Shown: positions 1-64,000 of the stretch, piece after piece
Layout of the letters: the number at the start of each line of letters is the position of its first letter
Numbering within the stretch: position 1 is the first letter of the stretch
From: Iamia majanohamensis
GTDB taxonomy: Bacteria; Actinomycetota; Acidimicrobiia; Acidimicrobiales; Iamiaceae
DNA length: 64,000 bases
Direction: 5' to 3'
Assembly (NCBI RefSeq): GCF_028532485.1
Contig: NZ_CP116942.1
Location: forward strand, 2,418,001-2,482,000
Program-made: the position numbers and the translations under genes
The notes under the pieces: generated by a model
Told to the model about the DNA's origin: nothing
The model's input: only the letters and a program-made list of their open reading frames with translations
Databases searched by the model: none

Positions 1-77
1 TCGGCGCAGGCCGCGTCGCGCACGGCGGCGAAGGCCGGCGCCAGTCGCTCGGTGAGGATGACGAGGGGGTCGGCCAT
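1..77 (-). CDS. argS: N-terminus of a CDS, probably arginyl-tRNA synthetase (partial)
   Basis: Reading leftward from an ATG at 77, the minus strand stays open to the window edge and encodes about 25 residues beginning MADPLVILTERLAPAFAAV. This resembles the first helix of the N-terminal additional domain of some actinobacterial arginyl-tRNA synthetases, which attach arginine to tRNA-Arg. A position next to an arginine-biosynthesis cluster fits, but no catalytic motif (HIGH, KMSKS) is inside the window and I see no strong ribosome-binding site. The name is therefore tentative; that a gene starts here is more likely than its identity. Confidence 0.4.
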   Translation of the reverse strand, partial: MADPLVILTERLAPAFAAVRDAACA

Positions 78-153
78 GCCCGCATGTTCGGCGGACCGCT
101 CCAGGGGGTCAAACCCGATCGGCCGACACCGGGCTCCTCCCCGCGCCCGGCCA

Positions 154-280
154 ACCCGTTCTCGGTACCCACGACCGAGGAAGGCGGCGACTGGCGTACC
201 CAGAACCGCCCCCCGCCCGACCCGCACCCGTTCTGGGTACCCACGACCGAGGAGACCAGGGACTGGCGTACCGAGAACGG
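154..280. repeat. Pair of ~55-bp palindromic repeats (family A, copies 1 and 2)
   Basis: Two head-to-tail units at about 154-209 and 226-280. Each opens with CCGTTCTCGGTAC or a one-base variant, continues with a shared CCACGACCGAGGA, and closes with the complementary arm GTACCGAGAACGG, so each can fold into a 13-bp stem with a loop of about 28 nt. The same unit occurs twice more, in the same orientation, at 1361-1487 on the other side of the next gene. The rest of 78-363 shows no gene. Confidence 0.85.
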
Positions 281-363
281 TGGCGACCCGGGGCGGAGGC
301 GGAGACGGGTCGACGGCCGGTGATCCGGAGCTCGGTGTCACAGGCGGGCGCCATGCTGGCGGG

Positions 364-1299
364 ATGCGCCCAGACACCCAACGGGCCATCGCCGAGCGGG
401 CCCGTTCACAGCTCGGCCTCGTCACCCGCCCCCAGCTCCAGGCCATGGGGCTCTCCCACGCAGCGATCGAGAACCTGGAGGTCGTGCACCGCCTCGAGCA
501 GACCGGCCACCACGTCTTCCGCATCGCCGGGGTCCCCACATCCTTCGAGCAGCGGGTCCTGGCGGCCTGCCTGGACACCGACGGGGTGGCGTCGCACCGG
601 ACCGCCGCCAGGTTGCACCGTCTCCACGGCTGGTCCACGTCCGGGCTGGTCGAGGTCTCCGTCGAGCGCCGGCGCCACCACGCCGGCCATCCCCTCGGTG
701 TCGTGCACACCAGCACCAACCTGCCGCCCGACGACGTCGTGCACGTCGGGCCCATCCCCTGCACCGGCGTGGCCCGCACCTTCCTCGGCCTGGCCGCCCT
801 GGCCCCGGAGGTGCCCGTCGACCGGATCCGTTCGTCCCTCGACGCGGCCGCCCGTGACGGCCTGGTGTCCGACGCCTGGCTCTGGTGGCGGCTGGAGCGG
901 CTGCGGTGCCGTGGTCGCAACGGGGTGTCGGTGATGGAGGAGGTGCTGCGCCGACGTGAGCACCTCGGCCCCACCGAGAGCTGGCTCGAGCACCGCTTCC
1001 TCGAGCTCCTGGAGGCCGACGGCCTCCCCCTGCCGGTCGTGCAGCGCCGCATCCGCCGGCGGGGCAGCTTCGTGGCCCGGGTCGACGCCCGGTGGGACGA
1101 CCGGGCGGTCGTCGTGGAGCTCGACGGGCACGCCAGCCACAGCACCCGTGAGCAGCTCGATCGCGACCAGCGGCGCCGCAACGAGCTCACCCTGGCGGGC
1201 GACACCGTGCTCGTCTTCACCTACGACCACGTCGTGCGGGACCCGGCCGACATCCTCCGCACCGTCCGAGGCGCGCTCCGCGGCACCGCTGCGGCCTGA
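364..1299 (+). CDS. AbiEi-like / DUF559 PD-(D/E)XK protein
   Basis: 311-residue protein. The N-terminal half (about 1-90) is a helix-turn-helix region of the kind found in AbiEi-type antitoxins (QLGLVTRPQLQAMGLSH followed by an RTAARLHRLHG segment). The C-terminal 100 residues look like DUF559, a very-short-patch-repair-like nuclease fold, with acidic residues in WLEHRF, RVDARW and VVELDGHASH. Such fused proteins are common and poorly characterised in actinobacteria. I chose ATG 364 because the open frame upstream runs through palindromic repeats. There is no AbiEii toxin partner next door. The gene is flanked on both sides by family A repeat pairs. DNA binding or cleavage is inferred from folds only. 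Confidence 0.72.
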   Translation: MRPDTQRAIAERARSQLGLVTRPQLQAMGLSHAAIENLEVVHRLEQTGHHVFRIAGVPTSFEQRVLAACLDTDGVASHRTAARLHRLHGWSTSGLVEVSVERRRHHAGHPLGVVHTSTNLPPDDVVHVGPIPCTGVARTFLGLAALAPEVPVDRIRSSLDAAARDGLVSDAWLWWRLERLRCRGRNGVSVMEEVLRRREHLGPTESWLEHRFLELLEADGLPLPVVQRRIRRRGSFVARVDARWDDRAVVVELDGHASHSTREQLDRDQRRRNELTLAGDTVLVFTYDHVVRDPADILRTVRGALRGTAAA

Positions 1300-1360
1300 G
1301 CGCACGGCCACGCGGGCCACCTCACCGCACGGCGGGGGTCGACGCCCGCACGCCCGTCCC

Positions 1361-1487
1361 ACCCGTTCTCGGTACCCACGACCGGGAAGACCTGCCATCC
1401 CCGTACCAAGAAGCGAGGAGGCACCCGACCCACCCGTTCTCGGTACCCACGACCGAGAGGAACAGGCAACCCCGTACCGAGAACCGG
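1361..1487. repeat. Pair of ~55-bp palindromic repeats (family A, copies 3 and 4)
   Basis: Two more family A units at about 1361-1414 and 1432-1487, same orientation as copies 1 and 2. The first has a decayed right arm (GTACCAAGAAGC); the second is intact (GTACCGAGAACCGG). They occupy most of the gap between the AbiEi-like gene and the thioesterase stop at 1529, so they could act as transcript ends for both convergent genes. Confidence 0.85.
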
Positions 1488-1528
1488 CGAGCCGGTCGTC
1501 GTCGGGACCGGACCTGCGAGGCCGGAGG

Positions 1529-1930
1529 TCAGGGGACGGTGGCGAGGGTGGCGCGGAGGAGGTCGGGGACGGCCATCTTGGTGGTGGTGCCGGGCTCGAC
1601 GCAGACGTAGGTGATGCGGGCGGTGAGCACCGGCCGGTCCCCCACCGACCCGGCGAAGAGGACCCGGAACGACGACGAGCCCCAGTGCTCGACACCGGCC
1701 TCGAAGGTGAGCGTGTCGCCGTAGGTGGCGGACCCGTGCCAGTCCATCTCCACCCGCACCAGCATCCAGTCGACCTCGTCGTCGGTCCCGTCCCAGCCGA
1801 AGGCGTCGCCCACCCAGGCGGCCATGGTCTCGTCGCAGTAGGCCATGTAGTGGGCGTTGAACACCACCCGCTGCATGTCGACCTCCTGGTACCGGACCCG
1901 GATGTCGTGGCTGAACGGCTGCGGTCCCAC
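1529..1930 (-). CDS. Acyl-CoA thioesterase, 4-hydroxybenzoyl-CoA thioesterase type (hotdog fold)
   Basis: 133-residue single hotdog domain. The signature RYQEVDMQRVVFNAHYMAY carries the Asp and the Tyr-rich helix start expected of the YbgC/4HBT family, which hydrolyses small or aromatic acyl-CoA thioesters in the cytoplasm. A later segment, VDWMLVRVEMDWHGSATYGD, also fits. I chose GTG 1930: a TAGGCT box lies 8 nt upstream (1944-1939 on the minus strand) and there is no Shine-Dalgarno, so the message is probably leaderless. Its stop faces the family A repeats. The substrate is unknown. Confidence 0.82.
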   Translation of the reverse strand: MGPQPFSHDIRVRYQEVDMQRVVFNAHYMAYCDETMAAWVGDAFGWDGTDDEVDWMLVRVEMDWHGSATYGDTLTFEAGVEHWGSSSFRVLFAGSVGDRPVLTARITYVCVEPGTTTKMAVPDLLRATLATVP

Positions 1931-1953
1931 GGCGGGCGAGCCTAGGGGCGCCC

Positions 1954-2784
1954 TCAGCTGGCGAACTCGACCTGGAGGGTCGCCGGGTCGCCGCCGCCCG
2001 CAGGCGCCGGGCCCGAGCAGCTGAGCCCGAAGGACTCCTGGCAGTCGCTCCACTCGATGCCGTAGAGGGAGAAGGAGAAGCCGGGGTCCTGGCCGTCGAA
2101 CCACTGGGACAGCGCGTCGGCCTGCCAGCCGCTCCCCATGGCGCCGTACCACCCGCCGAGCAGGTCACCGCACGACGGCACCTGCCAGTCGGTGTCGCCG
2201 GAGTCGGCCGTGATGTCGAGCACCGGAGGCGAGAGCCGGACGTCGTCGGTGTTGGTGCACACCCCGCTGCTGTCGTCGATGAACAGCTCGACCGCACCCA
2301 GCTCGCCCGGGGGCAGGGTCGCGTCGTCGAGCGGCGCCACCGCGAACCCCAGCTCCCCGTCGGCCCACGACGGCTCGGACAGCACGACCGGCGTCGAGGC
2401 GTCCCCGGCGACCAGCACGGCGTTGGGCGGGTCCGTCCGGAACCCGAGGGGGGCCCAGCCGGCCACCAGCTCTCCCGGGGCCACGCGACCGGCGCGCCGC
2501 GCGGGGCGATCGCTGATCCACGTCACCTCCTCGGTGCCGGCCACCGACAGCTGGTCCCCCTGGAGGTCGGCCTCGCCGGTGACGACGAACAGCCGTCCCG
2601 TGCCGTCCTCGCCGGACGCGGCCGGCGGGCTCGGGGCGCTGGTCGAGGAGGCAGACGTCGACGGAGCGGAGCTGGACGACGCGGCCTCACCGGCCGAGGC
2701 GTCGGACCCGCAGGCCGCAGCCGCCGTCAGCGCGCCCAGCAGCAGCAGGGCCCGGGCGCGACGAAGAGGAGGTCGAGGGCGCAT
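1954..2784 (-). CDS. Putative lipoprotein, unknown function
   Basis: 276 residues with a lipoprotein signal peptide: an RR-rich n-region, the hydrophobic stretch ALLLLGALTAAAAC with the lipobox Cys at residue 25, then a Ser/Ala/Thr-rich linker to about residue 60. The rest is a secreted mixed domain with several Cys (SSGVCTNTDD, VPSCGDLLGG, SDCQESFGLSC) that may form disulfides outside the membrane. I do not recognise the domain. It lies 23 bp upstream of the thioesterase, but that gene has its own promoter-like box. ATG 2784 is the start that gives a proper signal sequence. Confidence 0.68.
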   Translation of the reverse strand: MRPRPPLRRARALLLLGALTAAAACGSDASAGEAASSSSAPSTSASSTSAPSPPAASGEDGTGRLFVVTGEADLQGDQLSVAGTEEVTWISDRPARRAGRVAPGELVAGWAPLGFRTDPPNAVLVAGDASTPVVLSEPSWADGELGFAVAPLDDATLPPGELGAVELFIDDSSGVCTNTDDVRLSPPVLDITADSGDTDWQVPSCGDLLGGWYGAMGSGWQADALSQWFDGQDPGFSFSLYGIEWSDCQESFGLSCSGPAPAGGGDPATLQVEFAS

Positions 2785-2890
2785 GCCGCCCCATCGGCGC
2801 CGACACCACGGCCCTTGAGCCGTGCCCGGAGGGCGCCGGGTCGGGCCGGTGCCGAGTCCGAGCACACCCGGAGAGGCCCCGCCGTGCTGG

Positions 2891-2907
2891 CCGGGCGCAG
2901 CGCCCGG
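2891..2907 (-). terminator. Hairpin after argH, likely end of the arginine operon
   Basis: CCGGGCGC and GCGCCCGG form a perfect 8-bp palindrome around one central base, 15 bp past the argH stop. Flanking GGCCCC and GGGGCC can extend the stem. There is no T-run, as is usual for actinobacterial terminators. The rest of 2785-2922 holds no gene. Confidence 0.6.
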
Positions 2908-2922
2908 TCGGCCGGAGGGGCC

Positions 2923-4335
2923 TCAGGTGTCGACGCGGTCGCGGTCGGTGGCGAGGCGGGCGCGGAAGCGGTCGAGCTGGGCGGCCACGGCCTCGGGGCC
3001 TCCCCCGCCCCGGGTGGTGCGGCGGGTGACGGGGACGCCGGGGGCGATGAGCCCGGCGGCGTCGGGACCGAGGCGCTCGTCGGCGGCGACCAGGTCGGCC
3101 AGCGCCCCCTCGCCCGCCAGCGACCGGCGGACGAGGTCGCCCACCACGGCGTGGGCCTCCCGGAACGGGGTGCCCCGGGCCACCAGCCACTCGGCCAGGT
3201 CCGTCGCCGCAGCCGCGGGCGTGTCGGCCGCGGCGGCCATGCGGTCGGTGTGGAACGTGGCCGTGGCCACCATGCCCTCCAGCGCGACCAGGGCGAGGGA
3301 CACCTGCTCGACCGAGTCGAACAGGGGCTCCTTGTCCTCCTGGAGGTCGCGGTTGTAGGCCAGCGGCAGCCCCTTGAGGGTGACGAGCAGGCCGGTGAGG
3401 TTGCCCACCAGGCGGCCGGTCTTGCCCCGGGCCAGCTCGGCGATGTCGGGGTTCTTCTTCTGCGGGAGCATCGAGGACCCGGTGGCGTAGGCGTCGTCGA
3501 GGGTGGCGAAGCCGACCTCCTCGCTCGACCAGATGACCCACTCCTCGCCCACCCGCGACAGGTGGACGCCGCACAGGGCGAGGGCGAAGAGGGCCTCGGC
3601 CACGAAGTCGCGGTCGCTCACCGCGTCGAGCGAGTTGTCGAAGGCGGCGGAGAAGCCCAGGTCAGCGGCAGTGCCGGCCGGGTCGAGGGCGAGCGACGAG
3701 CCGGCCAGGGCACCGGCGCCGAGGGGCGAGACGTCGCCCCGCCGCCGGGCGTCGAGCAGGCGGTCGACGTCGCGGGCCAGGGCCCAGCCGTGGGCCAGCA
3801 GGTGGTGGGCCAGCAGCACGGGCTGGGCCTGCTGGAGGTGGGTGTAGCCGGGAAGGTAGGCGGTGCCCGCCTCCTCGGCCCGGTCCAGCAGGGTGGCCTG
3901 CAGGGCGAGGATGCGGCCGGCGACGTCGGTGAGGGCCCGCCGGGCCCAGAGCCGCAGGTCGGTGGCGACCTGGTCGTTGCGGCTGCGACCGGTGTGGATC
4001 TTGGCCCCGGCGGGACCGGCGATCTCGGTGACCCGCCGCTCGACCGCGGTGTGGATGTCCTCGTCGCTCGGGACGAACGCGAAGGTGCCCGTGGACAGCT
4101 CCTCCTCGACGACGTCGAGGGCCGAGAGCACGGCCGCGGCCTCCTCGCCGCTCAGCAGCTCGCCCCGCACCAGACCCCGCACGTGGGCGCGCGAGCCGCT
4201 GATGTCGTCGGAGGCCAGCCGCCGGTCGAACGGCAGGCTGACGGTGTAGGCCATCAGCGCGTCGGCCGGCCCGCCCGCGAAGCGCCCGTGCCAGAGCGTC
4301 CGCCCGGCGCCCTCCTCTGCGTCGGTACCGCTCAT
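2923..4335 (-). CDS. argH: Argininosuccinate lyase
   Basis: 470 residues, normal family length. It splits argininosuccinate into arginine and fumarate, the last step of arginine synthesis, as a cytoplasmic homotetramer. Superfamily signatures are present: HTGRSRNDQ at 114-122, GYTHLQQAQP at 163-172 with the catalytic His, and the flexible signature loop GSSMLPQKKNPD at about 286-297. ATG 4335 gives the expected N-terminus ending in the LWHGRF segment. It is the last gene of the arg cluster, separated from argG by a 217-bp gap filled by three repeats. Confidence 0.97.
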   Translation of the reverse strand: MSGTDAEEGAGRTLWHGRFAGGPADALMAYTVSLPFDRRLASDDISGSRAHVRGLVRGELLSGEEAAAVLSALDVVEEELSTGTFAFVPSDEDIHTAVERRVTEIAGPAGAKIHTGRSRNDQVATDLRLWARRALTDVAGRILALQATLLDRAEEAGTAYLPGYTHLQQAQPVLLAHHLLAHGWALARDVDRLLDARRRGDVSPLGAGALAGSSLALDPAGTAADLGFSAAFDNSLDAVSDRDFVAEALFALALCGVHLSRVGEEWVIWSSEEVGFATLDDAYATGSSMLPQKKNPDIAELARGKTGRLVGNLTGLLVTLKGLPLAYNRDLQEDKEPLFDSVEQVSLALVALEGMVATATFHTDRMAAAADTPAAAATDLAEWLVARGTPFREAHAVVGDLVRRSLAGEGALADLVAADERLGPDAAGLIAPGVPVTRRTTRGGGGPEAVAAQLDRFRARLATDRDRVDT

Positions 4336-4350
4336 CGGTCCACCCCTCCC

Positions 4351-4531
4351 CGGTTCCGGGGCAGGAACCCGTCGTCGGGACGCCGCCGATCGACCCCAGA
4401 ACGAGCCCCCCAGCGGTTCCGGGGCAGGGACCCGTCGTCGGGACGCCGCCGATCGACCCCAGAGCGCGACCCCCCACGGTTCCGGGGCAGGAACCCGTCG
4501 TCGGCACGCCGCCGATCGACCCCACGACGAG
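4351..4531. repeat. Three tandem ~55-bp repeats, period ~63 bp (family B)
   Basis: Units start near 4351, 4414 and 4477. Each begins CGGTTCCGGGGCAGGAACCCG, which contains the small palindrome GGTTCC-GGGGCA-GGAACC, and continues through CGTCGTCGGGACGCCGCCGA to a shared GACCCC end; copy 2 has one change in the inner arm. They fill the argG-argH spacer. With only three copies, an internal palindrome and no cas genes, this is not a CRISPR array. Confidence 0.85.
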
Positions 4532-4552
4532 GCGCGAGGGAGGTGCGGACCA

Positions 4553-5755
4553 TCAGTCCCGGATCCGGTCGGTGCCCTGGCGGGCCGCCCAGGTCTCGAT
4601 GCCCAGGCCCCACAGGCGCACGAACCCGGCCGAGTCCTCGTGGCGGAACGAGTCGGCCGCGTCGTAGGTGGCCAGCCCGTAGTCGTAGAGCGAGTGCTCG
4701 CTGCGCCGTCCGGTGATGGCCGCGCTGCCGGGCGAGAGGCGCAGCCGCACCTCGCCGGTGACGAACTCCTGGCTGGAGTCGATGAAGGCGTCGAAGGCCT
4801 GCTTCAGCGGGCTGAACCAGAGCCCGTCGTAGATGAGCTCGGCGTAGCGGGGCTCGGTGCGGGACTTCTCCCGGTCGAGGTCGCGCTCCAGGCAGATCGA
4901 CTCCAGGTCCTTGTGGGCCATGATCAGCGCCAGCGCGGCCGGGCACTCGTAGGTCTCCCGGCTCTTGATGCCGACCCGGCGGTTCTCGACCATGTCGATG
5001 CGGCCCCAGCCGTAGGACCCGACGACGGTGTTGAGCCGCTCGATGACCTCGAGCATCCCCAGCCGCTCCCCGTCGACCGAGGTGGGCACGCCCTGCTCGA
5101 AGCCGATGACGAGGTCGCGGGGCTCGCTCTCGGTCTGCTCGGTGAGCAGCCACACGCCCGGCGGCGGCACCGCCCACGGGTCCTCCATCTCGCCGCACTC
5201 GATGGCCCGGCCCCAGAGGTTGTCGTCGATGGAGTACACCTTCTCCTTGGTCGCCTGGATCGGGATGCCGTGGTCGTAGGCGTAGAGGATCGACTCCTCC
5301 CGGGTCATCCCCCAGCCCCGCACGGGGGCGATGACCTCGAGGTCGGGGGCCAGGGCCCGGGTCGACACCTCGAAGCGGACCTGGTCGTTGCCCTTGCCGG
5401 TGCAGCCGTGGGCCACCGCGTCGGCGCCGTGGTAGCGGGCCGTCTCGACCAGGTGCTTGACGATCACCGGGCGGGACAGGGCCGACACCAGCGGGTAGCG
5501 GCCCTCGTACATGGCGTTGGCCTTGAGGGCGGGGGCGACGAAGTCCTCGGCGAACTCCTGGCGGGCGTCGACCACGATGGCCTCGACCGCGCCGGCGGCC
5601 CGGGCCCGCTCGCGGACCACGTCCCAGTCGTCGGACGCCTGACCGACGTCGACGGCGAGGCACACGACCTCGACGCCGAGCTCCTCGATCATCCACCGCA
5701 CGGCCACGGAGGTGTCGAGACCTCCGCTGTAGGCCAGGACGACGCGCTTGGGCAT
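4553..5755 (-). CDS. argG: Argininosuccinate synthase
   Basis: 400 residues, normal length. It joins citrulline and aspartate with ATP to give argininosuccinate. The PP-loop SGGLDTS is at 10-16 and the substrate-binding HGCTGKGNDQVRFE motif at 116-129. The ATG at 5755 overlaps the argR stop by one base (TGATG), so it should be translated with argR. Regulation is expected through the ArgR operators upstream in the cluster. Confidence 0.97.
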   Translation of the reverse strand: MPKRVVLAYSGGLDTSVAVRWMIEELGVEVVCLAVDVGQASDDWDVVRERARAAGAVEAIVVDARQEFAEDFVAPALKANAMYEGRYPLVSALSRPVIVKHLVETARYHGADAVAHGCTGKGNDQVRFEVSTRALAPDLEVIAPVRGWGMTREESILYAYDHGIPIQATKEKVYSIDDNLWGRAIECGEMEDPWAVPPPGVWLLTEQTESEPRDLVIGFEQGVPTSVDGERLGMLEVIERLNTVVGSYGWGRIDMVENRRVGIKSRETYECPAALALIMAHKDLESICLERDLDREKSRTEPRYAELIYDGLWFSPLKQAFDAFIDSSQEFVTGEVRLRLSPGSAAITGRRSEHSLYDYGLATYDAADSFRHEDSAGFVRLWGLGIETWAARQGTDRIRD

Positions 5756-6273
5756 CAGGGTTCCCTCTCTGTCGGGGGGTGGAGCCCGGCCAGCTCGCGG
5801 AGGCGCTCGGCGAGCGCGGCGGCAGGGCCGGAGGTCGGGGCGTCGGGGTCCTGGACCACGACGAACAGGGTGTCGTCGCCGGCGACGGTGCCGGCCACCT
5901 CGGGCAGGTCGGCCCGGTCGAGGGCCGAGCCCACCACGTGGGCCGATCCCGGCGGGGTGCGGAGCACGACGATGGTGTCGGTGGCGGCCACCTCGACGAC
6001 CCAGTCGCCGAACACGCGGCGCAGGTGGTCGTCGGGCGCGCGCTGCTCGTGGGGCAGCTCGGGGATGGCGTAGGCCGGCTCGCCCTCGGCGGTGCGGACC
6101 TTGATGGCGCCCAGGTCGACCAGGTCGCGCGACACGGTGGCCTGGGTGGAGGTGACGCCCTCGGCCGCCAGCAGGTCCACCAGCTGCTCCTGGCTGGTGA
6201 CCTGCTCGCCGGCGAGGAGCTTGCTCACCAGGTGCTGGCGCTGCGTGCGCCCCATCCTGCTGCGCTCGCTCAC
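5755..6273 (-). CDS. argR: Arginine repressor ArgR
   Basis: 172 residues. The N-terminal winged helix carries TSTQATVSRDL at 41-51, the family's DNA-contact helix with the Ser-Arg pair. The C-terminal oligomerisation and arginine-binding domain ends with AGTVAGDDTLFVVV. With arginine bound, ArgR binds ARG boxes and represses the pathway. I chose GTG 6273: it overlaps the argF stop as GTGA and has AGGAGG 7 nt upstream, better than the internal ATG at 6255. The two palindromes at 9430-9445 and 12254-12269 are its probable targets. Confidence 0.93.
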   Translation of the reverse strand: MSERSRMGRTQRQHLVSKLLAGEQVTSQEQLVDLLAAEGVTSTQATVSRDLVDLGAIKVRTAEGEPAYAIPELPHEQRAPDDHLRRVFGDWVVEVAATDTIVVLRTPPGSAHVVGSALDRADLPEVAGTVAGDDTLFVVVQDPDAPTSGPAAALAERLRELAGLHPPTEREP

Positions 6274-7199
6274 GCCAGGTCCTCCTCGTCGGAGCGGGGG
6301 CGGACGCCGAGGAGCCAGGCCAGCACGCCCCGCGCTGCGTGCAGCCGGTTGGCGGCCTGGGGCCACACCCGGGACGCGGGCCCGTCGAGGACCTCGTCGG
6401 TGACCTCCTCGCCCCGGTGGGCGGGCAGGCAGTGGAGGAACACGGCGTCGGGGTGGGCCCGGCCCATCAGGGCGGCGTCGACCCGGTAGGGCTCGAACAG
6501 CGGCCGGCGCTCGGAGGCCTCGGCCTCCTGGCCCATCGAGTACCAGGCGTCGGTCGACACCGCGTCGACCCCGGCGACCGCCGTCGCCGGGTCATCGGAG
6601 ACCTCGATGCTCCCGCCCAGGCCCCGGACCCGCGCCAGGTCGTCGTCGGTGGGGCCGTAGCCCTCGGGGGCCGCCACCCGGACGCCCATGCCGGTGAGGG
6701 CCGCGGCCAGCGACAGCGACCGGGCCACGTTGGAGAAGTCGCCCACCCAGGCGAGGGTCCGACCGTCGAGGCCGCCCGCCTCGAGCAGGGTGAGGAGGTC
6801 GGCCACGGCCTGGAGGGGGTGGGCCTGGTCCGAGAGGAGGTTGACGACGGGGACGGCGCCGGTGCCGGCCATGCGCTCGAGCACGGTGTGGTCGTAGACC
6901 CGGGCGCAGATGGCGGCGTGGTACTGGGCCAGCACCCGGGCCAGGTCCTCGGCCGTCTCCCGCTCGTCGATGCCGACCTCGTCGGGCCGGACGTAGACGG
7001 GGTGGCCGCCCAGCTGGACCACGGCCATCTCGGTCGAGTGGCGGGTGCGGGCCGACGGCTTCTCGAAGAGCAGGGCCGCGCCCCGCCCCTCGAGCACCCG
7101 GTGCAGGGCGTGGTCCTGGGCCAGCTCGAGCACCTGGGAGAGCTCGGCGGGGGTGAGGTCGTCGACCTCCAGGAGGTGACGGGGGGTGGGGTCGCTCAC
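6270..7199 (-). CDS. argF: Ornithine carbamoyltransferase
   Basis: 309 residues. It makes citrulline from ornithine and carbamoyl phosphate. The carbamoyl-phosphate loop reads FEKPSARTRHSTEM (about 45-58); the usual STRTR is SARTR here. The HCLPAHRGEEV segment with the catalytic Cys lies in the last third, and DQAHPLQAVADL is the expected mid-protein motif. GTG 7199 gives VSDPTPRHLLEVDDLT, a typical beginning, and overlaps the stop of the small ORF 7196-7303 as GTGA. Carbamoyl phosphate is shared with the pyrimidine block farther right. Confidence 0.95.
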   Translation of the reverse strand: MSDPTPRHLLEVDDLTPAELSQVLELAQDHALHRVLEGRGAALLFEKPSARTRHSTEMAVVQLGGHPVYVRPDEVGIDERETAEDLARVLAQYHAAICARVYDHTVLERMAGTGAVPVVNLLSDQAHPLQAVADLLTLLEAGGLDGRTLAWVGDFSNVARSLSLAAALTGMGVRVAAPEGYGPTDDDLARVRGLGGSIEVSDDPATAVAGVDAVSTDAWYSMGQEAEASERRPLFEPYRVDAALMGRAHPDAVFLHCLPAHRGEEVTDEVLDGPASRVWPQAANRLHAARGVLAWLLGVRPRSDEEDLA

Positions 7200-7299
7200 G
7201 ACGGGACCTCCGCGGCCTGGGCCAGCACCCGCCCGACGACGGCCCCGACGACACGAGGTGCCAGGCACCTCGTGACGCACGTGGTGACGTGGTGGGTGG

Positions 7300-7303
<4 letters not shown>
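7196..7303 (-). CDS. 35-codon ORF bridging argD and argF, created by argD tail duplication
   Basis: It starts at an ATG overlapping the argD stop (ATGA) and stops inside the argF GTG (GTGA). Its last residues, VVGRVLAQAAEVPS, nearly copy the end of ArgD (ILGRVLAQAAEVPA), and a run of about 30 bp of DNA is nearly identical in the two places. A 23-nt palindrome lies between the copies. The simplest reading is that argD once ended at the argF GTG and a partial duplication with an inserted palindrome pushed them apart, while an open frame preserved coupling. Whether the peptide does anything is unknown. Confidence 0.55.
7252..7274. repeat. Perfect 23-nt palindrome between argD and argF
   Basis: CACGAGGTGCC, one central A, then GGCACCTCGTG: 11-bp perfect arms. 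It sits next to the duplicated argD tail, inside the 35-codon ORF, and may be the footprint of a small palindromic insertion or a weak transcription or processing signal inside the operon. Confidence 0.8.
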
Positions 7304-8510
<1,207 letters not shown>

Positions 8511-8514
<4 letters not shown>

Positions 8515-9419
8515 GTCGGGCCCTCGGCGGTGCGGGTGACCATGGTGCCGACGCCCTCGTCGGTGAGCAGCTCGAGGAGCACGACGTGGGCGATGCGGCC
8601 GTCGAGCACGTGGGCCGACCCGACGCCCGCGCCCACCGCCTCGACCGCGGCCTCGACCTTGGGGATCATCCCGCCGGCGATGACGCCGTCGTCGATGAGC
8701 AGCCGGGCCCGGCTCACCGACAGGCGGGAGATGAGCGTGGAGGGGTCGCCCACCTTGGTGAGCACGCCGGGCACGTCGGTGAGGTAGATCAGCTTCTCGG
8801 CCCCGAGCGACTGGGCCACGGCGATGGCCGCGCTGTCGGCGTTGATGTTGTACGCCTGGCCCCGGCCGTCGCTGCCGATGGTGGAGATCACCGGGACGAA
8901 CGAGCGGGCCAGCAGCGTGTCGAGGATCGTCCGGTCGACGTCGACCACGTCGCCCACGAACCCGAGGTCCGGGTCGCGCTGGGTGGCGGCGATGAGCCCC
9001 GCGTCCTCGCCCGACAGGGCCACCGCGACCGGGGCGTGGCGGTTGATGGAGCTGACGATGTCGCGCCCGACCCGCCCGCCCAGCACCATCCGGGCCACGT
9101 CGAGGGTCTCGGCGTCGGTGACCCGGAGGCCGTCGCGGAACTCGGTCTCCATGTCGAGGCGGGCGAGCATCTCGCCGATCTGGGGACCGCCGCCGTGGAC
9201 GACGACGGGCCGGATGCCGACGGCGCGCAGCAGGACGACGTCGGAGGCGAAGGAGGCGGCCAGGTCGGGATCGCCCATGGCGCTGCCGCCCAGCTTGATG
9301 ACCACGGTGCGCCCGGCGAAGGCCTGGATGTAGGGCAGGGCCTCGACCAGGACCGAGGCGCGGGTGGCGGCGTCGACGCCGGAGATCTCCACCTGCTCGG
9401 GGGGCACGGGTGCGGCCAT
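8511..9419 (-). CDS. argB: Acetylglutamate kinase
   Basis: 302 residues, amino acid kinase family. It phosphorylates N-acetylglutamate, the second step and often the arginine-feedback point. IKLGGSAMG at 41-49, VVVHGGGPQIGEML and NADSAAIAVAQSL match nucleotide- and substrate-binding loops. ATG 9419 lies 5 nt after a TAGACT box, so the transcript is probably leaderless or nearly so. argB starts a new transcription unit: the arg cluster is interrupted just upstream by a plus-strand ABM gene. Confidence 0.95.
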
Positions 9420-9424
9420 GCCGC

Positions 9425-9455
9425 AGTCTATGCACATCCGTGCATGCTCATTCAA
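9425..9455 (-). promoter_or_regulatory. argB promoter with ArgR operator in its spacer
   Basis: On the minus strand: TTGAAT (9455-9450), a 19-bp spacer, TAGACT (9430-9425), 5 nt, then the argB ATG. The spacer and the first -10 base contain ATGCAC-ATCC-GTGCAT (9430-9445), a perfect 6-bp-arm palindrome resembling mycobacterial ARG boxes (TTGCATAAC-type). The layout matches the argC promoter base for base in spacing. Operator identity is inferred from position, palindrome and the presence of argR. Confidence 0.75.
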
Positions 9456-9525
9456 GCGGCCCCGCACCCCTGGCGGCGGCGGGCCGGCGGGTACGGTCGC
9501 TGCGCCCGCCGACCCAGGAGCGCCC

Positions 9526-9828
9526 GTGCCCCACCTCGACGCCGTCGCCGTCATCACCGCCAAGACCGGGTCCGAGGAGGTGGTGGGCGACGCCCTCCGC
9601 GCCCTGGTCGAGCCCACCCGGGCCGAGGCCGGGTGCGTGTCCTACGACCTGTTCGAGTCGGCCGCCTCGCCCGGCACGTTCGTCACCATCGAGCGCTGGC
9701 GGGGCCAGGCCGACCTCGACGCCCACATGCAGACCCCCCACATCGCCGAGGCCCTGGCCGCCGCAGGCGACCACATGGACGGCCCGCCCGCCATCCACCC
9801 CCTGACGCCGACCGGCCCCCAGCCCTAG
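9526..9828 (+). CDS. Antibiotic biosynthesis monooxygenase (ABM) domain protein
   Basis: 100 residues: a single ferredoxin-like ABM domain. AVITAKTGSEEVVGDALRAL, CVSYDLFES, TIERWRGQADLDAHMQTPH and the trailing HI segment are the family pattern, including the conserved E-x-W and H. Members act as small quinol monooxygenases or cofactor-independent oxygenases, or may be non-enzymatic. GTG 9526 has AGGAG 5 nt upstream, and a TACGGT box at 9492 could be its promoter. It sits inverted inside the arg cluster between argJ and argB and shares a regulatory gap with the argB operator. Substrate unknown. Confidence 0.82.
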   Translation: MPHLDAVAVITAKTGSEEVVGDALRALVEPTRAEAGCVSYDLFESAASPGTFVTIERWRGQADLDAHMQTPHIAEALAAAGDHMDGPPAIHPLTPTGPQP

Positions 9829-9838
9829 GGCGTCCCCG

Positions 9839-9878
9839 GCGACGGATCTCGACACACATGGGTGTCGGGACCCGTCGC
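9839..9878. terminator. Palindrome between convergent ABM gene and argJ
   Basis: GCGACGG...CGACAC and GTGTCG...CCGTCGC form an imperfect stem of about 17 bp around an ACATGG loop. It lies between the stops at 9828 (plus) and 9883 (minus), where a bidirectional terminator is expected. It looks like a single copy of the kind of palindrome seen as pairs elsewhere in the window. Confidence 0.6.
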
Positions 9879-9882
9879 GAGA

Positions 9883-11052
9883 TCAGCTCGTGCCCATGTT
9901 CTCGTCGACGTAGGCGTGGGTGAGGTCGTTGGTGAGCACGGTGGCCGTGCCGTCGCCCAACCCGAGGTCGCAGGTGATCTCGAGGTGGCGACCGTCCATG
10001 TGGGAGGCCACCGCGGCACCGTCGTGGTCGACGGTCACCCCGCCGGCGGCCACGGTGACCCCGCCGTAGGTGACCGAGACCCGCTCCTGGTCGAAGGCGA
10101 TGCCGGCGCTGCCCAGCTCGCTGGCCAGGCGCCCCCAGTAGGGGTCGCGGCCGTACCAGGAGCACTTGCACAGCAGGCTGCGGGCGATCCGCTCGGCGCC
10201 GGTGCGGGCCTCGGCGTCGGACGCGGCCCCGGCGACGGTGAGGCGGACCACCTTGGTGGCCCCCTCGGCGTCGTCGGCCATCTGCTCGGCCAGCGACGTG
10301 CAGACCTCGGCCACGGCCCGGGCCAGGTCGTCCTCGTCGACCGGCCCGGCCTCCCCCGACGCGAGCAGCAGCACGGTGTCGTTGGTCGAGGTGCAGCCGT
10401 CGGTGAGCAGTGCGTTGAAGCTGCCGTCGACCGCGGCGGACAGGACCCGCTGGAGGGTGGGCGGGTCGACGTCGGCGTCGGTGGTGAGCACGGCGAGCAT
10501 GGTGGCCATCGACGGGGCCAGCATGGCGGCCCCCTTGGCCATGCCGCCGACGGTGACGTCGCCGGCCCGGGCCACGGCCTCCTTGCGGGCGGTGTCGGTG
10601 GTGCGCAGGGCCTCGGCTGCGGCCGCGCCCCCGGCGTCGTCGCCGGTCAGGCCGGCGACCAGCTCGTCGACCGCGCCCAGCAGCGGCTCGACCGGCAGGG
10701 GGATGCCGATCAGGCCGGTGGAGCACACCAGCACCTCGTCCTCGGCGCAGCCGAGGTCGGCGGCCACCGCGGCGCAGGTGCGCTCGGCGTCGGCCCGGCC
10801 GGGGGCCCCGGTGGCGGCGTTGGCGTTGCCGCTGTTGAGCACCACCGCAGCGGCCTTGCCCGCGGTCGACCCGAGGTGGTCCTGCGACACCAGCACCGGT
10901 GCCGCGGTCATCAGGTTCGCGGTGAACACGCCGGCGGCGGGGACGGCGCGTCCGGACGCGGTGGACACCAGGGCCAGGTCGGGGTCGCCGCTCTCCTTGA
11001 TGCCGGCGGCCAGCCCCGCGGCCACGAACCCCTGCGGTGCGGTGACGCTCAC
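9883..11052 (-). CDS. argJ: Bifunctional ornithine acetyltransferase / N-acetylglutamate synthase
   Basis: 389 residues. ArgJ moves the acetyl group from N-acetylornithine to glutamate, making the pathway cyclic; the bifunctional form can also use acetyl-CoA. KGAAMLAPSMATML at 173-186 contains the self-cleavage point before T184 that yields the alpha and beta chains. The ending NDLTHAYVDENMGTS is typical. GTG 11052 starts MSVTAPQGFVAAGLAAG. It follows argC across a gap filled by a family D repeat pair. The cluster has no argE, which fits the ArgJ route. Confidence 0.95.
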   Translation of the reverse strand: MSVTAPQGFVAAGLAAGIKESGDPDLALVSTASGRAVPAAGVFTANLMTAAPVLVSQDHLGSTAGKAAAVVLNSGNANAATGAPGRADAERTCAAVAADLGCAEDEVLVCSTGLIGIPLPVEPLLGAVDELVAGLTGDDAGGAAAAEALRTTDTARKEAVARAGDVTVGGMAKGAAMLAPSMATMLAVLTTDADVDPPTLQRVLSAAVDGSFNALLTDGCTSTNDTVLLLASGEAGPVDEDDLARAVAEVCTSLAEQMADDAEGATKVVRLTVAGAASDAEARTGAERIARSLLCKCSWYGRDPYWGRLASELGSAGIAFDQERVSVTYGGVTVAAGGVTVDHDGAAVASHMDGRHLEITCDLGLGDGTATVLTNDLTHAYVDENMGTS

Positions 11053-11073
11053 CGCGTGGCTCCCGTCGGTCCG

Positions 11074-11190
11074 TTCTGGTCTGAGGATGCGCCCGCGAGG
11101 GCTCGATCCCAGACCAGAAGGGCCTGCGCCCCATGCCGGATCGGTTCTGGTCTGAGGATGCGCCCGCGAGGGCCTGATCCCAGACCAGTA
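11074..11190. repeat. Pair of ~46-bp palindromic repeats (family D)
   Basis: Units at 11074-11119 and 11145-11190. Each is TTCTGGTCTG, then a nearly identical core starting AGGATGCGCCCGCGAGGG, then CAGACCAGAA (CAGACCAGTA in the second). The 10-bp arms can form a stem with a loop of about 26 nt. The pair fills most of the argC-argJ spacer. Confidence 0.85.
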
Positions 11191-11206
11191 CGGGGGCGAG
11201 GTGCGG

Positions 11207-12241
11207 TCACGGGTAGGTGCCGATGGTCGAGAGGCCGGTGCCCTCGGGCAGGCCCAGGGCCAGGTTGGCGCACTGGACCGCGGCGCCGGAGGCGCCCTTG
11301 CCCAGGTTGTCGAGGGCGCACAGCGAGACGATCCAGCCGGTGCGCTCGTCGAGGTGGGCGGCCACGTGGGCCGCGTTGGACCCCTGGGTGGCCTTGGTCG
11401 ACGGCGAGCCGGGCACCACCGACACGAAGGCCTCCTCGGCGTAGGCGTCGGCCACCGCGGCGGCGACGTCGGCTGCGGTCGTGCCCTCGACGGGCCGGGA
11501 GTAGCAGGTGGCGAGCATCCCCCGGCTCATGGGCACGAGGTGGGGGGTGAAGACGACCTGGGCCGCCGTCCCCGCCACCCGGGTGAGGGTCTGCTCGATC
11601 TCCGGCGTGTGGCGGTGGCGCAGCAGGCCGTAGGCGGTCACGTCGCCGTCGGCCGCGCAGAACGTGGTGGTGGGCTTGGCCGGCCGGCCGGCGCCGGACA
11701 CCCCGCTGACGGCGTCGACCACGATGCCGGTGGGCGCGACCAGCCCGGCCCGCAGGAGGGGGGCGAGGGCCAGGGCCGCGGCCGTCGGGTAGCAGCCGGG
11801 CCCGGCCACGAGCGTGGCGCCCAGCAGGTCGGGGCGGAACAGCTCGGGCAGGCCGTAGGCCGCCTCGGCCAGCAGGTCGGGGACGGTGTGGGCCTCGCCG
11901 TACCACTCCGGGTAGAGGTCGGCGTCGGCCAGGCGGAAGTCGGCGGCCAGGTCCACCACCGCGCCGACCCGGTCCCGCAGGTCGGGGACCACGGCCTGGC
12001 TGGCGCCGTGGGGCAGGGCGCAGAACACCAGGTCGAGCCCGTCGACGGCGGCCGGGTCGTAGGTGTCGAAGGTCCGGTCGCCGTAGGCCCCGACCAGGCT
12101 GGGGTAGAGGTCGGCCACGGGCTGGCCCGCCTGCGAGTCGCCCGTGGCCACCGCGACCTCGAGGTCGGGGTGCCCGGCCAGGAGCCGCAGGAGCTCGGCG
12201 CCGGTGTACCCCGACGCCCCGACGATGCCGACCTTGGCCAT
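11207..12241 (-). CDS. argC: N-acetyl-gamma-glutamyl-phosphate reductase
   Basis: 344 residues. It reduces acetylglutamyl phosphate to the semialdehyde with NADPH. The dinucleotide loop GASGYTG is at 8-14 and the catalytic Cys is C150 in AGPGCYPTA. Of two in-frame ATGs I chose 12241 (MAKVGIVGAS): a TAGGAT box lies 7 nt before it, the leaderless pattern of this genome, while the ATG at 12250 overlaps that box. It is the first gene of the cluster and carries the strongest ArgR-like operator. Confidence 0.94.
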   Translation of the reverse strand: MAKVGIVGASGYTGAELLRLLAGHPDLEVAVATGDSQAGQPVADLYPSLVGAYGDRTFDTYDPAAVDGLDLVFCALPHGASQAVVPDLRDRVGAVVDLAADFRLADADLYPEWYGEAHTVPDLLAEAAYGLPELFRPDLLGATLVAGPGCYPTAAALALAPLLRAGLVAPTGIVVDAVSGVSGAGRPAKPTTTFCAADGDVTAYGLLRHRHTPEIEQTLTRVAGTAAQVVFTPHLVPMSRGMLATCYSRPVEGTTAADVAAAVADAYAEEAFVSVVPGSPSTKATQGSNAAHVAAHLDERTGWIVSLCALDNLGKGASGAAVQCANLALGLPEGTGLSTIGTYP

Positions 12242-12248
12242 GGCCGCC

Positions 12249-12279
12249 ATCCTATGCGTTGGTACGCATCACTATGCAA
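12249..12279 (-). promoter_or_regulatory. argC promoter with ArgR operator in its spacer
   Basis: On the minus strand: TTGCAT (12279-12274), 19 bp, TAGGAT (12254-12249), 7 nt, argC ATG. The spacer holds the perfect palindrome ATGCGT-TGGT-ACGCAT at 12254-12269. The same -35/19/-10 geometry and operator position recur before argB. Bound ArgR would cover the promoter. Confidence 0.78.
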
Positions 12280-12300
12280 GACCGGCAGCCGGGGGAGTCG

Positions 12301-12546
12301 TCAGGCCGTGTTCCAGCAGGCGATCGCATCGGCCTCCGGATCTGGTGTCCAGTCGGTCTCGACGTCCACGACGCGGACGACGCTGACCCGCACCTCCGGG
12401 TCGAGCATCAGCAGTCGCGCGGTCGCGAGGAACACGGCCATCCGCTCACCCGCAGGGGTACAGGCACGGACGCGTCGGCTGTCCCCCTGCGCCACCTCGA
12501 GCTCCACGGTGTGCCGCTTGGTCGATGCGGGCCGAACTCGGCGCAC
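12301..12546 (-). CDS. Small hypothetical protein between pheT and argC
   Basis: 81 residues, starting at GTG 12546 only 4 bp after the pheT stop, so it could be the last gene of the phe operon. The sequence (MRRVRPASTKRHTVELEVAQ, then strands such as RMAVFLATARLLML and VRVSVVRVVDVETDW) reads like a small alpha/beta protein and is less GC-driven than the shadow frames around it. I recognise no family. A real gene is likely, not certain. Confidence 0.5.
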   Translation of the reverse strand: MRRVRPASTKRHTVELEVAQGDSRRVRACTPAGERMAVFLATARLLMLDPEVRVSVVRVVDVETDWTPDPEADAIACWNTA

Positions 12547-12550
12547 GGCG

Positions 12551-14944
12551 TCAGCCCCGGAGGGTGGCCCCGTGGGCGGCGACGACGGCGTCGATGAGGG
12601 CCTGGCGCGCCTCGGCCACCTCGGCGTCGGTGAGGGTCCGCTCGGGCGAGTCGAACCGCACCCGGTAGGCGAGCGAGCGGGTGCCCTCGGCCACGCCGGG
12701 GCCGCGGTAGGTGTCGAACAGGCCGACCGACCACACCAGCGGCGAGGCCCCGACGAGGGTGCGCTCGACGTCGACCGCGGAGGTGGTCTCGGCCACCTCG
12801 AAGGCCAGGTCGACGTCGCTGGAGGGGAACCGCGACACCGGGCGGTAGGCGGCCTCGCCCACCTCCCGGGCCAGCAGCGCGCCCAGGTCGACCTCGAGCC
12901 ACGCCACCCGCTCGACGATGCCGTGGTGGGCCAGGACGTCGGGGTCGACCTCGCCGACCACGCCGACGGGCTCCCCCGCCACGCGCGCCACGGCGCTGCG
13001 GGTGGGGTGGAGGCCGGGGCGGGGCTCGTCGGCGACGTCGACGTCGGGCAGGCCGAGCCGGGCGGCCAGGGCGAGCCAGGTGCGCACCGCCTCGGGCGCC
13101 TCGGCGCCGGCCAGGGCCACCCCGAGGTGCTCGCGCTCGTCGGGCAGGAGGTCCGGGCGGCTGGGGCCCTCGGGGGCGGCGGCCCCGGCGCGGGGCAGGA
13201 ACACGTGGCCCACCTCGAAGAGGCGCACCCCGGTGCTGCGGCGGGCCGCGTTGGTCGCCACCGCCTGGACGAGGCCCGGCAGCAGGGTTGTGCGCAGCAC
13301 CGACTCCTCGGCCACGAGCGAGTTGCGCAGCTCGATGCCGTCGGCGGGGAAGCCGCAGGCGGTGAGGTCGCCGGGGGCGAGGAACGGCAGGGGCATCACC
13401 TCGGTGAGGCCCCGGCCGGTGAGCAGGCGGCGCACCTCGCGCCGGCGGCGCTGCACCGGCGAGAGGCGCCCCGGGCGCGACGTGGCCAGCTCCCGGCGAG
13501 GGATGGCGGCGTAGCCGTGGTGGCGGGCCACCTCCTCCACCACGTCGATCTCCTCGGTGGAGTCGTAGCGCCAGCTGGGGATGGTGACGTCGAGGTCGCC
13601 CCCGGCGTCGGCGGCGGGGGTTGAGGTGAACCCGATGGGGTCGAGCAGGGCCGTGATCGCGCTCGCGTCGAGGTCGGTGCCGAGCACCTGGTTCACCCGC
13701 CCGGTGCGGACCCGGACCGGGGCGCGGTCGGGCAGCCGGCCGCGCTCGTCGACCTTCCCCGGGGCGAGGGTGGTCCCGCAGTGCTCCTGGGCCAGGGCGG
13801 CGAAGCGGGCCGCGGCGAGGTCGATGACCTCCGGGTCGCAGCCCCGCTCGAAGCGGGCCGCGGCCTCGGTGCGCAGACCCAGGCGGCGCGCCGTGCGCCC
13901 CACCGAGCGGGGCAGGAACCAGGCCATCTCCAGGGCCACGTCGGTGGTGGTCGGCGAGATCTCGGCCGAGGCGCCGCCCATCACCCCGGCGATGCCGAGG
14001 GCGACGTCGTCGCCGCCGCAGATGAGCAGGTCGTCGCCGTCGAGGGTCCGCTCGACGTCGTCGAGGGTGGTCATGGCCTCGCCGGGCCGGGCCCGGCGGA
14101 TCCGGAACCGGCCCTCGGGCACGCCGGCCAGGTCGTAGGGGTGGTTGGGCTGGCCCAGCTCGAGCATCACGTAGTTGGAGATGTCGACCAGGCCGCTGAT
14201 GGGCCGCATGCCGAGGTGGGTGAGGCGGCGCTGCATCCACTCCGGGGAGGGGGCGGTGGGGTCGAGGCCGCGCAGGAGCCAGGCCCCGAAGCGCCCGCAC
14301 AGGTCGGGGTCGAGGATCTCGACGCCCAGCTCGCTGGCGGCGTCGGCCCCGCCGGTGGCGGGCTGCGGGTCGGGCCGTGCGAAGGGCACGCCCAGGCGGG
14401 CGGCCAGGTCCCGGGCCAGGCCGGCGACGCACAGGGCGTCGGGCCGGTTGGCGTTGACCTCGAGGTCCCAGAGCACGTCGGGCTCGATGCCGAGGGCCTC
14501 GGCCACCGGCGTGCCCGGCGCCAGGTCCGGCGGCAGGACGCGGATGCCGCTGTGGTCGGCGCCCAGGCCCAGCTCGGCCGACGAGCAGAGCATCCCGTTG
14601 GACCACTCGCCCCGCATCTTGCGCCGGGCGATCTCCATGCCGTCGGGCATGGTCGTGCCCAGGGTGGCCAGGGGCACGAGGTCGCCGGCGCCCATGTTGA
14701 AGGCGCCGCAGCAGATCTGGAGGGCCTCGCCGTCGCCGAGGTCGACGTCGACGAGCTGGATGCGGTCGGCCTTCGGGTGGGGGCGGGTCTCGAGGACCCG
14801 GGCCACGACGATGCCGTCGAGGCCCTCGCCCAGGCGCGTGACCTCCTCGACCGGGGTGCCCAGGTCGCTGAAGGCGTCGCCGATGGCGTCGGGGTCGGCC
14901 TCGATGGGGGCCAGGTCGCGGAGCCAGGAGAGCAGGACCTTCAT
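12551..14944 (-). CDS. pheT: Phenylalanyl-tRNA synthetase beta subunit
   Basis: 797 residues, the usual bacterial length. Domains in order: N-terminal MKVLLSWLRDLAP, an EMAP/OB tRNA-binding domain around 40-150 (HPKADRIQLVDVDLGDG), B3/B4 editing domain around 200-390, B5, the catalytic-like core, and the C-terminal FDX-ACB anticodon-binding domain in the last 95 residues (YRPVSRFPSSDVDLAFEV). It forms the alpha2-beta2 enzyme with PheS and clears mischarged Tyr. ATG 14944 overlaps the pheS stop (TGATG). Confidence 0.97.
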   Translation of the reverse strand: MKVLLSWLRDLAPIEADPDAIGDAFSDLGTPVEEVTRLGEGLDGIVVARVLETRPHPKADRIQLVDVDLGDGEALQICCGAFNMGAGDLVPLATLGTTMPDGMEIARRKMRGEWSNGMLCSSAELGLGADHSGIRVLPPDLAPGTPVAEALGIEPDVLWDLEVNANRPDALCVAGLARDLAARLGVPFARPDPQPATGGADAASELGVEILDPDLCGRFGAWLLRGLDPTAPSPEWMQRRLTHLGMRPISGLVDISNYVMLELGQPNHPYDLAGVPEGRFRIRRARPGEAMTTLDDVERTLDGDDLLICGGDDVALGIAGVMGGASAEISPTTTDVALEMAWFLPRSVGRTARRLGLRTEAAARFERGCDPEVIDLAAARFAALAQEHCGTTLAPGKVDERGRLPDRAPVRVRTGRVNQVLGTDLDASAITALLDPIGFTSTPAADAGGDLDVTIPSWRYDSTEEIDVVEEVARHHGYAAIPRRELATSRPGRLSPVQRRRREVRRLLTGRGLTEVMPLPFLAPGDLTACGFPADGIELRNSLVAEESVLRTTLLPGLVQAVATNAARRSTGVRLFEVGHVFLPRAGAAAPEGPSRPDLLPDEREHLGVALAGAEAPEAVRTWLALAARLGLPDVDVADEPRPGLHPTRSAVARVAGEPVGVVGEVDPDVLAHHGIVERVAWLEVDLGALLAREVGEAAYRPVSRFPSSDVDLAFEVAETTSAVDVERTLVGASPLVWSVGLFDTYRGPGVAEGTRSLAYRVRFDSPERTLTDAEVAEARQALIDAVVAAHGATLRG

Positions 14945-15954
14945 CAGAACTGCTCCAGGAAGCGCACGTCGACCGACAGGATCTCGCGCAGGTCTGCGAC
15001 CCCGTGGCGGGCCAGGGCCAGGCGGTCGATGCCGAACCCGAAGGCGAACCCGGTGAACTCCTCGGGGTCGATCCCGCCGTTGCGCAGCACCTGGGGGTGG
15101 ACCATGCCGCAGCCGCCCAGCTCCAGCCAGCTGCCGTCGGGGCGCTGGATGTCGAACTCGGCCGACGGCTCGGTGAACGGGAAGTACGACGGCCGCAGGC
15201 GCGACGAGAACCCGGCGCCGAAGTAGGCCCGGGTGAAGGCCTCGATGGTGCCGGCCAGGTGCCCGAAGGTGATGCCCCGGTCGACGACGAGGGCCTCGAT
15301 CTGGTGGAACGTGGCCAGGTGGGTGGCGTCGCGGGCCTCGTTGCGGTGCACCCGGCCGGGGACCACGACGTAGATGGGCGGGCCCTGCTGCTCCATGACC
15401 CGGAGCTGCACGGGGGAGGTGTGGGTGCGCAGCACCACGTCGCCGGGGTCGCCCAGGTCGACGAAGAAGGTGTCCTGCATGTCCCGGGCCGGGTGGTAGG
15501 CGGGGATGTTGAGGCCGGTGAAGTTGTGCCAGTCGTCCTCCACCTCGGGGCCCTCGGCCACCTCGAAGCCGAGGCCGACGAACACGTCCTCCAGCTCCTC
15601 CATGGTCTGGGTCACCAGGTGGAGGTGCCCGGCGCCGTGGGCGGGCCGGACCTCGCTCAGGTCGAGGCGCTCGGCCTGCACCACCTCGGCCCGGGCCGCG
15701 GCCTCCAGGTCGGACCGACGGGTCGCGGCGGCCTCGGCCACCTCGGCGGTGACCCGGTTGAGGGCCTGGCCCGCCTCCCGCCGCCCGTCGGCGTCGAGTC
15801 CGCCCAGGCCGCGCTTGACCCCGGCCAGCTCGGAGCCCTTGCCGGTGAGCTCGGACTCGGCCGCCTTCAGGGCGTCGAGGTCGGGGGCGGTGCGGAGGCG
15901 CTCGACCGCGGCGGCCCCGATGCGCTCGATGTCGTCGGTGACCTGGGAGCCCAT
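14944..15954 (-). CDS. pheS: Phenylalanyl-tRNA synthetase alpha subunit
   Basis: 336 residues. It is the catalytic class II synthetase subunit: N-terminal coiled coil, then HNFTGLNIPAYHPARDMQDT, motif 2 around FTEPSAEFDIQ and motif 3 GFGIDRLALARHGVADLR near the C-terminus. ATG 15954 gives MGSQVTDDIERIGAAAVERL. It follows the histidine kinase across a 194-bp gap mostly filled by a family C repeat pair, which raises the question whether pheST has its own promoter there; I see no clear one. Confidence 0.97.
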   Translation of the reverse strand: MGSQVTDDIERIGAAAVERLRTAPDLDALKAAESELTGKGSELAGVKRGLGGLDADGRREAGQALNRVTAEVAEAAATRRSDLEAAARAEVVQAERLDLSEVRPAHGAGHLHLVTQTMEELEDVFVGLGFEVAEGPEVEDDWHNFTGLNIPAYHPARDMQDTFFVDLGDPGDVVLRTHTSPVQLRVMEQQGPPIYVVVPGRVHRNEARDATHLATFHQIEALVVDRGITFGHLAGTIEAFTRAYFGAGFSSRLRPSYFPFTEPSAEFDIQRPDGSWLELGGCGMVHPQVLRNGGIDPEEFTGFAFGFGIDRLALARHGVADLREILSVDVRFLEQF

Positions 15955-16040
15955 GGACGGCTCACCCTGCCCGGTGCCCCCCACCGCCGACAAGTCCGTT
16001 CCGCGGCGCCGCGACGTCCCCCGCCGGTCCGCCGCGCCCA

Positions 16041-16150
16041 CGAACCAGAGACCAGACGCGTCGCCCCGCGACGCGACCGGTCGCTGCTTCGTGGTCCCGT
16101 CCGAACCAGAGACCAGACGCGTCGCCCCCGCGACGCGGACGGTCGCGGCT
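16041..16150. repeat. Pair of ~50-bp palindromic repeats (family C, copies 1 and 2)
   Basis: Units at 16041-16092 and 16102-16150 begin CGAACCAGAGACCAGACGCG and end near GGTCGCTGCTTCG or a decayed form; the second runs into the kinase stop codon. The same family recurs as a pair at 34993-35105, 19 kb away, where the arms CGAACCAGCGACC / GGTCGCTGGTTCG are better preserved. No gene lies in 15955-16148. Confidence 0.88.
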
Positions 16151-16880
16151 ACGAGGGCATCGGGGGGCGGGCGGGGGCCGAGAGCGGGAGGGTGACGCGG
16201 AAGGTGCTGCCCTCCCCCACCGTCGAGGTGGCCTCGACGGTGCCGCCGTGGGCCTCGACCAGGCCCCGGGTGATCCAGAGGCCGAGGCCGGTGCCGGTGG
16301 GGCGGCCCTCCTCCCGGCGGAAGAACCGCTCGAACACGCGGGGCAGGTCCTCGGGCGGGATGCCCTCGCCCCGGTCGGTGACGGCCACGACCACCGCGTC
16401 GCCGTCATCGGCCACGGCCCCCTCGACGACGAGCCCGACGGGGCTGCCGTACTTGGCCGCGTTCTCGACCAGGTTGGTGAGGACCTGCTCCAGCTTGTCG
16501 GCGTCGGCCACCACCTCGGGGACGTCGTCGGCGAAGGTGACGGTGGCGTCGAGGTCGGCCTCGTGGAGGGCGACCTTCTCCACCACCGACCGGGCCAGGG
16601 CGGCCAGGTCGACGGGGCGGGGGCTCAGGTGCAGCCGGCCCGTCTCCAGCCGGGAGATGTCGAGCAGCTCGGTGAGCATGCGGGTCACGCGGTCCGCGTC
16701 GAGGCGGATCTGCTCGAGCAGCTCGAGCTTGCGGTCCTCGGCGATGCCGTCCCACCGCGAGATGAGCAGGTTGGTGAAGCCCTTGATGGACGTGAGGGGG
16801 CTGCGCAGCTCGTGGCTCACCGTGGCGATCAGCTCGATGGGGTCGGCCGGCCCCTCCTCCGACGGGTCGGGCGGGGTCAC
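16149..16880 (-). CDS. Soluble sensor histidine kinase (orphan)
   Basis: 243 residues containing only the kinase core. H-box SHELRSPLTSIKGF with phospho-acceptor H23, N-box LTNLVENAAKYG, G1 DRGEGIP, F-box FERFF, G2 GTGLGLWI. There is no membrane segment and no PAS or receiver domain, so it must sense inside the cell or through a partner. GTG 16880 overlaps the rRNA methylase stop (GTGA). As I recall, a kinase at this spot between the rRNA methylase and pheS is also found in Streptomyces, so the position is old. No response regulator is adjacent. Confidence 0.88.
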   Translation of the reverse strand: MTPPDPSEEGPADPIELIATVSHELRSPLTSIKGFTNLLISRWDGIAEDRKLELLEQIRLDADRVTRMLTELLDISRLETGRLHLSPRPVDLAALARSVVEKVALHEADLDATVTFADDVPEVVADADKLEQVLTNLVENAAKYGSPVGLVVEGAVADDGDAVVVAVTDRGEGIPPEDLPRVFERFFRREEGRPTGTGLGLWITRGLVEAHGGTVEATSTVGEGSTFRVTLPLSAPARPPMPS

Positions 16881-17746
16881 CTGGGCCCCGCCCCGGCCCG
16901 CTGGCGCAGCACCTCGTAGGCCAGGACGGACCCGGCGACGGCCACGTTGAGCGACTCCACCCGGCCGGCCATGGGCAGGGAGGCCCGGGCGTCGACGGCG
17001 GCGTCCAGGTCGGCGGGGAGGCCGTGGGCCTCGCTGCCGAGGACGAGGGCCACCGGCCCGGCCAGGTCGAGGTCCTGGGGGGCCAGGCCGCCGGCGCCGG
17101 CGGTGGCCACGCGCTGCACGCCGGCCTCGCCCAGCGCGGCCAGCACCTCCGCGGCCGACCCGTGGCCGACCGGGACCCGGAGGACCGAGCCGGCCGAGGC
17201 CCGCACGACCTTCGGCGACCAGGGGTCGACGGAGCCGTCGGCGAGGACCACCGAGGTGGCCCCCACGGCCTCGGCGGTGCGCAGCAGGGTGCCGGCGTTG
17301 CCCGGGTCGCCCACGGCCACGAGGACGAGGTGGAGCGCGGCGCGGGCGGTGGGGTCGGGGTCCGGTGCGGCGTCGGGGGTGCGGGCCACCGCGGCCACGC
17401 CGTTGGGGGTGCGGGGCTCGACGTGGCCCCGCAGCCCGCCCTGCACCGCCCAGGCCCGAGCCCCGGAGCCCACCGCGGCGGCGACCGCGTCGGCCACCTC
17501 GGGCCGCGTCGTCGCGTCGGGGTCGACGAACACGTCGTGGACCTCGATGCCGGCGGCCACGGCATCGGCCAGGAGGACGGGGCCGTCGAGCACGAAGCGG
17601 CCCTCCTGCTCCCGGGCCCGGCGCTGCCGCGACAGGCGGGCCAGGTCGGCCACCCGCGGGTTCCGGGCCGAGAGGGCCTCGGGCGCGACCGATCCGACGG
17701 CCGCAGCGCGGTCCGTCGGATCGGGGGAGGTCGGTGGGGCCGTCAC
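16877..17746 (-). CDS. TrmH/SpoU-family RNA 2'-O-methyltransferase
   Basis: 289 residues: a short N-terminal substrate-binding domain (LDGPVLLADAVAAGIEVHDV) and a C-terminal SPOUT knot. Motif 1 is GDPGNAGTLLRTAEA, motif 2 VALVLGSEAHGLP, motif 3 LPMAGRVESLNVAVAGSVL. It uses S-adenosylmethionine to methylate a ribose in rRNA or tRNA; the exact base cannot be told. GTG 17746 is assumed. It sits 26 bp downstream of rplT in the infC operon, a common actinobacterial arrangement. Confidence 0.9.
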   Translation of the reverse strand: MTAPPTSPDPTDRAAAVGSVAPEALSARNPRVADLARLSRQRRAREQEGRFVLDGPVLLADAVAAGIEVHDVFVDPDATTRPEVADAVAAAVGSGARAWAVQGGLRGHVEPRTPNGVAAVARTPDAAPDPDPTARAALHLVLVAVGDPGNAGTLLRTAEAVGATSVVLADGSVDPWSPKVVRASAGSVLRVPVGHGSAAEVLAALGEAGVQRVATAGAGGLAPQDLDLAGPVALVLGSEAHGLPADLDAAVDARASLPMAGRVESLNVAVAGSVLAYEVLRQRAGAGPR

Positions 17747-17772
17747 GAGCGGCGCGACGGCCGTCGGGGCGC

Positions 17773-18135
17773 TCAGGCCGCGGACTGGGCCTCGGCCGCC
17801 ACCTTCACCAGGGCCGAGAAGGCCGCCGGGTCGGAGACGGCGAGGTCGGCGAGGACCTTGCGGTCGACCTCGACCTCGGCCACCCGCAGCCCGCTGATGA
17901 AGCGGCTGTAGGACATGCCGTTCTCGCGGCAGGCGGCGTTGATGCGCTGGATCCAGAGCTTGCGGAACTCGCCCTTCTTGGCCCTGCGGTCGCGGTAGGC
18001 GTACTGCAGGGAGTGCATGACCTGCTCGTTGGCGGCGCGGTACGAGCGGCTCTTGTTGCCGTAGTACCCCTTGGCGCGCTCGAGGGTGGCCTTGCGGTGC
18101 TTCTTGCTGTGGACGGATCGCTTGACGCGGGCCAT
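17773..18135 (-). CDS. rplT: Ribosomal protein bL20
   Basis: 120 residues. The basic N-terminus [20 protein letters not shown] and the [17 protein letters not shown] segment are diagnostic. bL20 binds 23S rRNA early in 50S assembly. ATG 18135 fits the universal start. Gene order infC-rpmI-rplT is the classical operon. Confidence 0.98.
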
Positions 18136-18214
18136 GTGTCGCTTCCTTCTTCCTCGGTGGGGGCCCGGGCCGGGGGACGGCCGCCGGGCGGGGACGGGGC
18201 GGGCGGGGCCCGGG

Positions 18215-18412
18215 TCAGCGGTTGCCGAGCATGCGGTTGATGCGGTCGCGGTCGCCCTTGGCCACCTCGACCTCACCGCTCAGGCGGCGGGTGCGCTTGG
18301 ACGGCTTCTTCTCCAGGATGTGGCTCTTGTTGGCCTGGAGCCGCATGAGCTTGCCCCGGCCCGTGGTCTTGAAGCGCTTGGCCGCGCCGCGGTGGGTCTT
18401 CATCTTCGGCAT
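18215..18412 (-). CDS. rpmI: Ribosomal protein bL35
   Basis: 65 residues, [20 protein letters not shown] with a basic, Lys/Arg-rich body ending RINRMLGNR; exact family length. A 50S subunit protein in the infC-rpmI-rplT operon, starting 41 bp after the infC stop. Confidence 0.98.
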
Positions 18413-18453
18413 CTGTGTGTCCTCTTCTCGGGCCGGTCGGACCGGCGGGGTTC

Positions 18454-19101
18454 CTAGGAGGCGGCGGCGTCGCTGTCGGGGCGGGCGACGTGGGCGTCGG
18501 TCGGGTCGTCGGCCAGGACCACACCCGGCTCGGCGTCGGCCTCGGCCTCCTTCAGCTTGGCCGCGTGGGCCGCCTGGGCCTTCTTGTCGGGGGCCAGCAC
18601 CATGATCATGTTGCGCCCGTCGAGCTTGGGGACCACCTCGACCCGGGCCAGGTGGACGACCTCCTCGGCCACGTGGTCGAGGATCTTCTTGCCCAGCTCG
18701 GGGTGGGCCATCTCGCGGCCCCGGAACATGATCGTCACCTTCACCTTGTGGCCCTCGCCCAGGAACTTCTCCACCTTCTTGGTCTTGGTGTCGAAGTCGC
18801 CCGAGCCGATCTTGGGCCGGTACTTCATCTCCTTGATGACGACGTTGGTGCTCTTCTTGCGAGACTCCTTCGCCTTCTGCGCCGCCTCGTACTTGTACTT
18901 GCCGTAGTCCATGATGCGACAGACCGGCGGGTTGGCCTTGTCGGCCACCTCGACGAGGTCGAGGTCCAGGTCCCGGGCGATGGCGAGGGCCTCCGGCAGG
19001 GGCCGGATGCCGATCTGGTCGCCGTCGGCGCCCACGAGGCGGACCTCGCGGGCCCGGATCCGGTCGTTGATGCGGGGCTCGTCGTTGTGCGGCGCGGCTA
19101 T
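18454..19101 (-). CDS. infC: Translation initiation factor IF-3, apparent ATA start
   Basis: 215 residues. IF-3 binds the 30S subunit and checks start codons. The N-domain ([17 protein letters not shown], then the basic linker [18 protein letters not shown]) and the C-domain ([31 protein letters not shown]) are intact; a tail of about 35 acidic residues follows. No ATG, GTG or TTG fits the N-terminus. The ATA at 19101 gives [13 protein letters not shown] and has GAAGGAAG upstream at good spacing; an upstream ATC sits right against GGAGG. Rare starts are how other bacteria let IF-3 repress itself. A 7-codon minicistron ends on the same ATA. Confidence 0.95.
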
Positions 19102-19118
19102 GGCCGGTCTTCCTTCAT
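19098..19118 (-). CDS. Seven-codon minicistron ending at the infC start
   Basis: ATG AAG GAA GAC CGG CCA TAG. Its stop overlaps the infC ATA start as ATAG, the same geometry as ATGA overlaps. Its codons also contain the infC Shine-Dalgarno. GGAGG lies 13 nt upstream of its ATG, a little far. It could help or gate initiation at ATA; it could also be chance. Confidence 0.3.
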
Positions 19119-19178
19119 GCGGTGAGGTGATCCTCCGTCGGGGGTGGTGGGTGTCCGCCCCGCCTGCGAAAACGACGA

Positions 19179-19205
19179 TGCGGACGTCGGGAAGCGACGT
19201 CCGCA
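19179..19205 (-). promoter_or_regulatory. Strong hairpin in the infC leader, attenuator-like
   Basis: TGCGGACGTC and GACGTCCGCA form a perfect 10-bp stem with a 7-nt loop. On the infC strand it is followed by TCGTCGTTTT, so it resembles an intrinsic terminator about 78 nt before the infC start. Leader attenuation by bL20 or IF-3 is known for this operon in other bacteria; here it is inferred. Confidence 0.55.
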
Positions 19206-19302
19206 GGCTCGCCCGGGGGGCGAGGCATCGATCGACCCGACGCACCGGTGGTGGCCGGGTGGGAACCCGGAGGCCCCACTTCCCGTCTTCGGTTGTGCGC
19301 CT

Positions 19303-19332
19303 AGGGTACGGGCGCCCGGGACCGGGCCGCAA
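19303..19332 (-). promoter_or_regulatory. Predicted infC operon promoter
   Basis: On the minus strand TTGCGG (19332-19327), 18 bp, TACCCT (19308-19303). This would give a 5' leader of nearly 200 nt containing the 19179-19205 hairpin. The rest of the gap up to 19404 shows nothing further. Confidence 0.5.
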
Positions 19333-19404
19333 CCACGCACGGCGGGCACGCCCTGGCCGTGCACGGCCCCGCCCCCTCCGACCCCCACCCAGAAGGTGAC
19401 CCCG

Positions 19405-19860
19405 ATGAGCCTGTGGACCCCCGGCGGCGAGCACGAGGTGCCCCGCGAGCCCACCCCCCCGCCCGGCGACGCCGCGCCCGCGGCCGGGCCCGACATCGAC
19501 CCCGAGATGGCCGAGGCCCTGGAGAAGATGTCGCCCGAGGAGCGGGCCGAGGCCGAGGCCATGATCGCCCAGATGGCCCGGGCCCGCGAGGAGCTGGCCG
19601 CCACCCCGGCCGACGTGGTCGTGGCCAACCACGCCATGGGCCTCTACGAGCTGGCCGCCATCCACCTCTCCCAGGACCCGCCCAACCTGCCCGAGGCCAA
19701 CCTCGCGGTCGACGCCCTGGCCGCCCTGCTGGGCGGCATCGAGGGCCGCCTGGGCCAGAACGAGGCCACCCTGCGCCAGGCCCTGGGCCAGCTGCAGATG
19801 GCCTTCGTCGAGCTGTCGCGCCGCGCCGGCGGCGACGACGCGGGCGACGCCGAGGGCTGA
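19405..19860 (+). CDS. DUF1844-like protein
   Basis: 151 residues. A disordered, Pro-rich start is followed by acidic helices (EMAEALEKMSPEERAEAEAM), then the recognisable DUF1844 pattern: NHAMGLYELAAIHLSQDPP, an AVDALAALLGGIEGRLG helix and LRQALGQLQMAFVEL. The function is unknown; family members are often encoded next to infC in actinobacteria, as here, divergently. ATG 19405 has AGAAGG about 8 nt upstream. It overlaps galE by one base, so the two are co-translated. Confidence 0.75.
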   Translation: MSLWTPGGEHEVPREPTPPPGDAAPAAGPDIDPEMAEALEKMSPEERAEAEAMIAQMARAREELAATPADVVVANHAMGLYELAAIHLSQDPPNLPEANLAVDALAALLGGIEGRLGQNEATLRQALGQLQMAFVELSRRAGGDDAGDAEG

Positions 19861-20849
19861 TGGCCGTCCTCGTCACCGGCGGCGCCGGCTACATCGGGGC
19901 CCACACCGCCCAGCTCCTCCGCCAGCGGGGGCGCGACGTGGTGGTCTACGACAGCCTCGAGCTGGGCCGCCGGGAGGCGACCCTCGGGGCCCCGTTGGTC
20001 GTGGGCGACATCGCCGATGCCGACCTGGTGAAGGCCACCGTGGCCGAGCACGGCATCGACGCGGTGGTCCACTTCGCGGCCTACAAGGCCGCCGGCGAGT
20101 CGGTGGAGCGGCCCGGGAAGTACTTCGCCACCAACGTGGGGAAGGCCAACGCCCTCTTCGACGCCGTGCAGGAGGCAGGCGTGCGCCACCTGGTGTTCTC
20201 CTCCACCTGCGCCGTCTACGGCACCCCGCAGAGCCTGCCGGTCGACGAGGCCCACCCCTTCGGCCCCGAGAGCCCGTACGGCGAGAGCAAGCGCATGGCC
20301 GAGACGATGCTCGGCTGGTACGACCGGGCCCACGGCCTGCGCTCGGTGAGCCTGCGCTACTTCAACGCCGCCGGGGCGTCGGCGTCGGGGCTCATCGGCG
20401 AGGACTGGACGGTGACGCTCAACCTCGTGCCCCTCGTCATGAAGGCGGCCCTGGGCCGGATCCCCGAGCTCACCGTCTTCGGCACCGACTACCCCACCCG
20501 CGACGGCACCGGCGTGCGCGACTACGTCCACGTCGACGACCTGGCCGACGCCCACGTCCGGGCCCTCGAGTACCTCGAGGACGGCGGGGAGACCACGGCC
20601 ATCAACCTGGGCACCGGGGTGGGCTCCACCGTGCGCGAGGTCGTCGACGCGGCGCGCGCCGCGAGCGGCGTCGACATCCCCACCGTCGACGCCCCCCGCC
20701 GCCCCGGCGACCCCGCCGCGGTCTACGGCGACAACCGACGGGCCCAGGAGCTGCTCGGCTGGCGGGCCGACCGCAACCTCGACACCATCGTCGCCTCGGC
20801 CTGGCAGTGGCACTCCACCCACCCCGACGGCTACGACACCCCCGGCTAA
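19860..20849 (+). CDS. galE: UDP-glucose 4-epimerase
   Basis: 329 residues, extended short-chain dehydrogenase. NAD loop GGAGYIG at 7-13, the SSTCAVYG segment around 114-121 and the catalytic pair Y140 / K144 in SPYGESK. It interconverts UDP-glucose and UDP-galactose, feeding cell-wall sugars or exopolysaccharide. The ATG at 19860 lies in a TGATG overlap with the DUF1844 gene. Specificity toward N-acetyl sugars cannot be excluded. Confidence 0.92.
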   Translation: MAVLVTGGAGYIGAHTAQLLRQRGRDVVVYDSLELGRREATLGAPLVVGDIADADLVKATVAEHGIDAVVHFAAYKAAGESVERPGKYFATNVGKANALFDAVQEAGVRHLVFSSTCAVYGTPQSLPVDEAHPFGPESPYGESKRMAETMLGWYDRAHGLRSVSLRYFNAAGASASGLIGEDWTVTLNLVPLVMKAALGRIPELTVFGTDYPTRDGTGVRDYVHVDDLADAHVRALEYLEDGGETTAINLGTGVGSTVREVVDAARAASGVDIPTVDAPRRPGDPAAVYGDNRRAQELLGWRADRNLDTIVASAWQWHSTHPDGYDTPG

Positions 20850-20913
20850 CGATCCGCACAACGATGGCACCGCTGCCCGGACCGGGAGCCGGCCCCGCCG
20901 TACCGTGGACGTC

Positions 20914-21660
20914 GTGGCCGCCGACGCCCGTCCCGCCTCCGTGAGCCGCCCCGACGGCGACGCCACCCGCCCCGACCGCGTCCTGGTGGTCGAGGACGAC
21001 CCCCACATCGGCGACGTGCTGGCCCGCTACCTGGCCCACGAGGGGGTCGAGGTCGAGGTCGTCCGCGACGGCCTCGACGGCCTGGGCCGGGCCCTGGAGT
21101 GGCTCCCGGACCTCGTCGTGCTCGACCTCATGCTCCCCCGCATGGACGGCTTCGAGGTCTTCCGCCGCCTGCGGGCGGTGGCGCCCATCCCGGTGATCAT
21201 GCTCACCGCCCGGGGCGACGAGGCCGACCGGGTCACGGGCCTCGAGATGGGGGCCGACGACTACGTGGCCAAGCCCTTCTCGGCGCGCGAGGTCACGGCG
21301 CGCATCCGCTCGGTGCTCCGCCGGGGCCGGACGCCGGCGGTGGGCCTGCCGTCGGTGGCCGCCGCCCGGCTCACCACCGACCGCCTCGACGTCGACGTCG
21401 TCGGCCGGGAGGCCCGCCTCGACGGCGAGGTGCTGGCCCTCACCGCGCGCGAGCTCGACCTGCTCATCCACCTCATGAGCCACCCGGGCGTGGCCTTCGA
21501 CCGCACCCAGCTGCTGGAGGCGGTGTGGGGCTGGACGGTGGGCGACACGGCCACGGTCACGGTCCACGTGGGCCGCCTGCGGGCCAAGGTCGAGGCCGAC
21601 CCCTCCGCCCCCGAGCACCTCCGGACCGTGCGGGGCGTGGGCTACCGGTGGGACCCGTGA
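20914..21660 (+). CDS. OmpR/PhoB-family response regulator
   Basis: About 248 residues. The receiver domain has the phosphorylated Asp in LVVLDLMLPRMDG (D71) and the conserved Lys in VAKPFSARE (K120). The C-terminal winged helix ends VRGVGYRWDP. I prefer GTG 20914 because TACCGT at 20901-20906 lies 7 nt before it, the leaderless pattern; GTGs at 20905 and 20941 are alternatives. It overlaps its kinase by GTGA and probably controls this three-gene operon. Confidence 0.92.
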   Translation: MAADARPASVSRPDGDATRPDRVLVVEDDPHIGDVLARYLAHEGVEVEVVRDGLDGLGRALEWLPDLVVLDLMLPRMDGFEVFRRLRAVAPIPVIMLTARGDEADRVTGLEMGADDYVAKPFSAREVTARIRSVLRRGRTPAVGLPSVAAARLTTDRLDVDVVGREARLDGEVLALTARELDLLIHLMSHPGVAFDRTQLLEAVWGWTVGDTATVTVHVGRLRAKVEADPSAPEHLRTVRGVGYRWDP

Positions 21661-22961
21661 CCGCGCCGACGCAGGCGTCGGGAGCCCGCACCGGCCTCGC
21701 CGCCGCCGTGGCCGCGGCGGGCCTGGTCGTGGCCGGCGTGGTGGCCGCGGTCGCAGGCGTGCCCCTGGGCGACGCCCTGGCCCTGTTCGTCTTCGCCCTG
21801 GCCGGCTCCGCCGCCGCCGTGCTCGTGGTGGTGGCCCTGGCCCGCCTGGGCCACGGGACCTCCCTCTTCGGCCGCCTCCTCGTGGTCGTCGCGGTGGCCA
21901 CCGCAGCGACCGCCTCGGGTGTGGCCCTGGCCGCCCGGGCCATGTTCCTGTCCCCCCACGACCTGGGCGTCCTGGGCGTCGTGCTCACCGTCAGCGCCGC
22001 CCTGGCCGGCGCCGGCGCCGTCGTCCTCTCCGGGCGGGTGGCCGACGAGGCCGGGGCCCTCTCCCGCCTGGCCCAGCACCTGGGCACCCTCGGCCCCCTC
22101 GCCCCCGACGCCGACCCCGAGGCCGACGGCGACGGCCGGGCCCGGGGCCCGGGGCCCGACGGCGCCGACATCCGCAGCACCGAGATGCGGGCCGTGGCCG
22201 ACGAGCTGCGCACCGCCCACGACCGCCTGGACCGGGCCCGGCGCCGGGCCCTGGCCCTCGACGCCTCCCGGCGCGAGCTGGTCGCCTGGGTGTCCCACGA
22301 CCTCCGCAGCCCGATCGCCTCGGTGCGGGCCATGGCCGAGGCCCTGGAGGACGGCATCGTCGCCGACGCCGAGTCCGTCGCCCGCTACCACCACAGCATC
22401 CGCACCGAGGCCGAGCGCCTGGGCACCCTGGTCGACGACCTCTTCGAGCTCTCCCGCATCTCCAGCGGGGTGGCAGCCACCGAGTCCGAGGAGCTGGTGG
22501 CCCTCGACGAGCTGCTCCTCGAGGTCGTCGAGGGCGCAGGCGGCCAGGCCGACACCCGGGGGGTGGGCCTGGCCCACCGCCTGGCGGCCGACGAGGCCCC
22601 GCTGGTCCCCGCTGACCTGCGCCGGGTGCTGCGCAACCTGGTCGACAACGCCATCGCCGCCACCGACGCCGGGGGGCGGGTGACCGTCGAGGGCCGCCTG
22701 GCCCGGGCCGACGACGACCACCCCGCCCTCACCGTCGAGGTCACCGACGAGTGCGGCGGCATCGACGACGTGCACATCCCCCGCCTGTTCGAGGTGGGCT
22801 ACCGGGCCGACGCGGCCCGGCGACGCAGCGACGGCGGGGGCGGGCTGGGCCTGGCCATCGCCAGGGGCCTGCTGGAGGCCCACGACGGCCGCATCTCGGT
22901 GGCCAACGACGGGCCCGGCTGCCGGTTCACCGTCTCCCTGCCCCTGCCGGCGGACGCATGA
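21657..22961 (+). CDS. Membrane sensor histidine kinase
   Basis: 434 residues. Four hydrophobic segments in the first ~125 residues with almost no loops, so sensing is probably within the membrane. A linker follows, then H214 in WVSHDLRSPIASV, N-box LRNLVDNAIAATD, G1 TDECGGI and G2 GGGGLGLAIARG. GTG 21657 overlaps the regulator stop (GTGA), and its own end overlaps the next gene (ATGA). It should phosphorylate the preceding regulator. The signal is unknown; the linked redox enzyme is a clue. Confidence 0.92.
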   Translation: MTAPTQASGARTGLAAAVAAAGLVVAGVVAAVAGVPLGDALALFVFALAGSAAAVLVVVALARLGHGTSLFGRLLVVVAVATAATASGVALAARAMFLSPHDLGVLGVVLTVSAALAGAGAVVLSGRVADEAGALSRLAQHLGTLGPLAPDADPEADGDGRARGPGPDGADIRSTEMRAVADELRTAHDRLDRARRRALALDASRRELVAWVSHDLRSPIASVRAMAEALEDGIVADAESVARYHHSIRTEAERLGTLVDDLFELSRISSGVAATESEELVALDELLLEVVEGAGGQADTRGVGLAHRLAADEAPLVPADLRRVLRNLVDNAIAATDAGGRVTVEGRLARADDDHPALTVEVTDECGGIDDVHIPRLFEVGYRADAARRRSDGGGGLGLAIARGLLEAHDGRISVANDGPGCRFTVSLPLPADA

Positions 22962-24583
22962 GCGACCCGACCGTCGCGACCCGCCCCGGCGCGCCCCCAC
23001 TCGACCCCGACGCGGCGCGCCGGCGGGCCACCGCCGCCGGGGTGCTGGCCACCGCGGCCGCCCTCGTCGTCACCGAGGCGGTGGGCCTGCTCGCCCCCAC
23101 CCGCCCCTCGCTCGTCCTGGCCGTGGAGACCTGGTTCCTCGACACCTTCGCGGGATCGCTGAAGGACCTGGCCGTCGCCCTCTTCGGCACCCAGGACAAG
23201 ACCGCGCTCGCCGTCGGGACGGTGCTGGTGGCCCTGCTCGTCGGGGCCGGGATGGGTCGCCTGGAGCAGCGCCGGCCGGGCGCCGGGGTCGTCGGCATCG
23301 CCACCTTCGGGGTCCTCGGCGTGCTGGCCACGTGGCGCACCCCGCAGGGGTCCGTGCCCCTCGCGCTGCTCGCCGCCGCGCTGGGGGTGGCCGCCGGCGC
23401 GGCCGTCCTGCTCCTCCTGCTCGAACGCTTCGGGGTGCGGCCCGCGCCGTGGGCCGCGGGGCGGGCCGGCGTCGCCGACCCCTTCGCCCCGGAGGCCCCG
23501 GGCGCCGGCCTGGGGCTGGTCACCGCCACCCGGCGCGACGTGCTCGTGTGGGGGGCGGGCACCGGCGCCGCAATCGTGGCCGCCGGGGCCGTGGGCCAAG
23601 AGGTGCGCAGCACCCTGCGGGCGTCGGCCGCCGCCCTCCCCGAGCGCCTCCCCGCCGCCGTCGCCACCGAGGCGGTGCCGGCCGACACCCTCGCCGTCGA
23701 CGGGCTGACGCCCTACATCGTCCCCAACGTCGACTTCTACCGGATCGACACCGCCCTCCAGACGCCCGTGGTCGACACGGGCTCGTGGACCCTGCGGGTC
23801 ACCGGCCTGGTCGACCGCGAGCTGGAGCTGTCCTACGCCGACCTGCTGGCCCGTGACCTGGTGGAGGAGGTCGTCACCCTCTCCTGCGTGTCCAACGAGG
23901 TCGGCGGGGACCTGGTCGGCAACGCCCGCTGGCGCGGCATCCCGCTGCGCGACCTGCTGGCCGAGGCCGGGGTCGACCCCGCGGCCACGCAGGTCGTGGG
24001 CGAGAGCGTCGACGGCTTCACCGCCGGCTTCCCCCTGGCCGCCCTCGACGACCCCGACCGCGCCGCCCTGCTGGCGGTGGGCATGAACGGCGCCCCCCTC
24101 CCCCGGGCCCACGGGTTCCCGGCCCGCCTCGTCGTCTCCGGGCTCTACGGCTACGTGTCGGCCACCAAGTGGCTGCGCGAGGTCCGGCTCACGACCCTCG
24201 ACGAGGACGGCTACTGGATCGACCGGGGCTGGGCCAAGGACGGACCGGTGAAGACCCAGTGCCGCATCGACGTGCCCCGGCGCAACAGCGACCTGCGGGC
24301 CGGACCGGTCCCCGTCGCCGGGGTGGCGTGGGCCCCGAGCCGGGGCATCGAGCGGGTCGAGGTGCGGATCGACGACGGGCCGTGGCAGGAGGCCGAGCTG
24401 GGCCCGGTCACCTCCGACGACACCTGGGTCCAGTGGCTCCTGCGCTGGGACGCACCCGCGGGCGACCACACCATCGAGGCCCGGGCCACCGACGGCACCG
24501 GGGCCACCCAGCGCGAGGAGCGGACCGACGTGCTCCCCGACGGCGCCACGGGCTGGCCCCAGCGCCTCGTCCGGGTGGACTGA
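22958..24583 (+). CDS. Membrane-anchored sulfite-oxidase-like molybdopterin enzyme
   Basis: 541 residues. About five hydrophobic segments up to residue 213 are followed by an exported oxidoreductase molybdopterin domain (about 245-430): TPYIVPNVDFYRIDTAL, VVTLSCVSNEVGG with the molybdenum ligand C310, and RLVVSGLYGYVSATKWL. A C-terminal Mo-cofactor dimerisation (Ig-like) domain ends the protein (GIERVEVRIDDGPWQEA). Such proteins may reduce oxidised methionine or oxidise sulfite; the substrate is not predictable. It is the third gene of a tight operon with a two-component system. A Mog-type molybdenum-cofactor gene lies at 34466-34930. Confidence 0.87.
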   Translation: MSDPTVATRPGAPPLDPDAARRRATAAGVLATAAALVVTEAVGLLAPTRPSLVLAVETWFLDTFAGSLKDLAVALFGTQDKTALAVGTVLVALLVGAGMGRLEQRRPGAGVVGIATFGVLGVLATWRTPQGSVPLALLAAALGVAAGAAVLLLLLERFGVRPAPWAAGRAGVADPFAPEAPGAGLGLVTATRRDVLVWGAGTGAAIVAAGAVGQEVRSTLRASAAALPERLPAAVATEAVPADTLAVDGLTPYIVPNVDFYRIDTALQTPVVDTGSWTLRVTGLVDRELELSYADLLARDLVEEVVTLSCVSNEVGGDLVGNARWRGIPLRDLLAEAGVDPAATQVVGESVDGFTAGFPLAALDDPDRAALLAVGMNGAPLPRAHGFPARLVVSGLYGYVSATKWLREVRLTTLDEDGYWIDRGWAKDGPVKTQCRIDVPRRNSDLRAGPVPVAGVAWAPSRGIERVEVRIDDGPWQEAELGPVTSDDTWVQWLLRWDAPAGDHTIEARATDGTGATQREERTDVLPDGATGWPQRLVRVD

Positions 24584-24604
24584 GCGCCGGGGCCGCCCGG
24601 GCGA

Positions 24605-25879
24605 TCAGCCGGCCGAGCTGGCGGTGCCCCGGGCCGCGGTGGTGGGCGGTGCCGTGGTCGCCGGGGGCGCCGAGGCCGGCGGCTCCGGCGTCGGGCTGTC
24701 GACCGAGGCCGCCCCGGCGTCGTCGGTGAAGTCGTAGACGGCGTCGGACCGACCCAGGTCGTAGTCGTCCTGGGTCGGCGGGTACTGGGCGAGGTACTCC
24801 CCGCCCACGAGGAGCCGCGCCCAGAGCCGCTGCGGGCTGGTGCCCTGGCGCAGCTCGGCCTGCCACACGAAGCGGCCGAAGGGGTCCGGGCCGTGGCCCA
24901 GGCTGCGCTGGTAGCGGTCGCGGATCACCACGTCGTAGCCCTCGGTGGTGGTCTGGAGGGCGCCGGCCATGGCGGCCCGGGAGGTGCCGGCCGCCAGGCG
25001 CGACCGCCAGGTGGCCCGCTCCGAGGCCGACGGGGCCCGCCGCAGCACGGCCCGGAAGACGGCGTCGACGACGTCGCTCGGGTGCTTGGACCCGAACTCC
25101 CCGGAGGCGAGGAGCAGCTGGTCGAGGCGGGCGTCGGAGACGGCCCCGCCCAGCGCTGCGGTCCAGAAGGTGAGGGCGTCACCCTCTGCGGACCGGCCCA
25201 GGATGCGCCGGTAGGACTCCTGGACCCGCTGGCGGCGGTGCTCCCCGCTGGTGATGAGGCCGTAGGGGATGGTCTCGAGGGGCGGCTGGCCGTAGGGGAA
25301 GGCGGCGTCGAAGCGGTCGGCCCAGAAGGCCCGGCCCTCGGGCGTGCCCGGCCGGCCCAGCACCACCGGGTAGGTGCCGGCCACGTAGCGCTCACCGATG
25401 CTGGGCCCGGGACGGACGATGACGGTGTCCGACGCGGCCCGGTCGGCGACGTCGGGGTCCGGCGTGGGCGACGACACCGCGGCGGGCAGCACGTAGACGC
25501 CCGACGCCATGGGCCGCAGGCCCAGGGTCCGGGAGGCCGAGGCACCGGCGCCCAGGTCGCCGATCGTGCAGAGGGCCGAGCCGTCGAGGGTGGTCTCGCA
25601 GCCGTCGGGGACCGTGGTCGGGGTGAGGGGGTAGGAGAAGGCGACGCCGAGCACCACGTCGGTGGCGGTCGCCGGGCCGTCGTTGGTGGCGGTGAGGGTG
25701 ACCTCGAAGGGCACCGCCGCCTCCGCCGTCGAGGGCGAGTGGCCGATGGCGACCGACAGGTCGGCCTCGGGCTCCTGGGCCCCGGCGGCAGCCGGGGCCA
25801 GCAGCCCCGTCCCCAGCACCGCGGCGGCGGCCAGTGCCGCCCACCGCCCCCGTCGCGTGGTCGTCCGTGCTCCCGTCAT
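24605..25879 (-). CDS. Secreted protein with DUF11-like and DUF4214 domains
   Basis: 424 residues. Signal peptide of about 34 residues (LGTGLLAPAAAGA before QEPEAD). Residues 38-135 form a DUF11/CARDB-like beta domain (VTLTATNDGPATATDVVLGV). The rest holds DUF4214-type helical repeats (VQESYRRILGRSAEGDAL, VVDAVFRAVLRRAPSASE, RDRYQRSLGHGPDPFG), which occur in large surface proteins. The tail is Pro/Thr/Ala-rich with no sortase motif. ATG 25879 has GAGGAGG 4 nt upstream. It probably works outside the cell; function unknown. Confidence 0.8.
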   Translation of the reverse strand: MTGARTTTRRGRWAALAAAAVLGTGLLAPAAAGAQEPEADLSVAIGHSPSTAEAAVPFEVTLTATNDGPATATDVVLGVAFSYPLTPTTVPDGCETTLDGSALCTIGDLGAGASASRTLGLRPMASGVYVLPAAVSSPTPDPDVADRAASDTVIVRPGPSIGERYVAGTYPVVLGRPGTPEGRAFWADRFDAAFPYGQPPLETIPYGLITSGEHRRQRVQESYRRILGRSAEGDALTFWTAALGGAVSDARLDQLLLASGEFGSKHPSDVVDAVFRAVLRRAPSASERATWRSRLAAGTSRAAMAGALQTTTEGYDVVIRDRYQRSLGHGPDPFGRFVWQAELRQGTSPQRLWARLLVGGEYLAQYPPTQDDYDLGRSDAVYDFTDDAGAASVDSPTPEPPASAPPATTAPPTTAARGTASSAG

Positions 25880-25971
25880 GGGACCTCCTCGCCGCCCGCT
25901 CGGCGACCTCGGCGTCCCTCCCAGGGTGGCACACGCTGACGTGACGCCCGTCCCACCCCGCAGGGCGCGCG

Positions 25972-26151
25972 TCAGTCGTCCTCGCCCTCGTCCCCCTCGT
26001 CCCCCTCGTCTTCGCCCTCCTCGCCCCCGACGGGGTTCTCGATGAGGTCCTCGTCCTCCTCGCCCTCGTCCTCGGCACAGCCGGCGGTGAGGGCGAGCGA
26101 GAGGACGGCGACGGGGGCCAGGAGGCGGGCGGTCCGGCGACGTGTGCTCAT
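25972..26151 (-). CDS. Short acidic lipoprotein
   Basis: 59 residues: basic n-region, hydrophobic core VLSLALTAGC with the lipobox Cys at 25, then a mature part of about 35 residues that is almost all Glu, Asp and Gly. It starts at ATG 26151, 40 bp after the cold-shock-like gene. The acidic tail could bind cations; no family recognised. Confidence 0.62.
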   Translation of the reverse strand: MSTRRRTARLLAPVAVLSLALTAGCAEDEGEEDEDLIENPVGGEEGEDEGDEGDEGEDD

Positions 26152-26191
26152 GGCCGCCCCCCTTCCCCGCCGGGCCCCGTCCAAGCGGGCC

Positions 26192-26419
26192 TCAGGGGGT
26201 GGGGCGCACGTCCTCGGCCCGCCAGCGGCCGTGGTGGCCGGGGGCGGCGATGCCGGTGACCCGCGTGCCCGGCGCGGTGGTGCGGGTGCCGTCGGCCAGG
26301 TCGGTGCACTGCAGGTCGAGCAGGGCACCCCCGTCGGTGCGGATGGCCCCGACGCCCTCGTCGTCGTCCCAGGCCTCGACCACGCCGGCCACCGGCCCCG
26401 GGACCGGACGGGGCGCCAT
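26192..26419 (-). CDS. Cold-shock-domain-like small protein
   Basis: 75 residues. GVVEAWDDDEGVGAI is the RNP1-like start of a cold-shock fold and the rest (DLADGTRTTAPGTRVTGI, then GRWRAEDVRP) has the expected strands. The aromatic RNA-contact residues of CspA are missing, so nucleic-acid binding is doubtful. The ATG at 26419 overlaps the hisG stop (TGATG), so it is translated with hisG. Confidence 0.66.
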   Translation of the reverse strand: MAPRPVPGPVAGVVEAWDDDEGVGAIRTDGGALLDLQCTDLADGTRTTAPGTRVTGIAAPGHHGRWRAEDVRPTP

Positions 26420-27303
26420 CAGTGGACGATCTTGGCCAGGTCGAGCTCGAGGATGTCGCTGGCGCCGGCGTCGCGGAGGGCGGGGATGAGGATGTTGATC
26501 TCGGCCTTGGGCACGACCGTCTCCACCGCGAAGCCGCCGCCCCGGTGGAGGGCGGAGACGGTGGGGGCCTTCATCGACGGCAGGATGGCGATCACGGCAT
26601 CGAGGTCGTCGGCGCCCACGTTGAGCTTGACCAGCACCTTGCCCCGGGCCTCCAGGGCCCCGTCGAGGAGGGTCTTCAGCTGGGCCATGGCGTGGGCCTT
26701 CTCCGGGTCGGCCAGCGCCGCGGGGTTGGCGATGAGCTCGGTGTGGGAGGTGAGGATCTCCCCCACCACCTTCAGCCCGGCGGCCCGCAGGGCCGAGCCC
26801 GTCTCGGTCAGGTCGACGATGGCGTCGACGATGTCGGGCACCTTGGCCTCGGTGGCGCCGTGGCTGAGGCTGACCTCGGCCTCGATCCCGAGGCCCTGGA
26901 AGTAGCGCTTGGTGAGGCCGGGGTACTCGCTCGCCACCCGCACGCCCTGGTGGAGGTCCTCCACCCGCTCCACGGGCGAGTCGGCCGGCACCGCCACGAC
27001 GATGCGGACGGGCCGGGCGGTGGCCTTGGAGTAGTGGAGTCGGCCCAGGCTCTCGACCTTGCTCTCGGTCTCCTCGATCCAGTCCCGGCCGGTGATGCCC
27101 ACGTCGAAGAGGCCGTCGGCCACGTAGCGGGGGATCTCCTGGGGGCGGAGGATGCGCACCTGGTCGATGCGGGGGTCGTCGATGCTCGCCTTGTAGGCGA
27201 CCGACGAGGAGCGGGAGACGGCCAGGTCGGCGTCCTCGAACAGCTCGAGGGTGGCACGCTCGAGGGACCCCTTGGGCAGGACGAGGCTCAGCACGCCCGC
27301 CAT
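26419..27303 (-). CDS. hisG: ATP phosphoribosyltransferase, long form
   Basis: 294 residues. It catalyses the first step of histidine synthesis, joining ATP and PRPP. The catalytic bilobal domain (VLPKGSLERATLELF, DVGITGRDWIEE, ATEAKVPDIVDAIVDLTETG) is followed from about 215 by the C-terminal histidine-sensing domain (LVKLNVGADDLDAVIAILP, VVPKAEINILIPAL). This is the hexameric HisG that does not need HisZ. ATG 27303. hisE, often next to hisG between ribH and hisG in actinobacteria, is not here. Confidence 0.95.
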   Translation of the reverse strand: MAGVLSLVLPKGSLERATLELFEDADLAVSRSSSVAYKASIDDPRIDQVRILRPQEIPRYVADGLFDVGITGRDWIEETESKVESLGRLHYSKATARPVRIVVAVPADSPVERVEDLHQGVRVASEYPGLTKRYFQGLGIEAEVSLSHGATEAKVPDIVDAIVDLTETGSALRAAGLKVVGEILTSHTELIANPAALADPEKAHAMAQLKTLLDGALEARGKVLVKLNVGADDLDAVIAILPSMKAPTVSALHRGGGFAVETVVPKAEINILIPALRDAGASDILELDLAKIVH

Positions 27304-27355
27304 CGTGCCCGCACCGCCCGACGGGGGCCAACCCCCGCCGCCCGGCGGCGCGGGG

Positions 27356-27727
27356 TCAGCCCACGCCGACGAGGTCGACGACGAACACGAGGGTCTCGTC
27401 GGGGCCGATGACGCCGCCGGCGCCCTGGGACCCGTAGGCGAGGTGGGGCGGGATGGTGAGACGGCGGCGCCCGCCGACGCGCATGCCCTGCACGCCCTGG
27501 TCCCATCCGTCGATGACCTGGCCCCGGCCCAGCCGGAAGCCGAGGGTGTCGCCCCGGTCCCAGGAGGCGTCGAACTGGCGGCCGGTCGACCACGCCACCC
27601 CCACGTAGTGGACCTCGACGGCGTGGCCCGCGGCGGCCTCCTCGCCGTCGCCGACGGCCAGGTCCTCGGAGAGCAGGTCGTCGGGCGGGGCGGCGTCGGC
27701 GGGGATGGTGACCTCGGGCTTGTCCAT
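27356..27727 (-). CDS. FKBP-type peptidyl-prolyl isomerase
   Basis: 123 residues: an unstructured acidic N-terminus and one FKBP domain (HYVGVAWSTGRQFDASWDRG, RGQVIDGWDQGVQGMRVGG, PPHLAYGSQGAGG). It turns Xaa-Pro peptide bonds; no signal peptide, so cytoplasmic. ATG 27727 lies 7 nt after TAGGGT (27740-27735 on the minus strand), so it is probably leaderless and heads the FKBP-hisG-csd unit. Confidence 0.92.
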   Translation of the reverse strand: MDKPEVTIPADAAPPDDLLSEDLAVGDGEEAAAGHAVEVHYVGVAWSTGRQFDASWDRGDTLGFRLGRGQVIDGWDQGVQGMRVGGRRRLTIPPHLAYGSQGAGGVIGPDETLVFVVDLVGVG

Positions 27728-27747
27728 GTCCGGCACCCTAGGGGTGC

Positions 27748-28527
27748 TCAGTCGGCCTCGGGCCCGGGGGCGTCCGCCGCCTGCGCGCCGGGGCCGGCCC
27801 ACGGGGGCAGCAGCTCGTGGACCGAGCCGATGCGGCTGGCCCCCGGGCCCAGGTCGACGCCGTCGTAGAGGTCGTAGGGGTCGAGCAGCACCGGGACCAG
27901 GCCGGCGGCCCGGGCCCCGGCCAGGTCGTAGCGGACGCTGTCGCCCACGTAGGCGATCCGCACCGGGTCGACGCCCCGGGCCGCCATGGCCTCGAGGGCG
28001 GGGGCGAAGATGGCGGGGTCGGGCTTCTCCACGCCGACCACGGCCGAGTCGACGACCACGTCCACCGGCACGCCGCCGCCGGGACCCACCTGGCAGAGCC
28101 CCAGGTGGGCGATGAGGGCCTCGACCTGCCCGGTGGCGTTGCTGACGATGCCGAGGGGCGTGCCCCCCTGGCCCAGGCGCTCCATGGCCGTGGCCGTCTC
28201 CACGATCGGGAACCGCCAGCAGTGGTGGCCGAACACCCGCCCGAAGGCGGTGCGCCCCTCGTCCCGACGCTCCTCGGGCACGCCGGCGGTGGCGAGGTAG
28301 GCCTCGATGTAGTCGAGCCAGACCTCGTGGCCGTCCCGGGCGGACGTGGCGTGGGCGTGCATGCCCACGTAGTGGGCCCGGACCCGGTCGGCCAGGGTGC
28401 CGGTGGCCCCCAGCGGGGCGAGGGCCACCTCGAAGGCGACCGGGTCGGGGAGGGTGAGCACGCCGCCCACGTCGAAGAGCACGGCGTCGACGTCGCGGCC
28501 CACCACCGGGGCGGTCGCACGATCCAT
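27748..28527 (-). CDS. HAD-superfamily hydrolase
   Basis: 259 residues. Motif I is AVLFDVGGVL with nucleophile D19; the second Asp is replaced by Gly, as in the DxGG subgroup. Motif II is GIVSNATGQ, motif III VEKPDPAIF, motif IV YVGDSVRYDLAGA. It is probably a small-molecule phosphatase with a helical cap. ATG 28527 lies 6 nt after TAGGTT (28539-28534), a leaderless pattern. Substrate unknown. Confidence 0.88.
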   Translation of the reverse strand: MDRATAPVVGRDVDAVLFDVGGVLTLPDPVAFEVALAPLGATGTLADRVRAHYVGMHAHATSARDGHEVWLDYIEAYLATAGVPEERRDEGRTAFGRVFGHHCWRFPIVETATAMERLGQGGTPLGIVSNATGQVEALIAHLGLCQVGPGGGVPVDVVVDSAVVGVEKPDPAIFAPALEAMAARGVDPVRIAYVGDSVRYDLAGARAAGLVPVLLDPYDLYDGVDLGPGASRIGSVHELLPPWAGPGAQAADAPGPEAD

Positions 28528-28571
28528 GGCCGCAACCTAGGCGGGCCGACGGGGCGCGGGCGCACACGAAG

Positions 28572-28587
28572 TGGAACTAAGGTTCCA
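28572..28587. promoter_or_regulatory. Palindromic operator over the DUF1254-tetR promoter
   Basis: TGGAAC-TAAG-GTTCCA, a perfect 6-bp-arm palindrome, overlaps a TAAGGT -10 box (28578-28583) that lies 9 nt before the ATG at 28593; a third GTTCC half follows at once. The downstream operon ends with a TetR regulator, the likely ligand-released repressor. The assignment is by position and symmetry only. Confidence 0.55.
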
Positions 28588-28592
28588 GTTCC

Positions 28593-30026
28593 ATGCGGTC
28601 GCGCCCCTCCCCCAGCGGTCCCGCCCGGCGGGTCGCAGCCCTGCTCGCCGTCGCCGCCCTGGTGCTGGCGACGGCGTGCAGCGGCGACGACGCCGCCGAC
28701 GCCCCACCGCGCGCCACCGCTCCCACCCCCACCACCGCCGAGGAGACCCCACCCATGACCGACGCCGAGCTGGCCGCCGAGACCTACGTCGCCGGCTACC
28801 CCCTGCTGGTCTCCACCCGCACCCTCCAGCGCTTCGGCGGCCTCATCGGGGTGAACGGGCTGTTCTGGCAGACCGCCCTGTCGGGACCCGAGACCCGGGT
28901 GATCGTGGCCCCCAACCAGGACACGCTCTACTCGATCGCCGTCCTCGACCTGCGGGCCGGCCCCCTCGCCCTGACCGTGCCCGAGATCCCCGACCGCTAC
29001 CACGCCTACCAGCTGCTCGACACCTGGACGGAGTCCTTCGCCTACGTCGGCACCCGGGCCACCGGCGGCCGGGCCGGGACCTGGGTCATCACCCCGCCCG
29101 GCTGGGAGGGCGAGCCGCCCGCCGGCACCCACCAGATCGAGGCCACCACCCCGCTGGTGTTCCTGCTGGGCCGCTTCCTCGTCGACGACGAGGCCGACAT
29201 CCCCCACGTGCTCGCCCTCCGCGACCAGATCAGCCTCCAGCCCCTCGGGGCCCTCACCGGCGACACCGACGCGCCGGCGCCCCCGCCCCTCGGCGACCCC
29301 GCCGGTGCTCCGCAGGCCATCCCCACCGACGCCTCCGCCTTCACCGAGCTGGGCGCCGCCCTCGACGTGGTCGCCCCCACCACGCCGGCCCAGCGGGACC
29401 TCTTCGCCCGGGCCGAGGCGGCCGGCATCGTGGGCCGCGACGGCGCGCCGCCCACCGCGGACCCGGCCCTGCTCGACGAGGCCGCGCAGGCCGGCCACGC
29501 CCGCATCGGCCGGGGCGCGGCGGGCACCGGCGGCGCGACCGGGTGGAGCGCGCCCGGCCGGGTCGGGACCTACGGCGACGACCTCGACCAGCGGGCCCTG
29601 GTGGCGCGCATCGGGTGGGGCGCCAACGTCCCCGAGGAGGCCGTCTACTCCGTGGCCCGCACCGACGGCGACGGCGCCCCGCTCGACGGCTCGGTGCCCC
29701 ACGTCGTGCGCTTCCCGGCCGACGCCCGGCCTCCGGTCGACTCCTTCTGGTCGCTCACCGCCTACGGGCCCGACATGTTCTTCGCGGCCAACCCGCAGGG
29801 CACCTACGCCATCGGCGACCGCTCGCCCGCCCTCACCGAGGAGGAGGACGGCTCGCTGGAGGTGGTCGTCTCCCACGAGGAGCCCCCGCCCCGGGCCGAC
29901 GGCACCCCTCGCCCGTGGCTGCCGGTGCCCGAGGGCCGCTACGTCCTCATGCTGCGCCTCTACCTCCCCCAGCAGGCCGCCATCGACGGCACCTGGACGC
30001 CCCCGCCGGTGGAGCCCGTCGGGTGA
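28593..30026 (+). CDS. DUF1254/DUF1214 lipoprotein
   Basis: 477 residues. Lipoprotein signal AALLAVAALVLATAC with the Cys at 29, a Thr/Pro linker, then the DUF1254 domain (YVAGYPLLVSTRTLQRF, VIVAPNQDTLYSIAVLDLRA, YHAYQLLDTWTESFAYVG) and the C-terminal DUF1214 domain (PPVDSFWSLTAYGPDMFF, YVLMLRLYLPQQAAIDGTW). The family is common in environmental actinobacteria and proteobacteria; no reaction is established. Leaderless ATG start. It overlaps tetR by GTGA, so the two form an operon. Confidence 0.85.
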   Translation: MRSRPSPSGPARRVAALLAVAALVLATACSGDDAADAPPRATAPTPTTAEETPPMTDAELAAETYVAGYPLLVSTRTLQRFGGLIGVNGLFWQTALSGPETRVIVAPNQDTLYSIAVLDLRAGPLALTVPEIPDRYHAYQLLDTWTESFAYVGTRATGGRAGTWVITPPGWEGEPPAGTHQIEATTPLVFLLGRFLVDDEADIPHVLALRDQISLQPLGALTGDTDAPAPPPLGDPAGAPQAIPTDASAFTELGAALDVVAPTTPAQRDLFARAEAAGIVGRDGAPPTADPALLDEAAQAGHARIGRGAAGTGGATGWSAPGRVGTYGDDLDQRALVARIGWGANVPEEAVYSVARTDGDGAPLDGSVPHVVRFPADARPPVDSFWSLTAYGPDMFFAANPQGTYAIGDRSPALTEEEDGSLEVVVSHEEPPPRADGTPRPWLPVPEGRYVLMLRLYLPQQAAIDGTWTPPPVEPVG

Positions 30027-30676
30027 CCGCCGCGTCGGCCCCGGCCCGCCCCCGCCAGGCCCGGTCCCGTGCGACGCGTGAGCGCCTCCTGGTCGCGGCC
30101 CGGCGAGCCTTCGCCGAGCACGGCCACGACGGCGTGAACCTGCGGGTCCACGTGCTCGAGCCCGCGGGGGTGGGGGTGGGCAGCTTCTACCACCAGTTCG
30201 CCGACAAGACCGACCTGCTCATCACCCTGCTCGACGAGGCGGCCGAGGACCGTCGGCGGGCCGTGGTCGACGACCCCGCCGTCGTCGCCGAGCGGACGCC
30301 CCAGGAGGTGCTGGGCGAGGGCTTCGCCCGGCTCCTGGCCGACATCGACGCGTCGGAGGACCTGTGGCGGATCCAGATCCGGGAGCGGGCCAACCCCGAC
30401 CCCCGCATCCGACGTCGCGTCGGGGGCGGCCCCGACGCGTGGCGCCGCGACCTGGCGGCCACGCTCCGGGCCACGACGGGCGCGCCCGAGGCCGTGGTCG
30501 CCCGCGCCGCCGACCTGCTGTTCTCCCTCGGCGTGGGCCTGGCCGCCACCTACCTGGAGCGGCCTCGGCGCCGCCGCACGGCCGCCGCCCGGCGGGAGCT
30601 GGCCGCCGGGGCCGCCACCTTCGCCACCGCCGGCCTGGGCGCCCTGCTCGAGGGGGGCGGGGCCGACCGGCCCTAG
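30023..30676 (+). CDS. TetR-family transcriptional regulator
   Basis: 217 residues. The N-terminal helix-turn-helix reads TRERLLVAARRAFAEHG followed by VGVGSFYHQFADKTDLL, with the typical FYHQF recognition helix end. The rest is the ligand-binding helical domain. GTG 30023 overlaps the DUF1254 gene (GTGA). It probably represses its own operon through the palindrome at 28572. Its TAG overlaps the ribH stop on the other strand in a shared CTAG. Confidence 0.88.
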   Translation: MTAASAPARPRQARSRATRERLLVAARRAFAEHGHDGVNLRVHVLEPAGVGVGSFYHQFADKTDLLITLLDEAAEDRRRAVVDDPAVVAERTPQEVLGEGFARLLADIDASEDLWRIQIRERANPDPRIRRRVGGGPDAWRRDLAATLRATTGAPEAVVARAADLLFSLGVGLAATYLERPRRRRTAAARRELAAGAATFATAGLGALLEGGGADRP

Positions 30677-31158
30677 GCCCCGATGCGGGCCAGGAGGCGC
30701 ACCATCTCGACCGCGGTGCGGGCCCCCTCCTCGCCCACGTTGTGGCCGCCGGGGCCCTCGGAGCGCTCCAGGGCCTGGTCGAGGGTCTCGGTGGTGAGCA
30801 CGCCGAACACGATCGGCACCCCCGTGGCCAGCCCGGCCCGGAGGATGCCCGCCGCGCACTCCCCCGCCACCGCCTCGTAGTGGGTGGTGGCGCCCCGGAT
30901 GACGCAGCCGACGCCGATCACCGCGTCGACCCCGCCCGCCTCGGCGAAGGCCTTGGCCGCGAGGGGGATCTCGAAGGCGCCCGGGACCCACTCCACCACG
31001 GGGGCGGGCGCACCCAGCGCCTCCAGGCCCCGGGTGACGCCGTCGAGGAGCCGGAAGGTGATGCCGTCGTTGAAGCGGCCGGCCACCACCGCGACGCGGA
31101 CGCCGCGGCCGTCGAGGTCGGGCTCCACCCGCCGGTCGGAGGCGACGTCGCCGGCCAT
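30673..31158 (-). CDS. ribH: 6,7-Dimethyl-8-ribityllumazine synthase
   Basis: 161 residues. It condenses the ribityl-aminopyrimidine with dihydroxybutanone phosphate, the penultimate riboflavin step, usually as an icosahedral or pentameric shell. RFNDGIT, VPGAFEIPLAAK, GCVIRGATTHYE and GVLTTETLDQALERS are the binding-site motifs. ATG 31158 overlaps ribBA (TGATG). Confidence 0.97.
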   Translation of the reverse strand: MAGDVASDRRVEPDLDGRGVRVAVVAGRFNDGITFRLLDGVTRGLEALGAPAPVVEWVPGAFEIPLAAKAFAEAGGVDAVIGVGCVIRGATTHYEAVAGECAAGILRAGLATGVPIVFGVLTTETLDQALERSEGPGGHNVGEEGARTAVEMVRLLARIGA

Positions 31159-32456
31159 CAGGCCTCCTCGCCCGCGGCCGGCGGGTCGGCCGGGGGCACC
31201 GGGGCCGCGCCCTCGCCCACGTCGTCGAGGCCCTCGAGCAGGTGGCCCATGCGGTCGCGCTTGGTGCGCAGGTAGGCGATGTTCTCGGGGTTGGGGGCGA
31301 TGATCGACGGCACCCGGGCGGTGATGTCGAGGCCGAAGCCCTCCAGCCCGCCGTACTTGGACGGGTTGTTGGTGATGATCCGCATGGTGGTGAGTCCGAG
31401 GTCGTGGAGGATCTGGGCGCCGATGCCGTACTCCCGGCTGTCGACGGGCAGGCCCAGGTCGGTGTTGGCGTCGACGGTGTCGCGGCCCTCGTCCTGGAGC
31501 GTGTAGGCCCGGATCTTGTGGCCGATGCCGATGCCCCGGCCCTCGTGGCCGCGGAGGTAGACGATCACGCCGGTGCCCTCCTCGGCGATCATCTGCATGG
31601 CCGCGTCGAGCTGGACGCCGCAGTCGCAGCGCATGGAGCCGAACACGTCGCCGGTGAGGCACTCGCTGTGGACCCGGACGAGGACGTCGGGCGTGCCGTT
31701 CACGGACCCCTTGACCATGGCCACGTGCTGCTCGCCGTCGAGCACCGACTCGAACACGTAGCTGGTGAAGTCGCCCCAGCGGGTGGGGATGCGGGCCTCG
31801 GCCACCCGGCGCACCAGCTTCTCGGTGCGCCGCCGGTAGCGGATGAGGTCCGCGATGGAGATGAAGAGCAGGTCGTGCTCCCGGGCGAAGCGCACCAGCT
31901 CGGGCACCCGGGCCATGCCCATCTTGTCCTCGTCGACGATCTCGCAGAGCACGCCGGCCGGGGCCAGCCCGGCGAGGCGGGCCAGGTCGAGGGCGGCCTC
32001 GGTGTGGCCGGCCCGCTTCAGCACGCCGCCCTCCCGGCCCACCAGCGGGAAGATGTGCCCGGGGCGGGCCAGGTCACCGGGCCGGGTGGCCGGGTCGACC
32101 AGGCTCTTGATGGTCGCGGCCCGGTCGCCGGCCGAGATGCCGGTGCTGGTGCCGTGGCGGTAGTCGACGGTGACGGTGAACGCCGTGCGCATGCTCTCGG
32201 TGTTCTGCTCGACCATGGGCCGCAGGTCGAGCTCGGCGGCCCGCTCGGCGGTGACGGGGGCGCAGATGACCCCCGAGGAGTGCTTGAGGAAGAAGGCGAT
32301 GGCCTCGGGCGTGACGGCGTCGGCCGCCATGATGAGGTCGCCCTCGTTCTCGCGGTCCTCGTCGTCGACCACGACGACGATCTCCCCCCGCCCGACCGCC
32401 GCGATGGCGTCCTCGATGGGGGCGAACTCTGTCCTGGTGTCGGCGGACGTGGTCAC
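31158..32456 (-). CDS. ribBA: Bifunctional DHBP synthase / GTP cyclohydrolase II
   Basis: 432 residues. The N-terminal half makes dihydroxybutanone phosphate from ribulose 5-phosphate: acidic loop [10 protein letters not shown] at 31-40 and [16 protein letters not shown]. The C-terminal half opens GTP: zinc cysteines in [15 protein letters not shown], the GHEGRGIG loop, and a [20 protein letters not shown] segment. It supplies both riboflavin precursors. GTG 32456. A gap of 76 bp separates it from ribE. Confidence 0.97.
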
Positions 32457-32532
32457 GGTGTGCTCCTGGGGGTGGTGTCGGGCCCGGTCGGTGCCCGCAG
32501 GGTGGGGGGTGCGGAGGGGGCGGCGGCGCGGG

Positions 32533-33120
32533 TCACGATCGCTCCGCCGGGTGGTCGGCGTACCAGTCGAGGAGGCGCTCGACGTGCTTGGCGGTCACGT
32601 CGACCTCCAGGTTCACGGCGTCGCCCGGGCTGCGGCGACCGAGGGTGGTGACCTCGGCGGTGTGGGGGATGATCGCCACCGACAGGCCCTCGGGGTGGAC
32701 CGCGGCCACGGTGAGGCTGACGCCGTCGATCGTGATGGAGCCCTTCTCCACCACGTAGCGGAGCAGGCCCTCGGGCACCGAGATGCGCAGGTCGGGGGCG
32801 GCGGTGAGCACCCGGCCCACGCCGTCGACGTGGCCCTGGACCAGGTGCCCGCCCAGGCGGTCCTGGACCCGCACCGGCCGCTCGAGGTTGACCCGGTCGC
32901 CGACGGCCAGGTCGCCCAGCGTGGTGCGGGAGAGCGTCTCGTCCACCACGTCGGCCTCCCACCAGCCGTCGCCCAGGGCCACCACGGTGAGGCAGGTGCC
33001 GTCGACGGCGATGGAGTCGCCCAGGCCGGCGTCGGAGGTGACCACCTCGGCGTCGATGCGCAGGCGCGACCCCTCCCGGCGGGCGACGGTGCCCAGCTCC
33101 TCCACGATCCCGGTGAACAT
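32533..33120 (-). CDS. ribE: Riboflavin synthase alpha chain
   Basis: 195 residues. It dismutates two lumazines to riboflavin. Two internal lumazine-binding barrels start with [12 protein letters not shown] and, about 95 residues later, with [24 protein letters not shown] and [11 protein letters not shown] repeat the ligand strand. The ATG overlaps the ribD stop (TGATG). Confidence 0.96.
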
Positions 33121-34148
33121 CAGGCGGCTCCTCGTGCGGGGACGGGGCGGAGGTCGACGCGCAGGTCGTCGCCCACCGGGTCGACGGCGGCGATGCGGCC
33201 CCGCCACAGGTCGGTGATGGTGGCCAGGCCCGGTCCCCGGAACAGGCCGGGGCCGTCGTCGCCGCCGGCCAGGGCGGGGGCCAGGTAGAGCACGTAGCGG
33301 TCGACCAGGCCGGCCCGGTGGAAGGCGGTGGCGACCGTCGCCCCGCCCTCGACCAGGACCTGCAGGACGCCCTCGGCGCCGAGGCGGTCGAGCAGGGCGC
33401 CGAGGTCGCCGTCGGCCCGGCCCCACTCGAGGCAGGGGTGGACCCGGGCCCCGGCGGGCGCGGTGCCGAGCACGACCCGTCGGGGGTCGGGCCCCTCGAC
33501 CAGGCGGGTGGTGAGGGTGGGGTCGTCGGCCGTGACCGTGCCGGAGCCGACGACGATGGCCTGGCTCTCGGCCCGGAGCCGGTGGGCGTCGGTGCGGGCG
33601 TCGACGCCGGTGATCCACTGCGAGGTGCCGTCGGCCGCGGCGGTGCGGCCGTCGAGGGTGGCGGCCAGCTTGAGCACGACGAGGGGTCGGCCGGTGCGGC
33701 GGTGGTGGAGGTAGGCCGCCAGCTGGGCCGCCACCTCGTCGGCCCGGCACCCGACCTCGACGGCGACCCCGGCGGCCCGCAGCCGCTCGATCCCCTCCCC
33801 GGCGACCCGCGTGTCGGGGTCGGCCACGGCGACGACCACGCGGGCCACGCCTGCGGCGATGAGGGCGTCGGCGCAGGGCCCGGTGCGGCCCTGGTGGGCG
33901 CAGGGCTCGAGGGTGACGTGGACGGTGGCGCCGACGGCGGCGTCGGGGCCCTCGGCGGCCCGGGCCGCGTCGAGGGCGACGACCTCGGCGTGGCGCCCGC
34001 CGGGCGGCTCGGTGGCGCCGGTGTGCACGGCCCCGGCGACGGTCACGAGCACGGCCCCGACCCAGGGGTTGGGGGCGGTGCGGGTGCGGACGGCCTCGGC
34101 GAGGGCCACGGCGGTCGCCATGTGGGTCTCGTCGGCCGTGTCGGGCAC
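33120..34148 (-). CDS. ribD: Riboflavin deaminase-reductase
   Basis: 342 residues. The N-terminal zinc deaminase has HAE at 53-55 and the two Cys of PCAHQGRTGPC (C83, C92); the C-terminal reductase contains LKLAATLDGRTA, DDPTLTTRLV and LVEGGATVATAF. Together they carry out steps two and three of riboflavin synthesis. I chose GTG 34148 (VPDTADETHM), with AGGAGG 4 nt before it, over the internal ATG 34121, since it restores the usual N-terminus. It is the first gene after the FMN riboswitch. Confidence 0.94.
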   Translation of the reverse strand: MPDTADETHMATAVALAEAVRTRTAPNPWVGAVLVTVAGAVHTGATEPPGGRHAEVVALDAARAAEGPDAAVGATVHVTLEPCAHQGRTGPCADALIAAGVARVVVAVADPDTRVAGEGIERLRAAGVAVEVGCRADEVAAQLAAYLHHRRTGRPLVVLKLAATLDGRTAAADGTSQWITGVDARTDAHRLRAESQAIVVGSGTVTADDPTLTTRLVEGPDPRRVVLGTAPAGARVHPCLEWGRADGDLGALLDRLGAEGVLQVLVEGGATVATAFHRAGLVDRYVLYLAPALAGGDDGPGLFRGPGLATITDLWRGRIAAVDPVGDDLRVDLRPVPARGAA

Positions 34149-34210
34149 CGGTCCTCCTGGGTCGGGTCGCAGGGGGTCGGCGCGCGCGACCACCCGGCGG
34201 GCGGTGCACG

Positions 34211-34338
34211 TTCCTCGCTTCCATCCGGACTGTGACCGTCGGCCCCGGGCTTCCACCGGGTCAGCCCCACCGACCGAGGTCGACGGGGGTCGTGGGCTCT
34301 CACCACCGGTCGGGACTTCCACCCAACCCCGCGAGGGA
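34211..34338 (-). promoter_or_regulatory. FMN riboswitch (RFN element) upstream of ribD
   Basis: On the minus strand the conserved RFN blocks appear in order: TCGCGGGGTTGGGTGGAAGT, CCCGACCGGTGGT, GAGAGCCCACGA, GACCCGGTGGAAGCCCGGGG, CCGACGGTCACAGTCCGGAT and GGAAGCGAGGA. This is the six-helix FMN aptamer. It ends about 60 nt before the ribD start. In high-GC bacteria it usually works by hiding the ribosome-binding site, which fits the lack of a T-run here. It would shut down ribD-ribE-ribBA-ribH when FMN is plentiful. Confidence 0.96.
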
Positions 34339-34357
34339 TGATTCAGATGTCGGGGTC

Positions 34358-34363
34358 AGCATA
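34358..34363 (-). promoter_or_regulatory. -10 box of the rib operon promoter
   Basis: TATGCT on the minus strand, about 20 nt before the start of the FMN aptamer, with TGGGAC 18 bp farther upstream as a weak -35. The start site would fall near 34351. Confidence 0.5.
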
Positions 34364-34420
34364 CGGCTGGGGTCGTCGAGGGTCCCAGGTGGGTGCCCCA
34401 CGTCACCCCCGCGGGACGGT

Positions 34421-34451
34421 CCGACGGGGTGGGCCAGGCCCACCCCGTCGG
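34421..34451 (-). terminator. 31-nt perfect palindrome after the mog gene
   Basis: CCGACGGGGTGGGCC, one A, GGCCCACCCCGTCGG: 15-bp perfect arms, 14 bp past the stop at 34466. A near-identical palindrome follows metK at 44212-44242. Position and strength suggest a terminator without a U-tract. The rest of 34149-34465 is the riboswitch and promoter. Confidence 0.7.
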
Positions 34452-34465
34452 CCGCAAGGGGAGAC

Positions 34466-34930
34466 TCAGTGGGGGCGGCCGCCGGCCATGAGGTCGAGGG
34501 CGTGGGGCACGACGTCGAGCACGGCGTCGAGGCACTCGACCGAGCCCGACGTGGAGCCGGGCGTGTTGAGCACCAGGGCGTGGCCCACGGTGCCGGCCAG
34601 GCCCCGCGACAGGCGGCCCAGCGGGTTGACCAGGCGCATGGCCTCGGCCAGGCCGGGGGCCGGGCGCTCCAGCACCAGGGCGGTGCCCTCGGGGGTGAGG
34701 TCGCGGGGACCGAATCCGGTGCCGCCGGTGGTGACCACCAGCCCGGCGAAGCCGGCGGTGGCGCTGCGCAGGGCGGCGGCCACCTCGCCTGCGCCGTCGG
34801 GGGTCACCAGCCGGTCGACCACGTCGAAGCCGGCCTCGAGGAGCCGGGCGGCCAGGGCCGCGCCGGAGCGGTCCTCGCGCACGCCGTCGACCACCCCGTC
34901 GGACACCGTGATCACCTTGGCATCGGGCAT
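34466..34930 (-). CDS. mog: MogA/MoaB-family molybdenum cofactor protein
   Basis: 154 residues. The MoCF_biosynth fold is clear: AKVITVSDGVVDGVREDRSG at the start, then TTGGTGFGPRDLTPEG with the Mg/molybdopterin loop, and a LNTPGSTSGSVECLDAVL segment. It adenylylates molybdopterin before molybdate insertion. MogA versus MoaB cannot be separated by eye. The sulfite-oxidase-like enzyme at 22958-24583 is a possible customer. It follows rsmB across a family C repeat pair. Confidence 0.86.
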   Translation of the reverse strand: MPDAKVITVSDGVVDGVREDRSGAALAARLLEAGFDVVDRLVTPDGAGEVAAALRSATAGFAGLVVTTGGTGFGPRDLTPEGTALVLERPAPGLAEAMRLVNPLGRLSRGLAGTVGHALVLNTPGSTSGSVECLDAVLDVVPHALDLMAGGRPH

Positions 34931-34992
34931 GGGTCCACCCTGCCAGACGCCACCGCAGGCGACACCGGCGGCCCGGGCTCGTCACGATCGCC

Positions 34993-35105
34993 GGACCAGC
35001 GACCAGACGCGTGGCCCCGGCGGCGCGATCGGTCGCTGGTTCGCCGGCTGACACGAACCGGAGACCAGACGCGTCGCCCCGGCGGCGCGATCGGTCGCTG
35101 GTTCG
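34993..35105. repeat. Pair of ~52-bp palindromic repeats (family C, copies 3 and 4)
   Basis: Units at 34993-35044 and 35053-35105. The second opens CGAACCGGAGACC and both end GGTCGCTGGTTCG; the shared core contains GACCAGACGCGT and GGCGGCGCGATC. Intact arms are 13 bp. The same family occurs at 16041-16150. They fill the rsmB-mog spacer. Confidence 0.88.
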
Positions 35106-35124
35106 CTCGCGCGGGGCCGGCGGG

Positions 35125-36432
35125 TCAGGCGGGGAGGCGGTAGCGGTGGAGGGCCATGCCGTCGGTGCCGGCGGCCTGGGGCAGCAGCAGGGCACCCCGG
35201 CCCCAGGGGACCCACGGGTCGCCCGGCGGGGGCAGCGGCGCGAGGTCGGGGCGGCGGGCGGCCACCTCCTCGTCGACGCCGGTGGTCTCGGCCGCGGTGA
35301 GGGTGCAGACCGACACCACCAGCAGGCCCCCCGGGCGGACCAGGTCGGCCGCGGCGAGCACCAGGTCGAGCTGGAGGGCGGCCAGGCGGTCGACGGCGTC
35401 GGGCTCCACCCGCCAACGGGCGTCGGGTCGGCGGTGGAGCACGCCCAGGCCCGAGCAGGGGGCGTCGACCAGGACGCGGTCGAAGGCGGCCGCCGGGAAG
35501 GGGGGCCGGGTGCCGTCGGCGACCACGGCGCCGACGCGCTCGGCGGTCTCGGTGCGGGTCGCGTTGTCGGCGACCAGCCGGGCCCGGGCGGGGCGGACGT
35601 CGGCCGCGGCGACGTAGGCACCGGCGCCGGCCAGGGCGGTGGCCTTGCCCCCCGGGGCGGCGCAGGCGTCGAGCACCCGCTCCCCCGGTGCCGCCTCCAC
35701 CAGGGCGGCCACCCACTGGGAGGCCCGGTCCTGGGTGTAGCCGTCGTCGCGGACGTCGGGCGCCGAGGCGGTGCTCATGGCCTCCAGCGCCGCGGTGGCC
35801 CGCTCCTCGCCCAGGTCGGCGTCGAGGCGCGCCACGACCCAGTCCGGGTAGCTGAGGGCGGTGGCCCGGTCGGGGAAGCGGCGGCCGTGCTCGGCGTGGT
35901 CGGCGGCCACCTTGCGCAGCACGGCGTTGACCAGGCCCCGGGACCGGGTGGGGGCCACGTCGACGGCGGTGCCCACCGCGGCGTGCGGGGGCTGGGCCAG
36001 GAACACCACCTGGTACGCACCGAGGCGCAGGGTGGCCCGGGTGGCGACGTCGAGGGTGCGGCCGCCGGTGACGAAGCGGTCGACGAGCCAGTCGCAGGCC
36101 CGGCGCATGCGGGTGGTGCCGTAGACCAGCTCGGTGGCCAGGCCCCGGTCGCGGGCGTCGAGGGCCGAGCGCTCCAGGATCGACCCCAGGGCCAGGTTGG
36201 CGTAGGCGCCGTCCTCCTCGATGCGGACCAGGGCGTCGCGCGCCACCCGGCGGGCGTCGGGCACCCGCTCCTTGTGCGGCCCAGAGCTGCGGTTCCGCGG
36301 CGCCCGGGGCCCGGTGGGGTCGGCGGCGGCCGCGGCCCGCTGCTTCTTCCGACGCCGGCGGGCGGCCCCGCTCTGGCGGGGCGCGTGGAACCCGTCCGGC
36401 GCCGCGTCCCCGGGGCGGTCGTCAGGGCTCAT
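35125..36432 (-). CDS. rsmB: 16S rRNA m5C967 methyltransferase
   Basis: 435 residues. A basic N-terminal tail of about 55 residues, a NusB-like RNA-binding domain (RVARDALVRIEEDGAYANLALG), then the NOL1/NOP2/Sun catalytic domain: AAPGGKATALA binds S-adenosylmethionine, DAPCSGLGVLHRRPDARW holds one catalytic Cys and VSVCTLTAAET the other. ATG 36432. It follows fmt, a conserved def-fmt-rsmB order, but the expected rpe neighbour is absent. Confidence 0.92.
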   Translation of the reverse strand: MSPDDRPGDAAPDGFHAPRQSGAARRRRKKQRAAAAADPTGPRAPRNRSSGPHKERVPDARRVARDALVRIEEDGAYANLALGSILERSALDARDRGLATELVYGTTRMRRACDWLVDRFVTGGRTLDVATRATLRLGAYQVVFLAQPPHAAVGTAVDVAPTRSRGLVNAVLRKVAADHAEHGRRFPDRATALSYPDWVVARLDADLGEERATAALEAMSTASAPDVRDDGYTQDRASQWVAALVEAAPGERVLDACAAPGGKATALAGAGAYVAAADVRPARARLVADNATRTETAERVGAVVADGTRPPFPAAAFDRVLVDAPCSGLGVLHRRPDARWRVEPDAVDRLAALQLDLVLAAADLVRPGGLLVVSVCTLTAAETTGVDEEVAARRPDLAPLPPPGDPWVPWGRGALLLPQAAGTDGMALHRYRLPA

Positions 36433-36468
36433 GGATCCGACCCGTTCCCGCCCGTGGCCCGCACCCCT

Positions 36469-36583
36469 TCTGACGCACCTCGACGCCACCCGTGGCTGCG
36501 TCGTGCCTCAGGATCCTGCGCCTGCCTCCGGGGCACCGTCCTGAGGCACCTCGAGGCCAGACGTGGCGGCCACGTGCCTCAGA
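36469..36583. repeat. Pair of ~46-bp palindromic repeats (family E)
   Basis: Units at about 36469-36515 and 36538-36583. The second is clean: CTGAGGCAC ... GTGCCTCAG with 9-bp arms; the first is a degenerate version (TGACGCACCTCGACG ... CGTCGTGCCTCA). They occupy the gap between the fmt stop (36598) and the rsmB start (36432). Confidence 0.75.
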
Positions 36584-36597
36584 ACGGGCCACGCCGC

Positions 36598-37503
36598 TCA
36601 CGGGCCGAGCCGGTCGTCGGGGGCCAGGCGGGCGCCGTTGGCCCAGTCGCGTGCCGCCTGGCGGGCCCGACCCTCGGGCTGGACCTCGTCGAGCACCAGG
36701 GCCCCGGCCCCGGTGGCCGCGACCACGGCGCCGTCGACCACGGCCACGGCCCCCGGCCCCCCTGCTGTGGCGTCGCCCTCGGTCGGCGTGGCCGCCCACA
36801 CCCGCAGCCGGGCGTCGCGGAAGGTGGTCCAGGCCCCGCCCACGCGCACCACCCGGTCGAGCTCGGGGGCCGGGCGGGTCCAGTCCAGGTGCAGGTCGTC
36901 GGGGGTGATCTTGGCCGCGTAGGTCGCCTCGCCCTCCTGGGGCTCGGGGGTGCCCAGCCCGGAGGTGAGGGTGCGCACCAGCAGCTCGGCGCCGAGCTCG
37001 GCCAGCTCCGCCCGCAGCCCGGCCGCGGTGGCCTCCGGGCCGATGGGCACCTCGGCCCGGGCGTGGACGCCGCCCTCGTCGAGGGCCTCGACCACCTCCA
37101 TCACGCACACGCCGGTGCGCGCGTCGCCGGCCAGCAGGGCCCGCTCGACCGGTGCCGCCCCCCGCCAGCGGGGCAGCAGGGAGAAGTGGACGTTGACCAT
37201 GGGCACGGCGTCGAGCAGGTCGGCCCGCAGGATGCGGCCGTAGGCGACGACCACTCCCAGGTCGACGCCGGCCCCGACCACCTCGTCGACCTGGTCGGTG
37301 ACGGGCAGACCCAGCTCGAGGGCCGCCGCCTTCACCGGTGAGGGGCTGGTGGCGCCGCCCCGGCCCCGGCGGCGGTCGGGGCGGGACACGACGAGGGCCA
37401 CCTCCAGCTCGGAGGCGGCCAGGGCCCGCAGCGACGGGACGGCGGCGTCGGGGGTGCCCAGGAAGGCGACGCGCCGCGGGTGGCGCGGCGGGACGGCGGG
37501 CAC
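36598..37503 (-). CDS. fmt: Methionyl-tRNA formyltransferase
   Basis: 301 residues. It formylates Met-tRNAi with 10-formyl-THF. RVAFLGTPDAAVPSLRAL at the start, NVHFSLLPRWRGAAPVERAL with the catalytic Asn-His, and the C-terminal OB-like domain (YAAKITPDDLHLDWTRPA). GTG 37503, 3 bp after the def stop, so def and fmt are co-translated. Confidence 0.96.
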   Translation of the reverse strand: MPAVPPRHPRRVAFLGTPDAAVPSLRALAASELEVALVVSRPDRRRGRGGATSPSPVKAAALELGLPVTDQVDEVVGAGVDLGVVVAYGRILRADLLDAVPMVNVHFSLLPRWRGAAPVERALLAGDARTGVCVMEVVEALDEGGVHARAEVPIGPEATAAGLRAELAELGAELLVRTLTSGLGTPEPQEGEATYAAKITPDDLHLDWTRPAPELDRVVRVGGAWTTFRDARLRVWAATPTEGDATAGGPGAVAVVDGAVVAATGAGALVLDEVQPEGRARQAARDWANGARLAPDDRLGP

Positions 37504-37506
37504 GGG

Positions 37507-38043
37507 CTAGGGCAGCAGGCTGTCGGCCCGGGGGGCGGGCTCGGTGCGCGACAGCATCAGCTCGCGGATGGCGGCCCGCGCCTCGCGCCGGCGGTCCTCG
37601 TCGAGGCGCTCGACCATGAGCACGCCGTCGAGGTGGTCGAGCTCGTGCTGGTACATCCGGGCCGCCAGCTCGTCGGCCTCGATCGACACCTCGTTGCCGT
37701 CGAGGTCGAGGCCCACCACGTGGACCTGCTTGGGGCGCTCGAGGTCCCAGAAGATGCCGGGGATCGAGAGGCAGCCCTCGGAGTAGGACCACATCTCGTC
37801 GCCCCACTCCACGATGCGGGGGTTGACGATGACCGACGGCTCGGGGTCGTCGAGCAGCTGGTAGGCGACCACCCGCTTGCGCACCCCGACCTGGGGCGCG
37901 GCCACGGCCAGGCCGTCGGCCCGGTACATGGCGTCGACCATGCCCTCGGCCACCCGGACCAGGGCACCGTCGATGTCGGTGACCTCGTGGGCGACCTCCC
38001 GCAGCACGGGGTCCCCGATGATGCGGATGTCGTAGGCGGCCAT
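37507..38043 (-). CDS. def: Peptide deformylase
   Basis: 178 residues. It removes the N-formyl group from new proteins. All three motifs are present: GLAVAAPQVGV (an extra residue pair compared with the common GLAAPQVG), EGCLSIPG with the metal Cys, and QHELDHLDG with the metal histidines. ATG 38043 lies 7 nt after TAGCCT (38056-38051 on the minus strand), a leaderless pattern. Confidence 0.96.
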   Translation of the reverse strand: MAAYDIRIIGDPVLREVAHEVTDIDGALVRVAEGMVDAMYRADGLAVAAPQVGVRKRVVAYQLLDDPEPSVIVNPRIVEWGDEMWSYSEGCLSIPGIFWDLERPKQVHVVGLDLDGNEVSIEADELAARMYQHELDHLDGVLMVERLDEDRRREARAAIRELMLSRTEPAPRADSLLP

Positions 38044-38122
38044 CGACCGGAGGCTACCGGGTGCCATCGGGCGCCCGACCCCTCGGAGGCGCTCGCGGGA
38101 GGCGCCGGTACCGTCGTCCGCC

Positions 38123-38752
38123 GTGACCTCCGGCGCCGACCACTACTTCTCGTCGCGGCCCCGCGCCGCGTCGCGCCCGGGGCGGGTGGTCCTGGCCCTC
38201 GACGACGTCGACCGGGAGGTCGTGCTGCGCACCGACGCCGGCACCTTCTCCCCCGGCGGCATCGACCCCGGCACCCGGTTCCTCCTCGACGACGGGGCCC
38301 GCCCCGCCCCCGGTCCGACCACCCTGGTCGACGTGGGCTGCGGCTACGGCCCGGTCACCCTCGCCCTCGCCCTGCGGGCCCCCGAGGCCACCGTCTGGGC
38401 CGTGGACGTGAACGCCCGGGCCCGCGAGCTCACCCGGGCCAACGCGGATGCGGCCGGCGTGGGGGCGCGGGTGCGCGTGGCGGCCCCCGAGGACGTGCCC
38501 GCCGACCTGGTGGTGGACGGCATCTGGTCGAACCCGCCCATCCGGGTGGGCAAGGCCGCCCTCCACGACCTGCTGGCCACCTGGCTGGCCCGGCGGGCCC
38601 CGGACGCCGCCGCCCACCTGGTCGTGGCCCGCAACCTGGGCGCCGACTCCCTGGCCCGCTGGCTGGGCGAGCAGGGCCACACCGTCACCCGACGGGGGTC
38701 CCGCCGCGGGTACCGGCTGCTCGACGTGGCCGGGCCCGGGGACCCCGGGTGA
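38123..38752 (+). CDS. RsmC-like class I methyltransferase
   Basis: 209 residues. The single methyltransferase-small domain has LVDVGCGYGPVTLALAL for S-adenosylmethionine, the acidic WAVDVNARA, and the N6/N2-type catalytic NPPIRVGKAAL. This matches the 16S rRNA m2G1207 methyltransferase RsmC C-terminal domain, which is common alone in actinobacteria. GTG 38123 is 8 nt after TACCGT (38109-38114): leaderless. It overlaps the MFS gene (GTGA). Confidence 0.88.
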   Translation: MTSGADHYFSSRPRAASRPGRVVLALDDVDREVVLRTDAGTFSPGGIDPGTRFLLDDGARPAPGPTTLVDVGCGYGPVTLALALRAPEATVWAVDVNARARELTRANADAAGVGARVRVAAPEDVPADLVVDGIWSNPPIRVGKAALHDLLATWLARRAPDAAAHLVVARNLGADSLARWLGEQGHTVTRRGSRRGYRLLDVAGPGDPG

Positions 38753-40041
38753 CCGAGACCGCCCCCGAGGCCGACCCCGGCCGCCCCCCGGACCGGGACC
38801 GCGACGCCACGCCGGCGCCCCCGGCGAGGCCCTGGTCGCTGCTCACCGACCGCACCTTCGGGCCCTTCTTCCTCGGCAGCCTCGTCTCCAACGCCGGCAA
38901 CTGGTTCCAGAACCTGGCCGCCGCCGTGGTCATCTACGCCGTGACCGGGTCCAACACGCTCGTGGGCGTGGTCAGCGTGCTCCAGTTCGGGGCCACGCTG
39001 GTGCTGTCGCCCTGGGCGGGGGTCGCCGGCGACCGCTTCGACCGCCGCCGGCTGCTGGTCGCGGCCCAGCTGGTGTCCTTCGTCGGGGCCGCCGGGCTGG
39101 CCGTGGCCGTGGCCCTGGTGGGCGTCGACGGGCTGGGCGGACCCCTCCCGGTGTTCGGCGCCACCCTGGTCATCGGCGTCGGCTACGCCTTCTCGGTCCC
39201 CATGATCCAGGCCATAGTCCCCCAGCTGGTGCGGCGGGAGGACCTGGACTCGGCCATCGCCCTCAGCTCGGTCACCTTCAACCTGGCCCGGGCCATCGGC
39301 CCCGCCCTCGCCGGCGCCCTCATCGGGGCAGCCGGGGCCGCAGCCGCCTTCGGCGTGAACGCGGCCAGCTTCCTCGTGCTGTGCCTCGCCCTGCTCGTGG
39401 TCCACCCCCGGCCGGTGGAGGTCGAGCAGTCCGACGACGGCGACCGCTCGATCCGCGGCGGGTTCCGGTGGGCCCGCGCCGACCCCGTGGCCGTCCCGAT
39501 CCTGCTCGCCACCCTCGCCCTCGGCTGGGCGTCGGACCCGGTCAACACCCTGTCGCCCGCCGTGGCCGACGGCTTCGGGCACACCGACGCCTTCGTCGGC
39601 GCCCTGGTCTCCGCCTTCGGGGCCGGGGCCGCCGCCACCGCCCTGGTGGTCGAGCGCATCCGGGGCCGCCTGGGCGGGCTGCGGGCCACCCAGCTGGCGT
39701 TCCTGCTCATCTCCGCCGGGCTCATCGGCCTGGCCTTCAGCCCCCACGAGGTCCTGGGCCTGGCCGCCCTGGCCCTGGCCGGCGCCGGCTTCCTGATCGG
39801 GGTCACGTCGCTGAACGGGGCCCTCCAGCGCCGGGTGCCCGAGTCGCTGCGGGGCCGGGTCATGGCCCTGTGGTCGGTCGCCCTGCTCGGCAGTCGCCCC
39901 TTCGCAGCCCTCGTCGACGGCAGCGTGGCCGACCTGACCACCACGTCCACCGCCCTCTGCGTCGCCGGCGCGGTGCCGATCGTGGCCGCCCTCCTGCTGC
40001 GCCGGGTCCGCACCCCCGACACCGAGGGCGCCCCCGCCTGA
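38749..40041 (+). CDS. MFS transporter, EntS/MFS_3-like
   Basis: 430 residues, about 12 membrane helices after a 30-residue polar start. RTFGPFFLGSLVSNAGNWFQ, GVAGDRFDRRRLLV (the loop 2-3 motif) and VPESLRGRVMALWS are typical of the EntS-like exporter branch. Substrate unknown. The GTG at 38749 overlaps the methyltransferase stop (GTGA). Past its stop, CGAGCCGACG (40060) and CGTCGGCTCG (40126) could pair across the 96-bp gap to the convergent efflux gene. Confidence 0.88.
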   Translation: MTETAPEADPGRPPDRDRDATPAPPARPWSLLTDRTFGPFFLGSLVSNAGNWFQNLAAAVVIYAVTGSNTLVGVVSVLQFGATLVLSPWAGVAGDRFDRRRLLVAAQLVSFVGAAGLAVAVALVGVDGLGGPLPVFGATLVIGVGYAFSVPMIQAIVPQLVRREDLDSAIALSSVTFNLARAIGPALAGALIGAAGAAAAFGVNAASFLVLCLALLVVHPRPVEVEQSDDGDRSIRGGFRWARADPVAVPILLATLALGWASDPVNTLSPAVADGFGHTDAFVGALVSAFGAGAAATALVVERIRGRLGGLRATQLAFLLISAGLIGLAFSPHEVLGLAALALAGAGFLIGVTSLNGALQRRVPESLRGRVMALWSVALLGSRPFAALVDGSVADLTTTSTALCVAGAVPIVAALLLRRVRTPDTEGAPA

Positions 40042-40137
40042 CGGGCGACCTCCGAGCTTCGAGCCGACGTGCGCCACATGCGACCACTTCCGCTCAGAGC
40101 TCGCCGAAGGGCGCCCCTGCGGCCTCGTCGGCTCGCC

Positions 40138-41652
40138 TCAGGTCTCGGCCATCACCGGGGGCTCGTCGGCCTCGGGGTCGAGGCCGAGGGCCTCGATCTC
40201 GGCCTTGCGGTCGGCCTGGAGCTGCAGCGCCCGGGCCCGGCCCGGCACCCACTGGGCCACGATCGTGACCACCACGAGGATGCCGGCGGCCACGAGGAAC
40301 ACGAGTCGGTAGGGGCCGAGGTCGGCCGAGCCGGCCGGGCCGTCGGGACGCGCCGAGGCGAACACGGACGCGATGATGCCGACGCCGATGGCGGCCGCCA
40401 CCTGGCGGGCCGTCTGGCTGATGGCCGAGGCCTGGGACACCTTGGTGGCGCTGACCGCGTTCATGGCCACGATGTTCGGCGCCATCATGGCCAGGCCACT
40501 GCCGAGGCCGCCGACGAACAGGATGAAGGCGATCACCGGGAGCGACGTGGACCGGGTGACGCCGACCAGGGCCACGAACGACCCGCCCAGGACGAGGGCG
40601 CCCACCGAGACCGGGATCCGGGCGCCGATGCGGTCGGCCATGCGCCCGCCGATGGGCATGGTCAGGGCGATGCCGAGGGCGGAGGGGAGCATGACCAGGC
40701 CGATGCGGAGCTCGGAGACGCCGCGGACGGTGCCCAGCTCCAGGGGGATGTAGACGAGGCGGGAGTACTGGGCCACGGTCAGCAGGGCGATGGTGACCAT
40801 GCCGACGGCGAAGACGGGGTTGGCCAGGATCCGCATCTCGACCAGCGGGTGCGTGCTCGTCACCGCGTGGCGGGCGAAGAGGGCGAGCAGCACCACCCCG
40901 AGGCCCACCAGGCCGACGACCGCAGGACTGCTCCAGCCCCACGTCGCCCCCTTGGACACGCCCACCAGGAAGGAGGCCAGGCCGACGCCGCTCAGGCCGA
41001 GGCCGACGCGGTCGAGGGGCCGGGCCTCGCGGAACCCGGTGTCGCGCAGGAGGCGGGCGGCCACCGGGAACCCGACCACGCCGATGGGCACGTTGATGAG
41101 GAACAGCCACCGCCAGCTGAGCGAGGACACCAGGCTCCCGCCGAGGACGGGGCCGATGGCCGGCGCGGCCATCACCGCGATGCCGAAGTAGCCGAGGGCC
41201 TTGCCTCGCTCGTGGGGCTCGAAGAGCTCGTAGATCATGGCCATGGCCACCGGCATCATCAGCCCGCCGCCGATGCCCTGGAGCACCCGCGCCACGATCA
41301 GCACGCCGAGGCCGGGGGCGAGGGCGCAGAGGACCGAGGCGACGGTGAACAGGGCCAGGGAGAACATGAACATGGCCTTGCGCCCGAAGCGGTCGGCCGA
41401 CCACCCGCTCAGCATCTGGGCCACGCCGACCGATGCCAGGTAGGCCGTGACCACCCACTCGATGCCCTCGACGGTGCCGAAGTCCTCCTGCAGGGCCGGG
41501 AGCCCGAGGTTCACCACCGTGGTGTCGAGCACCACCATGAACGTGCCGAAGAGGACGACGCCCATGGCCACCCAGCGGTACGGGATGCCGGCGATGGAGC
41601 CGTCGCCCACCGCCCCCGTGGTGCCCTCGCGGGCCTGGTCCCGATCGGTCAC
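40138..41652 (-). CDS. DHA2-family (EmrB/QacA-type) drug efflux transporter
   Basis: 504 residues, about 14 membrane helices. The motif VVLDTTVVNLGLPAL in helix 1, GWSADRFGRKAMFM in loop 2-3 and WRWLFLINVPIG after helix 6 define the DHA2 branch, proton-driven multidrug exporters. I chose GTG 41652, with GGAGG about 10 nt upstream, over the GTG at 41691. It is divergent from a MarR gene whose product probably represses it. Confidence 0.9.
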   Translation of the reverse strand: MTDRDQAREGTTGAVGDGSIAGIPYRWVAMGVVLFGTFMVVLDTTVVNLGLPALQEDFGTVEGIEWVVTAYLASVGVAQMLSGWSADRFGRKAMFMFSLALFTVASVLCALAPGLGVLIVARVLQGIGGGLMMPVAMAMIYELFEPHERGKALGYFGIAVMAAPAIGPVLGGSLVSSLSWRWLFLINVPIGVVGFPVAARLLRDTGFREARPLDRVGLGLSGVGLASFLVGVSKGATWGWSSPAVVGLVGLGVVLLALFARHAVTSTHPLVEMRILANPVFAVGMVTIALLTVAQYSRLVYIPLELGTVRGVSELRIGLVMLPSALGIALTMPIGGRMADRIGARIPVSVGALVLGGSFVALVGVTRSTSLPVIAFILFVGGLGSGLAMMAPNIVAMNAVSATKVSQASAISQTARQVAAAIGVGIIASVFASARPDGPAGSADLGPYRLVFLVAAGILVVVTIVAQWVPGRARALQLQADRKAEIEALGLDPEADEPPVMAET

Positions 41653-41719
41653 GCCTGGCCGTCCTCCGAGATGGTTGGTTCGTACAAGCAATGAACGGTA
41701 CCGGGCCTAGGCTGGGCCC
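41653..41719. promoter_or_regulatory. Divergent marR / efflux regulatory gap
   Basis: 67 bp between two divergent starts. The marR side has TAGGCT (41708-41713) 6 nt before its GTG. The middle, with GTTCGTACAAGCAATGAAC (GTTC and GAAC halves 11 nt apart), is less GC-rich than its surroundings and is the natural place for a MarR operator; the palindrome is poor. Confidence 0.45.
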
Positions 41720-42184
41720 GTGCAAGACGACGCCATCGCGACCATCGAGGGCGCCCTGATCACCCTCGTCCGCCGGGCCAACGACCCCCGGGGCAACCGG
41801 GAGATGCACCGGACTGCGGGCGCCGACATCGAGCGGGCCGGCGCGGTGATGCTGGCCCGGGTCGAGGAGCACGAGCCGGCCCGGCTGTCGGTCCTGGCCG
41901 ACGCCGCCGGCGTGGAGGTGTCGACCGCCAGCCGGCAGGTGGCCCGCCTGGTGGAGGAGGGCTACGTGTCCCGGGAGCCCGACCCCGACGACCGGCGGGC
42001 CAGCGCCCACCGCCTGACCCCGGCCGGTCGGGACCTCCGCCGGCGCCTGGCCGCGGCCCGCCGGGCCTGGCTGGAGGGGGTCCTGGCCGACTTCGACGCC
42101 GACGACGTGGCCACCTTCGCCCACCTGCTGGGCCGCTTCGTCGACGAGGTCGAGGCCGCCCACCTGGCGTCCGAGGCCCGGTAG
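41720..42184 (+). CDS. MarR-family transcriptional regulator
   Basis: 154 residues. The winged helix is clear: LSVLADAAGVEVSTASRQVA for the recognition region, then LVEEGYVSREPDPDDRRASA for the wing with the conserved DDRR. Flanking helices form the dimer. GTG 41720, leaderless. It should bind the shared gap and release the efflux gene on drug binding. 42185-42262 shows nothing. Confidence 0.92.
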   Translation: MQDDAIATIEGALITLVRRANDPRGNREMHRTAGADIERAGAVMLARVEEHEPARLSVLADAAGVEVSTASRQVARLVEEGYVSREPDPDDRRASAHRLTPAGRDLRRRLAAARRAWLEGVLADFDADDVATFAHLLGRFVDEVEAAHLASEAR

Positions 42185-42262
42185 CCGACCGACGCCGCCG
42201 CCCGGTCCACGCCTCACCGAACCGGTCCGGGCTCCGGGGCCCAGGGCCCCGGGGGCGGACCA

Positions 42263-44128
42263 CTACGACCGGAGGGGGTCGACCTCCAGGCGGAGGCGGC
42301 CGGGCGGGCGCTCCACCGCGGCCAGCGCGTCGCACAGCACCCGGTGGTCCGCGGCGCGGAGCCGCCACTCCCCCGCCCCGCCCTGGACCTCGATGCCGTC
42401 GGGGCGACCCAGGGCCGCGACGTAGGCGTCGGCCGCGGCCCCCGAGACGAGGGCGACGGCCCGGAACGGGGAGAGGCCGAGCGCCACCCGGGTCGCCTCC
42501 TCGACGGCCCGGACCCGGTCGGGGTCGGCGTGGAGGGCGGCCTGGAGGACGACGTCGTCGGGCTGGCGGGTCTGGACCAGCACCCGGCCGTGCTCGGCCC
42601 GGCCCCGCACCAGGCGGGCGGCCCGGGCCAGGAGGGCCAGGGCCTGCTCCCGGGCCCGCTCCCGGGGGGCCAGCAGCTCCTGGTCCACGTCGAGGAAGGC
42701 CACCGCGTCGGCCCGGTCGACCCGGTGGAGGGCGGCCTCGGTGCCGATGACCACCCGGGTGCGGGGCGTGCCCTCGCTGGTGGCCGTGACCTCGTCGACG
42801 TCCTCGCCCACCAGGGCGGCCAGGTCGTCGCGCAGGCGGCTGACCCCCGGGCGCAGCACCTTGAAGCGGGTCGACCCGCAGGCGGCGCAGACGACCGGGC
42901 GCTCGGTGCCGCAGCGGGTGCAGGCCAGCACGTCGCCCTCGGCGCCCTGGGCCAGGGCGCCGCCGCACTCGGTGCAGGCGGCCAGCTCCCGGCAGCGGGC
43001 GCAGGCCGACAGCCGGGAGCGCCCGGTGCGGTTGACGACGCACACCACCCGGCCGCCCTCGCGCAGGAGGGCGGCGAGGGGCTCGGTGAGCAGGCCGGCG
43101 GCGGGGTCCTCCTCCCGCCGGTCGACCAGCAGCAGGGCGGGCCAGCCCCGGCGCTCCTCGGACCGCCCGGGGGCCACCAGCGTCCCCCACCGCAGGGCTT
43201 CGAGGGTGGGGCAGGGCGAGACCAGCAGGGCGGGGACGCCCGCCCGGAGGGCCCGCTCCACGGCGACGTCGCGGGCGTGCCAGGTGGGCGAGCCCTCCTC
43301 CTGGTAGGCCTCGTCGTGCTCGTCGAGGACCACGACCCGGCCCAGGCGGGGCACCGGTGCCCACGCCCCGGCCCGGGCCCCGACCACGGTGGCGCCGCCG
43401 GCCGCGGCCCGGGCCCACTCCCCCGCCGCCGCGGTGCCGGGCCGGTCGTGGGCCACGCACGCCACCGGGCTCCCCGATCGGCGCAGGCGGGCGGCCAGGG
43501 CCCGGGCCTGGGCCACGGACGGGCAGAGGACGAGGGCGTCGCGGTCGGCGGCGGTGGCGGCCAGGGCCGCCACCACCAGGGCGTAGCGGTCGGCGGCCGG
43601 GGGCAGGCGCAGCACGGCCCGCTCGTGGGCCAGGGCGGCCTCAGCGGTGGGGCCGGGCGGCACGCTGACGCCCGTCGGGGGCGCAGGCGGGGGGGCCGGC
43701 AGGGACGCGACCCGCCCCGGCGGGGAGGCCGCCACCAGGAAGGTCCGGCGGCGACCGGCCCAGCGCCACGCCGCCCACCGGGACAGCTCCACCAGGTCGG
43801 CGGGCGGGCCCACGCCGGTGAGGCGGGCCAGGTCCTTCACGGCCACGCCGGGCGGCGCCTCCACGTCGTCGGCCACGACCCAGCCCCGCACCCGGCGCCC
43901 GTTGAGGTCGACGCGCACGACCGAGCCCACCGCCACCTGGTCGGCGAACCGCTCGGGCACCGAGTAGTCGAACTCCCGGCCGATGCCGGCCACGTCGGGC
44001 ACCACCCGCACGACCCGCCGGTCAGGGCCTGCGGGGCGCGGCCCGTCCCGCCCCGGTGCCGGTGGCGACGGGGCGTCGTCGGGCAGGGCCAGGCGACCCT
44101 GGCCGGGCTCGGGGCCGTCGGACGTCAC
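42263..44128 (-). CDS. priA: PriA-like primosomal protein, no Walker A
   Basis: 621 residues. The N-terminal 3'-DNA-binding domain (RVVPDVAGIGREFDYSVPER) leads into a helicase core in which the P-loop is missing: the expected place, about 176-190, reads LPPAADRYALVVAAL. A DEHD box remains at 269-272. Eight Cys form the two zinc knuckles (CARCRELAACTECGG; CTRCGTERPVVCAACGS). Loss of ATPase motifs is usual in actinobacterial PriA, so it probably loads the primosome by binding alone. GTG 44128. Last gene of the metK block. Confidence 0.9.
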   Translation of the reverse strand: MTSDGPEPGQGRLALPDDAPSPPAPGRDGPRPAGPDRRVVRVVPDVAGIGREFDYSVPERFADQVAVGSVVRVDLNGRRVRGWVVADDVEAPPGVAVKDLARLTGVGPPADLVELSRWAAWRWAGRRRTFLVAASPPGRVASLPAPPPAPPTGVSVPPGPTAEAALAHERAVLRLPPAADRYALVVAALAATAADRDALVLCPSVAQARALAARLRRSGSPVACVAHDRPGTAAAGEWARAAAGGATVVGARAGAWAPVPRLGRVVVLDEHDEAYQEEGSPTWHARDVAVERALRAGVPALLVSPCPTLEALRWGTLVAPGRSEERRGWPALLLVDRREEDPAAGLLTEPLAALLREGGRVVCVVNRTGRSRLSACARCRELAACTECGGALAQGAEGDVLACTRCGTERPVVCAACGSTRFKVLRPGVSRLRDDLAALVGEDVDEVTATSEGTPRTRVVIGTEAALHRVDRADAVAFLDVDQELLAPRERAREQALALLARAARLVRGRAEHGRVLVQTRQPDDVVLQAALHADPDRVRAVEEATRVALGLSPFRAVALVSGAAADAYVAALGRPDGIEVQGGAGEWRLRAADHRVLCDALAAVERPPGRLRLEVDPLRS

Positions 44129-44211
44129 CCGGTTCCCCCCGGCCCGGGGCGACGACCGTGTGCCGGGCCCACGGTGATCACCGGGCGCATGGGCCGAGCC
44201 TCGCAGAGCGG

Positions 44212-44242
44212 CCGACGGGGTGTGCCGGGCACACCCCGTCGG
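44212..44242 (-). terminator. 31-nt perfect palindrome after metK
   Basis: CCGACGGGGTGTGCC, one G, GGCACACCCCGTCGG: 15-bp perfect arms, 13 bp past the metK stop. It differs from the mog palindrome (34421-34451) by one base pair per arm. Likely terminator or processing signal between metK and priA. Confidence 0.72.
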
Positions 44243-44255
44243 CGGGAGCTCCGAC

Positions 44256-45446
44256 CTACAGGCTGAGGGCGGACTTCAGGTCGTCGACCCGGGTGGTCTT
44301 CTCCCACGGCAGGTCGCCCTTGCGCCCGAAGTGGCCGTAGGCCGCGGTGTTGGCGTAGATCGGCCGGCGCAGGTCGAGGTCGCGCAGGATGGCCGCGGGG
44401 CGGAGGTCGAAGACCTCGGGCACGACCTTGGCGATCTGGTCGGGGTCGACCTTCTCGGTGCCGAAGGTCTCGACCAGCAGCGAGACCGGGCGGGCCACGC
44501 CGATGGCGTAGGCCACCTGGACCTCGCACTTCTCGGCCGCGCCGGCGGCGACCAGGTTCTTGGCCACCCAGCGGGCCGCGTAGGCGGCCGAGCGGTCGAC
44601 CTTGGACGGGTCCTTGCCGGAGAAGGCGCCGCCGCCGTGGCGGGCCCAGCCGCCGTAGGTGTCGACGATGATCTTGCGCCCGGTGAGGCCGCAGTCGGCG
44701 TGGGGGCCGCCCAGCACGAAGGTGCCGGTGGGGTTCACGTAGACCTGCAGGTCGGGCGAGACCAGGCCCTCGGGCAGGATCGGGTTGATGACCTGCTCGA
44801 TGAGGTCGGGCTTGATGGTGCTGTCGATGTCGATGCCGGGGGCGTGCTGGGTGGAGATCAGCACCGTGCTGATGTCGACCGGCTTGCCGTCCTCGTAGTT
44901 CACCGTGACCTGGGTCTTGGCGTCGGGACGGAGGTAGGGCAGGGTGCCCGCCTTGCGCACCTCGGCCAGGCGCTCGGCCAGGCGGTGGGCCACCCAGATG
45001 GGCAGCGGCATGAGGTCCTCGGTCTCGTCGCAGGCGTAGCCGAACATCATCCCCTGGTCGCCAGCGCCCTGGCTGTTGAGCTCGTCCTCACCGGAGGTGC
45101 CGGTGCGGGTCTCGTAGGCGGTGTCGACGCCCTGGGCGATGTCGGGCGACTGCGGGTCGATGGTGGTGATGACGCCGCAGGTCTTGCCGTCGATGCCGTA
45201 GTCGGCGTCGTCGTAGCCGATGCGCAGGATGGTGTCGCGCACGATCTTGGGGATCTCGACGTAGGCGTCGGTCGTGATCTCGCCGGCGACGAGGGCCAGG
45301 CCGGTGGTCACCAGCGTCTCGCAGGCCACGCGGGCCATGGGGTCCTCGGCCAGGATGGCGTCGAGGATCGAGTCGGAGATCTGGTCGGCCATCTTGTCGG
45401 GATGGCCCTCCGTCACTGACTCGGACGTGAAGGTGAAGCGGCTCAC
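44256..45446 (-). CDS. metK: S-adenosylmethionine synthase
   Basis: 396 residues. It makes S-adenosylmethionine from methionine and [15 protein letters not shown] near the start, [14 protein letters not shown], the P-loop-like [18 protein letters not shown] and the basic end [11 protein letters not shown] are all present. GTG 45446 has AAGGAG 8 nt upstream, one of the best ribosome-binding sites in the window. The 25-bp gap to coaBC leaves no room for a SAM riboswitch. Confidence 0.97.
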
Positions 45447-45471
45447 TGATGGGTCTCCTTGTTGCTCTGGA

Positions 45472-46722
45472 TCACGGGCTCTGCGCCGGGGCCCCCTGCG
45501 CCGCGGCGCGAGGGCGCAGGGCCACCACGGCATCGATCACGGCGCGCGCCACGGCGCGCTTGTCGCTCAGGGGCACATCTTTGTCGATCCCGTCGGCCCC
45601 GACGAGCACCACCTGGTTGGTGTCGTGCTCGAAGCCGACCCCGGGGGCGCCGACGTCGTTGGCCACGATGAGGTCGAGGCCCTTGCGGGTGAGCTTGCCC
45701 CGGGCGTTGGCGAGGACGTCGTCGGTCTCGGCCGCGAAGCCGACCAGGACCTGGCCGGCGGGCTTGTCGCGGCCCAGGTCGACGAGGAAGTCGTGGGTGG
45801 GCTCGAGGGTGATGGCGGGCGGGCCGGCGTCCTTCTTGATCTTGCCGGGGGCGGGGTCGGCGGGGCGGAAGTCGGCCACCGCGGCGGCCATCACCACCAC
45901 GTCGACCTCCGGGGCCCGGGGGACGACGGCGGCCTCCATGTCGGCCGCGCTCTCGACCCGCACGACCTCGGCCACGCCGGGCGGGGTGGGGCGGTCGACG
46001 GTGGTGACGAGGGTGACCGCGGCCCCCCGGGCCGCGGCCTCGGCGGCCACCGCGTAGCCCTGCTTGCCCGACGAGCGGTTGCTGATGACCCGGACCGCGT
46101 CGATGCGCTCGCGGGTGCCGCCGGCGGTGACGAGCACCCGGGCGCCGTCGAGGTCGCGGGGCACCACGGCGCCGGCGACGGCGGCCACGACGGTCGCGGG
46201 GTCCGCCAGGCGCCCGGCCCCGACGTCGCCGCCGGCCAGGCGGCCGGCCTCGGGCGGCACGACGGTGACCCCCCGGCGGGCCAGGGTGGCCAGGTTCTCC
46301 TGCACCGCGGGCTGCTCCCACATCTCGGTGTGCATGGCCGGGGCCACCACCACCGGGGCCCGGGTGGCGAGCAGGGTCGCGGTGAGCACGTCGGCCGAGC
46401 GCCCCGTGGCCAGGTCGGCGAGCAGGCGGGCCGTGGCGGGGGCCACCACCACGACGTCGGCGGCCTGGCCCAACCGGGTGTGGGGGATGGGGTCGGAGCC
46501 GTCGAACAGCGACGTGAGGGCGGGCTCGCTGGCGAGGGCGGAGAAGGTGGTGGCACCGACGAAGCGCTGGGCCCCGTCGGTGAGCACGGGGGCCACGTGG
46601 GCGCCGGCGTCGACCAGGCGGCGGCACACCTCGACCGCCTTGTAGGCGGCGATGCCGCCGGTGACGCCGAGCACGACGGTGCGGCCGGCCAGCGCCGGGT
46701 GCGGGGTCGGGGGCGCGGTCAC
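45472..46722 (-). CDS. coaBC: Bifunctional phosphopantothenoylcysteine decarboxylase/synthetase
   Basis: 416 residues. The N-terminal FMN-dependent decarboxylase ([30 protein letters not shown], with His where E. coli has Asn, as I recall also in mycobacteria) and C-terminal synthetase ([40 protein letters not shown]) make 4'-phosphopantetheine for coenzyme A. GTG 46722. It follows rpoZ in the conserved actinobacterial order. Confidence 0.96.
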
Positions 46723-46756
46723 GGGGAGGGGGGCGCCGGGCGGGCCGGCGCCGGGC

Positions 46757-47101
46757 TCAGCTGGCGCCGTCGCCCTGCTCCGCCTCGAGGGCGGCGGCGT
46801 CGGCGGCGGCGGCGGCCTCGGCGGCCGCGGCCTCGGCCAGCTCCTCCTCGGTCGGCGGGTCGACGGGGACGATCTTGTCGGCCGCGATCTCCTCGAAGGC
46901 GATGGAGAGGGGCTTGCGGGCCACGCTCGTGACCTGCGGCGGCACCAGGGTGCCCAGGCCCTCGCCCAGCTGGCCGAAGTAGGAGTTGATCTGCCGGGCC
47001 CGGGTGGCGCCCAGGGTGACCAGCTTGAACTTCGACTCCTCGGCCCGGGTGGTGAGGTCCTCGATGGCCGGGTTCATCATCGTGTCGTGCTGCCAGCTCA
47101 T
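46757..47101 (-). CDS. rpoZ: RNA polymerase omega subunit
   Basis: 114 residues. NPAIEDLTTRAEESKFKLVT and ARQINSYFGQLGEGLG are the omega fold that clamps beta-prime; PLSIAFEEIAADKI closes it. An Ala/Glu-rich tail of about 30 residues follows. ATG 47101 is taken; the ATG pair at codons 8-9 is an alternative. TAGCGT (47146-47141 on the minus strand) may be its own promoter, with GAGGA before the start. Confidence 0.94.
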   Translation of the reverse strand: MSWQHDTMMNPAIEDLTTRAEESKFKLVTLGATRARQINSYFGQLGEGLGTLVPPQVTSVARKPLSIAFEEIAADKIVPVDPPTEEELAEAAAAEAAAAADAAALEAEQGDGAS

Positions 47102-47196
47102 CGGTGCGTCCTCGAGGGGGTCGGGCGTGGGCGACTGACCACGCTACAGGGTGACGGGCGTCGGGCGCGAACGGTGGCGGCGGCGCCGGGGCCCGC

Positions 47197-47721
47197 TCAG
47201 GCCCGGGCCGCGGCCACCACCGCGGCCGTCAGGGCCTCGGGGTCGGCGGCGGTGGAGTCGAGCACCAGGTCGTAGGGCGCCATGTCGGCGATGTCGATGG
47301 CGTAGTAGGTCCGGTAGCGCTCGGCCTCGCTGGCCTCCCGGGCGTCGTTCTCGGCCCGGGCCCGCCCCGGGTCCGAGCCCTCCCGCGCCGCCACCCGCCG
47401 GGCCCGCTCGTCGGGGTCGCAGGCCAGCCACACCCGCAGCGCGGCCAGGCCCTCGTTGCGGGCGATCCAGCCGGCCAGGCGGGACTCCAGGACCACGTCG
47501 CCCCGCGCCCCCCGGTCGGCCAGGCGGGCGTCGAGCTCCTCGTCGATGCGGGGGTCGGCCTCGGCCAGGGCCCCGAAGGGGGCCAGCCCCAGGCCCCGCT
47601 CGGCCGCCATGGCCCGAAACACCTGGCCCCCGTCGACGTGGTCGAGGGCGAGGGCGTCGGCGACCCGGCGGGCCAGCGTGCTGGTGCCCGAGCCGGGCAG
47701 GCCGGAGATGGTGACGAGCAC
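47197..47721 (-). CDS. cmk: Archaeal-type cytidylate kinase
   Basis: 174 residues. The sequence matches, in my memory, the archaeal CMP kinase family rather than bacterial Cmk or Gmk: TISGLPGSGTSTLARRVA, where the P-loop Lys is Thr as in the archaeal enzymes; DGGQVFRAMAAERGLGLAPF; DPRIDEELDARLAD; VVLESRLAGWIARN; and YYAIDIADMAPYDLVLDST. It should phosphorylate CMP or dCMP. The slot between mihF and rpoZ normally holds guanylate kinase. ATG or GTG 47721. Specificity for CMP is inferred from family resemblance. Confidence 0.85.
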   Translation of the reverse strand: MLVTISGLPGSGTSTLARRVADALALDHVDGGQVFRAMAAERGLGLAPFGALAEADPRIDEELDARLADRGARGDVVLESRLAGWIARNEGLAALRVWLACDPDERARRVAAREGSDPGRARAENDAREASEAERYRTYYAIDIADMAPYDLVLDSTAADPEALTAAVVAAARA

Positions 47722-47790
47722 GTCAGGCCCCCACCGCTCGCCCCTGGCGGGGCGCGTCGACGAGGAGGGGGGGCCCGGCGGGCCGGGTGC

Positions 47791-48102
47791 TCAGAAGGCG
47801 TCGAGCAGGGCCTTGCGCTGCTGGGCGCCGAGGCCCTTCAGCGTCCGGCTCTCGGCGATCCCGATGTCCTCCATCGTGCGCCGGGCCTTCACCTTGCCCA
47901 CGCCGGGCAGGGACTCGAGCACGGCGAGCACCTTGGTCTTGCCCACGATGGTGTCGCCGTCGGCCTGTCCGAGGACCTCGGAGAGGCTGAGCGAGCCCAT
48001 CTTGAGCTTCTCCTTGAGCTCGGCCCGCGCCTTGCGCGCGGCTGCGGCCTTGGCCAGGGCGGCTTCGCGCTGCTCGGGCGTCAGTTGTGGGGGCTGTGGC
48101 AT
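47791..48102 (-). CDS. mihF: Integration host factor, actinobacterial type
   Basis: 103 residues. An N-terminal basic helix (PEQREAALAKAAAARKARAE) and the helix-two-turns-helix core (VLAVLESLPGVGKVKARRTM, then EDIGIAESRTLKGLGAQQ) are diagnostic of mIHF, an essential nucleoid protein in mycobacteria. ATG 48102 lies 6 nt after TAGGGT (48114-48109), a leaderless pattern giving it a promoter separate from pyrF. Confidence 0.95.
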   Translation of the reverse strand: MPQPPQLTPEQREAALAKAAAARKARAELKEKLKMGSLSLSEVLGQADGDTIVGKTKVLAVLESLPGVGKVKARRTMEDIGIAESRTLKGLGAQQRKALLDAF

Positions 48103-48165
48103 GCGCCGACCCTACTCCCGGGACCCACCTCGGACGTGTCAAACGCCACACCCCCTGCGGGTGGG

Positions 48166-48882
48166 TCAGGCCGCGGCGACCGCGGCCGCGACCGCGGCGG
48201 CCGCCGCCGGGCGGTCGTCGGCACCGGTCACCGTGCGTCCCACGACCAGGATGTCGGCCCCCGCGGAGGCGGCGTCGCCCGGGGTGGCCGACCGCTTCTG
48301 GTCGTTGGGGTCGTCGCCGGGCAGGCGGATGCCGGGGACGGCCTTCACCATGGCGGGGGCGAAGGTGCGGGCCTCCTCGAGGTCGGAGGCCGCGCACACC
48401 ACCCCGCCGCAGCCCGCCTCCATGGCGACGGTGAGGCGCTTGCCCAGGATGTGGGAGGGGGCGCCGGTGTCGCTGGTGAGGATGGTGACGGCCAGAGAGG
48501 TGGGCGCGGGCAGGTCGGCCGCCTCGGCCCCCTCGCGCAGGCCCTGGTCGCCGGCGCGGAGCATGTCGCGCCCGCCGAAGGCGTGCATGGTGACGTAGGA
48601 GGCCCCGAGGGCGCCGAGCACCTTGGACGCCTTGTGCACGGTGGTCGGGATGTCGTGCAGCTTGAGGTCGACGAACACGTCGTAGCCCAGGTCCCGGAGG
48701 GGGGCGATGACGTCGGGGCCCACCGCGCTGTAGAGCTCGAGGCCCACCTTGGCCACACCGAACCAGGGCCGCATCTCCCGGGCCAGGCGGGTGGCCTCGA
48801 CCATGTCGTCGAGGTCGAGGACGACGGCCAGGCGGCTGCGGACGTCCTCGCTGACCTCGGGCGCGGTGGTGGGTGCGTTCAT
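48166..48882 (-). CDS. pyrF: Orotidine 5'-phosphate decarboxylase
   Basis: 238 residues. It makes UMP from OMP. The catalytic D-x-K-x-x-D motif is VFVDLKLHDIPTT (D72, K74, D77); PGIRLPGDDPNDQKRSATPG binds phosphate and GADILVVGRTVTGADD ends the barrel. This is the short PyrF type seen in E. coli and Bacillus. The ATG at 48882 overlaps the pyrD stop (ATGA). Confidence 0.95.
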   Translation of the reverse strand: MNAPTTAPEVSEDVRSRLAVVLDLDDMVEATRLAREMRPWFGVAKVGLELYSAVGPDVIAPLRDLGYDVFVDLKLHDIPTTVHKASKVLGALGASYVTMHAFGGRDMLRAGDQGLREGAEAADLPAPTSLAVTILTSDTGAPSHILGKRLTVAMEAGCGGVVCAASDLEEARTFAPAMVKAVPGIRLPGDDPNDQKRSATPGDAASAGADILVVGRTVTGADDRPAAAAAVAAAVAAA

Positions 48883-49787
48883 CTCAGGCCTCCGGTGAGC
48901 TCGGCCACGGCCGGGATCCCCCGACGGCGGCACCAGTGTTCCAGGTCGCGCTGCACGCGAGAGGGAGCCCTCGGGTCGGCGAAGGTGGCCGTGCCCACCT
49001 GCACCGCGGAGGCCCCGGCGAGGAGCAGCTCGACCGCGGTGGCGGCGTCGGCGACGCCGCCGACGCCCACGATCGGCAGCCCGGGGTGGGCCCGGTGCAC
49101 GTCGTGGACCACCCGCACGGCGACGGGGTGGATCGCCGCGCCCGACAGCCCGCCGCCCCGCTCCCCCGCCCCCAGGCGGTAGGTCCGGGTCTCGGGGTCG
49201 ATGGCCAGGCCCATGACGGTGTTGACCAGGGTGACGGCCTCGGCCCCGGCGTCGGCCGCGGCGCCCGCCACCTCGACCACCCGGGGGGTGTTGGGGCTGA
49301 GCTTGGCCCACCGGGGTCGACCGCAGGCGACCGTCGCGGCCAGCACCTCGGCGGTGGCGTCGGGGTCGTGGGCGAAGAGGTCCCGACCGGCCTCGGTGTT
49401 GGGGCAGGACAGGTTGACCTCGACGGCGACCACCTCGTCTCCGACGCCCGCCAGCGCCTCGGCGGCCCGGCGGTAGTCGTCGACCGAGCGGCCCCAGATG
49501 CTGGCCACCACCCGCGCCCCGGCGGCCGCCAGGGCGGGGAGGTCGTCGGCCCGCCAGGCGGCCACGCCGGGGCCCTGGAGACCCACGCTGTTCAGCATCC
49601 CGGCCGCGGCGGCGTGCACCCGGGGGGCCGGGTTGCCGGGCCACGGGTCGGCCGACAGCGACTTCACCACCACCGCACCGAGGGCCGAGAGGTCCTGGTA
49701 GGCGGCCAGCTCGGCGCCGTGACCGGCCGTGCCCGACGCCGTCATCACCGGCGACGGGAGCCGGACCGACCCCACCTCCACGTCCAT
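48879..49787 (-). CDS. pyrD: Dihydroorotate dehydrogenase, class 1 (1B-like)
   Basis: 302 residues. FMN enzyme of the soluble class 1: catalytic Cys C128 in VEVNLSCPN (class 2 has Ser), GNPAPRVHAAAAGMLNSVGL and a GGVADAATAVELLLAGASAV phosphate site. The GMLNSVGL style fits class 1B, which normally needs the iron-sulfur partner PyrK to pass electrons to NAD. No pyrK is in this window: the slot upstream holds only repeats. ATG 49787 gives MDVEVGSVRLPSPVMTASG. Confidence 0.93.
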   Translation of the reverse strand: MDVEVGSVRLPSPVMTASGTAGHGAELAAYQDLSALGAVVVKSLSADPWPGNPAPRVHAAAAGMLNSVGLQGPGVAAWRADDLPALAAAGARVVASIWGRSVDDYRRAAEALAGVGDEVVAVEVNLSCPNTEAGRDLFAHDPDATAEVLAATVACGRPRWAKLSPNTPRVVEVAGAAADAGAEAVTLVNTVMGLAIDPETRTYRLGAGERGGGLSGAAIHPVAVRVVHDVHRAHPGLPIVGVGGVADAATAVELLLAGASAVQVGTATFADPRAPSRVQRDLEHWCRRRGIPAVAELTGGLR

Positions 49788-49857
49788 GGCGCACGGCGGG
49801 AGGTCCCGCTCCCGGCGCCGCCGCCCCCGGCCCCTCAGCACGCCCCCCTCCACCCGC

Positions 49858-49965
49858 AACCTTGGACGCGACCCCGCCACATCCGGCGGGGTCCGTACGA
49901 GGTTCGCCCGGATCCCCCGGACCTCGGACGGATCCACGCCTCATGCGGCGGGGTCCGTACGAGGC
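49858..49965. repeat. Pair of ~46-bp long-stem palindromic repeats (family F)
   Basis: Units at 49858-49904 and 49921-49965. Each ends GGCGGGGTCCGTACGAGG; the left arms (CCTTGGACGCGACCCCGCC and CCTCGGACGGATCCACGCC) are imperfect complements, giving stems of about 18 bp and 6-nt loops. They lie between carB and pyrD, where pyrK sits in other bacteria. Confidence 0.82.
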
Positions 49966-49980
49966 TGGCGGGGGGCGACG

Positions 49981-54469
<4,489 letters not shown>

Positions 54470-54473
<4 letters not shown>

Positions 54474-54544
54474 GACGGTCCGCCGGGGCCGGGCACGAAG
54501 GCGCCCCCCGCCGGGCGGCAGAGGGCGTCAGGGGTGTTGCTCAC
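54470..54544 (-). CDS. 24-codon leader ORF coupled to carA
   Basis: GTG 54544 to a TGA that overlaps the carA GTG. The peptide begins [20 protein letters not shown]. Its AGGAG (54556-54552 on the minus strand) is 7 nt from the GTG and directly follows the PyrR-binding hairpin. So PyrR can block this ORF and, through the GTGA overlap, carA. The peptide resembles no family I know; its role is probably the act of translation itself. Confidence 0.6.
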
Positions 54545-54551
54545 GGGGGTT

Positions 54552-54604
54552 CTCCTGCCGTTCGGGCCTCACGGGACCCGCTTCACGGTCAGGCGCCGAC
54601 CGTA
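54552..54604 (-). promoter_or_regulatory. carA promoter box, PyrR-binding hairpin and ribosome-binding site
   Basis: On the minus strand TACGGT (54604-54599), then, 10 nt later, a stem CCGT / ACGG and CGGG / CCCG (54588-54558) enclosing the loop TCCCGTGAGG, then C and AGGAG. The loop fits the PyrR consensus TCC-N-G-N-GAGG-Y. The pyrR leader has the same layout. UMP-bound PyrR would cover or lock the ribosome-binding site of the leader ORF. Confidence 0.78.
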
Positions 54605-54641
54605 GCAGCCCGCCTCGGGAGACCCCCACGCCCGACGGCCC

Positions 54642-55352
54642 TCAGTCGGTGATCTCCAGGCGGATGCGCTTGTTGCCCTTGCCCTTGGACTCGGTCTTGA
54701 CCACGCGGACCCGCCCCACCTCCCCGGTGGAGGGCACGTGGGTGCCGCCGTCGGCCTGCTTGTCGAGCCCGACGATGTCGACCACCCGGATCTCGGGGAC
54801 CGACTCGGGGATGAGGCTCACCTTGGTGCGGATGAGGTCCTCGTCCTCCACGGCCACGTCGCGCGGCAGGAACGACACCTCGATGGGGCGGTCGGCGGCC
54901 ACCTCGGCGTTGACCAGCTCCTCCACCCGGGCCCCGAAGCCCTCCGGCAGCGGGTCGAAGGCGAAGTCCATGCGGGCCGAGAGCGGTTCCATGTTCCCAC
55001 CGGTGACGGGCACGCCCCACTCGTTCCAGATCACGCCGCAGAGGATGTGCAGCGCGGTGTGGGTGCGCATGAGGGCGTGGCGCCGCTCCCAGTCGATGCC
55101 GCCCCACACCCGCTCCCCCACCGCGGGCAGGGCGCCCTCCCCGACCGCGTGCCACACGTCGTCGCCCTCCTTGCGCACCGAGGTCACGTCGAGGCCGGCC
55201 AGGGTCCCGGTGTCGTGGGGCTGGCCCCCGCCGGTCGGGTAGAAGGCGGTGCGGTCGAGGGCGAGGCGGCGGCCCTCGTCGTCGACGGCGGTGACCTCGG
55301 CGTCGAACGCGTGCAGCTCGGCGTCGCGCAGGTACAGCAGCTCGGTGGCCAT
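54642..55352 (-). CDS. AlaX-like alanyl-tRNA editing protein
   Basis: 236 residues. Related to the AlaRS editing domain: DRTAFYPTGGGQPHDTG, the zinc pair HTALH at 98-102, and DGGTHVPSTGEVG from 201. In most relatives the third motif is CGGTH; here the Cys is Asp (D201), so zinc binding may differ. It should hydrolyse Ser or Gly wrongly attached to tRNA-Ala. ATG 55352 is 20 bp after the pyrC stop. Nothing links it to pyrimidines; its position as last gene of the pyrR unit may be chance. Confidence 0.82.
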   Translation of the reverse strand: MATELLYLRDAELHAFDAEVTAVDDEGRRLALDRTAFYPTGGGQPHDTGTLAGLDVTSVRKEGDDVWHAVGEGALPAVGERVWGGIDWERRHALMRTHTALHILCGVIWNEWGVPVTGGNMEPLSARMDFAFDPLPEGFGARVEELVNAEVAADRPIEVSFLPRDVAVEDEDLIRTKVSLIPESVPEIRVVDIVGLDKQADGGTHVPSTGEVGRVRVVKTESKGKGNKRIRLEITD

Positions 55353-55372
55353 GGCCCGAGTCTGCCCCGTGG

Positions 55373-56653
55373 TCAGCGCTGGGCGGCGCCGTCGACGACG
55401 ACGGGCTCGCCGGCGCTGATCGTGTGGCGGACCCGGCCGGTGAGGGTGCGGCCGACGTAGGGGATGTTGCGGCTGCGGCTGGCGGTGGCGCCGGGCTCGA
55501 CGGTCCAGGAGGCGGCCGGGTCGATCACGCACAGGTTGGCCGGGCGACCGGCCTCGACCGGCCCGCCCTGGTCCTCGAGGCCGACCACGGCGGCGGGGCG
55601 CCACGACATGCGGGCCAGCACCTCGGCGAGGGGCAGGTCGAGCACCGCCAGGGCCACGCCCAGGGCGAACTCCAGGCCCAGCATCCCCGGCGGGGCCTGG
55701 TCGAAGGGCTCGTCCTTGGTGTCCTGGGTGTGGGGGGCGTGGTCGGTGGCGATGACGTCGAGGGTCCCGGCCACCACGCCGGCCCGCACCGCGTCGACGT
55801 CCGCGGCGGTGCGCAGCGGCGGGTTGACCTTGAACACGGGGTCGAAGGAGGCGCACTCGGCGTGGGTCAGCAGCATGTGGTGGGGGGTGGCCTCGGCGCT
55901 CACGGCCAGGCCGGAGGCCCGGGCCTCGGCGATCATGGCCACCGAGCCGGCGGTGGACATGTGCTGCATGTGGATGCGTGCCCCGGTGAGGCGGGCCAGG
56001 GCGATGTCGCGGGCGACCATGGCCTCCTCGGCCGCGTGGGGCTGGCCGGCGATGCCGAGGCGCGACGACCACTCCCCCTCGTGCATGTGCCCGCCGGCGG
56101 CCAGGCGGCCGTTCTCGCAGTGCTGGGCCAGGACCACGTCGTGGGGCAGGCCCACCGCGTACTCCATGGCCCGGCGCATGAGCAGGTCGTCCTGCACGCC
56201 GGTGCCGTCGTCGGTGAAGAGGCGGACCCCGAGGTCGGCCATCTCGCCCATGGGGGCGAGGACCTCCCCGGCCCGGTCGACGGTGATGGCCCCCGACGGG
56301 TGCACGGCGCAGAGGGCGGTGCGGCCCAGGTCCTGCACCTCGCGCACCACCGCGGCGGAGTCGATGGCCGGGGTGGTGTTGGGCATGGCCACGACTGCGG
56401 TGAAGCCGCCCAGCGCCGCACACCGGCTGCCGGACTCGACGGTCTCGGCCTCCTCCCTGCCCGGCTGGCGCAGGTGGGCGTGCAGGTCGACCAGGCCGGG
56501 GGCGACGACGCAGCCGCCGGCGTCGAGGGTGCGGTCGGCGTCGAGGTCGGCACCGACCGCGGCGATGCGGCCGTCGACCACGACGACGTCGGCGGTGCGC
56601 TCGCCGGTGGCGTCGAGCACCCGCCCGCCCTTCAGGACCAGGGACTCAGCCAC
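55373..56653 (-). CDS. pyrC: Dihydroorotase
   Basis: 426 residues, class I metal-dependent type. It closes carbamoyl aspartate to dihydroorotate. Metal residues appear in [19 protein letters not shown] and [27 protein letters not shown] is the substrate segment. GTG 56653 overlaps the pyrB end by 8 bp. Confidence 0.96.
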
Positions 56654-57677
56654 GGGGGACCTCGGCGGGCTCGGGGGTGCGGGGGGACCGCCCGGTGCGG
56701 GGCGGGTCGGGCGCGGCGCCCTCCGCCCCGGCCCGGCCGGTCAGGTCGGCGGCCTCGGCCACCGGGCGGGCCTCGGCACCGAGGAGGCGGAACAGCACGG
56801 CCATGCGCACGGCGACGCCGTTGCGGACCTGGTCGACGATCACGGCCCGGGGGTCGTCGGCCACCTCGGGGGCGATCTCGACGCCGCGGTTCATGGGCCC
56901 GGGGTGCATCACCACCACGTCGGGGCCGAGCCGCCGGGCCCGGGCCGCGGTGAGCCCGAAGCGGGACGTGTACTCCCGCAGGCTGGGCACCAGGGCCTCG
57001 GTCATGCGCTCGCGCTGCATCCGCAGCAGGGCCACGCAGTCGACGTCGCCCAGCACGGCGTCGAGGTCGTGGCTGACCTCCACCGGCCAGCCCGCCAGCG
57101 ACGGGGGCAGGAGCGTGGGCGGGGCCACCAGGGTGACCCGGGCGCCGAGGGCGGTCAGGGCGTGTACGTCGGCCCGGGCCACCCGGGAGTGCTTGACGTC
57201 GCCCACGACCGCCACCCGGCAGCCGTCGAGCGGCCCCAGCCGGGAGCGGAGGGTGTAGGCGTCGAGGAGGCCCTGGGTCGGGTGGTCGTGCCAGCCGTCG
57301 CCGCCGTTGACCACGCTGGCGTCGATCCACGACGCCACCCGGTGGGGTGCGCCCGAGCAGCGGTGGCGGACCACCACGGCGTCGACGCCCATGGCCTCGA
57401 TGGTGAGGGCGGTGTCGCGCAGCGACTCGCCCTTGTTGACCGACGAGCTGGACACGCTGAAGGTCATGGTGTCGGCCGAGAGCCGCTTGGCCGCGGTCTC
57501 GAACGACAGCCGGGTGCGGGTCGAGTCCTCGAAGAAGAGCGAGGCCACGGTGCGGCCCCGCAGGGCCGGCACCTTGGGCACGGACCGGGCGCTGACCTCG
57601 ACGAAGGCGTCGGTGAGGTCGAGCAGCTCCTCCACGTCGTCGCGCCCGAGGGCGGCGGTGTCGAGCAGGTGCCTCAC
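56646..57677 (-). CDS. pyrB: Aspartate carbamoyltransferase catalytic chain
   Basis: 343 residues. Carbamoyl-phosphate loop [13 protein letters not shown] at about 48-60, [16 protein letters not shown], and [15 protein letters not shown] disordered Pro-rich tail of about 35 residues extends past the family end. No regulatory chain PyrI is nearby. GTG 57677, 10 bp after pyrR. Confidence 0.96.
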
Positions 57678-57687
57678 CGGGGCGCCC

Positions 57688-58254
57688 TCACTTCACCATC
57701 TCCCCCAGGTCGACGCCCTCGGGGTGGACGTCGACCACCTCGTCGCGGCGGGTCGGGAGGTTCTTGCCCACGTAGTCGGGGCGGATCGGCAGCTCCCGGT
57801 GGCCCCGGTCGACCATCACCGCCAGCTGCACCGAGCGGGGCCGGCCGTAGTCGTGCAGCGCGCCCAGGGCGGCCCGGATGGTGCGGCCGGTGAAGAGCAC
57901 GTCGTCGACGAGCACGATGCTGCGGCCGTCGATGTCCTCGGGGATGTCGGTGACGGCCTCGGGCAGCACCGGGCGGATGCCGATGTCGTCGCGGTAGAAG
58001 GCCACGTCGAGCACACCCACCTCGGGGCGGACCTGCTCGATGGAGTCGAGGGCGTCGGCCAGGCGCTCGGCGATCCAGCACCCGCCGGTCTGGAGGCCGA
58101 CGACCAGGACCTCGTCGAGGCCGTGGTTGCGCTCCACCACCTCGTGGGCCATGCGCCAGATGGCCCGGGCCACGTCGTCGGCGTCGAGCACCCGGGTGCG
58201 GGGGACGAAGACGCCGCCGTAGGGCGGGGCGATGCGACGCTCTCTCTCGGCCAC
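57688..58254 (-). CDS. pyrR: PyrR, pyrimidine attenuation protein / uracil phosphoribosyltransferase
   Basis: 188 residues. The PRPP loop [19 protein letters not shown] and the family segments [20 protein letters not shown] and [18 protein letters not shown] are clear. PyrR binds pyr mRNA when UMP is high; Bacillus uses transcription attenuation and mycobacteria block translation. I chose GTG 58254, 5 nt after AGGAG; the GTG at 58260 overlaps that site. Two RNA targets are visible, before this gene and before carA. Confidence 0.95.
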
Positions 58255-58259
58255 TGGCA

Positions 58260-58310
58260 CTCCTGCCGTGCGGGCCTCACCGGACCCGCTTCACGGACGC
58301 CCCGACCCTA
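58260..58310 (-). promoter_or_regulatory. pyrR promoter box, PyrR-binding hairpin and ribosome-binding site
   Basis: On the minus strand TAGGGT (58310-58305), then from 58296 a stem CCGT / ACGG and GCGGG / CCCGC around the loop TCCGGTGAGG, ending at 58266; C and AGGAG (58264-58260) follow at once, 5 nt before the GTG. The whole leader is only about 44 nt, with no room for a terminator, so regulation must act on translation. Confidence 0.8.
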
Positions 58311-58901
58311 CACCCGGCCTGGCGCCCCACCAGGGGGTGGCCCCGGCGGGAGGGGCCCGGCCCACAGCTCGTGCTCGGCGTCGAAGCGGCCCCGGCGGGT
58401 GAGGCCCGCGCCCGCCGCGACCCGCTGCGAGGCCACGTGGTCGGGTGCGATGCGCGCCACCCAGGCCCCGATGCCGAGGGCGGGGCCGGCCCAGGTGCCC
58501 AGCAGGCGGACCGCGGCGGTGGCCACGCCCCGGCCCCGCCGGTCGGGCAGCACCCACCACCCCACCTCCCACACGACCTGCTCCCGGGTCGGGCCCCCGC
58601 CCTCGGCCGGGGCGCGCAGCCGCCGGCGGACGACGCCGACCTCGCCCCAGGGCTCGTCGCCGTCGAGGGCGCAGACGGCGAGGTCGACGGCCAGGCCGGT
58701 CGCGGCCCGGGTCCCGGCCCCTGCGATCCAGCGGGCCGCGGCCTCCGGCGAGCGGTCGGCCGGCGCCCGCGACGCCCCCCGGACGTCGGGCACGGCCCAC
58801 GCCGCCGCCAGGGCCGCGGCGTCCTCGTCCCCCCAGGCCCGCAGGCGCAGGCCGTGGCCGGGGTCGGAGAGGCCCGCCGGGGGCGGGGCGGCCCCGGTCA
58901 C
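58308..58901 (-). CDS. GNAT-family N-acetyltransferase
   Basis: 197 residues. The Rim-type acetyltransferase pattern is visible: LRLRAWGDEDAAALAAAWAV at the start, VVWEVGWWVLPDRRGRGVAT with the acetyl-CoA loop RRGRGVA, then IAPDHVASQRVAAGAGLTRR. The substrate could be an amino group on a protein or small molecule. The start is uncertain; GTG 58901 is the nearest one with a complete domain. The TAG stop lies inside the -10 box of pyrR, so the two units are packed end to end. Confidence 0.8.
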   Translation of the reverse strand: MTGAAPPPAGLSDPGHGLRLRAWGDEDAAALAAAWAVPDVRGASRAPADRSPEAAARWIAGAGTRAATGLAVDLAVCALDGDEPWGEVGVVRRRLRAPAEGGGPTREQVVWEVGWWVLPDRRGRGVATAAVRLLGTWAGPALGIGAWVARIAPDHVASQRVAAGAGLTRRGRFDAEHELWAGPLPPGPPPGGAPGRV

Positions 58902-59018
58902 CGGGGCGGGACGGGCCCCGGGGCCACCGTCGGGGGCCGCCGGTCGAGGTCCACGGGCCGGGAGTCTGCCACCGCCGTCGGCGGGACGGCCCGGGGGTGC
59001 TGCGGTAGGTTCGCCGGC

Positions 59019-59486
59019 GTGGCCACCGGTCCCGCCACCCGGGGGGCCGGGCAGGCCGCCGGCGCCCTGGGCGGGGTGCTGCTGCTGGTCGCCGCCGCGC
59101 TCCCCTGGTCGGGCCGGGGGGCGGGCTCGGCCCTGGCCCTCCACCGGGTGGGCGACCTGGTGCTCTCCGGCGCCGTCGACGCCTGGGTCCCCCGGTGGGC
59201 CGGCCTCGCCGTCTACGCCGTGCCCCTCGGGGGTGCCGCCCTCCTCGTCGCCGCCGGCCTCGGCGGGCGGGCCGGGGCCGCCGTCGCCGCCGGTGCCGTC
59301 GTCGCGGCCGCGGCCGGCGCCGCCGTGGTCCTGGTGGCCCTCGACCGGGTCGGGCGGACCGGCACGGGCGCGGGCGCGCTGGTCGCCGGCGCCGGGCTCG
59401 CCCTGGGGGTGGCCGCGGCGGTCCTGGCCCGGCCTGCACCCCCCTCCCACCCGGCGGACGGGGAGGGCCACACCCCGGGGGTGTGA
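59019..59486 (+). CDS. Small four-helix membrane protein
   Basis: 155 residues with four hydrophobic segments (starting near GGVLLLVAAALPW, WAGLAVYAVPLGGAALLVAA, AVVAAAAGAAVVLVAL and GALVAGAGLALGVAAAVLA). The motif LPWSGRG after helix 1 and a short Pro/Gly tail are notable; no family recognised. TAGGTT (59006-59011) lies 7 nt before GTG 59019, so it is leaderless. The minus-strand GNAT gene is divergent from it. Confidence 0.7.
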   Translation: MATGPATRGAGQAAGALGGVLLLVAAALPWSGRGAGSALALHRVGDLVLSGAVDAWVPRWAGLAVYAVPLGGAALLVAAGLGGRAGAAVAAGAVVAAAAGAAVVLVALDRVGRTGTGAGALVAGAGLALGVAAAVLARPAPPSHPADGEGHTPGV

Positions 59487-59591
59487 CCCCTCCCTGTTCC
59501 CCGCCGGTCGGGGCTCGCGCCCCGGGCGCGGTGGTACCTTCCGAGCCGACGTCCGGCCCCCTCCCGGACGGCGGATCGACAGAGGACCGAG

Positions 59592-61079
59592 ATGAGCAAC
59601 CCACCCCCCGAGGACCCCGGCCCCGAGACCACGCCCGGGTGGCGCACCGGCCGGCAGGCCCCGAGCGGCCCCACCCCGCCCCCCGCCGGGGCGCCCTCGT
59701 CCCCGACGCCTCCCCCACCCCCGTCGCAGCCCACCCCGCCCCCGGCGCCGCCGACCGTGACCACCGGCCCCACGGGCGCACCCCCACCGCCGCCCCCGGG
59801 GCAGGCGCCGCCCCCCGGCCAGGCGCCCCCGCCGGCCCCCCCGGGCCAGGGGCCGCCGCCCGCGGGACCCACCCCCGGCCCCGCCACCGGCGGCTACGGC
59901 GCCCCCCCGGGCTACGGCGCCCCGCCACCCCCCGCCAAGAGCAGCAAGGCCCCCCTCTTCATCGGGCTGGGCGTGGCCGCGCTGCTGGCCGTGGTCGTCC
60001 TGGCCATCGTGGCCGTCACCGTGATCGGCGGCGACGACGACGGCGGCACCACGACCACCACCGAGGACCCGGCCCTCGACGAGGCCCGCAGCGACCTGCA
60101 GGCCGCGCTGGCCGCCGACGACCGCGAGGCGATCACCGAGATCGTGGGCGACGAGCCCGACCTGCTCGACGACGCCACCACGGCGACGGCGGGCGAGGTC
60201 ACGCCGGTGACCCTCGGCGAGCAGGGCCTGGCCGTCGTCACCTACGCGGCGACCGCCGACGAGGGCTTCCAGGTCACCGCCAGCGGCTCCGGCGACCAGG
60301 AGGTCGGCGCCGCCGTCCTCGACCCCGACGACCAGGTCGTGGGCACCGCGGGCGAGGTCATCGAGCCCGACCAGGACGGCGACGACACCATCCTCGTGTT
60401 CTCCCAGGACGGCGAGGCCGGCGACGTCGACCTCACCGTGGGCCAGGTCGACGCCGAGCCCATCTTCCTGGAGGAGCCCACCGACGGGTCCATCGAGCGG
60501 GCCGGCGCCGTCGTCCAGTACGAGGCCGACCTCGACCAGGACGCCCGCTACGCGGTCGTCCTGGAGGGCTCCGACGCCGCCGTCACCGTCCGCGACCCCG
60601 ACGGCACCGAGGTCGAGACCACCTCGAGCACCCAGGGCCTGCAGTTCGACGCCCCCACCGACGGCACCTACGCCCTGCAGGTCTCGGGCACCGGCGACGC
60701 CACCCCCTCCTTCACCGTCACCCTCAACCCGATCGCGGACTTCACCATCACCAACCTGACCGACGGCGAGCCCGCCGAGTCGGGCTTCGGCTACACCTAC
60801 GCCACCCCCGAGGAGGCCGACAACCTCTTCGGCCGCTTCCGGGTCGAGGTGCGCGAGGGCGTCACCATCCGGGTCACCAGCACCCCGCAGGGCGGCGCCG
60901 ACGTCGCCCTCTCGCTGCGCATGGACGGGGCCGAGGACGACATCCGCGACGACGCCGGCCCGGGCCAGCCCGAGTCGATCGAGTTCACCGCCGACGCCTA
61001 CAGCCGCCTCGAGTTCCAGAGCGCAGTGATCAACTCCACCCCGGACGTCACGACCATCACGGTCGAGCGGGTGAGCTGA
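59592..61079 (+). CDS. Pro-rich membrane-anchored surface protein
   Basis: 495 residues. The first 115 are Pro/Gly/Ala-rich and disordered, with PGQAPPPGQAPPPAPPGQG repeats and GYGAPPGYGAPPPP, and should stay in the cytoplasm. One membrane helix (about 121-146) is followed by an acidic outside region with beta-rich repeats (YAVVLEGSDAAVTVRDPDG, YALQVSGTGDATPSFTVTL), resembling bacterial pre-peptidase C-terminal domains. ATG 59592 with AGAGGA upstream; TACCTT at 59535 is a possible -10. No function known. Confidence 0.75.
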   Translation: MSNPPPEDPGPETTPGWRTGRQAPSGPTPPPAGAPSSPTPPPPPSQPTPPPAPPTVTTGPTGAPPPPPPGQAPPPGQAPPPAPPGQGPPPAGPTPGPATGGYGAPPGYGAPPPPAKSSKAPLFIGLGVAALLAVVVLAIVAVTVIGGDDDGGTTTTTEDPALDEARSDLQAALAADDREAITEIVGDEPDLLDDATTATAGEVTPVTLGEQGLAVVTYAATADEGFQVTASGSGDQEVGAAVLDPDDQVVGTAGEVIEPDQDGDDTILVFSQDGEAGDVDLTVGQVDAEPIFLEEPTDGSIERAGAVVQYEADLDQDARYAVVLEGSDAAVTVRDPDGTEVETTSSTQGLQFDAPTDGTYALQVSGTGDATPSFTVTLNPIADFTITNLTDGEPAESGFGYTYATPEEADNLFGRFRVEVREGVTIRVTSTPQGGADVALSLRMDGAEDDIRDDAGPGQPESIEFTADAYSRLEFQSAVINSTPDVTTITVERVS

Positions 61080-61100
61080 CCGGAGAGGGGGCGCGGAGGG

Positions 61101-63455
61101 ATGAGCCAGCTGCCGCCGGGACCGAGGACCCCGCCGGGCCCGGGTGCCACCCCACCCCCTGTGCCTCCCCCGCCCCCCGGGGCCCCACCACCGCCTCCCG
61201 GTGCGCCACCGCCGCCGGGGGCGCCACCGCCGGGGTTCGGCCCCCCCGCCCAGGGCGGCGGGCCGGGCGGCCCGGGCGGTCCCCCGCCCGGGTACGGCGC
61301 CGCCCCGCCCCCCCGGCGGCGGCGGGGCCTGCTCGCCGCCGCGCTGGTGGCGGTGGGGGTGCTGGCCGTCGGGGCCGTCGGGGTCCTCGTGGTCCGGGCC
61401 GTCACCGGTGGCAGCGGCGGCGCCAGCAGCCCCGAGGCTGCGGTCGAGGACCTGGCCGCCGCCCTCGAGGAGGAGGACCCGGTGGCCGCGCTGGCGGCCA
61501 TGGACCCCGACGAGGTCGAGGCCCTGGGCGACGTCTACGAGCAGGCCGCGGCCCGGGCCGCGGCGATCGGCTTCGCCCCCGGCGAGGCCACGCTGGCCGG
61601 TGTCGACGTCGCCCTCTCGGGGGTGACCTACGACGTGGAGGAGCTGGGTGACGGGGTGGCCCGGGTGACGATCACCGACGGCGAGGCCGACCTGACGGTC
61701 GACGGCGGCACCCTGGGCGACCGCACCGAGGCCGTGCTGGAGCGCCAGGCGGAGGCCGACGGCGGGGACCCCGACGGCGACCGCGACGGCGAGCTGGAGG
61801 CCGAGGACCTGGTCGTCACCGACGACGACGGCGACGAGGTCGAGCCCTTCGTCGTCACCGTCGAGCGGGGTGGGGGCTGGTACGTCAGCCCCCTCCACAC
61901 CGCGGCCCAGTACGCGGTGGACGCGCTCGGCCTCGACGCCCCCACCTTCCCCGCCCCCGACGGCGGCGAGGGCGCAGCCGACCCCGAGGCCGCGGTCATG
62001 GACCTGCTGGTCGCTGCGGGCGACGGCGACGGCGAGGCCACCGGCGAGCTGGCCGCAGGGGCGGGCGGCGAGGCGGTGCGGGCCTACGCAGGCGCCCTCG
62101 AGGGGCTGGTCGGGCGGCTGGGCGAGGACACCTCGGCCGAGGTCGACGTCCTCGAGACCGAGGTCGCCGAGCGGGACGGGGGCGGCCGGCGGGTCACCAT
62201 CACCCGCCTCGAGGGGACGCTCACCTACACCGACGACGACGGCGAGGAGCGCCGGGCCGACGTGTCCTGGGACGGGACCTGCCTGGACGTCGAGACCCGC
62301 AGCCTGCAGGGCGACGGCGAGGCCATGACCGACGACGAGGAGGATGCCGCGACCGTGGCCACCTCCGACCTCTGCCTCACCGAGGGGTGGGAGCGCATCG
62401 GCATCGACTCCCTCTCGGTCGTGGTCGTGGAGGAGGACGGCGGGTGGCGGGTCGACCCCCTGGCCACGCTCACCGACTACGCCGACGACGTCGTGCCCGA
62501 GGTCGACGGGGCCACCGTGCTGCGCCTCCTCGACGTCCCCGAGCTGGCCGAGCCGACCGGCTCGGTGGCCGTCGGCTCCCCCACCGACGTCGAGCTCAAC
62601 GACGCGGGCTACGCGGTGCTCACCCTGGAGGCCACCGCGGGCGAGGCCTTCACCGTCAGCGCCGAGCTGCCCGACGACGTCGACGACGAGCTGCAGGCGT
62701 TCCTGGTGGCCCCCGACGGCTCCGCCCTCTCCGCCTTCGACCTCGTCGACCCCGAGGAGTCCGGCGAGTACCTCCTCGTCGTGGGCAAGGACGGCTTCAG
62801 CGCAGGGACGGCGACGGTCCGCACCAGCCGCCTGGTCCGGCGCGACCTCACCGTGGGCGAGGCCGCCTCGGGCGGCCTGGGCCAGCCCGGCGACGTGGTC
62901 GAGTACGCGGTCGACCTCGAGGCCGACGCGACCTACCGCCTCGTCTACAACCAGCCCGACCTCCTCTACTCCGTGGTCGACCCCGACGGCCTGTCGCTCG
63001 AGCTCACCGAGGGCGACGAGGACGGGACCGCCACCTTCACCACCGACGAGGCCGGCACCCACGCCGTGCGGGTCGAGAGCGGGTCCGACGCCACCACCGG
63101 CGCCTTCCGGGTGAACGTGGTCGAGGTGCCGCCGTTCGTGCTCGGCAACGGCACCTCGGCCGAGGCCAGCGGCGAGGTGCTGGCCCCCGGCGACAGCCAG
63201 TTCATCGACCTCACCGTCCAGGGCGGGCGCGAGGTCCTGGTCGACGTGGTCGCCGACGCCCCCGCCTTCGACCCGGTGTTCATCGTCAAGGACCCGGCCA
63301 CCGACACCGAGCTGCGCCGGTTCAACAGCGGCGGGCCCGGCGCGGGCGAGTCGGTCTCCTTCGCCCCGGAGGAGACCACCACCTACCGCATCGAGGTGCA
63401 GGGCTCGGCCAGCACGGTGGGGCCCTTCACCCTCACCGCCGAGCTGGTGGCCTAG
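61101..63455 (+). CDS. Larger Pro-rich membrane-anchored surface protein, relative of the upstream gene
   Basis: 784 residues, same plan as its neighbour: a Pro/Gly-rich cytoplasmic head to about 70, RRRR and a membrane helix at 76-99, then a long acidic outside part. This contains NTF2-like or DUF4878-like segments (AAVEDLAAALEEEDPVAALA; AVMDLLVAAGDGDGEATGEL) and C-terminal beta repeats like pre-peptidase domains (GQPGDVVEYAVDLEADATYR, DSQFIDLTVQGGREVLVDVV). ATG 61101, 21 bp after the previous stop. Its TAG shares a CTAG with the nusB stop. Possibly an envelope sensor; function unknown. Confidence 0.75.
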   Translation: MSQLPPGPRTPPGPGATPPPVPPPPPGAPPPPPGAPPPPGAPPPGFGPPAQGGGPGGPGGPPPGYGAAPPPRRRRGLLAAALVAVGVLAVGAVGVLVVRAVTGGSGGASSPEAAVEDLAAALEEEDPVAALAAMDPDEVEALGDVYEQAAARAAAIGFAPGEATLAGVDVALSGVTYDVEELGDGVARVTITDGEADLTVDGGTLGDRTEAVLERQAEADGGDPDGDRDGELEAEDLVVTDDDGDEVEPFVVTVERGGGWYVSPLHTAAQYAVDALGLDAPTFPAPDGGEGAADPEAAVMDLLVAAGDGDGEATGELAAGAGGEAVRAYAGALEGLVGRLGEDTSAEVDVLETEVAERDGGGRRVTITRLEGTLTYTDDDGEERRADVSWDGTCLDVETRSLQGDGEAMTDDEEDAATVATSDLCLTEGWERIGIDSLSVVVVEEDGGWRVDPLATLTDYADDVVPEVDGATVLRLLDVPELAEPTGSVAVGSPTDVELNDAGYAVLTLEATAGEAFTVSAELPDDVDDELQAFLVAPDGSALSAFDLVDPEESGEYLLVVGKDGFSAGTATVRTSRLVRRDLTVGEAASGGLGQPGDVVEYAVDLEADATYRLVYNQPDLLYSVVDPDGLSLELTEGDEDGTATFTTDEAGTHAVRVESGSDATTGAFRVNVVEVPPFVLGNGTSAEASGEVLAPGDSQFIDLTVQGGREVLVDVVADAPAFDPVFIVKDPATDTELRRFNSGGPGAGESVSFAPEETTTYRIEVQGSASTVGPFTLTAELVA

Positions 63456-63880
63456 GCCGACCCCTCGGGCCGGGCCGCGGCCTCCGAGGCGATCGCCGAG
63501 AGCACGCCGTTCACGAACCGGCCCGAGTCGTCGGTGGAGTAGCGCTTGGCCAGCTCCACCGCCTCGTTGATGGCCACGTTGCGGGGCACGTCGGGGCGGT
63601 GGAGCAGCTCGTAGGCGGCCATCCGCAGCACGGTGCGGTCGACGGCCGGCATGCGCTCGACGGTCCACCCCCGGGCGTGGCGCCCGATGGTGGCGTCGAG
63701 GTCGTCGCGGTGCTCGGTGACGCCGCGCACCACGTCGGCGGCGTGGTCCTCCACCGCCACCGGCTGGGCCGCCAGCACCTCGACGCCGCTCTCGTCCTTG
63801 GTCTCGGCCTCGTAGAGGAGGGCGAGGGCCCGTTCCCGGGCCTCGCGGCGGGACCCGACCCCGCCGGGACGGTCAGGCAC
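63452..63880 (-). CDS. nusB: Transcription antitermination factor NusB
   Basis: 142 residues. [17 protein letters not shown] at the start, [18 protein letters not shown], and [20 protein letters not shown] with FVNGVL are the all-helical NusB signatures. With NusE it binds boxA of rRNA transcripts. GTG 63880 overlaps the efp stop by 8 bp. Confidence 0.96.
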
Positions 63881-64000
63881 GGGTGATGTACTCGCCGGAG
63901 CGGGTGTCGATGCGCAGGCGGTCGCCCACGTTCACGAAGAGCGGGACGTTGACCACCAGCCCCGTCTCGAGGGTGGCGGGCTTGGTGGCGCCCGAGACCC
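63873..64000 (-). CDS. efp: Elongation factor P, C-terminal end (partial)
   Basis: The visible 42 codons end [20 protein letters not shown] followed by [10 protein letters not shown] and a stop. This is the conserved last OB domain of EF-P, which relieves ribosome stalling at proline runs. The two Pro-rich proteins next door are obvious clients. The start is outside the window. Confidence 0.95.

Follow-up and report, generated by a model that had tools for sequence, protein, structure and literature searches.

Which enzyme makes GDP in a bacterium whose guanylate kinase position is occupied by an archaeal-type 'CMP kinase'? Guanylate kinase (Gmk) is a drug target and, to our knowledge, near-universal in bacteria. 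The stretch of Iamia majanohamensis DNA analyzed here (64,000 nucleotides, hereafter the window) has the minus-strand gene order pyrD, pyrF, mihF, kinase, rpoZ, coaBC, metK, priA. The features relevant to the question are:

47791–48102, minus strand: mihF, actinobacterial integration host factor, the upstream flank of the slot (NF041260, actino_IHF, 135.2 bits, cut-off 60).
47197–47721, minus strand: archaeal-type nucleoside monophosphate kinase, proposed GMP kinase (174 residues; TIGR02173, 149.6 bits).
47683–47706, minus strand: P-loop GLPGSGTS of the kinase, with Thr13 replacing the Walker A Lys (read from the sequence; Thr in the whole type-A subfamily).
47470–47487, minus strand: ESRLAG motif of the kinase, E79–G84 (50 relatives aligned with E. 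coli Cmk).
46757–47101, minus strand: rpoZ, RNA polymerase omega, the downstream flank of the slot (TIGR00690, 44.1 bits, cut-off 23.6).
45472–46722, minus strand: coaBC, next in the conserved order (open reading frame and conserved position in relatives).
44256–45446, minus strand: metK, next in the conserved order, start estimated (open reading frame translation).

We conclude that this kinase is very probably the cell's GMP kinase, having displaced the canonical Gmk in the slot between mihF and rpoZ.

The kinase gene runs from a GTG start at 47721 to a stop at 47197. An earlier note, made from the letters of the window, had assigned the product to the archaeal CMP kinases, and model searches bear this out. 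TIGR02173 (cyt_kin_arch), the NCBIfam equivalog model for archaeal (d)CMP kinase with a curated cut-off of 102.1 bits, matches at 149.6 bits (E 8e-44) over residues 1–167 and model positions 1–163 of 169, and Pfam PF13189 matches at 76.1 bits. The bacterial cmk model TIGR00017 scores 27.1 bits, far below the 135.55 it requires; the Pfam list (E ≤ 1) and the 25 best NCBIfam matches contain no Gmk model. The quoted motifs are likewise present: the P-loop reads SGLPGSGTST and lacks Lys, and AIDIADMAPYDLVLDST lies close to the C-terminal end. The absence of the P-loop Lys, which had been listed among archaeal traits, holds for this protein but is no general archaeal feature, as 25 of 50 relatives have K at the Walker A Lys position, 24 have T, and 1 has A. 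Thr occupies it throughout the window's own subfamily, type A, whose members are thus P-loop kinases without the Walker A Lys, yet apparently indispensable.

The genome is assembled as one contig of 4.58 Mb, 99.44% complete. The earlier note had suggested looking for gmk and bacterial cmk elsewhere in it; genome-wide, the best PF00625 match reaches 21.8 bits, short of the cut-off of 25.2, and one canonical Cmk scores 218.9 bits. Since canonical Cmk has been kept, CMP phosphorylation was not what needed replacing. An assembly gap was rejected as the cause of the missing Gmk, given the single, near-complete contig and a pattern that is exact in 175 genomes (described below). A Gmk encoded elsewhere in the genome was also sought, and the only candidate was the 21.8-bit match itself, a divergent Gmk/PhnN-like P-loop protein of 283 residues with a C-terminal hydrophobic tail, encoded outside the window and unlinked to the slot (C1:2860133-2860981, minus strand; L001:862-1713). 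Used as a query, it gave one partial match in a Gmk-less relative (G022), and the Gmk-bearing genomes mostly matched through their canonical Gmk.

The distribution of the two kinases is strictly complementary. Among 41 relatives, TIGR02173 exceeds its cut-off in 20, Gmk is found in 20 others, and no genome has both; the sole relative with neither is only 77% complete. Across the 247 genomes of the class, the kinase occurs in 13 and Gmk in 225. When these are restricted to the 175 near-complete genomes (≥90% complete and ≤5% contaminated), 13 have the kinase, 162 have Gmk, none has both, and none has neither. For the thirteenth kinase genome (G271), the lack of Gmk is deduced from the tally and from the genome not appearing in the list of matches. 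With independent labels, the chance of this exact 13/162 split would be 1/C(175,13) = 7e-20, a figure to be read knowing that phylogeny makes the labels non-independent. At the level of the phylum (396 genomes), 8 of the 11 genomes with the kinase lack Gmk and 3 have a Gmk match; Gmk is present in 379 of the 385 genomes without the kinase (Fisher p 3e-11). In two of the three that have both (G454 and G564), Gmk is only partial. The third is G407, a 90% complete assembly in many contigs. There the slot contains an intact Gmk, and a type-A kinase is encoded outside it, next to a folD-like gene (L067 / L103); this genome may represent gain before loss, with both genes still present, or a contaminated or mixed assembly. 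Among 14 named control genomes, Gmk was found in the 10 bacteria and TIGR02173 in the 4 archaea. Of 33 genomes checked for canonical Cmk, 28 have it, so the kinase is not making up for the loss of a CMP kinase.

The gene neighborhood tells the same story at the level of a single position. In every relative with both flanks in view, the slot between mihF and rpoZ holds either Gmk or the kinase. A tree of mihF, rpoZ, and coaBC follows the host families, and the slot occupant does not: it requires 11 changes on the flanking-gene tree, at least 8 of which are forced by supported branches. All eight independent pairs that lie on supported branches are opposing (p 0.008); because the rows were labelled by occupant, this test counts events, and mutual exclusion rests on the genome tallies. 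Because the flanks track host families and the slot occupant switches, transfer of the whole operon was rejected as the general case. The kinase gene of family f34 (L062, L063, L064) points the opposite way to the genes flanking the slot and therefore cannot share a transcript with them. Thus, by slot synteny and full complementarity, the kinase occupies the gmk slot of Gmk-less genomes, and the replacement in place that had been proposed from the window's gene order is strongly supported.

A tree of 50 kinase domains resolves four supported groups: type A, which includes the window's kinase (families f1, f13, f28, f69, and f99); type B (f39 and f42); type C in f34; and type C in f108. The clades A, B, and C in f34 displaced gmk separately. 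The archaeal connection suggested earlier for the window's kinase also stands, as a branch with 100/99 support sets 23 type-A sequences and three haloarchaeal proteins, the only archaeal sequences sampled in this tree, apart from B and C. The nearest archaeal protein found is WP_006067787.1, a plasmid copy of Natronorubrum bangense, 51.6% identical to the window's kinase (TIGR02173, 198 bits) and encoded between DUF106 and cbf5, near an adenylate kinase gene (an adk-DUF106-cmk-cbf5 cluster). A second haloarchaeal member of the family (L072:1959-4077) adjoins a gene annotated as IMP dehydrogenase, the enzyme two steps ahead of GMP. No relatives of the kinase were found in phage records and viral contigs, and one search of genome contigs returned a Dactylosporangium copy only.

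The type-C kinases accompany a different fate of gmk. In family f108, 24 of 81 genomes carry one, outside the slot, and in all 10 stretches from type-C-bearing genomes with the slot in view, the slot Gmk lacks the three lid arginines; 5 of the 10 have also lost the P-loop Lys. Both the lid arginines and the P-loop Lys are kept in E. coli Gmk and in 21 of 21 Gmks from relatives, one of which comes from G407, with its type-A kinase outside the slot. The lidless remnants, in Micromonosporaceae-type genomes, lie between mihF and rpoZ (L101, L102, L110, and L114–L120). L078 is the only remnant that was run against the Gmk models; it comes from G454 and still matches, and such remnants may therefore carry a gmk annotation. 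The copy of Dactylosporangium siamense (Micromonosporaceae) nests among the f108 type-C kinases, and its genome has no PF00625 match. This nesting, like the actinobacterial mihF, assigns the genomes to Actinomycetota. Type-C kinases bear a C-terminal extension of ~120–150 residues (L045, L062–L064, L069, L070, L074, and L075), without a Pfam match in the two that were scanned. Relatives of type C also occur on Rhodococcus and Parabacteroides plasmids.

Residues known to read cytosine offer a view of substrate preference. In the CMP kinase of Thermus thermophilus, cytosine is read by Ser33, Arg107, and Asp127 (PMC7259600). We compared the 50 kinases with E. coli Cmk and found that R41, R131, R181, and R188 are invariant in 50/50, and D185 is replaced by Glu. 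S36 becomes Gly, Val, Ala, or Thr, and D132 becomes Leu or Met; the segment with R110 is missing, although the NMP-binding part aligns poorly and the position of R110 is uncertain. In this alignment, the window's kinase has Gly31, a gap, and Leu82 at the positions of S36, R110, and D132, Arg81 and Leu82 of the ESRLAG motif corresponding to Arg131 and to the cytosine-reading Asp132. The canonical Cmk of the same genome keeps R110 and D132. With phosphate handling conserved and the cytosine contacts missing, the family is not expected, on sequence grounds, to read CMP in the canonical way; given the poor alignment of the NMP-binding part, we take the residue comparison as supporting evidence only. 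A fold model predicted from a two-sequence alignment (pLDDT 79.9, pTM 0.75, low in residues 131–146; pLDDT 46.5 from a single sequence) is closest in the PDB to CMP kinases and a Cytidylate_kin2-like structure, with Z about 15. No Gmk structure is among the 50 best PDB matches, which says nothing by itself, and the comparison does not tell CMP and GMP specificity apart.

What, then, does the kinase phosphorylate? GMP phosphorylation is its most likely function, because the genome lacks Gmk and retains canonical Cmk, and we infer both that GMP is the substrate and that the kinase is essential. The same two observations count against the earlier note, which had implied a CMP substrate and would have taken GMP kinase activity as a refutation. 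The enzyme would phosphorylate GMP (and dGMP) with the gamma-phosphate of ATP, giving GDP and feeding GTP and dGTP synthesis in Gmk's place. It would do so with a CMP-kinase-type fold and the conserved phosphate-binding arginines R36, R81, R128, and R135, and would recognize the base in a way unlike canonical CMP kinase; CMP may serve as a further substrate. On the best reading, the name 'CMP kinase' is a mislabelling by homology, and gmk has been displaced in place repeatedly. Several points speak against GMP as the substrate: the whole family is annotated as (d)CMP kinase, CMP kinases are the nearest structures to the predicted fold, G407 has an intact Gmk along with the kinase, and the window's genome encodes the divergent Gmk-like protein, which could have some activity.

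A serious possibility, if somewhat short of an even one, is that the family consists of broad-specificity NMP kinases, acting on CMP and GMP and perhaps on others, ancestral in archaea, of which the bacteria need the GMP activity only. The four control archaea, which have TIGR02173 with neither Gmk nor Cmk over the cut-off, point this way, since both activities are needed from their remaining kinases; the lost cytosine-reading residues argue against canonical CMP binding. Such breadth is compatible with the window's kinase serving as the cell's GMP kinase. We think it improbable that the slot kinase is a second CMP kinase and that GMP is phosphorylated by another, unrecognised enzyme. The family annotation and the fold agree with such a role, and NMP kinases are able to take on new substrates, but it leaves the repeated loss of Gmk unexplained where canonical Cmk is retained, demands that the unrecognised enzyme co-vary with the kinase in several lineages, and fits poorly with the missing cytosine-reading residues. 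More improbable still is that the divergent Gmk-like protein phosphorylates GMP in this genome while the slot kinase does something else, for although that protein keeps GPSGAGKS, TTRPRRP, and lid-like residues and weakly matches the Gmk and PhnN models, several GMP-site residues are missing, and it was not found in the three congeners or in most other Gmk-less relatives.

The assignment of the window's kinase to GMP has consequences beyond this genome. Cases in which an unrelated or distantly related kinase displaces an enzyme are known; the present instance involving gmk, and its pointer to TIGR02173, appear to be new. Bacteria that lack Gmk and have one defined substitute in its slot make a clean genetic case for what a family known only by homology does. 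The (d)CMP kinase annotations of kinase-bearing genomes are probably wrong, as are calls of 'missing gmk' in metabolic models of them. The GMP phosphorylation reaction is known in archaea. Its archaeal gene was called unidentified in 2014 (PMC4177761). None was found in the later, mostly open-access literature that we searched, which also gave no paper characterizing the TIGR02173 family. Because the swap recurs in unrelated relatives and the kinase is probably the cell's GMP kinase, its archaeal cousins are candidates for the archaeal enzyme, and the kinase and its haloarchaeal relative bear on a long-open gap in nucleotide metabolism. We see an even chance that the TIGR02173 family is, at its root, a GMP (or GMP/CMP) kinase and thus the long-missing archaeal guanylate kinase. 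If so, its repeated capture by Actinomycetota, with the loss or decay of gmk, reveals a function hidden under the name of (d)CMP kinase.

Compared with known systems, the window's kinase shares features with several enzymes and coincides with none. It belongs to the same family as the archaeal (d)CMP kinases (TIGR02173 / PF13189) and shares the ESRLAGW and R/E pattern with the haloarchaeal copy; unlike them, it is bacterial, sits in the gmk slot of a genome that also has a canonical Cmk, has Thr for the Walker A Lys, and probably acts on GMP rather than on the CMP of the annotation. With canonical Gmk (PF00625, TIGR03263), it shares the genomic position and, presumably, the reaction, whereas it has no match to Gmk models, belongs to another branch of P-loop kinases, and is modelled closest to CMP kinases. 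With canonical Cmk (PF02224, TIGR00017), it has the overall fold and the phosphate-binding arginines in common, but it has neither the Cmk insert of the NMP-binding part nor the Ser, Arg, and Asp that read cytosine. Finally, the type-C members have a kinase domain ~35–39% identical to that of the window and co-occur with gmk loss or decay in f34 and f108; they differ from the window's kinase in having a C-terminal extension, keeping the P-loop Lys, and usually lying outside the slot, except in f34, where the gene is in the slot and inverted.
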